DNA from: a virus
Direction: 5' to 3' (one strand)
DNA length: 32,137 bases
Virus record (IMG/VR): IMGVR_UViG_3300031227_000244
Coordinates: 1-32,137 of that record
Both the position numbers and the translations under genes were made by a program. The notes under the pieces were generated by a model. It saw only the letters and a list, made by a program, of their open reading frames with translations, did no database searches and had not been told where the DNA came from. Below are positions 1 through 32,137 of this stretch, one piece after another. Position 1 is the stretch's first letter. Every line of letters starts with the position of its first letter.

Positions 1-2
1 GG

Positions 3-752
3 TTCTGGGGCAGCGGTGGGCTGCATATGATGGATCGCGGGGCGCTCACTATCAGCACGATGAACAAGGAGTCGCTTCCCAATCTCGTTGGCGATGTAGC
101 TGCGGACCCGTCGACGCACCGCATAACCATGGGGTACGACCCGGTGCGTATTGGCATTAAGATTTGTATCACCCTGCTGTCTAGCGGCAGCAGCCGAGTA
201 TACTGGTACGACCTGCGGACTCAGGGCTTTTTCTACGACACTGATGCCTCTACAGACCACGGCGTATACAGTCAGTTCTACTATGCTGCAAACGACCCTG
301 ATCTGTGTGGGCTAATTTGCGGGTGTAAGGACGGCTACCTGCGTGTCGAAGATAGCTCTGTGGCTAATGACGACGGCGTAGCTATCGACAGCTATGTTGA
401 CTACGGCCCCATGGCACTCGCCAAAGACGGCCGCGATGGTTCGTTGTCCTCAATAGACGTGGTGCTGTCCGGTGGTGCGTCGGGTGGTTCAGAAGACAAC
501 TCCGACGACGCATACATGTACGTCTGGGCAGAGGACGGGGCGGGGGAGCTATATGAGAAGCTGATACTAGGTACCGGGTACAAACTGTCGATAACGTTCA
601 GCGGCCCCGGCAGAAAGCACGGGGGCAAACGCAGGCGAGGTGTGCGCGGGGCGTACGCCGGTGTGCGGATAGGGAACAGCACGATAAGCGAAACGTGGGG
701 TTTTGAGAAAATGATCCTTGAACAAGGGGCACCGGGTAGGAGATTAAGATAA
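3..752 (+). CDS. virion structural protein, C-terminal part (cut by window edge)
   Basis: The frame is open to the left edge, and the first ATG at 27 has no convincing ribosome binding site, so this is the C-terminal 249 codons of a longer protein. The visible part is rich in Tyr, Gly, Ser and Asp with alternating hydrophobic residues, as in beta-rich phage tail or head-completion proteins. It ends in a basic stretch (GRKHGGKRRRGVRG) followed by a segment ending WGFEKMILEQGAPGRRLR. No catalytic motif is visible. It opens the rightward virion block and its TAA overlaps the ATG of the next gene (TAATG), so the two are translationally coupled. The virion role is inferred from composition and neighbours; the exact family is not recognised. 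Confidence 0.6.
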   Translation, partial: FWGSGGLHMMDRGALTISTMNKESLPNLVGDVAADPSTHRITMGYDPVRIGIKICITLLSSGSSRVYWYDLRTQGFFYDTDASTDHGVYSQFYYAANDPDLCGLICGCKDGYLRVEDSSVANDDGVAIDSYVDYGPMALAKDGRDGSLSSIDVVLSGGASGGSEDNSDDAYMYVWAEDGAGELYEKLILGTGYKLSITFSGPGRKHGGKRRRGVRGAYAGVRIGNSTISETWGFEKMILEQGAPGRRLR

Positions 753-1348
753 TGGCACGGAGTAGAACTGTAGGTGGCTGGTCTGAAAGTGGGGGCCCGC
801 GAGGTAGAACTGTCGGTGGTGCTGGTAGAGCGGATTATCACGTACAACCAGCTAGTACTGGTGGTGCCGCTGGCGGAAGCGGTACACCGGCCAGTGTCAC
901 TCAACCATTTGAACGGGCCCTCGACACCTTATCGGGTGCTGGTAGTGACGTAGAGAAGATGTACCAGTCCGGTAAGCGTAAGACCATGAGCAACATCGCC
1001 ATGCAGTCTGTCAATGCCGGTATGGCGAATACGCTCAACATGCCCGCGTCCGAGCTTGCGTACGAGAATGAAGTGCGACCAGGTATGAACATCGGGCTAG
1101 CCCAGGCGAAGGCTGGCGTACTGCAAAACCTTGGGCAGACCGCCGCTAACGTGTACGGTACGCAGGTTGGTAGTAGCACTGCCATACAGACTGCACAGAT
1201 GAGGGCTGATGCTTCCATGAGCGGGCAGGGGCTACAATTCGCATCCAACATGGCTAATCAGGCACTGCAGAAGTACATCGCACAGCTTAGCGGTGGCGGA
1301 CAGAGTAACAACAATCCGGTGCCCATGATGTCGAGTCCCCGGGTATGA
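752..1348 (+). CDS. small Gly/Ala-rich virion-associated protein
   Basis: A 198-residue protein. Residues 1-50 are a basic, Gly-rich tail with a twice-used TVGG motif. From about residue 55 comes an Ala/Gln/Asn-rich helical region (for example ANTLNMPASELAYENEVRPG) that resembles small internal or ejection proteins of podoviruses. The C-terminus is Gln/Asn/Gly-rich. The start is well supported: AGGAG lies about nine bases upstream and the ATG overlaps the previous stop. Its stop overlaps the ATG of the fibre gene (ATGA). No enzyme motif or signal peptide is visible. The assignment as a virion protein comes from context and composition only. Confidence 0.55.
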   Translation: MARSRTVGGWSESGGPRGRTVGGAGRADYHVQPASTGGAAGGSGTPASVTQPFERALDTLSGAGSDVEKMYQSGKRKTMSNIAMQSVNAGMANTLNMPASELAYENEVRPGMNIGLAQAKAGVLQNLGQTAANVYGTQVGSSTAIQTAQMRADASMSGQGLQFASNMANQALQKYIAQLSGGGQSNNNPVPMMSSPRV

Positions 1349-3039
1349 GTGACCTGAATAACACATTCAATATCCCCATGCCTGGTTCGCCCAGGTTCGA
1401 GAGCGATGTGATACGCGCGCTAGGCAAGATACGTGATTCGCTGGGCGCAGGGTCTGATCCGTCCTTCGGTAGCATAGAGCTAGAGGACGCCACGGCCAGC
1501 CGACTCACGGCTACTGACGCCGACAAGAAACTGTCTAGCTCAGACCTATTCGCGTGGGTAGCAGGTACCGCTAATGAAATCAATGTGGCCGATGACGGTG
1601 ACGGAACCATTACTATCGGCATTGTCGATCCCCTTATAGTTGGTAAGGGCGGAACCGGAGCTGCAACGCTGACGGACCACGGTATTCTGTTAGGTTCCGG
1701 CACCGGGGCCGTGACACCGCTGGGTGTTGCTACAAATGGGCAAATCCCCATTGGTAGTACTGGGGCTGATCCGGTTCTTGCTACACTCACTGGAACAGCA
1801 AATCAAATTATTGTAACCAATGCAGCTGGAAGCATAACACTTTCAACCCCACAAGATATACATACTGGAGCTACCCCGACTTTTGCCGATCTTATTGTTA
1901 CGGACCGGCTACTCATTGACTCTACTGACTTCATAACTAACCTGGGATACCTTGCCGGGGGCAATACTACCGGTATCAGGAATGTTAATCTCGGGGCATA
2001 CACCGGAGTCAATTTAACTACGGGGGAGAAGAATGTAAACATAGGGTACTATGCCGGATACGGGCTTACGGGCGGCATCGCGAACACTGGCAGTTACAAC
2101 ATGTACCTAGGCCACAGCACCGGGCCTTACAACACTACAGGGTCGTACAACGTAGCCATCGGCGGGAATACTTTCAACAGGAATACCGAGGGTTCTTACA
2201 ATACAGTTATCGGGGCATCAGCAGGATTCCTCAGTACGGCCGGGGCCAGTAATATCTTTGTCGGGAACCAAGCTGGATTCCGGCAAACAACGGCCAGTAA
2301 TATACTGCTGATAGACAACCAGGACCGTGTCACTGCTGCCAACGAACTTACTAAAGCTCTGCTATATGGGGTGTTTGCTGTCGCCCCGGCAGATCAGACT
2401 TTAACCATCAACGGTGAGATTCTTGGTTCAGTTGGTGCAAAGATTGGAGACGGTGGAACTACCGATTATTCTGAGTTTGAAGCGGACGGCACCCTAGAGT
2501 TTCATGGTGCCGCGACCGTATGGCGGGACGCCAATGTTGGTACTCTAAACTTAGGGACAGGAACTGGGGCGACTCGGCCAACTGTTGTTTCGTACTACGA
2601 TGAAGCTGGTGCAGATACGGGGATAGCCTGTCTTGGCTTTGCCACTGGTGAGTCGGTGTCTGGGGCTATTGAGTTTCAACACGACTACAAAGAGGGCTCG
2701 GATATCACGTTCCATATTCACTGGCAGGGGATTGCAGCACCAACAGGGACAGATCAAGTTAAGTGGCAACTTGAGTATACTGTAGCACGTGATACCTTAA
2801 CACTGGATGCCCCCACTACGATTGTTGTAGAGACAGCCTTTGATACCCAGTACGCTTTTGAACGCTCTGATCTACCCGTTATCACTGGAACTAACTTCAA
2901 GGTTGGAGATCAACTGCTCTTCAAACTTCAGCGTATCGTTGCTGCTGGTGATGCTTACGCTGGTGATGCCCTAGCGGCTACAGTGGGCTTTCACTATGAG
3001 TGTGATACTGTTGGCTCTCGGGATATTTTAACCAAGTAA
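1345..3039 (+). CDS. tail/head fibre-like adhesin with YadA-type head repeats
   Basis: A 564-residue protein. Residues 95-170 form a Gly/Thr-rich beta region (GKGGTGAATLTDHGILLGSG and a later NQIIVTNAAGSITLSTPQ) of the sort common in phage fibres. Residues 212-325 hold about six degenerate repeats of the form Y/V-N-x-x-[ILV]-G-x-x-[AT]-G (NVNLGAYTG, NVNIGYYAG, YNMYLGHSTG, YNVAIGGNTF, YNTVIGASAG, SNIFVGNQAG). This is the left-handed beta-roll seen in trimeric autotransporter heads and some phage fibres. A beta-rich C-terminal domain (about 360-564) may bind the host or cap the trimer. The ATG overlaps the upstream TGA. The repeat-coding DNA is visibly more AT-rich than its surroundings, which is compatible with horizontal exchange of the receptor-binding region. 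Trimer formation and host binding are inferred. Confidence 0.7.
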   Translation: MSDLNNTFNIPMPGSPRFESDVIRALGKIRDSLGAGSDPSFGSIELEDATASRLTATDADKKLSSSDLFAWVAGTANEINVADDGDGTITIGIVDPLIVGKGGTGAATLTDHGILLGSGTGAVTPLGVATNGQIPIGSTGADPVLATLTGTANQIIVTNAAGSITLSTPQDIHTGATPTFADLIVTDRLLIDSTDFITNLGYLAGGNTTGIRNVNLGAYTGVNLTTGEKNVNIGYYAGYGLTGGIANTGSYNMYLGHSTGPYNTTGSYNVAIGGNTFNRNTEGSYNTVIGASAGFLSTAGASNIFVGNQAGFRQTTASNILLIDNQDRVTAANELTKALLYGVFAVAPADQTLTINGEILGSVGAKIGDGGTTDYSEFEADGTLEFHGAATVWRDANVGTLNLGTGTGATRPTVVSYYDEAGADTGIACLGFATGESVSGAIEFQHDYKEGSDITFHIHWQGIAAPTGTDQVKWQLEYTVARDTLTLDAPTTIVVETAFDTQYAFERSDLPVITGTNFKVGDQLLFKLQRIVAAGDAYAGDALAATVGFHYECDTVGSRDILTK

Positions 3040-3054
3040 GCACGGAGATGTATT

Positions 3055-4164
3055 ATGAGAACCATGTCTACTGGCGGGTTGCCCTTCCCATCGCTACCCG
3101 CAGCTGGTACTGAGGGCGGTCCCGCGGCTGAGGCCGTGATAAACGGTGAGACTATTCAGATGGGCCGCATGGTGAGGGACCCCAACACCGGATTATCAGA
3201 GCCAGTATACGATCAGAGCCCAGGTGGCGACTACGGCCCGGAGGGGTTCGTCGGTCGGCAGGCGCAGACCCCTTCACCAGGGACATCTGATCCCGTTACG
3301 CTCGCAGAGTGGCACGGGGAGCAGGCTCTATCCCAACTATCGGTATTCGATCAGCAGATAGCAGGCATAAAGGCCCCGGTACAACATGAACTCGACACGT
3401 CGTACAAGCAGTATCAGGTCGACGTCGATACTATCCGTAACTCCGGTATGGAGCAAGACCAACAGCGACAACGTCTTGGCCAGCTAAACGCCAACTACCA
3501 GAAAAAGTGGATCGGCCTCAAAGGGAAGATGGAGCCGCAGACGCAGGCACTAGAGCAGCAGAAGGCAGCCGCCCAACGGCAGATTGTTCTCCAGCAGGCC
3601 CTGCGTATGAAAGAAATCCAGACCTACGCAAAGATGGCAGAGGAAGGTGTCATCAACGAAGATGCCGCCAAGTCGCTGCAGTACAAGGTGCTGGGGTACG
3701 ACGTACCAGTGACAGAATTTCGTCCGCCAAAGTCTCAGAGTCCATATAAGGTTGTGCAGGAGACACAGGGTACGCTCAAGATACTCAAGAACCGTCTGGA
3801 CAGCTTTAAGACGGACACCCACAATCCGAAGGGGTGGGGGAAGACCCAGAGAAAGCGACAGGCCCTATACGTAATGAAACCTGGTGCTACTGGTTCCCTC
3901 GACACTGATTGGGAGTTGGCCGGTCCGGAACAGCAGGCCGTATACGCGAATCTGTTATCGCAATATACCAGTGCCCAGGAAGTACTCGACGCAGCTGCTA
4001 GTCAGCTTGTCGGGAGGCGTGTCGCCAACCTGTCCGGTGCCGCTAGTACCATAGCCAACGATATTGGTAAAGAGAGGCCCCACCGGGCACCCGCAGTCAC
4101 CCAGAAGAATGTGTCGCAGATGTCTGATGATGAACTACGGCGGCTTGTAAGTGGGGGCCAATAA
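3055..4164 (+). CDS. coiled-coil virion-associated protein, unknown function
   Basis: A 369-residue protein with GGAG eight bases before the ATG; a second ATG at 3064 is possible. Residues 1-80 are Gly/Pro-rich and probably flexible. Residues 85-200 are strongly helical and Gln/Lys/Glu-rich (ELDTSYKQYQVDVDTIRNSG and MEPQTQALEQQKAAAQRQIV), predicting a coiled coil. The C-terminus ends in a charged helix (SQMSDDELRRLVSGGQ) of the kind often seen in phage structural and assembly proteins. The TAA overlaps the ATG of the giant protein downstream, and the pair resembles the small plus giant internal-protein arrangement of podoviruses. No catalytic motif is visible. Confidence 0.5.
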   Translation: MRTMSTGGLPFPSLPAAGTEGGPAAEAVINGETIQMGRMVRDPNTGLSEPVYDQSPGGDYGPEGFVGRQAQTPSPGTSDPVTLAEWHGEQALSQLSVFDQQIAGIKAPVQHELDTSYKQYQVDVDTIRNSGMEQDQQRQRLGQLNANYQKKWIGLKGKMEPQTQALEQQKAAAQRQIVLQQALRMKEIQTYAKMAEEGVINEDAAKSLQYKVLGYDVPVTEFRPPKSQSPYKVVQETQGTLKILKNRLDSFKTDTHNPKGWGKTQRKRQALYVMKPGATGSLDTDWELAGPEQQAVYANLLSQYTSAQEVLDAAASQLVGRRVANLSGAASTIANDIGKERPHRAPAVTQKNVSQMSDDELRRLVSGGQ

Positions 4165-7100
4165 TGCCCATCACATCCGAGCAAGCATATGCCGAGTTAG
4201 CACGGCGGGAACTATCGCGACGGTCAGTAACGTCGGCCATACAGGGCGCATTGTCCAGGCAGGCCGCACCACAGGCACCCACCGCTGACTTCAACGCCCG
4301 CACTGCCGGTGTCATAGAAGGTGCCGTTGCCGGGCAGGCTGCCGGTACGCCCGTGCCCCAAGGCCCGACTACGGACTTCGTTGCCGGTACACCCCGATCC
4401 GGTGGTACGCTACTTGGCGATCTGTATCACGCCGTTGGCCGTGGTGGTATCAAAGGTATAGCTGCTGTGCCGGGTGCTCTTGCCTCCCTGATGGAGACAT
4501 CTGAGACGATCCCGGTTGGCGGGCCATACGCAGCCGCGGCCAGGACAGTAGATACCTCCAAGGCTCAGGATGACCTACGTAAGCAAGCACACGACATCTA
4601 CAAGCTGTCTGACGCAGAGTCGCTACGCGCTAGGCGCGGGGGTGCTGCTGGCTTCTTGGTTAACCTCGTTGGCGAGACGGTTCCGCAGTTCGGCGTGTCC
4701 GCTGTGGCTGCTATGATCGGTGGCCCCGTTGGCGTCGTGGCCACGAGTGCTGTCCTGGGTGGTGAAGAGGTATACCAGAACCTGATCGACCTTGGCGTAA
4801 GCCACGAGAAGGCAGACGCCGCCCGGTGGGTTACCGCTCCAATTATCGGACTGGTAGAGAAGTGGCAGATCGATGGCGTGCTACGCATCGGAAACAAGGC
4901 CGCTGTCAAGCGACTGGTACAAGCTGCCCGTGAACGGGCATTCAAGAAAATGGCCGTGGCTGGTGTCGACATCACATTTGAGCACACCATGAAGGCTGCT
5001 GGTGAGGGTCTGCAGGAAGTGATACAGGAGGCCACGGGCATAGGCGCTGAGGTTGCACTGGCCAGAGACTTCGACCCAAAGGCTGACCTGATCCGGCTTG
5101 GCTCTGCAGGCCTGGGCGGTGCTATCGTGGGTGAGTTTACAGGTGGCGGTATATCCATGGCCCGAGGCGGGGCCTCTATCGTGGGCGAGGTCAAGCGACA
5201 AAGCGACGTGGCCCACCTTCGCCGTAACGCCCAACCGCTGGACCCCCCTAGCGTGGACACCCCCATAGCCGCCCCGGCTCCTGGCGAGGCGTCTGATGCC
5301 CTTACGCAGGCAACTGGACCCACAGAGGTTGTATCCCTCGCACCAGAAGGCCAGGAGGCGTTATCTGCTGCAGCTGAGCGGGCTTCGGCAGACCTTCCGC
5401 CCATGGCTCCTGTGGGTGATGAAACTGTCGGGCAAGTACCTACGGATCGTCCTGGTTCTGTCGACCCGCAGCAGGGAGCGGCCTTCAACAACGCCAGCCT
5501 GGATCAGCGGGCCCAGGCTATGGGCCTGCCCGCCGCCCCGGAAATGACACCCCGCGGTACTGTCAAAGAACGACAGGAACAGGCAGTGCGGGAGGGCTGG
5601 GCTGCGCCAAGTAAGGCTAGAGCAGTGGCTGCGGATATCCTGGAGAACCCCAGACCAGCTACGGACCTGGAATCACATGGGATGAACGCGGCGCTAATCA
5701 CCCTGAAAGCGGAAGCAAACGGGCTGAATGATCAGCTGGTAAAGCTACCGGTTGACTCTGTAGAGTACAAGGAGGCGAAGCAGAAGTGGGATGATGTGCG
5801 ACGTGATTACGAGACCATCTACCAGATTGGGAAGTGGAGTGGAACAGAGTGGCACGCTACTGGTATGGCCCGGCAGGAAATGTTGGACGACAATGGGGAT
5901 GTTCTGGGCGTACTAGCTCGCGCCAAGGATACCACCGGTGCTGACCTGACCCCTGCACTGGAGAACGACTTAAAGCGACGGGTCCGTAGTTTACGCAAGG
6001 CCCGCACTACGGCTGATACTTCTGGTCGCACTGACGCTAAGAATCGCCTACGGGATACTGCGAAGAAGATTACTAAGCTGGGGCGGTTGGCCAAGATGAC
6101 GGATGCCGACAAGGACGCCCAGCTACAGGATCTTCTTGGCCGTGAGCAGACAGATATTGTACTGACCGATATCGTTATGAACCTGGCGTCTCGTGATCCG
6201 AAGGCGTCTATCGACTCGGTCGTCAAGAAGGTTAGGGAATACCTCCCCGCTGTAACGCACACCAACATCGTGGATGCTTTTGACGGGGCACAGCAACGGA
6301 AGACCAAGAACACATTTGGCATGGAGTACATGCTACGCAATCTCCGCAAGCAGTTGAAGAAAGAGAAGCACAAGCTGACATCTATCGATGATGTGCTGTA
6401 CTGGTTGAAGGAGGGACGGCTCCCTGACAGCGAGGCGGATGCCGTTGACCTGGATGATAAGGTGGTGCGGGATCTACAGGTAGTACTGGGTCAGGTAAAG
6501 AAGCTCCAAAAGGATAGCGAGCCCTGGTTACAGCGTAAACTGGAAAAGCAGATCGCATACCTGAATGCCCGTCTAGCGGCCAAGGACTTTGGCAACAGGA
6601 AACAGGCATACGCATTCAAACCCGGTCAACACACATTGAAGTTGCAGTACGAGGCAGCCAAGCTGAATGCTGAGATCGGCCGAAGGATAGTCAAGCTACG
6701 GAACAAACAACACGGACTCGTTAGGCGGGGCAGCGCCAATGTGGCCCGATCCATCATGTCCATGAAGTCGTCATTTGATGATTCTGGTCTATTCAACCAG
6801 GGCGGGTTTGCAGTGCTTGGTCACCCCATAAAGGGACTCAAGACAATACCCAAAGCATTCAGTGCGGCGCTGTCCGACAAGCGGGCATTCTTCATCAACC
6901 AGGAGATACTTGCTCGGGCGAACGCCCCGCTCTACCAGAAGTATGGACTGGGTCTTACTCAGGCATCCGATGCCTCCACGTTTACCGAACGGGAGGAGGA
7001 ACACCGGGAATCATTGGCAGACTCCATCCCCGGCATCAAGGCGTCTAACAGGGCCTTCGCGACCACGCTCAACATACTTCGTGCTGATAGCTTTGACGCT

Positions 7101-7907
7101 ATGGCCGGTGCCTTCGCCAGTGAATCAGGACTCACTGATATTGATGGTCAGGCTATCGCCGACTTCGTCAACATGTCCACTGGTCGCGGTAACATTCGCG
7201 GCATAGAAGGCACGGTCAATACGCTCAATGGTGTCCTGTGGGCCCCACGCCGAACCATAAGTAGGTTCCAGATGATCGCCACACTGGGCGGACAACTGGA
7301 GTACCACCACAAGAAGGGCGAGTCCCACTGGAGACCAGAGGTACATCTGCGAGGAAGCAGGCACGTACGTAGGATGATGGCACAAGAGGTGGCCAGATAC
7401 CTACTGGGATATGCTACTGTGGCTATGCTCGGTATGATAGCCGGGGCCGAATTTGAATGGGACATGCTGTCTTCCGATTTCGGGAAACAACGATATGGTA
7501 GGCTCCGCTTGGACCCTACCTCTGGTTTTGCCCAGGCATTTACGATGATCAAGCGACTGGCATACACACAGCGTAAGGCGGAGAGCGGCGAGATACAGGA
7601 TCTCAGCGGGTACGACATGGACCGGCTCCTTCAACGCTTCGCTAGATACAAGCTATCCCCAGCCCTCGGTATAGCCTGGTCCAGTATATCCAGGCAGACG
7701 GCATTTGATGGCCCGTTCACGTGGCAGTGGGCAGCTAAGGAAGTAGTTACACCCCTGTCACTTGACGATGTTCTTAAGGCTGCTGATGATCAGGGGATAC
7801 CTAGGGGTATCATATTCTCCACCTTCGGGTTTTTCGGTATGGCTGTTCAGGTGTACGGGGATAACGCAACGTCAGCGAGTACAGTATCCAGAAGGGGTGC
7901 ATTATGA
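4164..7907 (+). CDS. giant polyvalent / internal virion protein (1247 aa)
   Basis: The largest rightward gene. Residues 85-120 and 165-205 are Gly/Ala/Val-rich hydrophobic segments (one is FGVSAVAAMIGGPVGVVATS) that could insert in a membrane. Residues 270-330 (GLQEVIQEATGIGAEVALA, then GLGGAIVGEFTGGG) are typical of phage ejection-type proteins. A Pro/Ala-rich linker (about 345-470) leads to a long charged, helical, Lys/Arg-rich middle (about 500-870). The C-terminal 370 residues, with RTISRFQMIATLGGQLEYHH, a hydrophobic stretch (LLGYATVAMLGMIAGAEFEW) and IIFSTFGFFGMAVQVYG, look like the 'large polyvalent protein-associated' domains (LPD38-like) at the ends of giant phage proteins. I see no lysozyme, protease or nuclease active site. 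The role, ejection with the DNA and possibly membrane crossing, is inferred. The TGA overlaps the next ATG. Confidence 0.6.
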   Translation: MPITSEQAYAELARRELSRRSVTSAIQGALSRQAAPQAPTADFNARTAGVIEGAVAGQAAGTPVPQGPTTDFVAGTPRSGGTLLGDLYHAVGRGGIKGIAAVPGALASLMETSETIPVGGPYAAAARTVDTSKAQDDLRKQAHDIYKLSDAESLRARRGGAAGFLVNLVGETVPQFGVSAVAAMIGGPVGVVATSAVLGGEEVYQNLIDLGVSHEKADAARWVTAPIIGLVEKWQIDGVLRIGNKAAVKRLVQAARERAFKKMAVAGVDITFEHTMKAAGEGLQEVIQEATGIGAEVALARDFDPKADLIRLGSAGLGGAIVGEFTGGGISMARGGASIVGEVKRQSDVAHLRRNAQPLDPPSVDTPIAAPAPGEASDALTQATGPTEVVSLAPEGQEALSAAAERASADLPPMAPVGDETVGQVPTDRPGSVDPQQGAAFNNASLDQRAQAMGLPAAPEMTPRGTVKERQEQAVREGWAAPSKARAVAADILENPRPATDLESHGMNAALITLKAEANGLNDQLVKLPVDSVEYKEAKQKWDDVRRDYETIYQIGKWSGTEWHATGMARQEMLDDNGDVLGVLARAKDTTGADLTPALENDLKRRVRSLRKARTTADTSGRTDAKNRLRDTAKKITKLGRLAKMTDADKDAQLQDLLGREQTDIVLTDIVMNLASRDPKASIDSVVKKVREYLPAVTHTNIVDAFDGAQQRKTKNTFGMEYMLRNLRKQLKKEKHKLTSIDDVLYWLKEGRLPDSEADAVDLDDKVVRDLQVVLGQVKKLQKDSEPWLQRKLEKQIAYLNARLAAKDFGNRKQAYAFKPGQHTLKLQYEAAKLNAEIGRRIVKLRNKQHGLVRRGSANVARSIMSMKSSFDDSGLFNQGGFAVLGHPIKGLKTIPKAFSAALSDKRAFFINQEILARANAPLYQKYGLGLTQASDASTFTEREEEHRESLADSIPGIKASNRAFATTLNILRADSFDAMAGAFASESGLTDIDGQAIADFVNMSTGRGNIRGIEGTVNTLNGVLWAPRRTISRFQMIATLGGQLEYHHKKGESHWRPEVHLRGSRHVRRMMAQEVARYLLGYATVAMLGMIAGAEFEWDMLSSDFGKQRYGRLRLDPTSGFAQAFTMIKRLAYTQRKAESGEIQDLSGYDMDRLLQRFARYKLSPALGIAWSSISRQTAFDGPFTWQWAAKEVVTPLSLDDVLKAADDQGIPRGIIFSTFGFFGMAVQVYGDNATSASTVSRRGAL

Positions 7908-8092
7908 CACGCGAGGAACAAGCTGAACTACTGATCAGGGTGGATGAGCGCACGGATCGGTTCGAGAAGTGGGTCGACATACATGCTGCATTCCATCGAC
8001 GAATGGGTTTCGTGCTGGTATCAACCGCAGTCTCTATTATCCTCGCTCAGGCCGGGATGATCTTCGCCCTTGTCCGATTGATGGCGACTTAA
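7904..8092 (+). CDS. holin-like / XhlA-like small membrane protein
   Basis: A 62-residue protein. A charged amphipathic N-terminal helix (residues 1-33, with LIRVDERTDRFEKWVDIHAA) precedes one strong transmembrane segment (about 34-59). This layout, an N-terminal cytoplasmic coiled coil plus one C-terminal membrane span, matches haemolysin XhlA-type and some holin accessory proteins. Its place as the last gene of the late block fits a lysis role. AAGGGG precedes the ATG, which overlaps the stop of the giant protein (ATGA). No endolysin is visible next to it, so lysis remains an inference; another small membrane protein of the virion is possible. Confidence 0.5.
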   Translation: MTREEQAELLIRVDERTDRFEKWVDIHAAFHRRMGFVLVSTAVSIILAQAGMIFALVRLMAT

Positions 8093-8234
8093 GCGGCCGT
8101 ACATCACCCTGTATGTGCCACTCCGGGTGACCCCCGGAGCATGGTAGCGTGTCACAGGAACACGCCTCTACTCCCAATGCACGTAACTGTACCGTAACGG
8201 CTTGCGACTCCTCGCACGCAACTAGCACCTTCAT
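8037..8234 (-). pseudogene. N-terminal remnant of a phage DNA methyltransferase
   Basis: The 65-residue product begins MKVLVACEESQAVTVQLRAL and continues with SCDTLPCSGGHPEWHIQGDV. This closely follows the first 45-50 residues of a common phage SAM-dependent DNA methyltransferase family, including its SAM-binding loop (VACEESQAV). Homology stops at HIQGDVRPL, exactly where the rightward gene ends on the other strand. The last 20 codons are just the complement of that gene's end. The catalytic Pro-Cys or DPPY region is missing, so the product cannot methylate. AGGAG and a TGATG overlap with the gene above show the start is intact. The break marks a recombination point between the late and early modules. 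Confidence 0.75.
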
Positions 8235-8452
8235 CACGAGTTCTCCTGAATAAACTCATCCAACCAGGCTCGCCGGGTGAAGGTCCCCCCACCCGCCCGG
8301 TGCGGCCTGGTTATTGTCCTAATAGCCCCGGATCTCACATACCTACTGATCCGGGGCTTTTTTATTAGCGTCCCCGTCTTGCGGTACAGGTAGTCCTGTA
8401 TTCCGTCGATGGGGACAATGTCACTGTAGGGAAGCGGGCGATCTACTGCCAT
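8234..8452 (-). CDS. small helix-turn-helix DNA-binding protein (excisionase/MerR-like)
   Basis: Reading from the ATG at 8452 gives 72 residues. A longer frame begins at a TTG at 8536 but has no ribosome binding site, so the ATG is preferred. The centre (DGIQDYLYRKTGTLIKKPRI then SRYVRSGAIRTI) and the end (FTRRAWLDEFIQEN) match the layout of winged-helix excisionase/MerR-type domains: a helix, a turn with a basic recognition helix, a small hairpin, then a 'TRRAWLDEFI' helix. It could be a recombination directionality factor or a small repressor; no integrase is in the window. The late-operon terminator lies inside its coding sequence. The family-level call is moderate and the target is unknown. 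Confidence 0.55.
   Translation of the reverse strand: MAVDRPLPYSDIVPIDGIQDYLYRKTGTLIKKPRISRYVRSGAIRTITRPHRAGGGTFTRRAWLDEFIQENS
8324..8363 (+). terminator. strong intrinsic terminator of the late (rightward) operon
   Basis: An 11-bp perfect stem (8324-8334 AGCCCCGGATC paired with 8348-8358) closes a 13-base loop and is followed at once by six T residues (8358-8363). Read leftward the hairpin has no T-run, so it acts only on rightward transcripts. It lies 230 bases past the last late gene, inside the coding sequence of the opposing helix-turn-helix gene. Confidence 0.85.
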
Positions 8453-8581
8453 GATAGAATCACCACTACGGGGCCCAGGTACAGTGTCAGTAGTTTCACC
8501 CCTGTGAGCTTTATGCCGACGCCAAGGGTCCACCAATACGAGTTTAACAGCACTTCACAGTGACTGCCTACAGTAAAATGT

Positions 8582-8845
8582 TTACTCGTCCTCATCTTCG
8601 GCCTCCATCGACTGATCCGGCGATATCCTTTGGAAATGGTTAGGCTCCCCAGTTACGGCATGTGGCACCACAAACGCGGCATAGTGCTCACCGGATTGTG
8701 AGAAGGCGTCCACGCGCCAACCATTATGGATAGACCATATTACATCCGGCTGCCTACTGTGGTTGTTCAGAGCGTTGTACAGCACACGGTCATGTTGACA
8801 GTTCTCGCGAAGCCACGCTAGTACGGTATCTGTTGAGTGGATCAC
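8582..8845 (-). CDS. hypothetical protein, acidic C-terminus
   Basis: An 87-residue protein that I do not recognise. It starts with GTG overlapping the TGA of the HD-domain gene (GTGA), with GGGAG upstream. The body holds a beta-rich central part (DVIWSIHNGWRVDAFSQSG, then HYAAFVVPHAV), and the tail is very acidic (SMEAEDEDE). No transmembrane segment or metal motif is visible. It lies between the HD phosphohydrolase and the helix-turn-helix gene, at the far end of the leftward operon. Confidence 0.55.
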   Translation of the reverse strand: MIHSTDTVLAWLRENCQHDRVLYNALNNHSRQPDVIWSIHNGWRVDAFSQSGEHYAAFVVPHAVTGEPNHFQRISPDQSMEAEDEDE

Positions 8846-9447
8846 CCGATGGCTCCCATCCGTAACTCCTGCGTCTTAACATCCACACGGCGACTCGCAC
8901 AATAATCGGCGAGATGCACGGTTCGGCGAATACGATTTTGCTGCCAGTCCTTGGACCTTGGCGGCGATGTCTTCCAGTCGGGGCATGTCCACCTTCCCAT
9001 ATGATACGCGATGCCGTCAAGGACACGGCGCAACAGTTCGGGCGGTTCTACTCCTGGTGGAAACTTACGCACCGCGATCTCATCGGCCAGTACTGTACCG
9101 TGTATGTTGACGCAGTTCTTCACGGTGGCCCGGCCGTTCACCAGCTTGTCGCCGTTTTTTCGCAGATCGTGAAGGATCAAGGCGGCTATCACAACGTCAT
9201 GTTCGTCCTGATGCCAATCGTCTGTTCTCATAAGCTCAGTCGACCACCACACGGCCAGCTTGGTGTGCCGGATAAGGCCACCCTCGCCAAGTGATATCTG
9301 AGGATGGTATCGGCCTGATGTGGATGCCGGGCACGTCCAGAAATAATCGGGAGCCATCGTATCGATAACGTCGATTACGAAGTTTTTGATGACAGGGTTC
9401 TTGATTCTGTCTAATTCTTCTCTGAATGTCTCTTCGGCTTTGTTCAT
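8842..9447 (-). CDS. HD-domain metal-dependent phosphohydrolase
   Basis: A 201-residue protein starting at the second ATG (9447), which overlaps the upstream TGA and has GGGAG five bases away. The HD signature is complete: a first His in LIRHTKLAVWW, the His-Asp pair in ALILHDLRKNG, further His in CVNIHGTVLADEI and IAYHMGRW, and a terminal Asp in HLADYCASRR. HD proteins of phages hydrolyse phosphate bonds of nucleotides such as dNTPs or cyclic nucleotides. With the HAD nucleotidase and the diphosphohydrolase further along the operon, a role in dNTP-pool control is plausible, but the substrate cannot be read from sequence. Confidence 0.8.
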   Translation of the reverse strand: MNKAEETFREELDRIKNPVIKNFVIDVIDTMAPDYFWTCPASTSGRYHPQISLGEGGLIRHTKLAVWWSTELMRTDDWHQDEHDVVIAALILHDLRKNGDKLVNGRATVKNCVNIHGTVLADEIAVRKFPPGVEPPELLRRVLDGIAYHMGRWTCPDWKTSPPRSKDWQQNRIRRTVHLADYCASRRVDVKTQELRMGAIG

Positions 9448-9935
9448 TTCGTCTCCCATAGGTGTTTCCAGGTACGCTTGGACACTATCATTGATATGTT
9501 ACTCTGCAATACGCCATACTGCTCAGCAATTTCCCTCTGCAAAAATAGCCCGGTCCTATAGGTGTAGATAATCTGTCTCACCTGTTGTTCTGTTAGCTTG
9601 GCATGGCCATGATCTTCCCCTTTAGTGTAAGTGCCGTGCCTGACTTTGTCCCTAATGTTGCTGTAATGCGTATCCCACCTCAAATTCTCAAGCCTATTGT
9701 CTGCCTTGTTCCCATTGTTGTGACAGGCTTCCATTCCCTCGGGACATGGGCCTACATAGGTTTCAAGGACTAGACGGTGGATGCGGATAGTACGACGCCC
9801 CAGCGCGGTTTTCAGGTTAATTAGCTGATAGCCGTCCCTGCAAACATACGGTTTTATCCACTTGTTAGATATCAGCGACCACACCCTACCGCTGCGGGAC
9901 ACCATGTAGTTTTTAGTTGCGTCAGTATAGTGCAT
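9444..9935 (-). CDS. free-standing HNH homing endonuclease (NUMOD4-type)
   Basis: A 163-residue protein. Residues 1-30 are NUMOD4-like (YMVSRSGRVWSLISNKWIKP). Residues 50-90 contain the HNH nuclease core (RIHRLVLETYVGPCPEGMEA, then CHNNGNKADNRLENLRWDT). The C-terminus is a helix-turn-helix of the NUMOD/HTH kind (LTEQQVRQII, later EIAEQYGVLQSNISMIV) that would read the target. The start is the ATG at 9935, overlapping the RecG-like stop (TGATG) with GGAG upstream. It sits between the helicase and HD genes as an intergenic mobile gene. Protein and DNA resemble the HNH gene at 15771-16289, including 24 identical bases. Its likely target lies in one of the flanking genes of a related phage. Confidence 0.9.
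   Translation of the reverse strand: MHYTDATKNYMVSRSGRVWSLISNKWIKPYVCRDGYQLINLKTALGRRTIRIHRLVLETYVGPCPEGMEACHNNGNKADNRLENLRWDTHYSNIRDKVRHGTYTKGEDHGHAKLTEQQVRQIIYTYRTGLFLQREIAEQYGVLQSNISMIVSKRTWKHLWETK
9711..9734. repeat. 24-bp direct repeat shared by two HNH genes
   Basis: These 24 bases are identical to 16041-16064 and lie in the HNH core of both genes (around GMEACHNNG). The flanking 40-50 bases are also alike, so the two genes share recent common ancestry and could recombine. Confidence 0.85.
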
Positions 9936-11926
9936 CAATCTAGCTCCGACAGCGATAGACCTGTGCTGTACCGCGACTTGAGTTCAGATAGGTTTGCTAT
10001 ACGTACAGGATCATCTGCATCTAAGTACATCACTGTAGCCGCCGCTGATCGGGCGTCCAGCATCAACTCGTAGTCAACAACCAGATCCGCCAGCTTCAAG
10101 TCGGGCAACCCATGCTGATGTGTACTCAGCAAATCGCCGGGTCCGCGGATACCAAGATCGATCTCGGCAATTTCAAACCCATCGTTGGTCCGCTCCATAG
10201 CCTTGAGCCTGGCGCGTCCTTCGGCACTCTCTGTATCAGACAGGAGAAAGCAGTACGACTTCTTGTCACTGCGCCCCACGCGGCCACGCAACTGATGGAG
10301 GGTAGCAAGGCCAAAGCGTTCGGCCCCCTCAACAACCATCACGGTGGCGTTGGGGTTGTCGATGCCTACTTCTACAACTGTAGTAGCGACAAGTATCTTA
10401 CCACTCGTACCTGGTAGCTGTCTTGCCCTTGACCACCAACCTTGTACTGCTAATTTATGGCTTGCTGCCATTTTGCCATGTAGTACACCAACTACTGCTC
10501 CTGGGTATCGCTCCCGATACTCCTCTGCAACCTCCTCCACCGCCCGCATCTCGTCATCAAGGGCTTCGATACGCGGGCACACGACGTAGACCTGATGGCC
10601 CCTGGCAAGCTCGCCCTCAATGGTAAAGTCCATATCTGCATACGCCTGACTGGCGGGACCGGGCACCCAACATGTCTCCACGGGCAACCGTCCCGGTGGC
10701 ATTGTCTTGATCACGCTTACGTCCAGGTCACCGAACGCAGTCATCGCGATGGTACGGGGGATCGGCGTGGCCGACATCTTTAGCTGGTGGGGGTTGCCAT
10801 GCTTACGCAGAGCTGCGCGTTGCGCCGCCCCGAAACGATGCTCCTCGTCAACCACAACTAGGCCGAGTTTGTGAAACATAATTCCGGTACTTAGCAATGC
10901 CGTAGTCCCAACCACCACGTCGGCTATATCTAGCCTTGGGTGGTCCGTGTCTGGTCCTACATAAGTCGTAGTACAGCCAGATAGCAATACACATCTCAGC
11001 CCCGCCGCGTCAAAGAATCCCTTGATCGAGCGGTAGTGCTGCTCAGCCAGCACCTGCGTGGGGCACAGGATCGCTGTCTGCCCGCTGTTACAGGCCATCA
11101 GCATAGCAGCGTAGGCGGCAACGGCGGTCTTGCCTGACCCAACGTCCCCCTGGAGGAGGCGGTTCATGGAACCATGCTGGCACATATCAATTAGTACCTG
11201 TCGGGTGGCCCCCAGTTGATCCGGTGTAAAATCAAACGGGAAATACCGCTCCGGGTCCCGCATCATTGGCACACACCGCACATTTGTAGGCTCCGACTCC
11301 CGCCTCTGCTTTCGCACAGCCAGCGCCAGCTGCATATAGAACAACTCGCGGTACTTCTCGTGTTGTACTGCCACATTGTATTCCGCCTGATTCTTCGGGT
11401 TGTGCAGAGACCGCACGGTGTCGTCAGCCAAGTGCAGGGTCTGCTTAACGAACCGACCGATGTCCTTGCTTGTGATTCCGCTGGTCACTGGGTATATTAC
11501 CACACGTAGGTCAGCCAGGTTGGGCTCGCCCTCTATAGGCAACGTGCGGAACTCGGGGTTGACTAGGTGCCCATGCACGTTAAGGACCCCTGTTGCCATT
11601 ATGCGGACACCTTTGTGTATTAGGCGTCTTAACTGGCTCCAGCTGTTGAACCAGATGATTGGCACAGCCTCACCAAATGTGTTGAGGATTGTACATGGGA
11701 ACTGACGACCGTCCCACCCGTCTGCTGTACGGCTTACCTTACCCACCACAGTGATCGTATCACCCAACACCACACCGCTTAGTGATGTAGGTACGGGCGC
11801 AAACTTCACCCGCGTAGGGTAGTGACCATGCAAGTCTTTCACGGTTTCTATGCCGAGCTGCCGAAGGGCTTGGGCCTTCCTTGGCCCGCAACCCCGCAAC
11901 TCGGATACGGGAGTATCCAGTTTCAT
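9935..11926 (-). CDS. recG-like: RecG-like ATP-dependent branched-DNA helicase
   Basis: 663 residues, near the usual length of bacterial RecG (about 690). The N-terminus (VSELRGCGPRKAQALRQLGI) is the typical RecG opening, followed by an OB-fold wedge region (about 50-135). Helicase motifs: Q-motif TPDQ at 234, Walker A GDVGSGKT at 260-267, motif II DEEH at 360-363 (RecG usually has DEQH), motif III SATPIPRT at 385-392, and motifs V-VI (TTVVEVGIDNP, then HQLRGRVGRS) near 540-580. RecG regresses stalled forks and processes Holliday and D-loop structures. In this operon, with a primase-helicase and Sak4-like recombinase, it probably serves recombination-dependent replication. AGGAG precedes the ATG. 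Full-length RecG is uncommon in phages. Confidence 0.92.
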   Translation of the reverse strand: MKLDTPVSELRGCGPRKAQALRQLGIETVKDLHGHYPTRVKFAPVPTSLSGVVLGDTITVVGKVSRTADGWDGRQFPCTILNTFGEAVPIIWFNSWSQLRRLIHKGVRIMATGVLNVHGHLVNPEFRTLPIEGEPNLADLRVVIYPVTSGITSKDIGRFVKQTLHLADDTVRSLHNPKNQAEYNVAVQHEKYRELFYMQLALAVRKQRRESEPTNVRCVPMMRDPERYFPFDFTPDQLGATRQVLIDMCQHGSMNRLLQGDVGSGKTAVAAYAAMLMACNSGQTAILCPTQVLAEQHYRSIKGFFDAAGLRCVLLSGCTTTYVGPDTDHPRLDIADVVVGTTALLSTGIMFHKLGLVVVDEEHRFGAAQRAALRKHGNPHQLKMSATPIPRTIAMTAFGDLDVSVIKTMPPGRLPVETCWVPGPASQAYADMDFTIEGELARGHQVYVVCPRIEALDDEMRAVEEVAEEYRERYPGAVVGVLHGKMAASHKLAVQGWWSRARQLPGTSGKILVATTVVEVGIDNPNATVMVVEGAERFGLATLHQLRGRVGRSDKKSYCFLLSDTESAEGRARLKAMERTNDGFEIAEIDLGIRGPGDLLSTHQHGLPDLKLADLVVDYELMLDARSAAATVMYLDADDPVRIANLSELKSRYSTGLSLSELD

Positions 11927-11938
11927 AGGTCAAACTCC

Positions 11939-12601
11939 TCACGCATTCTTAGCGGCTGTTACGGCGGCGGCTGTGTCCGTTGACTGGGCCCGCAGAAACG
12001 TCTTGAGTTGTTCTATAGCCAGCAGCAGGTTCGGTTCACCCGATTTCTTACTACTATCCATGAACTGCTGCACGCCCTTGACGACCTCAGTAAATTGTTT
12101 TTCTTTCACGCCCACTTCTACACCGACCCCAGCAAGGGCAGTCTCCACCTCAGCTGGCTCCCAGTCACCGGGGCGCTTGCGGAACAGACCCAACAGTCCA
12201 CCAGCTGATAGGCCAAACACACCGAGGCCAGCTGCTAGTAGACCTGTGGTAGGGTCGAAGATCGCCGCCTCCAGTGCTACTGCCTCGCTCACACTGCGTT
12301 CTACTACGCCCCGTAGTATGTTGGAGTCAAGCTGCTCCTTTTCCATCAGCTGTTCAAGCCCCAGCATGTTGATCGCATGGGCAGCACGCACGTGTAGCTG
12401 CAATCTTCGAGCCTTGTACAGGTTGGCGTAACCAGCATAATCATTGGGTTCGGCCAATCCAGCGTCGACAGCGCGCTCAACGGCACGCTGATCGATGATT
12501 GCTGGGGTCACGTAGTCGGACAGGGCTGCACACCCGACGCCGATTACCATGGTAGCCACGAGGGCTACCAGTAGTACTGTTGATAGGATTTTGTTAAGCA
12601 T
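11939..12601 (-). CDS. lipoprotein-like two-span membrane protein
   Basis: 220 residues. Residues 1-23 form a hydrophobic signal-type segment ending VIGVGC, with Cys24 a possible lipid attachment site; the lipobox is imperfect because small residues replace Leu at -3. A second hydrophobic segment lies at about 122-142 (LLAAGLGVFGLSAGGLLGLF), and the remainder is helical and charged. It may sit in the host envelope, for example as a superinfection-exclusion or spanin-like factor, but nothing proves this. It is unusual for such a gene to lie between a primase-helicase and a RecG-like gene. GGGG precedes the ATG; the C-terminal AAVTAAKNA is followed closely by the helicase SD. Confidence 0.5.
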   Translation of the reverse strand: MLNKILSTVLLVALVATMVIGVGCAALSDYVTPAIIDQRAVERAVDAGLAEPNDYAGYANLYKARRLQLHVRAAHAINMLGLEQLMEKEQLDSNILRGVVERSVSEAVALEAAIFDPTTGLLAAGLGVFGLSAGGLLGLFRKRPGDWEPAEVETALAGVGVEVGVKEKQFTEVVKGVQQFMDSSKKSGEPNLLLAIEQLKTFLRAQSTDTAAAVTAAKNA

Positions 12602-12611
12602 GTAGGTTCCC

Positions 12612-14879
12612 CTATTTTAAGTATTCTTCCATTATCCCTGGCCTGATCTGCAGACCCTCATAGATATACTCCCGTTTACCAGCGATCATAGTCCGTTTCC
12701 GTATTAACGGGTGTTCCATACCCCGCAGCTTCATTCCGAATGCAATTCGGCTCAAATTGTTGCGGGTATTCGTGGTGCTACACCACGCCAGCCATAGCTC
12801 ATACAGTGTGCTGCAATTAGTACTATACGTAAAGAAGTCAGCGCCGACGTGGAGCTTACAGGTCTCACTAAGCATCAAGCCAATTGGGTTGGTCAGTTCG
12901 GCGATGCCATCAAGGTGCTCCCGCGATACCTTGGGCAGCGTAAACTCGTCCCGATCTAGCAGACGCCGCAGACCCTCTATCGCCCACAAGGCGATACCAG
13001 GTATCTCTTTGATCAGCTTGTTATCCATCTCACGGTCGGGCTTATCCAGCCGATAATTGTTGGAGAAGTACAATAGATTGGTACGGCCCGCCATAGCTTG
13101 GCTAGTGTCGTCAAAAGGCAACACCTCGTTAGCAATATACATCAGGCGACAGAACAACCGGGCATCAACCGCAGCCTTATACAGTCGCCGCACACTTAGC
13201 GTGTCACCACCTGTGATGGCCTTCCATGTCTGTAACAGCTTGTCGATGTCACCTTTGTTAGTATCCCGCGACTCAGACATGATCGCCACATACTTGTTCA
13301 GCAGGGCTGCGGGACCGAACATGTCCTTGAAGCTGTTGGTATTAGCACCAGTAGTTCGGGCCTTGCCTAACAGGGCCTCGATGACCCTGCCTACCGTCGA
13401 CTTGCCCGACCCCGGAACGCCGAACAAGAACATCATACTCTGCATATGATTGGAGGCTATCATGCAGTAGCCCATCCATTCCTGCAATAGATCGATACAC
13501 TCCTGATCCCCATTGAATATATCAGCTACGAACCACTCCCATAGCTCACAGATGGCACGTGAATCATAGTCGTACGGTAGTGTCGTGGTCAGGAAGATAT
13601 CCGGCGTCATCGGTACAAGCTGCTGCTCTCCGACATAGTAGATGCCATTATTGAACACGACTGCTCTGGTTAGGTCCATGCTCTTGCCGGTCTTTAGAAT
13701 CAGTGGCTCGTGAGCCGATTCATCAGCATCAATGTTGCAGTATGCCTTGGCAGCGCGAGTGAGGTCTACCAGGAACCGGTGATTCGGCTTGAGGTCCACG
13801 ATCTTTGTACCATCCTTAGCGGATGTTGCAATTTGCCGGGAACCAAACCACTTATACCACCAGCCATCCAGCACGGCCTTACTGATTAAGCGATACTTGT
13901 TCACATCCCACTGGTAGAAATCGTCATGCAGGCATTGTATGATCCGATGTCCACGGTACGTCTGACAGTCGTTGACCCACGCCCCTATCATATCGTACGG
14001 GGCATCAGTATCCAGCACAGTGGTAGCCTTATGGGAATCACCAACCTCCTTGACGTGCTGCTCGAATAGCTCTATGGTGGGCGCCCAGGCCCGCAAATCC
14101 TTAAACGGTTCGGGTGGAAGTACCTTTATGGCCGACTTACAAACCGGCAGCAGCGTTTGAAACACGCCTTCAAGGCTCGCTTGACCGACGCCATGCGCGT
14201 CACGGTCCCCGACGATGATAGCCTCACGGCCTGACACCAACCCGGCGAGGGACGCCGCCCCCGCCCCGGCCTGCGGTATGCTGACCGCAACGTAGCCCAG
14301 CGAGATCGCCACCATTGCATCAGACGCACCCTCAGTAATGACGACAGGCTTATCCGATGCAGGTAGTACCTGCACACTCCGTCGTCCATCACGAGATCCG
14401 GTGTGGCGGTGATGTAGGTATCCAGAACCCGGAATCTGCTTTGCTGCGCCAGCGGGCGTTCGTACGCATATGACCCCACCAGGGTCGTCGGGGTTGTCGT
14501 CACTAACCAGACACCCGTCATTCTCCCGTCCACATATAGGGCATGGGACCATGGCCTCAGAAACCCTAACGAAATTGCAGGCATGTACTTCCCCGTCGAC
14601 TTGCAGAATACCGAGACATTCATAGGACAACCCCCGCTTTCCGCCCTTCCAGGCTATCTTTCTACCGTTCTCATACCGCTTAGTAAGCCCCACCACCTTA
14701 CCCGTTTCGTCTCGTTCGGGGATGATCCACGCATCCTCGGCAGGAAAAAATCCCACACCTAGTTTGCTGATGGCTTCCGCCGTCACTGCCGGGCCAAGTT
14801 GATCAGCCAGGACATCTGCCATGGCCGGTAGCATATTGGATCGCAATGATGTATACAAGTCGTCAAAGTTCACGGGCAT
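12612..14879 (-). CDS. primase-helicase (zinc element, Toprim, SF3-like D5 ATPase)
   Basis: 755 residues. Domains in order: a Cys cluster (C113, C116, C123, C138) resembling a zinc ribbon; a Toprim domain with the Glu motif TEGASDA (182-188) and the Asp pair GDRDAHG (224-230); then, from about 440, a D5/P4-type superfamily 3 ATPase with Walker A GVPGSGKST (487-495), a SESRD motif after it and a DARLFCRLMYIANEV segment. The layout predicts that one polypeptide makes RNA primers and unwinds DNA at the fork, supplying the family A polymerase. The C-terminal 60 residues may contact DNA. GGAG lies eight bases before the ATG. The AEP-type primase domain of P4 alpha is replaced here by Toprim. Confidence 0.85.
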   Translation of the reverse strand: MPVNFDDLYTSLRSNMLPAMADVLADQLGPAVTAEAISKLGVGFFPAEDAWIIPERDETGKVVGLTKRYENGRKIAWKGGKRGLSYECLGILQVDGEVHACNFVRVSEAMVPCPICGRENDGCLVSDDNPDDPGGVICVRTPAGAAKQIPGSGYLHHRHTGSRDGRRSVQVLPASDKPVVITEGASDAMVAISLGYVAVSIPQAGAGAASLAGLVSGREAIIVGDRDAHGVGQASLEGVFQTLLPVCKSAIKVLPPEPFKDLRAWAPTIELFEQHVKEVGDSHKATTVLDTDAPYDMIGAWVNDCQTYRGHRIIQCLHDDFYQWDVNKYRLISKAVLDGWWYKWFGSRQIATSAKDGTKIVDLKPNHRFLVDLTRAAKAYCNIDADESAHEPLILKTGKSMDLTRAVVFNNGIYYVGEQQLVPMTPDIFLTTTLPYDYDSRAICELWEWFVADIFNGDQECIDLLQEWMGYCMIASNHMQSMMFLFGVPGSGKSTVGRVIEALLGKARTTGANTNSFKDMFGPAALLNKYVAIMSESRDTNKGDIDKLLQTWKAITGGDTLSVRRLYKAAVDARLFCRLMYIANEVLPFDDTSQAMAGRTNLLYFSNNYRLDKPDREMDNKLIKEIPGIALWAIEGLRRLLDRDEFTLPKVSREHLDGIAELTNPIGLMLSETCKLHVGADFFTYSTNCSTLYELWLAWCSTTNTRNNLSRIAFGMKLRGMEHPLIRKRTMIAGKREYIYEGLQIRPGIMEEYLK

Positions 14880-14896
14880 ATGTTACTCCAAAATCT

Positions 14897-14916
14897 GGGG
14901 AGCCTCCGTTCTCCCC
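14897..14916 (-). terminator. hairpin upstream of the primase-helicase gene
   Basis: A 6-bp GC-rich stem (GGGGAG/CTCCCC) with an 8-base loop lies in the 52-base gap between two leftward genes and is followed leftward by AGATTTT. It could act as a weak terminator or attenuator, or as an RNA-processing site that sets primase level. Confidence 0.3.
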
Positions 14917-14931
14917 GAGTAAACAAGCTTG

Positions 14932-15759
14932 CTAGAGGGCCGCGCTGAACGCAGTCTTGATACCAGACCAGTCGTCTCCGATAGCTTCGTTGCCACCGGC
15001 ATCTGTGACCAGTTGTGTCCACATTTGCGAGACCTCTACGTCGTTCTTGCCTGCTGCATTCCCGGCCTTGTAGCAATCATCCCATGCTTTCTGCATGTCG
15101 ATGGCCCTGGCCCTCTTGGCTTTGGACTTCTTCGATTCAGGGGCAGCGGGCGGCTCAGGGACGGCAACATCGGTTGGGGTCCCTGAAGCAGATGTCCGCG
15201 TAGCTGCAGCCGTCTCTTGAGCAGGCGGCGTAGGGTCCGCCTTCGGAGTCGCCTTCGGTGCAGCTTTCGGGGGCGCGGCCTTGGGCTTGGGCCCGCCGTT
15301 CAGAGTCTGCAGTCCGCCAGCAAACTTGGCCTGCAGCCGCTGAATGTCCGCCTTGTCAATTTTCTGAACCTTCTTCCCGGGTACGGCATCGTAGTGGTCA
15401 ATCCACTGGCACCGGATGGTGGTGTTCTCCTCGTACGTGCTCTCCTCCATCCGCCACTGGATCTGGCCGTTGAGCTTATCGTTTTCCTGGATGTCCAGGA
15501 ATGCCACGCCGTCCCACCCAAGGGACTTCATTAGCTGACGAGCGCTCAGTGTCGGCTTGCCATTTTTGCCGAAAAGAATCAGATACGCGATGGTCTCAAT
15601 CTCCTCATACGCCCACGGTACCCAGACGCCATTATCAGCATCCCACATTTCGGCCGCTTCCAGCTGGAGGACCGCCTGCGGGAAACCCCCGGACGATTCG
15701 CTGATACCGCGGTCTACTACTTTGCCTCTGAATGAACCCGTACGATCTATTACTGACAT
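14932..15759 (-). CDS. putative DNA-binding partner of the Sak4-like recombinase
   Basis: 275 residues from the ATG at 15759, which has a GAGGAG ribosome binding site; an earlier in-frame start at 15786 lacks one. Residues 1-165 are a beta-rich domain (GSFRGKVVDRGISESSGGFP, later QIQWRMEESTYEENTTIRCQ). A flexible Pro/Ala/Lys linker follows (about 175-230, repeats of PKAAPKATP type), then a small helical tail domain (DMQKAWDDCYKAGNAAGKND). The layout, an OB-like N-domain with a flexible linker, recalls single-strand-binding proteins, and genes next to Sak4-type recombinases often encode such proteins. No specific family is recognised, so the ssDNA-binding role is inference. Confidence 0.45.
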   Translation of the reverse strand: MSVIDRTGSFRGKVVDRGISESSGGFPQAVLQLEAAEMWDADNGVWVPWAYEEIETIAYLILFGKNGKPTLSARQLMKSLGWDGVAFLDIQENDKLNGQIQWRMEESTYEENTTIRCQWIDHYDAVPGKKVQKIDKADIQRLQAKFAGGLQTLNGGPKPKAAPPKAAPKATPKADPTPPAQETAAATRTSASGTPTDVAVPEPPAAPESKKSKAKRARAIDMQKAWDDCYKAGNAAGKNDVEVSQMWTQLVTDAGGNEAIGDDWSGIKTAFSAAL

Positions 15760-15770
15760 AAACAATCTCC

Positions 15771-16289
15771 TCAAATATGTGACCAACTTTTTCCACTGCA
15801 GATATAGCCCGCCTGACTGGCCGATATACCAAACACCGTAGCCAGGTCTGCCAGCTTCACCCCCGCACGCCGGAGGTATCTCATCCGCCTAACATCTAGC
15901 TCCCTTAACTTTGCTCTACCACATTTCTCCCCCGGTGTTCTAGATAGCAAACCAGAGGCAGTACCATGTCTAACAGCATCCAGGTTATTTGCGGACCTGG
16001 TATCCCACCTCAAGTTCTCCAATCTATTGTCAAAGGAGTCCCCATTGTTGTGACAGGCTTCCATCCCATCCGGGCAGGGCCCTACGAATGCCTCAAGGAC
16101 AAGTCGATAAACAGATTTATGCACGCCCCTACCACTGGAGTACAGCGATACCCTGGCGTACTTATTGTCACTGCAATCCGGTTGCAGCAGCCTGGGTGTC
16201 CGCCTACTCCTCCTTGGTAGGGACCACACCTGCCCGCTATCCGAGACAGCATACCCCGGGTGCCCCGGTATACCCCGTAATTCACTCAT
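15771..16289 (-). CDS. free-standing HNH homing endonuclease (NUMOD4-type)
   Basis: 172 residues. NUMOD4 motif near the N-terminus (GIPGHPGYAVSDSGQVWSLP), HNH core at about 62-100 (VYRLVLEAFVGPCPDGMEAC, then HNNGDSFDNRLENLRWDTRS), and a C-terminal helix-turn-helix (VKLADLATVFGISASQAGYI). It lies between the SEC-C gene and the possible DNA-binding protein. Its stop (TGA) runs directly into the SD of the gene below, so insertion left the operon intact. It shares clear protein and DNA similarity with the HNH gene at 9444-9935. Its SD (GGGG) is far from the ATG, suggesting weak expression. Confidence 0.9.
   Translation of the reverse strand: MSELRGIPGHPGYAVSDSGQVWSLPRRSRRTPRLLQPDCSDNKYARVSLYSSGRGVHKSVYRLVLEAFVGPCPDGMEACHNNGDSFDNRLENLRWDTRSANNLDAVRHGTASGLLSRTPGEKCGRAKLRELDVRRMRYLRRAGVKLADLATVFGISASQAGYICSGKSWSHI
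16041..16064. repeat. second copy of the 24-bp HNH-gene repeat
   Basis: Identical to 9711-9734 and in the same orientation; it encodes the same HNH core residues in the second free-standing endonuclease. Confidence 0.85.
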
Positions 16290-16293
16290 GTTT

Positions 16294-16542
16294 TTACGTG
16301 TTCCCCTTACTTAGGTTTCTTATCAGTGTTCCATACATTGGTACTTGTACTACCAGCTTTCGCTGTACCTCCTCCACCACTAACCGTGTCATCTCCACCA
16401 TATAGGCATCTTTGGCTACCTTCATAGCCCGGGTGTGCTTCTCTGCGGACCCGTGACAGAATTCCCACCTCAACCCGGATCCACACGGACACGGATCATT
16501 ACGTCCTGGTTTCTGACCGCCTACAATTGGTTCCACTATCAC
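16294..16542 (-). CDS. SEC-C metal-binding motif protein
   Basis: 82 residues. Residues 12-32 hold a complete SEC-C motif (PGRNDPCPCGSGLRWEFCHG) with metal ligands C18, C20, C29 and H30, as at the C-terminus of SecA and in many small proteins. The rest is a helix (TRLVVEEVQRKLVVQVPMYG). It starts with GTG overlapping the Sak4 stop (GTGA), with GAGGAGG upstream. Stand-alone SEC-C proteins are found in phages but their task is not settled; binding of nucleic acid or a partner protein through the zinc site is likely. Confidence 0.75.
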   Translation of the reverse strand: MIVEPIVGGQKPGRNDPCPCGSGLRWEFCHGSAEKHTRAMKVAKDAYMVEMTRLVVEEVQRKLVVQVPMYGTLIRNLSKGNT

Positions 16543-17393
16543 CCCTCCTCGTTAAACAAAATTCGCCACAAACTGTCATCCTGTTTACTCCCGAACGCCA
16601 CGGCTGGGTAGTCCTCAAGTTTACTGCCGCGGATCTTGGCGAAGAACGATGCATCAGGCTTGGTGTTGATCATTCGGCCTGATACCGGCGCAACCTTGCG
16701 GTTCTCAACAATGGCGTTCTGCCAGGTGATGCGAAACACGTGGTCTGCCCACGAGACGTAGTCATTCCGAACACTGTTCTTGTCCGTGTGAAACAGGTCG
16801 GGCCCGTCCTTAAAGTAGTTCTCGCCACTCGCGTTCGTCTCCTGCATGGGTGCAGACTGGCACACTAGTATGACGTTAACACCACGGACAACCAATCGGT
16901 CGAGATCAACAAGTACACTGTGCATTGTATCGTACAGATGCCTATAGCCCTTACCAAATCCATACCCCTCGATACCGCTTACAGCATGTCCCTTCTCATG
17001 CTTGATGGTTGTGAACATATAGGGTAACGCCCAGTGCTGCAGCAGTGTTACCGTATCAATAACTACGGTACCGTGGCCATCAAATGCATTGGATCGCAGA
17101 GCCCCGCGAACGTCACCAAACGTCTCTACGCCCGGGACATGAAGCACTGGTCTGCCAGTCAACGGGTTGCATATCTTCCGCCCGCCATCGTCACAGCCTA
17201 TGAACACGGGGTCCGGGGCCATCGCCGCCAGTGTTGTCTTGCCCATTCCACTGGGGCCGTACAGAATGATCTTCTCTCCCTCACCCTCGCCGGTCCAGGG
17301 TGCTACTGTGAATGTCTTGTTGGACACCGGGATCGCCGCGCTCAACGGAGGCGCGGGCGGTGGTACTTTTGGTGCGCTAGGTGCTTTTACCAT
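16539..17393 (-). CDS. Sak4-like RecA-fold recombinase / AAA_24 ATPase
   Basis: 284 residues. After a Pro-rich N-tail (1-25), Walker A is GPSGMGKT (46-53), preceded by EKIILY. Next come FIGCDDGGRKICNPLTG, and a Walker B-like TVVIDTVTLLQHW (about 109-121). Later residues (KGYRHLYDTMHSVLVDLDRL) and the overall length match phage 'nucleotide-binding protein' ATPases (AAA_24) of the Sak4 type, a RecA-core family that anneals single strands together with an SSB. AGGAGG precedes the ATG. Its neighbours, a RecB/Cas4-like nuclease upstream and a possible ssDNA-binding protein downstream, make a coherent recombination module. Confidence 0.8.
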   Translation of the reverse strand: MVKAPSAPKVPPPAPPLSAAIPVSNKTFTVAPWTGEGEGEKIILYGPSGMGKTTLAAMAPDPVFIGCDDGGRKICNPLTGRPVLHVPGVETFGDVRGALRSNAFDGHGTVVIDTVTLLQHWALPYMFTTIKHEKGHAVSGIEGYGFGKGYRHLYDTMHSVLVDLDRLVVRGVNVILVCQSAPMQETNASGENYFKDGPDLFHTDKNSVRNDYVSWADHVFRITWQNAIVENRKVAPVSGRMINTKPDASFFAKIRGSKLEDYPAVAFGSKQDDSLWRILFNEEG

Positions 17394-17402
17394 CGTTACC
17401 TC

Positions 17403-18644
17403 CTAACCAAGTTTGATTTCCTCTACCACCGGAATCGGCGGTGTTGAGTTCCACCCTAGCCGGTATCCGGCAGGGGCCTTGTCGCCGGGCTGATAGACTA
17501 CGCCCGACCTGCATAGATCGCAGAACTCACAGCGGTATGTGGCAGTACACGCCCCTTTGTTCTCTGTCCAGATGTCGTTCTTCTCCACGTACCGAATCTG
17601 CTGTGCGATGCGGGGCAACTTGTACCCGAAGTCACGTAACTCCTGATCCGTTCGGGCGACGATCCGCTGTTCAAAGTAGAACTCGGGCCGTTCTGTGATG
17701 TCCGCCAGAAGCCGGGCCCCATACAGTGCGGCCGTCTCGTGGATGGCGAAGCCCTTCTTGCCGGGGGTGGTCAGGGCCTGCTCCCCATTCACTGTTAGGG
17801 CACCCCCACCCCCGCCCAGTGCTGTCTTAACCTCAAACGCCTCACCACAATACTCGCCGGTCTCTAGTAGTACCTTCGTGTCAGCCTGGCTCAGAGTCTT
17901 CGGTTTGATAGTTGGCTTGTGCCACACGTCGCAAAACGCACCGGCTACAGGTGTATCGTGTGACATAACCCCGTATGGCGCTAGTAACCCCTTCGCCTGC
18001 GCCAGCCGTGCTCCGTAGATGTACCCGGTGACCTGATCGCCATCTGTCAATGCATCCCAGTAGTCGGCGTTCAGGGATCGGGCAGTAGACTTACGCTCCC
18101 ACACGTACACCAGACCTGTTGCAATCTCACGGACCATCCGGTCAATCTTGATCACGAACACGGCCTTGGGTATCCGGCGCTTGCCGCCCTTCTTCACTAT
18201 CGGGACCTCAAACTTTAGCTCGCTGCCGATCACCTCGAACCTGTTTTCTGTGTCGGAGTAGTACCACTGGTGGCCTACCAGCGAATGTAGTACGCTGACC
18301 TGTTCGACAGCCCAGTCATCAGCTGTCTTGTTGTCCGGTGTCTTGGCGTACTGCTGATTGAGATACCGCATGACGATGTCCATACGATTCTCGGCGATGC
18401 GTCCCGTGCCCTCGCACATGAAGCATACGGGGTCAACCTCCTCTCTACGTGCGCATCGGGGGCATAACGATTCGGGTTTCAGTTCGAGTAGCTCTTGCGC
18501 TTTGTGCCATAAGCTACCCACTCTGGTGCTATCCTTGTCCTTGTCGGCTTCCAGCCCGAATAGATACCCGAGTTGGTATCGGCGCTGGCAAGCGAGGAAG
18601 TCGCCGTTTGAACTGGCTGATAGTCTAAGTTCGCGTAGTGCCAT
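17403..18644 (-). CDS. PD-(D/E)XK nuclease of the Cas4/RecB/AddB type
   Basis: 413 residues. The N-terminus (LRLSASSNGDFLACQRRYQL) is the usual RecB-like opening; C19 stands where the first iron-sulphur Cys lies in Cas4/AddB. A His is in GSLWHKAQELL (about 44-54). A four-Cys zinc element (CPRC at 61-64 and CFMC at 74-77) is inserted after it. The catalytic core is visible as KIDRMV (Asp) and YVWERKST (Glu-x-Lys). A Cys cluster near the end (CTATYRCEFCDLC) can supply the remaining Fe-S ligands. It probably resects duplex ends for the Sak4-like protein. The ATG overlaps the stop of the small Cys protein upstream (TAATG). Confidence 0.8.
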   Translation of the reverse strand: MALRELRLSASSNGDFLACQRRYQLGYLFGLEADKDKDSTRVGSLWHKAQELLELKPESLCPRCARREEVDPVCFMCEGTGRIAENRMDIVMRYLNQQYAKTPDNKTADDWAVEQVSVLHSLVGHQWYYSDTENRFEVIGSELKFEVPIVKKGGKRRIPKAVFVIKIDRMVREIATGLVYVWERKSTARSLNADYWDALTDGDQVTGYIYGARLAQAKGLLAPYGVMSHDTPVAGAFCDVWHKPTIKPKTLSQADTKVLLETGEYCGEAFEVKTALGGGGGALTVNGEQALTTPGKKGFAIHETAALYGARLLADITERPEFYFEQRIVARTDQELRDFGYKLPRIAQQIRYVEKNDIWTENKGACTATYRCEFCDLCRSGVVYQPGDKAPAGYRLGWNSTPPIPVVEEIKLG

Positions 18645-18811
18645 TACTTTATCCCCTTATCCTTTCGTTTCTGGATGAATAACTTTTTGAGGTCAGGGTA
18701 GCATAGTAGGATCTCCTGTTCAAACGGGCACGTTGCACAGCACTTGACCCGATCAGACTTCAAGTTGCGTCTACAGAGCTTAATGTGCCTTCTAAGTTTT
18801 ATAGTATCCAT
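18644..18811 (-). CDS. small Cys-containing basic protein
   Basis: A 55-residue frame fills the gap between the methyltransferase and the Cas4-like nuclease. It begins MDTIKLRRHIKLCRRNLKSD and contains VKCCATCPFEQEILLCYP, with four clustered Cys (two adjacent, then CPF and a later C) plus Cys13, and ends in a Lys-rich tail. Start and stop both overlap neighbours as TAATG, a strong sign of a real operon member. The Cys pattern suggests a small zinc-binding nucleic-acid protein; no family is recognised. Confidence 0.65.
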   Translation of the reverse strand: MDTIKLRRHIKLCRRNLKSDRVKCCATCPFEQEILLCYPDLKKLFIQKRKDKGIK

Positions 18812-19566
18812 TATTTCACCTCCGGTACCGGGGGCGTTACTCCAAGTTCGGAGCGCCCGTGTTTACAGTAGTTCTCGCTGATCTCTATCGAGGTGCAGTC
18901 ACGTCCCAAACGTTTGCATACCCTGGCTGTTGTAAAGGTGCCGCCGAACAGGTCAATCACCAAATCGCCGGGGTCCGTGCTCATCAAGATTATTCGTTCC
19001 ATCAGGGCCTCGGGGTGTTGGTTTTTGTGCCACTTGCGCCTCTCCTTGAACGTGCCACAGATGCGCGACTCTTCCCATACTCCATCCCAAACGTCACCGG
19101 GTACCCTGCCCCGCGGATCGGCCCGCTTGTCACCGTATATCCGCTGGCGGTCTGATGGTTCACGAATGGCGTCAGTGTTCCACTCTACACCGGGCTTGGA
19201 GAAGCGGAGCATGGGCCGGAAGCATGATGCGTTGTCCTTCTGCTGGTGCTGGCCAAAGGTGTACCACCAGACGTAGGGCTTGTCCCTGTATCCCCCTAAT
19301 TCATCTACGGCATGATACCACAGCGCCCCTTTGAAATGGAAATCCCACCTCCAATAGTAAGACAACCACAGGGAATCGGGTCCGGCCCTAAGTGCCGATT
19401 TTGTAATATCGACCAACCACTCGATATAGTGAGAGTCGCTAGGCCACTTGTCCTCGAACCCGTCGTACTCCACGCCGAGGTTATCCGGTGGATCGGCGAA
19501 GATCATCTTAGCCTTGGGGAGCATAGGCAGCACCTCAATAGCATTTCCCTGTATAATCTCTATCAT
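18811..19566 (-). CDS. DNA methyltransferase (N4-cytosine/N6-adenine, beta-type order)
   Basis: 251 residues. The catalytic motif IV comes first (MIFADPPDNLG, residues 21-31) and the SAM-binding motif I near the end (PGDLVIDLFGGTFTTARVCK), the order of beta-class amino-methyltransferases. The fourth motif IV residue is Asp (DPPD) instead of the usual aromatic, a variant that occurs in some related proteins with the DPPDN sequence. No restriction enzyme is adjacent, so it is an orphan enzyme, probably for self-protection or gene control. The ATG overlaps the VRR-NUC stop (ATGA), with GAGAGGGG upstream. Target sequence and base cannot be deduced. Confidence 0.82.
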   Translation of the reverse strand: MIEIIQGNAIEVLPMLPKAKMIFADPPDNLGVEYDGFEDKWPSDSHYIEWLVDITKSALRAGPDSLWLSYYWRWDFHFKGALWYHAVDELGGYRDKPYVWWYTFGQHQQKDNASCFRPMLRFSKPGVEWNTDAIREPSDRQRIYGDKRADPRGRVPGDVWDGVWEESRICGTFKERRKWHKNQHPEALMERIILMSTDPGDLVIDLFGGTFTTARVCKRLGRDCTSIEISENYCKHGRSELGVTPPVPEVK

Positions 19567-20042
19567 GGTAAGCCCCTCTCCAAATCCTCAACGCTACGAG
19601 CCAGTATATACAGCCCGTTGTTAGCCTCAATGTTCGCCTGGAATTTTATTTGCTTGGCAGACTGCTTCCCAATTGCACTCTTACACTCGACGCTGAGGAA
19701 CCTACCGTCAGATAGAATACCCAGGATGTCCGCTGACCCCGGATACCCGAAGCTCACGGGCTGCCCGCCGGACCAGAGTGTCCCACTGTTGTTCCGCCAT
19801 GAGTATATCCCCTTCTTATGCAGCAGTTTAAGACAGTCATGTAAGACCGTGGACTCTCTATCTTTCTTTGCGGCTCGCTTACGCTTACGTGCTCGTGGGG
19901 TGGGCGATGGCACACAGGGCACCGGGGGTATCTCTGTGCCGGTACGTCGTGCCCGCGCAGTTTCCATAATAATCTGGCCGAGCGGCTTCGCAGCCTTTGC
20001 CAGTCTCGATCTATCAATTGCACTTGATTGTCTCCTGTTCAT
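19563..20042 (-). CDS. VRR-NUC domain nuclease
   Basis: 159 residues from the ATG at 20042, which has GGAG seven bases away; an earlier start at 20084 overlaps the gene above too far. The N-third is basic (PRARKRKRAAKKDR). Residues from about 75 form a VRR-NUC domain: HDCLKLLHKKGIYSWRNNSG, a Gly-rich loop (GGQPVSFGYPGSADILGIL) with the Asp, then FLSVECKSAIGKQSAKQIKF with the catalytic Glu-x-Lys. VRR-NUC proteins cut branched or flapped DNA. It could act as a junction-resolving enzyme with the RecG-like helicase. Confidence 0.85.
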   Translation of the reverse strand: MNRRQSSAIDRSRLAKAAKPLGQIIMETARARRTGTEIPPVPCVPSPTPRARKRKRAAKKDRESTVLHDCLKLLHKKGIYSWRNNSGTLWSGGQPVSFGYPGSADILGILSDGRFLSVECKSAIGKQSAKQIKFQANIEANNGLYILARSVEDLERGLP

Positions 20043-20055
20043 TAGCTCCAACTCC

Positions 20056-20256
20056 CTACTTGCCCATATCCTCGCTCCACCCAATCCGCAGGGCTGTCTC
20101 TGACATCTCGTACGGGAGGGTCGGACAGTGCCTCACACCCTCCAGTATTGCACGGGCCCGCATAATAAGTACCGTGTCCTCAGCATACCGCTCCTGTTTA
20201 TCGTACTCCACCGCCAACTTTCCTAGCTTCTCAACTATTGCAGTAACTCCAAGCAT
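20056..20256 (-). CDS. hypothetical helical protein
   Basis: 66 residues, not recognised. It starts with a perfect AGGAGG ribosome binding site. The sequence is helical and amphipathic (TAIVEKLGKLAVEYDKQERY, then VLIMRARAILEGVRH) without Cys clusters or membrane spans. It lies between the polymerase-side genes and the VRR-NUC gene, whose SD lies within its last codons. Confidence 0.55.
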   Translation of the reverse strand: MLGVTAIVEKLGKLAVEYDKQERYAEDTVLIMRARAILEGVRHCPTLPYEMSETALRIGWSEDMGK

Positions 20257-20287
20257 AGCTATCCTCCTGTTTATTTTTCAAAACGGC

Positions 20288-20755
20288 TCACCAATTTTCC
20301 GGTACAGGGTGGCACCACGGTATCAGGTTTTCCTGTGCCCAGAATCTAAGGGCCGTGTATATGGTATTGCCGGGGCCAAACTCGTAAGCTTGGCACGAAA
20401 GCCCAGACTCCAGGGTTATGTAATCCTGCATCTGATACAAGAACTTCTTCCACGTGTTAACTCCTAGCCACTCATCAAGCGACATGCATGACAGGTCTAC
20501 AGCCTTGCCGTTGTGACACATCTTTATGCGGCCGTAGAAGCATGGAGCGCCGTTAGAGGTACCAAACACGATATGGACATAGGCACCGAAACGACTCACA
20601 ACTTTCTCTATTTCTTGCATCTGGCGGACGTACCACGCCATAAACAGGGTCTGATCGGATAAGTCGGTACTATAGTCTTTGTACAGTACATAGTCACCAT
20701 TAGGGTTTTCATCTACCGACTGTCCTGGAAAATCTACGCTATACCGCTGTACCAT
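20288..20755 (-). CDS. hypothetical protein downstream of the DNA polymerase
   Basis: 155 residues from the ATG at 20755, eleven bases after the polymerase stop, with GGGA upstream; longer starts inside the polymerase gene lack an SD. Not recognised. The sequence is mixed alpha/beta with many aromatic residues (FMAWYVRQMQEIEKVVSRFG, later GVNTWKKFLYQMQDYITLES). It may be a polymerase accessory or an unrelated early protein; nothing in the sequence decides. Confidence 0.5.
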   Translation of the reverse strand: MVQRYSVDFPGQSVDENPNGDYVLYKDYSTDLSDQTLFMAWYVRQMQEIEKVVSRFGAYVHIVFGTSNGAPCFYGRIKMCHNGKAVDLSCMSLDEWLGVNTWKKFLYQMQDYITLESGLSCQAYEFGPGNTIYTALRFWAQENLIPWCHPVPENW

Positions 20756-20766
20756 TATCTTGTCCC

Positions 20767-23700
20767 TTATTTCTCGAATCGGTCGCATAGTCGGCCCTCC
20801 GTAGCAACGGGCAACCCCGTCGCCCACTCTGGTATCATCACCTGTAGCTCATGCATCCGCGCCAACCGGGCTTCGGCCTGGTCGTCATCAGATATCAACG
20901 TGATCGCCTGGTCATGCACACTAAACAGCACGGTGAACCCATCATCCTCCAACCGCAGCAGTCCCTCCCCGAAGACGTCGCGGGCACTAGCCTGGACTAC
21001 GTTTTCACAATTGTGGACAAGCCGTGGAATTCCGTCCCCATCTATTACTGTAAACCTATTGTTGGGGCCACAGTCTACTATATCGTAGACGTGTGTAGCG
21101 GAAGCCCGTGGTGGTGTCGGTAGTATAACGTTGGTCTTGGCACTCCTGTTTTTTCTGATAAGTCCTTTATACTGAACGGAAGGGACTTCCGGCGATTTCG
21201 GGCCTGCTCCTGACGTGTTGCCCACCGGCAATTTAGGGGACGGTAACCCTCGTCGTTGTCTATACGCTCTAGCGTCAGTCCCTGCTGATACGAGGGGCCC
21301 ATGTCCTTCCAAAAAGTCTCGAAAGAACATGCCCACTGCCCGCAGACCCTTATACCACGACCCCCATAGTTTTTGTACGCCTGATGCAATGGAAGCATGC
21401 ACCGGCCCTTCATACTTCTCCACACTGCGTAAGCGGGATGCCTCGCCATTCCGTGTGTTTTGCCTATACCCATAGCGGAACATGAACGGCAACCATGTGT
21501 CCCCGACCTGGATTTCCTGGTCAAGTCGCGACCAAGGATCTCGTACTTCTTCCCGCATATGCACTTTACCAGCCAGATAGATTTTGATCCGGTTGACCCA
21601 CGATCTTCTATTACCGTTAGGTTTCCGAACTTCCTTCCAAGTAAGTCCAATCGCCTGCGACCCATTCCTCCACCCCTCTGTTGTAAGAATGCGATGATCC
21701 GGTGTCATATCTACACCATTAAGCCCCATTACTAGCTGCTCACCCTTATAGATCACACCGCGGTGACTACACCACTGTTCGCCATCCCATATTTTGTAAT
21801 AGGACTTTACATCCTCAATTCCCACCACGCCGTGGTCAGTTAGAACCCGTGTGTCCCATGCCACGCAGAGCTTGCCGCCGTAGACATAGTACTTCACCTT
21901 ACCGCTAGTATAGGAGGCATCACCGTCACTTGCCACACGGGCCATCGGATAGAATATACACCGATCAGACGGCAGCACGATGATAGTAGTGTCATCCTGG
22001 TTGAGGAACACAAGCTCGTGTCCGTTGTGGCTTACCGTGGTAGTCTGATCCTTGTACTTGGTGACGAACTTATATGCCCGCTCCAGTTCACCCCAGAACG
22101 CTACAATTTTCTGATACCTGTTTCGATATAACTTAATCAGCTTTATGCAGAATGGCAGATCGTAGATCCCCGCATCGAACAAAGGTCGTAGACTCTTATC
22201 CTGTCGGCATCGCGTGTGGAACGTTCGCCCGCCCATCCCGAATCCGCAGTTAGCTACGATCACATGTCCCGCTTGATACCGGTGCTGGGGACCGGCTTCC
22301 AAGATATCGAACGTGAGATGATTTTCCAGCGCATCGCTTGGAACATAGGGACTGTCCCGCTTGTTTACGTGTGAATTGTCCCCCGCACTCAAGACACACG
22401 CTTGTTGTTCCGTGTCCATCTTTTCTGGTTCTACATGTGTTGTGCATTTGTTCTGATCGTGTTGCAAACCGAAGATTTCCCGGCCTGTATCCCGCATCGT
22501 TATTAACGCGGTCGATTTCAAGGCTTCGGTCATCCCATCCAGGGATAGTGACCAGATACCTAAGAAAAGCTGCTCTATCCGTGACCCACACAGGCCACAC
22601 TCGGACACCTCTTCCGCCATATCGTTTATGTTTGTGTCTTTCACACCTGCTAATGATCGCAGAAATCCGGTTGCGTAATCGTTTCCTGTGTGCTGCGGGT
22701 ATCTCTGGAGCAATTGATTGAGAGACGCCAGATTTAATTTTAGCACAGACGTTACAACGTGTACTGCTCCCGGCGATAAGGCTGTCGCGGTGCGGAGATA
22801 CTGTTCGACCACAGGAGCAGCGGCATTCCACGGACTTAATCCCGCCCCGCGGGCCATATACAACCGCCGTGACAGTAAACTCTCCGTACACACTTCCGAT
22901 GCTGGGCTGCTGATGCTTAGGCTGTGCGCCAGGCACCACCCTTGGTCTGTTAGGATCTCGTGATCTGGTGTTATCCATATGCCCTGTAGATTTACACATG
23001 CCTTTACCCCCCTACACACCACACCGCCGTGGCTCACATATTCTACCCCGTCCCACAGCAGGTCGTCTTTGGTTATTGCCTCGATTGCCTTATACCCAGA
23101 ATCTGTTAGTACCGGAGACCCTGCGGCCAGGCAAGCTAAAATTGTCATTTTCCCGAAATCACGTCGGATGGATAGTTGCTCGGCCAGTTCCGGGCTGGAT
23201 GCCCACTCTTCCTTAGTGGGATTGTGCGTTTCCTCATGAAAGATGTGCTCCTGGGCAAACTCAGAATAGATATCAGTACCCGCGGCGAACGCATCCACCA
23301 AGTCTGTTTGTCCCGATAGCCAAGCAACCTTGCGGGCCTCTATTTGTTTGAGATCGCCGGTCCCCATCAGGTAGCCGTGGGGTGCGAGCAGCATCTTGCC
23401 GACATCCTTGATCAGGGGGTGGACATCCCTGGCCCCGAGGTTCTGGGCGTTTATCTTGCCGCTGCCGCTCCAGCGCCCAAGGTGCCCACCATAATAGTTC
23501 AACGGGATACCCAGCATCCCATCCCGGCACCGCGCCTGGGCCAGGATACGCTGCACCCGCTTGACATGGTTAGGCCATGACTTAATAGCCAGTCGTGCCT
23601 CAGCCAATGCCCGAACGGCGGGGACCGGGTGATTCAGCAGCCATTTGAACCCATCGTCCATCTTGGAGAACGTGGGGATCGTTGCTTTCTTGCCCTGCTT

Positions 23701-24582
23701 CATCGGCACTGTCTCGCCTTCGGGCAGGACCTGATTGAACAGGTTGATCAGCAGTGCGTTCTTGGATATATCCTCAGCCTCAATCTGCCTGATCACTGGT
23801 GGCTTGCTGGATCGTTTGAGAAAACGTGGCGATTGGATCGACAGTATACCGTACTCGTGCGTAGCCTCAATCGCCTTACCTACTTGATCGCTCATCTCTG
23901 TGACAAGCCGATCACCAAGCTCGGTGTCGACAACGATGTTGGGCACCAGGAACATACGCAGCGTCTGGGCTGCCAGTCGTAGCTCAACATCAGGCCGCTT
24001 GATCATCGGCAGTAGCTTCTTGAGCAGGAACGCCGTGATGTCGATGTCGTTGCGACAGTACCCTGACAGGGCTTTCCAATCGTACTCGGACATATCCGCC
24101 GCGTGCAGTCCCTTGAACTGATTGGTGTCACCCTTTGGCGTTGGTGCCCCGTACTTCTTGGCCAAGTGTTCCAGGCTGTGGTGGTTCCTTGCGTCCATGT
24201 GGCGGGACAGATCACGGGTGTCGACGGTGTACTTAGGGGTGATACCGTACTTCTCCCGCAGAATCAACAGGTCAAAGTACAGATTATGGCCGACTACCGT
24301 GCAGCGTTCGAGGTTGGGGCCGTAATTATGCGGGTCCTGTAGCTCTTCTAGTGTATTGCTAACGGTATCTGCCCGGTGAAACCAAGGTCCCTCATTCTCA
24401 CCCAGACCCATGACCCCGAGCCCAGTAATTTCAAATTTCGCGTCGCCGACATACTGCGGGATGTCCATATGCTTCTGGCGCAGGTTGTAGTCCGCGGCAA
24501 AGTAAGATTCAAAATCTAGGACAATTGTGTCCGTAGGAAACCCCGCTGATGCAAGCACACCCTGGTATGGTTCAAGACTCAC
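20767..24582 (-). CDS. family A DNA polymerase with 3'-5' exonuclease, interrupted by two inteins
   Basis: From the GTG at 24582 (GAGG six bases upstream) the precursor has 1271 residues; after removal of both inteins it is about 690. Residue numbers below count from the longer frame starting at 24630. Exonuclease: DFES (D39, E41), VGHNLYFD (N116, D120) and YCRND (Y191, D195). Polymerase: motif A GDLKQIEAR (D426), motif B RRDFGK (R490, K494) continuing after intein 1 as CGFGMGG, and motif C VHDQ (H1239, D1240). The residue four after the motif B Lys is Leu498, the equivalent of E. coli Pol I Phe762, a Leu type often seen in environmental phages. VHDQ replaces the usual VHDE. Each intein ends in Asn followed by Cys, so splicing restores the polymerase chain. 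Confidence 0.93.
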   Translation of the reverse strand: MSLEPYQGVLASAGFPTDTIVLDFESYFAADYNLRQKHMDIPQYVGDAKFEITGLGVMGLGENEGPWFHRADTVSNTLEELQDPHNYGPNLERCTVVGHNLYFDLLILREKYGITPKYTVDTRDLSRHMDARNHHSLEHLAKKYGAPTPKGDTNQFKGLHAADMSEYDWKALSGYCRNDIDITAFLLKKLLPMIKRPDVELRLAAQTLRMFLVPNIVVDTELGDRLVTEMSDQVGKAIEATHEYGILSIQSPRFLKRSSKPPVIRQIEAEDISKNALLINLFNQVLPEGETVPMKQGKKATIPTFSKMDDGFKWLLNHPVPAVRALAEARLAIKSWPNHVKRVQRILAQARCRDGMLGIPLNYYGGHLGRWSGSGKINAQNLGARDVHPLIKDVGKMLLAPHGYLMGTGDLKQIEARKVAWLSGQTDLVDAFAAGTDIYSEFAQEHIFHEETHNPTKEEWASSPELAEQLSIRRDFGKMTILACLAAGSPVLTDSGYKAIEAITKDDLLWDGVEYVSHGGVVCRGVKACVNLQGIWITPDHEILTDQGWCLAHSLSISSPASEVCTESLLSRRLYMARGAGLSPWNAAAPVVEQYLRTATALSPGAVHVVTSVLKLNLASLNQLLQRYPQHTGNDYATGFLRSLAGVKDTNINDMAEEVSECGLCGSRIEQLFLGIWSLSLDGMTEALKSTALITMRDTGREIFGLQHDQNKCTTHVEPEKMDTEQQACVLSAGDNSHVNKRDSPYVPSDALENHLTFDILEAGPQHRYQAGHVIVANCGFGMGGRTFHTRCRQDKSLRPLFDAGIYDLPFCIKLIKLYRNRYQKIVAFWGELERAYKFVTKYKDQTTTVSHNGHELVFLNQDDTTIIVLPSDRCIFYPMARVASDGDASYTSGKVKYYVYGGKLCVAWDTRVLTDHGVVGIEDVKSYYKIWDGEQWCSHRGVIYKGEQLVMGLNGVDMTPDHRILTTEGWRNGSQAIGLTWKEVRKPNGNRRSWVNRIKIYLAGKVHMREEVRDPWSRLDQEIQVGDTWLPFMFRYGYRQNTRNGEASRLRSVEKYEGPVHASIASGVQKLWGSWYKGLRAVGMFFRDFLEGHGPLVSAGTDARAYRQRRGLPSPKLPVGNTSGAGPKSPEVPSVQYKGLIRKNRSAKTNVILPTPPRASATHVYDIVDCGPNNRFTVIDGDGIPRLVHNCENVVQASARDVFGEGLLRLEDDGFTVLFSVHDQAITLISDDDQAEARLARMHELQVMIPEWATGLPVATEGRLCDRFEK
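21010..21867 (-). other. intein 2 in DNA polymerase just before motif C
   Basis: Residues 922-1207 of the long frame, 286 residues. Block A starts at Cys922 (CVAWDTRVLTDHGVVGIEDV), block B is DMTPDHRILT with T976 and H979, and block F is VYDIVDCGPNNRFTVIDGDG. It ends with the canonical LVHN followed by extein Cys1208. It interrupts the conserved YGGKL-CENVVQ segment between motifs B and C. The intein frame between blocks B and F again shows no endonuclease similarity, because the DNA there encodes the HNH protein 21078-21665 in another phase. Confidence 0.92.
21078..21665 (-). CDS. HNH homing endonuclease nested out of frame in intein 2
   Basis: 195 residues, same strand as the polymerase, shifted by one base (+1). 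Its ATG comes immediately after intein block B and has its own SD (GAGGGGTGGAGG). Opening LLGRKFGNLTVIEDRG, zinc ligands C35/C37 and C59/C62, then HPAYAVWRSMKGRCM, YKNYGGRGIRVCGQW and LERIDNDEGYRPLNCRWATR with QEQARNRR: all hallmarks of the phage HNH family. The C-terminus is a helix-turn-helix (SIKDLSEKTGVPRPTLYYRH). The stop lies inside block F. This protein resembles textbook members more closely than the intein 1 protein does, so it may be the more recent arrival. Confidence 0.88.
   Translation of the reverse strand: MGRRRLDLLGRKFGNLTVIEDRGSTGSKSIWLVKCICGKKYEILGRDLTRKSRSGTHGCRSCSAMGIGKTHGMARHPAYAVWRSMKGRCMLPLHQAYKNYGGRGIRVCGQWACSFETFWKDMGPSYQQGLTLERIDNDEGYRPLNCRWATRQEQARNRRKSLPFSIKDLSEKTGVPRPTLYYRHHHGLPLHTSTI
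22249..23133 (-). other. intein 1 in DNA polymerase motif B (O-helix)
   Basis: Residues 500-794 of the long frame, 295 residues. Block A starts at Cys500 (CLAAGSPVLTDSGYKAIEAI). Block B is WITPDHEILT with T554 and H557. Block F is FDILEAGPQHRYQAGHVIVA, the terminal residue is Asn794, and the first downstream extein residue is Cys795. The residue before Asn is Ala instead of His, as in some phage inteins. The insertion splits the O-helix between Lys494 and the Tyr766-equivalent Phe797, so the unspliced enzyme should be inactive. The intein frame between blocks B and F (about residues 566-768) has no endonuclease similarity; it is the out-of-frame reading of the HNH gene at 22250-22999. Confidence 0.9.
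22250..22999 (-). CDS. HNH homing endonuclease nested out of frame in intein 1
   Basis: 249 residues, read on the same strand as the polymerase but two bases out of phase (+2). An AGGGGGG stretch lies about eight bases before the ATG; an internal ATG at 22978 is a second choice. Residues 1-30 overlap intein block B. The conserved part begins IGSVYGEFTVTAV (34-46). Zinc ligands follow in ECRCSCG (C59, C61, C63) and RCNVC (C82, C85), then YGGRGVRVWPVW (127-138), and LEIDRVNNDAGYRPGNLRFA (160-179) with RSEQMHNT, the HNH core of this phage family. A C-terminal four-Cys element (C202, C205, C219, C223) follows. The stop TAA falls within the last intein codons. It should cut an intein-less polymerase gene. 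Confidence 0.85.
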   Translation of the reverse strand: MCKSTGHMDNTRSRDPNRPRVVPGAQPKHQQPSIGSVYGEFTVTAVVYGPRGGIKSVECRCSCGRTVSPHRDSLIAGSSTRCNVCAKIKSGVSQSIAPEIPAAHRKRLRNRISAIISRCERHKHKRYGGRGVRVWPVWVTDRAAFLRYLVTIPGWDDRSLEIDRVNNDAGYRPGNLRFATRSEQMHNTCRTRKDGHGTTSVCLECGGQFTRKQAGQSLCSKRCAGKSSHVRYLGSRSPAPVSSGTCDRS

Positions 24583-25081
24583 TCGGCACCTCGATCCAGA
24601 GCCCCATCCTGATATCGCCCTCCACGACACACCGCGTGAGGATTTGCTGTAAGTGTAGCTTGTTGCCCCGATCGTCTGTCATGGCAAGCATACCCCGGAT
24701 CTCATCCATGTAGCACCTGATATGCTCCTCATTCTCATCGCCGGTCAAGACCAGCCTCCAATACAATTGGATCAGCCATGATAGCCGGGTATACAGGCAA
24801 GCGAGTGCTGGCAGTCGGCCAGCCCCCCTGTCTCCGGCTAGGTTAGGACCCGTGGCTCGATACGGCAGCCTGAGCTGATCGCATATGCCGCCCGGCTTGA
24901 CTGCGTTCTTGAACTTGACAAGCATCTCTTGCCACCCCGGCACGTACGTGACGCGGGACAGGTCATCAAGCAGGGCGCGGATATCAGCACCAAGCTGATC
25001 GTTCCGCTGCTTCTCCGTGGCCCCGGGGAACAAGGGTGCCCTAGGCATTGGTGGTATGGCGGGCGGCGGCGGTATATACAT
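24572..25081 (-). CDS. hypothetical protein upstream of DNA polymerase
   Basis: 169 residues from the ATG at 25081 (AAGGGG upstream); a GTG at 25087 is possible. The N-terminus is Pro-rich (MYIPPPPAIPPMPRAPLFPG) and probably disordered. The rest is helical, with a Trp/Tyr/Leu-rich stretch (ALACLYTRLSWLIQLYWRLV) that could be a buried helix or a membrane-associated one. Its end overlaps the polymerase start by 11 bases, so the two are coupled. A role as a polymerase partner is a guess from position. Confidence 0.5.
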   Translation of the reverse strand: MYIPPPPAIPPMPRAPLFPGATEKQRNDQLGADIRALLDDLSRVTYVPGWQEMLVKFKNAVKPGGICDQLRLPYRATGPNLAGDRGAGRLPALACLYTRLSWLIQLYWRLVLTGDENEEHIRCYMDEIRGMLAMTDDRGNKLHLQQILTRCVVEGDIRMGLWIEVPSES

Positions 25082-25083
25082 GG

Positions 25084-25785
25084 TCACGACCCCTTAACGA
25101 AACGGCTCTTGTGGTATTTTTCGCCAACGCCACACGGCATGATATGGTGGTGTGGCATCCCGTCGATCACCACAGCTGCTGATAGGATTGGTCGGGATCT
25201 CATATGTTTTCCGTAAGAAAATTGATAGGCGTCAACGTCGATGCCGCAGCCGACATCCATACCGAACGTACGTTGCCTTGGGTTCGCACGCCACTTGACG
25301 CCGCTCTGGCTATGGCAGTGTCCCATACAAACTGACATCAGGAGATCCTTCATAGCGTTGAACGCGGGGTACATACCTGATCGACCAGTGCCATGGAAGT
25401 AGTACACATCATCAAGGATTACCTCATCCACCCACGTCCACGTCTTTGTCTTCCACACCTCGTTGTAGTCACGGATGTACCTGGATGGGATGTTCACGGA
25501 CTCTGCAAGCCTGATGACGCGGGCGTCGTGGTTACCGCACGTGACCCATGCGTTGGGGAATGCTTTGTACCACCGCTTGATCTTCTGCTTGGCCAGTAGG
25601 TACTCATCTGTTGGGCCCGCGCACTGCGGGTTGGCCGCGTGGAAGCTGACGGCCTGATGATCCACGACGTCGCCGATCAGGACCGTAGTATCCGTCTTGT
25701 ATTTCTTGCGCAGATCCTTACAGAAGGCCATATAGCCCGGATGTGCCGCTGGCTCGTGTATATCACCAATTACCAGAACGTTCAT
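25084..25785 (-). CDS. calcineurin-like metallophosphoesterase
   Basis: 233 residues with the full two-metal phosphoesterase signature: GDIHE (residues 7-11), LIGDVVDH (about 36-43), CGNHD (about 83-87), and the late His motifs MGHCHS and HHHIM. Such enzymes in phages act on nucleotides, nucleic-acid ends or phosphoproteins. The small size and absence of a capping domain point to a simple phosphatase or nuclease. The start overlaps the stop of the LigA-like gene (ATGA), with GGGGGG upstream. Confidence 0.82.
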   Translation of the reverse strand: MNVLVIGDIHEPAAHPGYMAFCKDLRKKYKTDTTVLIGDVVDHQAVSFHAANPQCAGPTDEYLLAKQKIKRWYKAFPNAWVTCGNHDARVIRLAESVNIPSRYIRDYNEVWKTKTWTWVDEVILDDVYYFHGTGRSGMYPAFNAMKDLLMSVCMGHCHSQSGVKWRANPRQRTFGMDVGCGIDVDAYQFSYGKHMRSRPILSAAVVIDGMPHHHIMPCGVGEKYHKSRFVKGS

Positions 25786-26069
25786 CTCTTCCCCCCCATA
25801 TATGCATTAAGTATCGTATGTGCCACTACAGTTTCCTCAGGAGTCGGCTCATCCTTGGCCCATGCGGGATACTGGGAACTACTATCGCCCCAGATTTTCT
25901 GGGTGGGGGACATTGCTAGGGTATCGCCCGGGTTGGCTGCCTCAATCTCCTGCACGGCATGAACCAGCTTGTCGTAGCTAGTGTCCCCCATGCATGGGTT
26001 AGCCGCGACGTAATACCGATAGCAGCACTTGATCATATATCGAACAGTTCGGACGTAGTCGCTGGTCAT
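25782..26069 (-). CDS. stand-alone LigA domain Ia-like protein
   Basis: 95 residues. The sequence CCYRYYVAANPCMGDTSYDK, then LVHAVQEIEAANPGD and MSPTQKIWGDSSSQYPAW, follows the N-terminal domain Ia of bacterial NAD+-dependent DNA ligase (YYxxxxPxxSDxEYDxLxxELxxLE, then DSPTQ). In LigA this domain binds the NMN half of NAD+. The adenylation, OB and zinc domains are all absent, and no ligase gene is visible nearby. It may supply or modulate host LigA, or serve another NAD-related task. Its ATG overlaps the HAD gene stop, with GGAGGGG upstream. Confidence 0.75.
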   Translation of the reverse strand: MTSDYVRTVRYMIKCCYRYYVAANPCMGDTSYDKLVHAVQEIEAANPGDTLAMSPTQKIWGDSSSQYPAWAKDEPTPEETVVAHTILNAYMGGKR

Positions 26070-26641
26070 GCTATGTCCCCTCCTAGTATCCCGGCATATA
26101 TCTCCAATCGCTGAGCTACAGCTGTTGCAGTATCCATGGCTAGCTCATAGTCATCATTCCACCACCTCGGAACGAGGATAGCCCTACCCCCTACCGCCCG
26201 CCACTGGTCCACGTTGTCCGACGAGTCGTCTATCAGCACGGAGTCCGGTGTCCTGGCCAGTGTCTCCTTGGGGGCTGTGGTGATGATAAGGCCCTTGGCC
26301 AGTTCGGGTATGTTCTTCTGTACCCACGCCACCTTACCGCTGGCTGACATGGGGTTAGGCATCGGCGTAGTGAGTAGACGAATGTTACTCATACCGACTG
26401 CATTAGCTACACTGGAAAGGATAGCCTTGCCGTCATGCATCCATGGGAGGCCAGCCCACAGGTCGAGGTCGCATAGTGCATTGATCTCTGCAAATGGCTT
26501 GCCGATTTCATTGTGCCAGTGCCACCCTTTGCGGCCCTTGGCATACGGCCAGGTCGCATAGTCGTGCTCAATACCCAGTCGCTTATGCACACCGGTGTCC
26601 CAGGCTGCAAGGACACCATCCAAATCTAGGAAGGCTATCAT
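26066..26641 (-). CDS. HAD-family 5'(3')-deoxyribonucleotidase-like protein
   Basis: 191 residues. HAD motif I is FLDLDGVLAAWD (Asp6 and Asp8), motif II is the Thr of RLLTTPMP, motif III is a Lys in SGKVAWVQKN, and motif IV is SVLIDDSSDNVDQWRAVGG. This order and spacing match small nucleotidases of the NT5C type that dephosphorylate dNMPs. It probably adjusts nucleotide pools during infection. GGGG stands before the ATG. Confidence 0.78.
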   Translation of the reverse strand: MIAFLDLDGVLAAWDTGVHKRLGIEHDYATWPYAKGRKGWHWHNEIGKPFAEINALCDLDLWAGLPWMHDGKAILSSVANAVGMSNIRLLTTPMPNPMSASGKVAWVQKNIPELAKGLIITTAPKETLARTPDSVLIDDSSDNVDQWRAVGGRAILVPRWWNDDYELAMDTATAVAQRLEIYAGILGGDIA

Positions 26642-26653
26642 GTCTCGTTCCCC

Positions 26654-26788
26654 TTACATAAACAGTATTGCTTGCACCGCGGCCAACAACAGACTCGCTA
26701 CCCCCGTCCGCATGTCACCCGCGTGCAGGTCTATGAGCCCCAACACTACGAACGAGGCCACCATGGTGCATAGGACTACTCGTCGCAT
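26654..26788 (-). CDS. small two-span membrane protein
   Basis: A 44-residue frame. The sequence begins MRRVVLCTMVASFVVLGLID and, after a short polar turn (LHAGDMRTG), continues with a second hydrophobic stretch ending AAVQAILFM. Two short membrane helices are likely. GAGG lies about seven bases before the ATG, which overlaps the end of the diphosphohydrolase gene. Function unknown. Confidence 0.55.
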   Translation of the reverse strand: MRRVVLCTMVASFVVLGLIDLHAGDMRTGVASLLLAAVQAILFM

Positions 26789-27132
26789 CTCTTCACCTCA
26801 CCACGCGCGACCAACTTCTCAAGGAGCAGGCCCTGCGCGTTGAACAGCACAGCACAGATACACTCCTCCTCATCTGCGTACTCAGCCAAGTGGCCTTGCC
26901 CCCGATGGTGCAGCCAGGTGTCCAGTGTATGGCGAAGTAGACTCTTGACGTACACCACTACGTTAATTCCGCACTGCCAATTATCGCTGTCCCGCATCTT
27001 CCCGTCGGCCTGTTTACGATGCTTGTGCAGGTACTGAGCGTACCGCCGCACCACTGCCGGGTGGTAGAAGCCTTCGACATCGAGCTTATCATCATCATCA
27101 TCACGTGTAGCCCCGGATTCAAATGTTCTCAT
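26776..27132 (-). CDS. dATP/dGTP diphosphohydrolase-type protein
   Basis: 118 residues. The pattern GATRDDDDDKLDVEGFYHPA, then YLHKHRKQADGKMRDSDNWQ, GINVVVYVKSLLRHTLDTWL and a closing helix (EEECICAVLFNAQGLLLEKL) matches the phage family annotated as dATP/dGTP diphosphohydrolase N-terminal domain (DUF5664). Conserved His, Asp and Glu in the helices probably bind Mg2+. Related enzymes remove purine dNTPs, sometimes in phages with altered purines, but no PurZ-like gene is visible here. GGAAGGGG precedes the ATG, and the TAG lies past the start of the two-span membrane gene. Confidence 0.72.
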   Translation of the reverse strand: MRTFESGATRDDDDDKLDVEGFYHPAVVRRYAQYLHKHRKQADGKMRDSDNWQCGINVVVYVKSLLRHTLDTWLHHRGQGHLAEYADEEECICAVLFNAQGLLLEKLVARGEVKRCDE

Positions 27133-27178
27133 GTTGTGCCCCTTCCAAATAGATAGCCGCGTTGATTAAAACGCCCAT
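27119..27178 (-). CDS. possible 19-aa micropeptide
   Basis: A short frame (MGVLINAAIYLEGAQHENI) with AAGGA five bases before its ATG overlaps the next start by 14 bases. The coding-like frame extends upstream without a standard start. It could be a translational coupler or chance. Confidence 0.22.
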   Translation of the reverse strand: MGVLINAAIYLEGAQHENI

Positions 27179-27213
27179 ATTATCCTTCGCATGGCCAATT
27201 CCACACTCCTCAT

Positions 27214-27645
27214 TCAGAAAATTATGTCATTGTTGTCAATCACTGGCCCGGGGATTCCGGGCAGTCCCAGTGGTTTCATGGTTGATAGATCCGGAAGACC
27301 GTACTGTCTGGTTGGGTCTCGTTTCAGCGATGGCAACAGGCGACGTATCCGGGTTAGTGAGCATCGCACCGTACGCACGGTGATTCCGAGAAACTTCGCT
27401 ATCTCCCCCATGCTCCAGGCTGGATAATTGGTGTAAATGTCGCAGTCTCGCAGAGAAACGCCCTCTATAAGACGCTTGGGGTTAATCCGGCACCACTTCC
27501 AGCGTGGCTCACCGCACCCGCTGCTCTCTCTGCCAACAGCGACAGCGTCGCACTCTTCCTGGGTGATACGCCCATCGCGAACGCACTGATCCAGAAAAGC
27601 CTGTGCTAGTCTATCGGCTGCTTTGTCTTCGTCGGCTACTGACAT
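27214..27645 (-). CDS. helix-turn-helix DNA-binding protein
   Basis: 143 residues from the ATG at 27645 (AAGGA upstream); a longer start at 27762 runs into the gene above. After an acidic-to-neutral N-part with three Cys (residues 20-55), the core is a helix-turn-helix WSMGEIAKFLGITVRTVRCS followed by LTRIRRLLPSLKRDP, similar to sigma region 4 or sigma-like response regulators. The basic second helix would contact DNA. It may regulate phage or host promoters, possibly those with the GGC-N6-GCC palindromes further up the operon; that link is speculative. Confidence 0.6.
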   Translation of the reverse strand: MSVADEDKAADRLAQAFLDQCVRDGRITQEECDAVAVGRESSGCGEPRWKWCRINPKRLIEGVSLRDCDIYTNYPAWSMGEIAKFLGITVRTVRCSLTRIRRLLPSLKRDPTRQYGLPDLSTMKPLGLPGIPGPVIDNNDIIF

Positions 27646-27664
27646 AGTATAATGTCCTTCCCTA

Positions 27665-27910
27665 TTACGCCGCGCTCGTCGTTCCGGGTACGGGTGGGAT
27701 AGGTGGCAACCCGGCCACTTCCCGCTTGGTTCTGTCATCCCATTCGCTAGGGTGCCGGGCAATCTGACGCTTGATGTGGCTCAGGATTTGCTCCTGTATA
27801 CGATTGCCGATTTCGTATGCGCGCGATAGTCCGTGCGTGGCGATTAGAGTGGTGCTCATTGTCGTGGCTACCCTGTAAATAGGTAGCTCATTTGCTGCTA
27901 TTCCCGCCAT
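27665..27910 (-). CDS. hypothetical protein
   Basis: 81 residues from the ATG at 27910, which overlaps the radical SAM stop (TGATG) and has GGAGGG upstream; the longer frame to 27958 lies within the radical SAM gene. The body is helical and basic (IGNRIQEQILSHIKRQIARH) and the end is Pro-rich (GLPPIPPVPGTTSAA). Not recognised. Confidence 0.5.
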   Translation of the reverse strand: MAGIAANELPIYRVATTMSTTLIATHGLSRAYEIGNRIQEQILSHIKRQIARHPSEWDDRTKREVAGLPPIPPVPGTTSAA

Positions 27911-28452
27911 CACTCGCCCTCCAGTAGATACAGATCTTCGCCTCCTGGGAGTGGACACATGCCGTCCGGGTCAAATTCAACATGTTCCACACTGTTCCAC
28001 ACTTTTAGCCGTACGCGAGGGAGCTTATGCCTAGGTACGCTCTTATTGACTGTCAGCCGGTTATGCAAACGAGTCCCATATTTGGCTATCTCCTTCTCTA
28101 TAGCTTTCAGTGCCAGCCTGTCTTTCGGGGTAAACGGGTGGTGGATAGTATACGTAACCCCGGCTAGTCTGTGTATTGGTAGAGTCGTATGGTGGGGCCA
28201 TGTGGCCGTGTATAGGTACACAGGCCTGCCACGCCTAGACAATGACTCAATCGCACAGCGGGTCTGCTCAACGGTGCCCCAGTCGTTTAGCGGCTCCCCA
28301 CCAGTTATTACGTAGGCATCATACACATCGGGGATGTAGGACAGTCCCCTCATAGTCGAACATGATTGTATCGCCGGGTTCTTGGGTGTATTGCAACAGT
28401 AGCTGCACCCCCGGTCACACTTGGTTGTCACCATTATTCGTGCTGTTCTCAT
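27910..28452 (-). CDS. radical SAM family protein
   Basis: 180 residues. The [4Fe-4S] motif is CDRGCSYC (Cx3Cx2C, residues 12-19), the SAM-binding Gly motif is VITGGEPLND (about 48-57), and later strands (YTIHHPFTP and RLHNRLTVN) complete a short TIM-barrel. At 180 residues it is near the size of compact radical SAM enzymes such as QueE or NrdG. No NrdD or queuosine-pathway partner is visible, so its substrate is unknown; base modification or a nucleotide reaction is possible. AAGGGG precedes the ATG. Confidence 0.78.
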   Translation of the reverse strand: MRTARIMVTTKCDRGCSYCCNTPKNPAIQSCSTMRGLSYIPDVYDAYVITGGEPLNDWGTVEQTRCAIESLSRRGRPVYLYTATWPHHTTLPIHRLAGVTYTIHHPFTPKDRLALKAIEKEIAKYGTRLHNRLTVNKSVPRHKLPRVRLKVWNSVEHVEFDPDGMCPLPGGEDLYLLEGE

Positions 28453-28484
28453 CAGTATCCCCTTACTCTATACCGCGATTACTA

Positions 28485-28515
28485 GCAGGCACCCTGAAGG
28501 AGGTTAGGTGCCCGC
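28485..28515 (-). terminator. hairpin below the amber-interrupted gene
   Basis: GCAGGCACC pairs with GGTGCCCGC (eight pairs, one mismatch) around a 13-base loop. No T-run follows leftward, so it may be a weak terminator, a processing site or neither. Confidence 0.3.
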
Positions 28516-28526
28516 CGGTAGACGCG

Positions 28527-28760
28527 CTATCTTTCTACGATTTGATCGAGGTTGTTCAGCTTGAAGCCGAGACTCGGGTTGACCCTTGTACACCTGGTCA
28601 TAGTACCGCTCGGGTTAATAACTAGGATGGTGCCCCGGTCAACTTTCTTTCCGTGGTCATCAACCACGACCAGATATACATAATTATCTTCCTGCACCAG
28701 CTACAGTCGTACTACTGCTTCCACTGACTTGTTTTCTTGATACACTTCTACTTTTGACAT
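28527..28760 (-). pseudogene. small gene with an in-frame amber codon (TAG at 28701-28703)
   Basis: The stretch 28453-28782 otherwise appears empty. A frame begins at an ATG with AGGAG, MSKVEVYQENKSVEAVVRL (19 codons), meets TAG, then continues in the same frame for 57 more codons (LVQEDNYVYLVVVDDHGKKV and onward to LNNLDQIVER) to a second TAG. The continuation has normal beta-rich protein character. A CAG-to-TAG mutation of codon 20 explains it best. Readthrough by a suppressor or programmed leakage is an alternative, because TAG is followed by C. TAG is used as an ordinary stop elsewhere in this operon, so a code change is unlikely. Confidence 0.6.
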
Positions 28761-28782
28761 GTCTTTGCTCCTGTAAAAAATA

Positions 28783-29013
28783 CTATTCTTGTTCAGGTGC
28801 CGGCGTGTCGTCAATATCCATCCACCCGGCTACACTGCCAACGAACGGTAGGGCAATGCCGACACCCCGAATGACCTCTGCCTTGTAAGGCTCCGCGAAG
28901 TCACACTGCGTAAGTTTGTAGATGTTCAGGCCCCACCCCGCCGTCAGGATCAGCCCGCCTACGATCACGGCCAGCACGAGAAGTCCAACCAATACAAAAC
29001 CTTTTCTTTCCAC
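28783..29013 (-). CDS. small membrane protein
   Basis: 76 residues, starting with GTG preceded by AAGGGG. Residues 5-27 form a strong transmembrane helix (GFVLVGLLVLAVIVGGLILT). A second, weaker hydrophobic stretch (VGIALPFVGSVAG) lies near the C-terminus, which ends acidic (DIDDTPAPEQE). It is the first gene after the palindrome-containing promoter at 29034-29085. Function unknown. Confidence 0.6.
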   Translation of the reverse strand: MERKGFVLVGLLVLAVIVGGLILTAGWGLNIYKLTQCDFAEPYKAEVIRGVGIALPFVGSVAGWMDIDDTPAPEQE

Positions 29014-29033
29014 AGCTATCCCCTTTCTCTAGT

Positions 29034-29085
29034 GTGGCATAATTGCCACTGGTTAAAGTATACCATATCCCAAGCAGGAATGCAA
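29034..29085 (-). promoter_or_regulatory. sigma-70-type promoter with palindromic operator at the start site
   Basis: On the leftward strand: -35 TTGCAT (29080-29085), a 17-base spacer, -10 TATACT (29057-29062). The perfect palindrome GTGGCA-N4-TGCCAC (29034-29049) covers the expected transcription start. The core GGC-N6-GCC and its distance from the -10 match those of the promoter at 30765-30815, so one repressor may control both. Confidence 0.75.
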
Positions 29086-29099
29086 GGGAAATCTCAAAA

Positions 29100-29540
29100 T
29101 TATTTCGCGGGCTGGGAGTATGTCTCGCCCCGCGCCCGCTTTTCCCATGTTTTTTCAAGCTCGGTACGCAGCGCCCGCTTGTCTGTCAGCTGTGACTGCT
29201 CCAATACGGAATCCACGCCGGGGCGTCTGATACCAGTTGTTGCATACCACTGTCTACAGGTACACTCCCTATTGTCAATACTGTAGGCCAGAACATGCTT
29301 ACGGATAACCCAATGCGATATTGTGGGGCGGTACCCGGCGCAAATGTACTGGTATGCCCTATCGCCCGTTGTAGCATACGCCAGGACTTTGTCAGCGACT
29401 CTGTACAGGATACCGAACTTGGCCTTGGGCTTCCTGCGGTGGGCCGCTGAGCGGAGTCTGTGGCCCGTTGCCGCACGGTGTGTTTCAGCGTCGGTGTCCG
29501 TTGGTAGGGCTTTGCCACATGTCAGGCAGTGCAACCGCAT
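29100..29540 (-). CDS. C2H2-like zinc-finger protein
   Basis: 146 residues. Residues 5-27 (CLTCGKALPTDTDAETHRAA then TGH) have the Cys-x2-Cys and His-x5-His layout of a C2H2 finger. The middle resembles a small beta domain (FGILYRVADKVLAYATTGDR) and ends in a charged helix. A CxC pair (ECTCRQW) lies at about residue 93. It could bind DNA or RNA or be an early host-takeover protein. GGAGG precedes the ATG. Its stop lies just before the promoter at 29080. Confidence 0.55.
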   Translation of the reverse strand: MRLHCLTCGKALPTDTDAETHRAATGHRLRSAAHRRKPKAKFGILYRVADKVLAYATTGDRAYQYICAGYRPTISHWVIRKHVLAYSIDNRECTCRQWYATTGIRRPGVDSVLEQSQLTDKRALRTELEKTWEKRARGETYSQPAK

Positions 29541-29579
29541 TTTAGACCTCCAAACTCTGCGATAAATCAGGTCAATGAA

Positions 29580-29699
29580 TCACACAACCACCCCGTCAAC
29601 GTCCCCACGCACGGGGCGGCTGTACACCTCATTGGCATCTAGTCGGTTGTGTCCATAACTGGTCGCAGGTCGTGTCCTCCATTGCTTAGTATTACTTAG
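29580..29699 (-). pseudogene. start-less coding-like frame
   Basis: In the 185-base gap between two genes a 39-codon stretch (LSNTKQWRTRPATSYGHNRL then DANEVYSRPVRGDVDGVVV) looks coding by composition but has no ATG, GTG or TTG start; the codon where one would expect ATG is CTA, and TAG lies a few codons above. It is either a decayed small gene or uses an unusual start. Confidence 0.35.
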
Positions 29700-29725
29700 G
29701 CCCCGGCCACCGTGTGGCTAGTTGG

Positions 29726-29992
29726 TCAAGTGTTCAAATCCACTAGTTCATAGTCACCATCCTTGATGTGCTTTCTTGTTTCCTTTGTGTTCTCCCCGAG
29801 AAACTGGTTCCGGTATCGGGTGGTAGTCACCGAACAGTCCCACGAGTTCATATCAAGCTGTATCTTGCCCTCGTAGGACTTGAATGCTATGACGGTGTTG
29901 TAGGACTGAAAGTAGGTTCCTTTGTCGGTTTCAATTATGAATTGATTTGGTACTAGGTTTCCACGGCTGCTTGCCATGTTTTTAACTCTCAT
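29726..29992 (-). CDS. conserved phage hypothetical protein (DUF8033-like)
   Basis: 88 residues. The pattern NQFIIETDKGTYFQSYNTVI, then AFKSYEGKIQLDMNSWDCSV and TTTRYRNQFLGE resembles a family of small phage proteins with a beta-sandwich-like make-up and a C-terminal acidic end (GDYELVDLNT). GAAGGGG precedes the ATG. The family has no known function that I can name; early expression is implied by the operon. Confidence 0.6.
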   Translation of the reverse strand: MRVKNMASSRGNLVPNQFIIETDKGTYFQSYNTVIAFKSYEGKIQLDMNSWDCSVTTTRYRNQFLGENTKETRKHIKDGDYELVDLNT

Positions 29993-30008
29993 TATCTATC
30001 CCCTTCAA

Positions 30009-30074
30009 TCAGCGTGTTTGGTACCACTTCCACATGCAGTACGTTGCGATTAGTAGTATGATAACTGTCTTCAT
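30009..30074 (-). CDS. 21-aa single-span membrane peptide
   Basis: The frame (MKTVIILLIATYCMWKWYQT plus Arg) is one hydrophobic helix with aromatic ends. The ATG overlaps the stop of the gene above (ATGA), and the next SD follows its TGA. Short but well placed. Confidence 0.4.
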   Translation of the reverse strand: MKTVIILLIATYCMWKWYQTR

Positions 30075-30274
30075 GGCGTCACCCAATTCGCAAGTGCCTC
30101 ACTGATCTCTCCGCCCTTTTGTAGCGCGTCCACATAATCAACGAACGCACATCGGGTGGTTGTGTTGTACATCGTTCCGATACTCTCGTGGTCGCGTATC
30201 TGCGCACGGCTGATACCCGGCGCGTCTTCGTGTGTCTGCCAGAATGCGTCTCTTATCTGTTTCTGTGTTGTCAT
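30071..30274 (-). CDS. hypothetical early protein
   Basis: 67 residues, GGAGG upstream. The sequence (TTQKQIRDAFWQTHEDAPGI then SRAQIRDHESIGTMYNTTTR) is typical of small early phage proteins; it is helical and mixed in charge. No motif allows a function call. Confidence 0.55.
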   Translation of the reverse strand: MTTQKQIRDAFWQTHEDAPGISRAQIRDHESIGTMYNTTTRCAFVDYVDALQKGGEISEALANWVTP

Positions 30275-30277
30275 GGT

Positions 30278-30421
30278 CTAGTCCTCCGTCTCATTGCAAC
30301 ACTTATCCGATTGCAGTACACAAATGTCCTTGTCGCGGCATCTGCAGCAACAGTGATCGGCGTTTGGATCCTCCTCGGCCAGCTGGTCACAAACTACCTG
30401 GTTCTCTGGGTGGTGTATCAT
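30278..30421 (-). CDS. Cys-rich 47-aa microprotein
   Basis: A frame with a perfect AGGAGG SD whose ATG overlaps the stop of the gene above (ATGA). Eight Cys in 47 residues: after C11 comes ADHCCCRCRDKDICVLQSDK followed by CC. The Cys spacing could bind zinc or an Fe-S cluster. The N-terminus is acidic (QLAEEDPNAD). It ends with TAG just before the next SD. No family is recognised. Confidence 0.65.
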   Translation of the reverse strand: MIHHPENQVVCDQLAEEDPNADHCCCRCRDKDICVLQSDKCCNETED

Positions 30422-30747
30422 CGTTTTGTCCTCCTGTTAGCCACCATCGGCCCGTGTTCGGGCGCACCGTGTGGGCCGCGCCCGTGGATCGGGGAGTTCA
30501 TCGGCCGTGTTGGATCGGACTCACAGTGATGGGTGCTGTGGTCTAGCCGTCCGTCCGCGCGAACACTGAACAGTGTATGCGACAGCCAATCCGCGTCATC
30601 AGCAAATTGTACTTGGTACTCTGTCCCATCGGGTTTTGTGCCGTCCGCCCACCCTGGCTTGTGGTCCCCCGTGTATCGGTGGACGTAGCTTGCAAGAACG
30701 CGCTTCTGGTCGTCCGGGTGTAACTCGGTTCCTAGTGCTTGTCTCAT
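30418..30747 (-). CDS. conserved phage hypothetical protein
   Basis: 109 residues, the first gene after the promoter at 30765-30815. The SD (GGAGG) is strong. The segment VLASYVHRYTGDHKPGWADG, then EYQVQFADDADWLSHTLFSV resembles small phage proteins with a YVHRxTGDHKPxW and QFxxDxDWLxxTxFxV pattern. The tail is His/Pro/Arg-rich. No function is known to me. Confidence 0.55.
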   Translation of the reverse strand: MRQALGTELHPDDQKRVLASYVHRYTGDHKPGWADGTKPDGTEYQVQFADDADWLSHTLFSVRADGRLDHSTHHCESDPTRPMNSPIHGRGPHGAPEHGPMVANRRTKR

Positions 30748-30764
30748 CGATCAATCCTCCAATT

Positions 30765-30815
30765 CGGCACTATCGCCGGTACCTATAGTATACTACATAA
30801 TCAGGTCGGTTGCAA
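30765..30815 (-). promoter_or_regulatory. sigma-70-type promoter with GGC-N6-GCC operator
   Basis: Leftward strand: -35 TTGCAA (30810-30815), exact 17-base spacer, -10 TATACT (30787-30792). The palindrome CGGC-N6-GCCG (30765-30778) begins nine bases past the -10, covering the start site. The -35 overlaps the end of the gene above. Confidence 0.75.
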
Positions 30816-31187
30816 ACGTTTTCTTTGGCCAGGGGTTAAATACCTATTTCGCCAGTCCTCTGGGCGTGTCGTCACTATCACAGTGGGCGCTGGTGGGGTA
30901 GGCGTGACGGGTACCGGTGGGGTGATTACGGGCTTAGGCTTAGGCTTGCACCTGAATTTAACAGGTATGCCCATAAGCGAGGCCCACGTACGTTTGGATA
31001 CTTGCTCACTTCCGAAGAAGTACCGGCTCTTCTTGGTCTCATGGTACCGTCGCAGTATTTCCCGGTTGTTGTGTAGGGGTATACAACCCCATGATGTCCA
31101 TTGGGCTACGTCGCGGCATCTGGCGAAACCAGCCATGTATAGAGATCGGCTTGCCTCGTGGTAATAGACTGTGCGCCGTTTCATCAT
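30801..31187 (-). CDS. hypothetical protein with Pro-rich linker
   Basis: 128 residues. Residues 1-80 form a compact basic domain (MMKRRTVYYHEASRSLYMAG, later REILRRYHETKKSRYFFGSE). A Pro/Thr/Val-rich linker (about 82-108) follows, then a basic tail (WRNRYLTPGQRKRLQPT). The ATG overlaps the HNH stop, with GGGGGG upstream. It may be a nucleic-acid-binding early protein; not recognised. Confidence 0.5.
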   Translation of the reverse strand: MMKRRTVYYHEASRSLYMAGFARCRDVAQWTSWGCIPLHNNREILRRYHETKKSRYFFGSEQVSKRTWASLMGIPVKFRCKPKPKPVITPPVPVTPTPPAPTVIVTTRPEDWRNRYLTPGQRKRLQPT

Positions 31188-31552
31188 TCTGTAGCCCCCC
31201 TTGCATACCAGGGCCGTGATCGGCTTGTACGGGGCTTAGGACCGGCCAGGATAAGATTCTCGACCCTATCGTCGGTCTTATCCCCGTTGATGTGCCTGAT
31301 CTTTTGACGGGGGCGTATCGGCCCGATGAAGGTCCAGTAAAGCAGACGGTGTACTGTGTGCGTGCGCTGGCCGTTTGGGCCGACCAGGGCAACGGTACGG
31401 TATCCAGCCGCGTTCACCGAGCCCTTTATGTGCCAGTTGCGTTTGAGGTTCCAAACCATGCCATCACGAGTGATACCGTATTGGGGGGTGATGGGGATTG
31501 GGGTCACATGGAACATTCCGGCTTGTGGGTGTAAGATGTGTTGCTCTGTCAT
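31184..31552 (-). CDS. HNH homing endonuclease (NUMOD4-HNH type)
   Basis: 122 residues from the ATG at 31552 (AGGAG eight bases away); GTG at 31558 is less likely. NUMOD4-like YGITRDGMVWNLKRNWHIKG at about 25-44, then TVHRLLYWTFIGPIRPRQKI and RHINGDKTDDRVENLILAG, an HNH core with Asn/His in RHINGDK. It has lost the C-terminal HTH of the other two free-standing enzymes and ends in a basic tail. It is the first gene of the leftward operon. Confidence 0.82.
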   Translation of the reverse strand: MTEQHILHPQAGMFHVTPIPITPQYGITRDGMVWNLKRNWHIKGSVNAAGYRTVALVGPNGQRTHTVHRLLYWTFIGPIRPRQKIRHINGDKTDDRVENLILAGPKPRTSRSRPWYARGATE

Positions 31553-31570
31553 TTCCACTTCTCCTATATA

Positions 31571-31598
31571 ATTATGGGTAGACCTCTCTACAAGTAAA
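31571..31598 (-). promoter_or_regulatory. candidate promoter of the first leftward gene
   Basis: Leftward: TTTACT (31593-31598), 16-base spacer, CATAAT (31571-31576). A perfect palindrome GTAGA-N4-TCTAC (31578-31591) fills the spacer, where a bound protein would block polymerase. The start site would lie just before the AGGAG of the HNH gene. Confidence 0.45.
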
Positions 31599-31782
31599 CC
31601 ACAGTTGACGCAATCTCATGTATATCTTGGCAGGCTTTGGGGTAGCAACTGCTAACGATGTCACTCGGGTATACGTCTATTTCCCAGTTTTTCACTTAAT
31701 ACCCTGGATATTATTGCCCTGGCTAACTAACTGTAAAATCGGCCCGAAAACTTTCTTAGTATACAGGCATGTTCTATGCTGT

Positions 31783-31824
31783 ATTATATTTGAGACTGGT
31801 AATATGTAAGAGTGTTCTCTCTTA
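31783..31824 (-). promoter_or_regulatory. candidate early promoter with inverted repeat
   Basis: Leftward: -35 CTTACA (31805-31810), 16-base spacer, -10 TATAAT (31783-31788). The inverted repeat TAAGAG-N6-CTCTTA (31807-31824) overlaps the -35. A transcript from here would have a leader of about 220 bases. Confidence 0.4.
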
Positions 31825-31956
31825 TATTATTTCTCTTCTTAGTTGGGGTAAAGGGGGTAAAAGAGAGTATAGAGACTGTAGGCGGCGATTTATAACCCTG
31901 AGGGGGTGACATTGGGTTGGGGTAGGGTTGCGGTTTCGTGGGGTGGGGTTAGGACA

Positions 31957-32080
31957 TTTACTTGAGTAAACGATAATTGGCCGAAAATCCACGTTTTTTG
32001 TGGTCTCGGACGTTATCGGCCCCACCACCACACGACGTGAGATCCGTTTCTAGGGGTCCCACGTCCTCTGTGGTGGCCGA
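31957..32080. ncRNA. structured block with a large hairpin (RNA or origin element)
   Basis: Three adjacent inverted repeats: TTTACT-TG-AGTAAA (31957-31970); CCGA...CCAC...GTGG...TCGG (31981-32008, T-rich loop); and a long hairpin built from TCGG/CCGA, CCACCACA/TGTGGTGG (32025-32032 with 32069-32076), GACGTG/CACGTC and GATCC/GGGTC with one G-T pair, around an 8-base loop. Which strand is transcribed is unknown; it could be a small RNA, a leader or a DNA hairpin. Confidence 0.45.
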
Positions 32081-32137
32081 TCTCCTCTATGGGGCTACCA
32101 TGCTACCCTTATTCCCTTTCAGCCCTCAGAGCACCGC

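Follow-up and report, generated by a model that had tools for sequence, protein, structure and literature searches.

A family-A DNA polymerase gene from an uncultivated virus contains two insertions, and each of them is very probably a composite mobile element, consisting of an intein in the frame of the polymerase and a separate HNH endonuclease gene in another frame; protein splicing, translation of the HNH protein, and its cutting of empty sites are inferred. The window (the whole stretch of DNA that was analysed, 32,137 nucleotides) is taken from an uncultivated virus record and, like the sequences of the related viruses L011 and L133, is a metagenome assembly. The features of the polymerase region are as follows:

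20767..24630, minus strand: phage family-A DNA polymerase with a 3'-5' exonuclease domain; 1287 aa, two inteins, ~706 aa of extein
22249..23133, minus strand: intein 1; 295 aa, motif B, Hint blocks at both ends, middle (~residues 87-260) predicted to be disordered
22250..22999, minus strand: hidden HNH1 ORF; 249 aa, ATG start; the polymerase frame is +1 relative to the HNH1 frame
23007..23013, minus strand: Shine-Dalgarno-like AGGGGGG upstream of the HNH1 ATG; duplex energy -12.3 kcal/mol
21010..21867, minus strand: intein 2; 286 aa, motif C, GGKL^C ... VHN^CENVVQ
21078..21665, minus strand: hidden HNH2 ORF; 195 aa; the polymerase frame is +2 relative to the HNH2 frame
21666..21678, minus strand: Shine-Dalgarno-like GAGGGGTGGAGGA directly upstream of the HNH2 ATG; duplex energy -12.0 kcal/mol

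The polymerase ORF matches PHROG 17 DNA polymerase (1e-47) and, in Pfam, DNA_pol_A_exo1 (2e-8) and DNA_pol_A (4.9e-8, just under the gathering score). The junctions of intein 1 are ILA^CLAAGSPVLT ... VIVAN^CGFGMGG; here Ala, not the usual penultimate His, precedes the terminal Asn. Comparison of 38 intein 1 relatives in the polymerase frame shows that C1, G13, T55, H58, W66, D276, and N295 are invariant, block B TxxH is kept, and the residue after the terminal Asn is either Cys or Ser; conservation in this frame is restricted to the Hint ends. In the AlphaFold model, pLDDT is 92-98 at the ends of intein 1 and below 50 in the middle, and ~170 residues between the Hint ends are predicted to be disordered; in agreement with the earlier note on this DNA, which had claimed no recognisable domain there, a Pfam search finds no domain in the polymerase-frame middle. 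Foldseek comparison of the model with solved inteins yields the Mtu RecA and Ssp DnaB inteins (E 3e-4), and the sequence profile matches the Mtu RecA mini-intein (E 2e-5). Judging by these motifs and the model, the ends of intein 1 form a Hint splicing domain, protein splicing itself being inferred. The site of intein 2 is also occupied in Caulobacter phage GB2A.

The HNH1 ORF begins after residue 44 of intein 1, and ends in a stop codon (22250-22252) that lies across the final two codons of the intein; the HNH2 ORF begins after residue 67 of intein 2 and stops ~22 codons short of the intein end. HNH1 has zinc Cys pairs (C61/C63/C82/C85) and the core YGGRG ... LEIDRVNNDAGYRPGNLRF, and the conservation of the HNH frame is centred in the middle (zinc Cys pairs, YGGRGI, GWDxPxLEMDRIDND, YEPGNxRF). 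Both hidden ORFs match PHROG 374 HNH endonuclease (HNH1, 4e-29; HNH2, 5e-55), and the core of HNH1 is modelled by AlphaFold with pLDDT 86-98. A Pfam search gives no HNH match; Foldseek comparison of the HNH model with the PDB gives nothing significant, the best HNH match being PacI (E 1.2), which is also the best, if weak, HNH profile match among solved structures (E 0.36). The first canonical HNH histidine is apparently replaced by Asp-Arg. The putative identity of the hidden ORFs as HNH-type endonucleases rests on the PHROG profiles, and enzyme activity is inferred; the hidden HNH is the sole endonuclease candidate within intein 1. The coordinates, frames, and motifs that the earlier note had given for intein 1 and HNH1 hold on re-reading of the sequence, as do its claims that HNH1 has its own Shine-Dalgarno site (AGGGGGG just upstream of the ATG) and a stop within the final intein codons; the profile search of both frames that it had proposed gives PHROG 374 in the HNH frame and an intein profile in the polymerase frame, but no Pfam HNH.

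Three free-standing HNH_3 genes, one or two of them with NUMOD4, are located elsewhere in the window (9447-9938, 15774-16289, and 31187-31558, all on the minus strand); counting the hidden ones, the virus thus has five HNH genes or more.

When phage genomes are searched by tblastn with HNH1 as the query, matches fall within DNA polymerase genes of EBPR siphovirus 2, Vibrio phage 97.13, and ~150 Salmonella jerseyviruses; in EBPR siphovirus 2, Vibrio phage 97.13, and the enteric phage f18SE, the HNH is out of frame, at an equal offset, in a motif B intein. Scans of IMG/VR with the HNH1 and HNH2 alignments provide 80 and 42 further loci, respectively. The 123 loci were collected through HNH similarity alone, and near-identical loci are included in the counts; the frame relation was read directly for the listed loci and inferred from near identity for the other jerseyvirus records. 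At 90 of the 123 loci, a long host ORF encloses the HNH in a different frame: 73/87 in the HNH1 family (62 with offset +1, 11 with offset +2) and 17/36 examined loci in the HNH2 family (all +2). In-frame HNH fusions are found at 0/123 loci, the longest HNH-frame ORF having 324 codons; with this count, the disordered model, and the absence of a Pfam domain in the middle, an in-frame endonuclease domain of the intein was rejected. The earlier note was right that an HNH gene is hidden in intein 1, but not in treating it as a single oddity: the arrangement defines a widespread class, comprising no fewer than three HNH lineages, and occurs twice in this polymerase gene, intein 2 having been omitted by the note. 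In a jerseyvirus-like genome (L052:3500-4100), insertions in the intein join part of Hint-N to the HNH frame; this locus was considered as a natural Hint-N/HNH fusion ("fractured" gene) and rejected, since it differs from f18SE by two single-base insertions, for which sequencing error is as likely.

Substitutions in close pairs number 121/74/293 at HNH codon positions 1/2/3 in the HNH core, and 46/24/95 at polymerase codon positions 1/2/3 in the N-terminal Hint part; hence, constraint passes from the polymerase frame to the HNH frame within the intein. The comparison of codon constraint in homologues, also proposed by the earlier note, agrees with its dual-coding claim: omega (dN/dS) is mostly 0.07-0.27 in the HNH frame and mostly at or above 1 in the polymerase frame. 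Pairwise omegas are biased in overlapping genes, and the contrast counts more than the values. By these substitution patterns, the nested HNH is under purifying selection, while the polymerase frame over it seems to be selected just for the absence of stops. L044/L045 retain an open host frame, but a stop codon and the loss of the catalytic core have destroyed their HNH; such decay would be expected for the late phase of a homing cycle. The polymerase ORF of L044/L045 has 1268 aa.

Ribosome-binding energies at the nested HNH starts (medians -8.05 and -8.40 kcal/mol) are stronger than at random starts in the same loci (-4.90), and textbook GGAGG sites precede several nested starts, e.g., in L070 and L067. 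In the +1 lineage, many start codons overlap conserved Hint WDGxEW codons, and in the HNH2 lineage, the purine run is supplied by EGW codons, the Hint codons for T-E-G-W encoding GAGGGGTGGAGGA before HNH2 itself; due to this overlap, the Shine-Dalgarno signal may come partly from the protein motif. The HNH is most likely made by internal initiation; independent translation is inferred, and frameshifting is not excluded.

In the proposed mechanism, the Hint domain at the ends of the insert would excise it and ligate the polymerase, the intein middle in the polymerase frame being merely an open, unstructured linker; the HNH would be made separately, from its own start codon and a Shine-Dalgarno site in the N-terminal Hint coding region. 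The HNH is inferred to cut intein-less polymerase alleles of co-infecting viruses, and repair of a cut allele would copy the whole element across (homing). Intein 1 is identical in the sister virus L011 (885/885 bases), while the exteins are ~84% identical, and the first mismatches lie 16 bp away on the upstream side and 9 bp away on the downstream side. A chimeric assembly is unlikely, as the shared tract ends within fewer bases than the usual assembler k-mers. L011 lacks intein 2, with a clean, precise 858-bp empty site, and the third relative, L133, lacks both inteins. In enteric phages, the sequences on either side of the f18SE intein align unbroken to S119 (94.7%) and several hundred other records, and empty site 1 is contiguous in jerseyviruses. 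These alignments indicate recent mobility of intein 1, or its transfer, between the sister viruses.

Of the alternative explanations, two would remove one member of the pair, by denying either that both frames are real or that the insert is an intein. The polymerase frame might be open by chance or through sequencing error, as long spurious ORFs are possible in phage DNA, and in the L052 relative this frame is broken by two single-base insertions. When synonymous HNH codons are shuffled and stops are counted in the polymerase or host frame, however, 0 stops are observed for HNH1 against a mean of 6.0, and 0 for HNH2 against 7.4 (p <= 3e-4 for each); over the nested loci, 0 stops are seen against 156.1 expected (49 nonidentical +1 loci), 58.6 (11 +2 loci), and 91.4 (17 HNH2 loci, +2). 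The controls follow the expectation, both for the third frame (633 vs 636) and for free-standing relatives (70 vs 73 and 180 vs 184). The zero counts are partly definitional, since an open host frame is required for a locus to count as nested; the argument against chance is that most relatives collected through HNH similarity only are nested, each at low chance. The frame relation also recurs in isolates from different sequencing groups, and chance or error can practically be dismissed: the open polymerase frame over the HNH is neither a chance occurrence nor a frameshift. A sequencing frameshift and a closed polymerase frame in homologues, both named by the earlier note as possible refutations, are not seen, the frame being open at 73/87 HNH1-family loci and even where the HNH has decayed (L044/L045). 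Its central claim, that one stretch of DNA codes for both the intein interior and a separate HNH protein, is supported by the absence of stops and the switch in constraint, with splicing and activity inferred. The insert might instead be a group I intron that encodes an HNH and is spliced out of the RNA, as annotated for Sodalis phage SO-1 gp38/gp39, where the record reads "type I self-splicing intron"; intron-encoded HNH enzymes are common in phages. No Rfam intron match is found, however, in this region of the window or in 14 nested loci including SO-1, and C1, TxxH, D276, and N295 before Cys/Ser are kept in the open host frame, although an intron needs none of them; we consider an intron extremely improbable.

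The two other alternatives accept the overlap, but differ in how the HNH is made or what it does. Programmed frameshifting, by which ribosomes would pass from the N-terminal Hint to the HNH frame, would yield a polymerase-Hint-HNH fusion and no free protein, and is compatible with overlapping frames whose direction is fixed within each lineage. Still, there is little room for it, since just 4 codons (HNH1) or 13 codons (HNH2) separate the opening of the HNH frame from the ATG; relatives differ in where this frame opens; and strong Shine-Dalgarno sites lie ahead of the HNH starts, which makes this route quite unlikely. Similarly little credence can be given to the hidden HNH being a decaying passenger of an intein that spreads by vertical descent or ordinary recombination. 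Dead copies do exist in L044/L045 (a stop and a catalytic core deletion, with the polymerase frame open), but the low omega of the HNH frame (mostly 0.07-0.27) and the recent move of intein 1 with sharp boundaries speak against this.

For the preferred reading, an intein carrying a separately translated HNH gene, the HNH tree bears on its origin. Five transitions between the free, +1 nested, and +2 nested states are needed on the tree (shuffled mean 39.8), which contains no fewer than three groups of nested HNHs. HNH1 of the window belongs to a group with offset +1 at motif B; L070, L010, and relatives form one with offset +2 at motif B; and HNH2 of the window, GB2A, and APSE-2 belong to one with offset +2, mostly at motif C, that lies among free-standing HNH genes. 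HNH2-type hidden ORFs are also seen in inteins of other host genes, encoding an SNF2-type helicase (L106:2725-5214) and the terminase large subunit (L119:1705-4227). Free-standing HNH relatives are located mostly away from polymerase genes, adjoining them only in L104 and the damaged L052; in L104, a free-standing relative of HNH2 is found ~2 kb upstream of an intein-less polymerase gene. The family-A polymerase ORFs L071:1435-5295 and L078:1225-5259 have a uracil-DNA-glycosylase-like domain at the N-terminus. No relative was found when bacterial and archaeal genomes were searched with the polymerase-frame intein.

The simplest reading of these sequence relationships would be repeated capture of free-standing endonuclease genes by mini-inteins, and nesting in a different frame points to at least three invasions of a mini-intein by a free-standing endonuclease gene. 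The number of captures is tentative, since the tree was built by a quick method and leaves many forks unresolved. On balance we lean, with some reserve, toward phage inteins having captured whole free-standing endonuclease genes out of frame at least three times, yielding dual-coded composites with splicing and homing parts translated separately. If so, these loci would show mobile inteins caught midway in their formation, with an endonuclease gene invading a mini-intein, not a domain fusion.

The arrangement would be a second way in which selfish elements can harbour the enzyme believed to spread them. It is present in three lineages or more and probably in >150 published phage genomes, and its host genes encode polymerase, SNF2 helicase, or terminase; many "mini-inteins" annotated without an endonuclease may carry a hidden one. 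The acquisition of endonucleases by inteins becomes testable in cultured phages, as intein-plus and intein-minus relatives exist. The loci also provide a clean natural case of long dual coding, with one frame apparently constrained only to stay open.

In conventional inteins, the endonuclease is an in-frame domain of the intein. An example with an in-frame HNH is the intein in the dCTP deaminase of cyanophage CL131 (PMC6293099). Like conventional LAGLIDADG and HNH inteins, the present ones have Hint interrupted at the usual endonuclease insertion point, are located at a conserved active-site motif, and have an inferred homing life cycle; in contrast to them, they leave the endonuclease to a gene of its own in a different frame, and the in-frame middle is predicted to be unstructured. 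The fractured genes of Dassa et al., from 2009, are reportedly split inteins whose halves flank a free-standing endonuclease gene. They share with the present loci an endonuclease that is its own gene within the intein locus; however, in fractured genes both the host gene and the intein are broken in two, whereas here one continuous ORF reads through the endonuclease gene. In GenBank, a nested ORF is present in the polymerase gene of APSE-1 (P45/P46) and of Sodalis phage SO-1 (gp38/gp39), in an arrangement equal to the present one; the records call it an overlapping gene or an intron ORF, and no analysis of either as an intein with a hidden HNH was found. In the Felix O1 genome paper, a differing frame was used to rule out inteins (PMC3185647). 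No paper on hidden HNH genes in inteins was found in the open-licence literature (subscription papers were not covered). The closest published case is ShiLan, a non-intein insertion: an out-of-frame ("hidden") HNH domain in mycobacteriophage methylases (Arsenault et al., 2025, PMC11855218). As in the present loci, the insertion can be read through in the host frame and hides an HNH ORF in another, and a sporadic distribution suggests homing. The ShiLan insertion has no intein motifs, is thought to stay in the methylase, and has no Shine-Dalgarno site that could be found (PMC11855218), whereas the insertions described here are inteins with Hint blocks, reside in polymerase, helicase, and terminase genes, and usually have a Shine-Dalgarno site.
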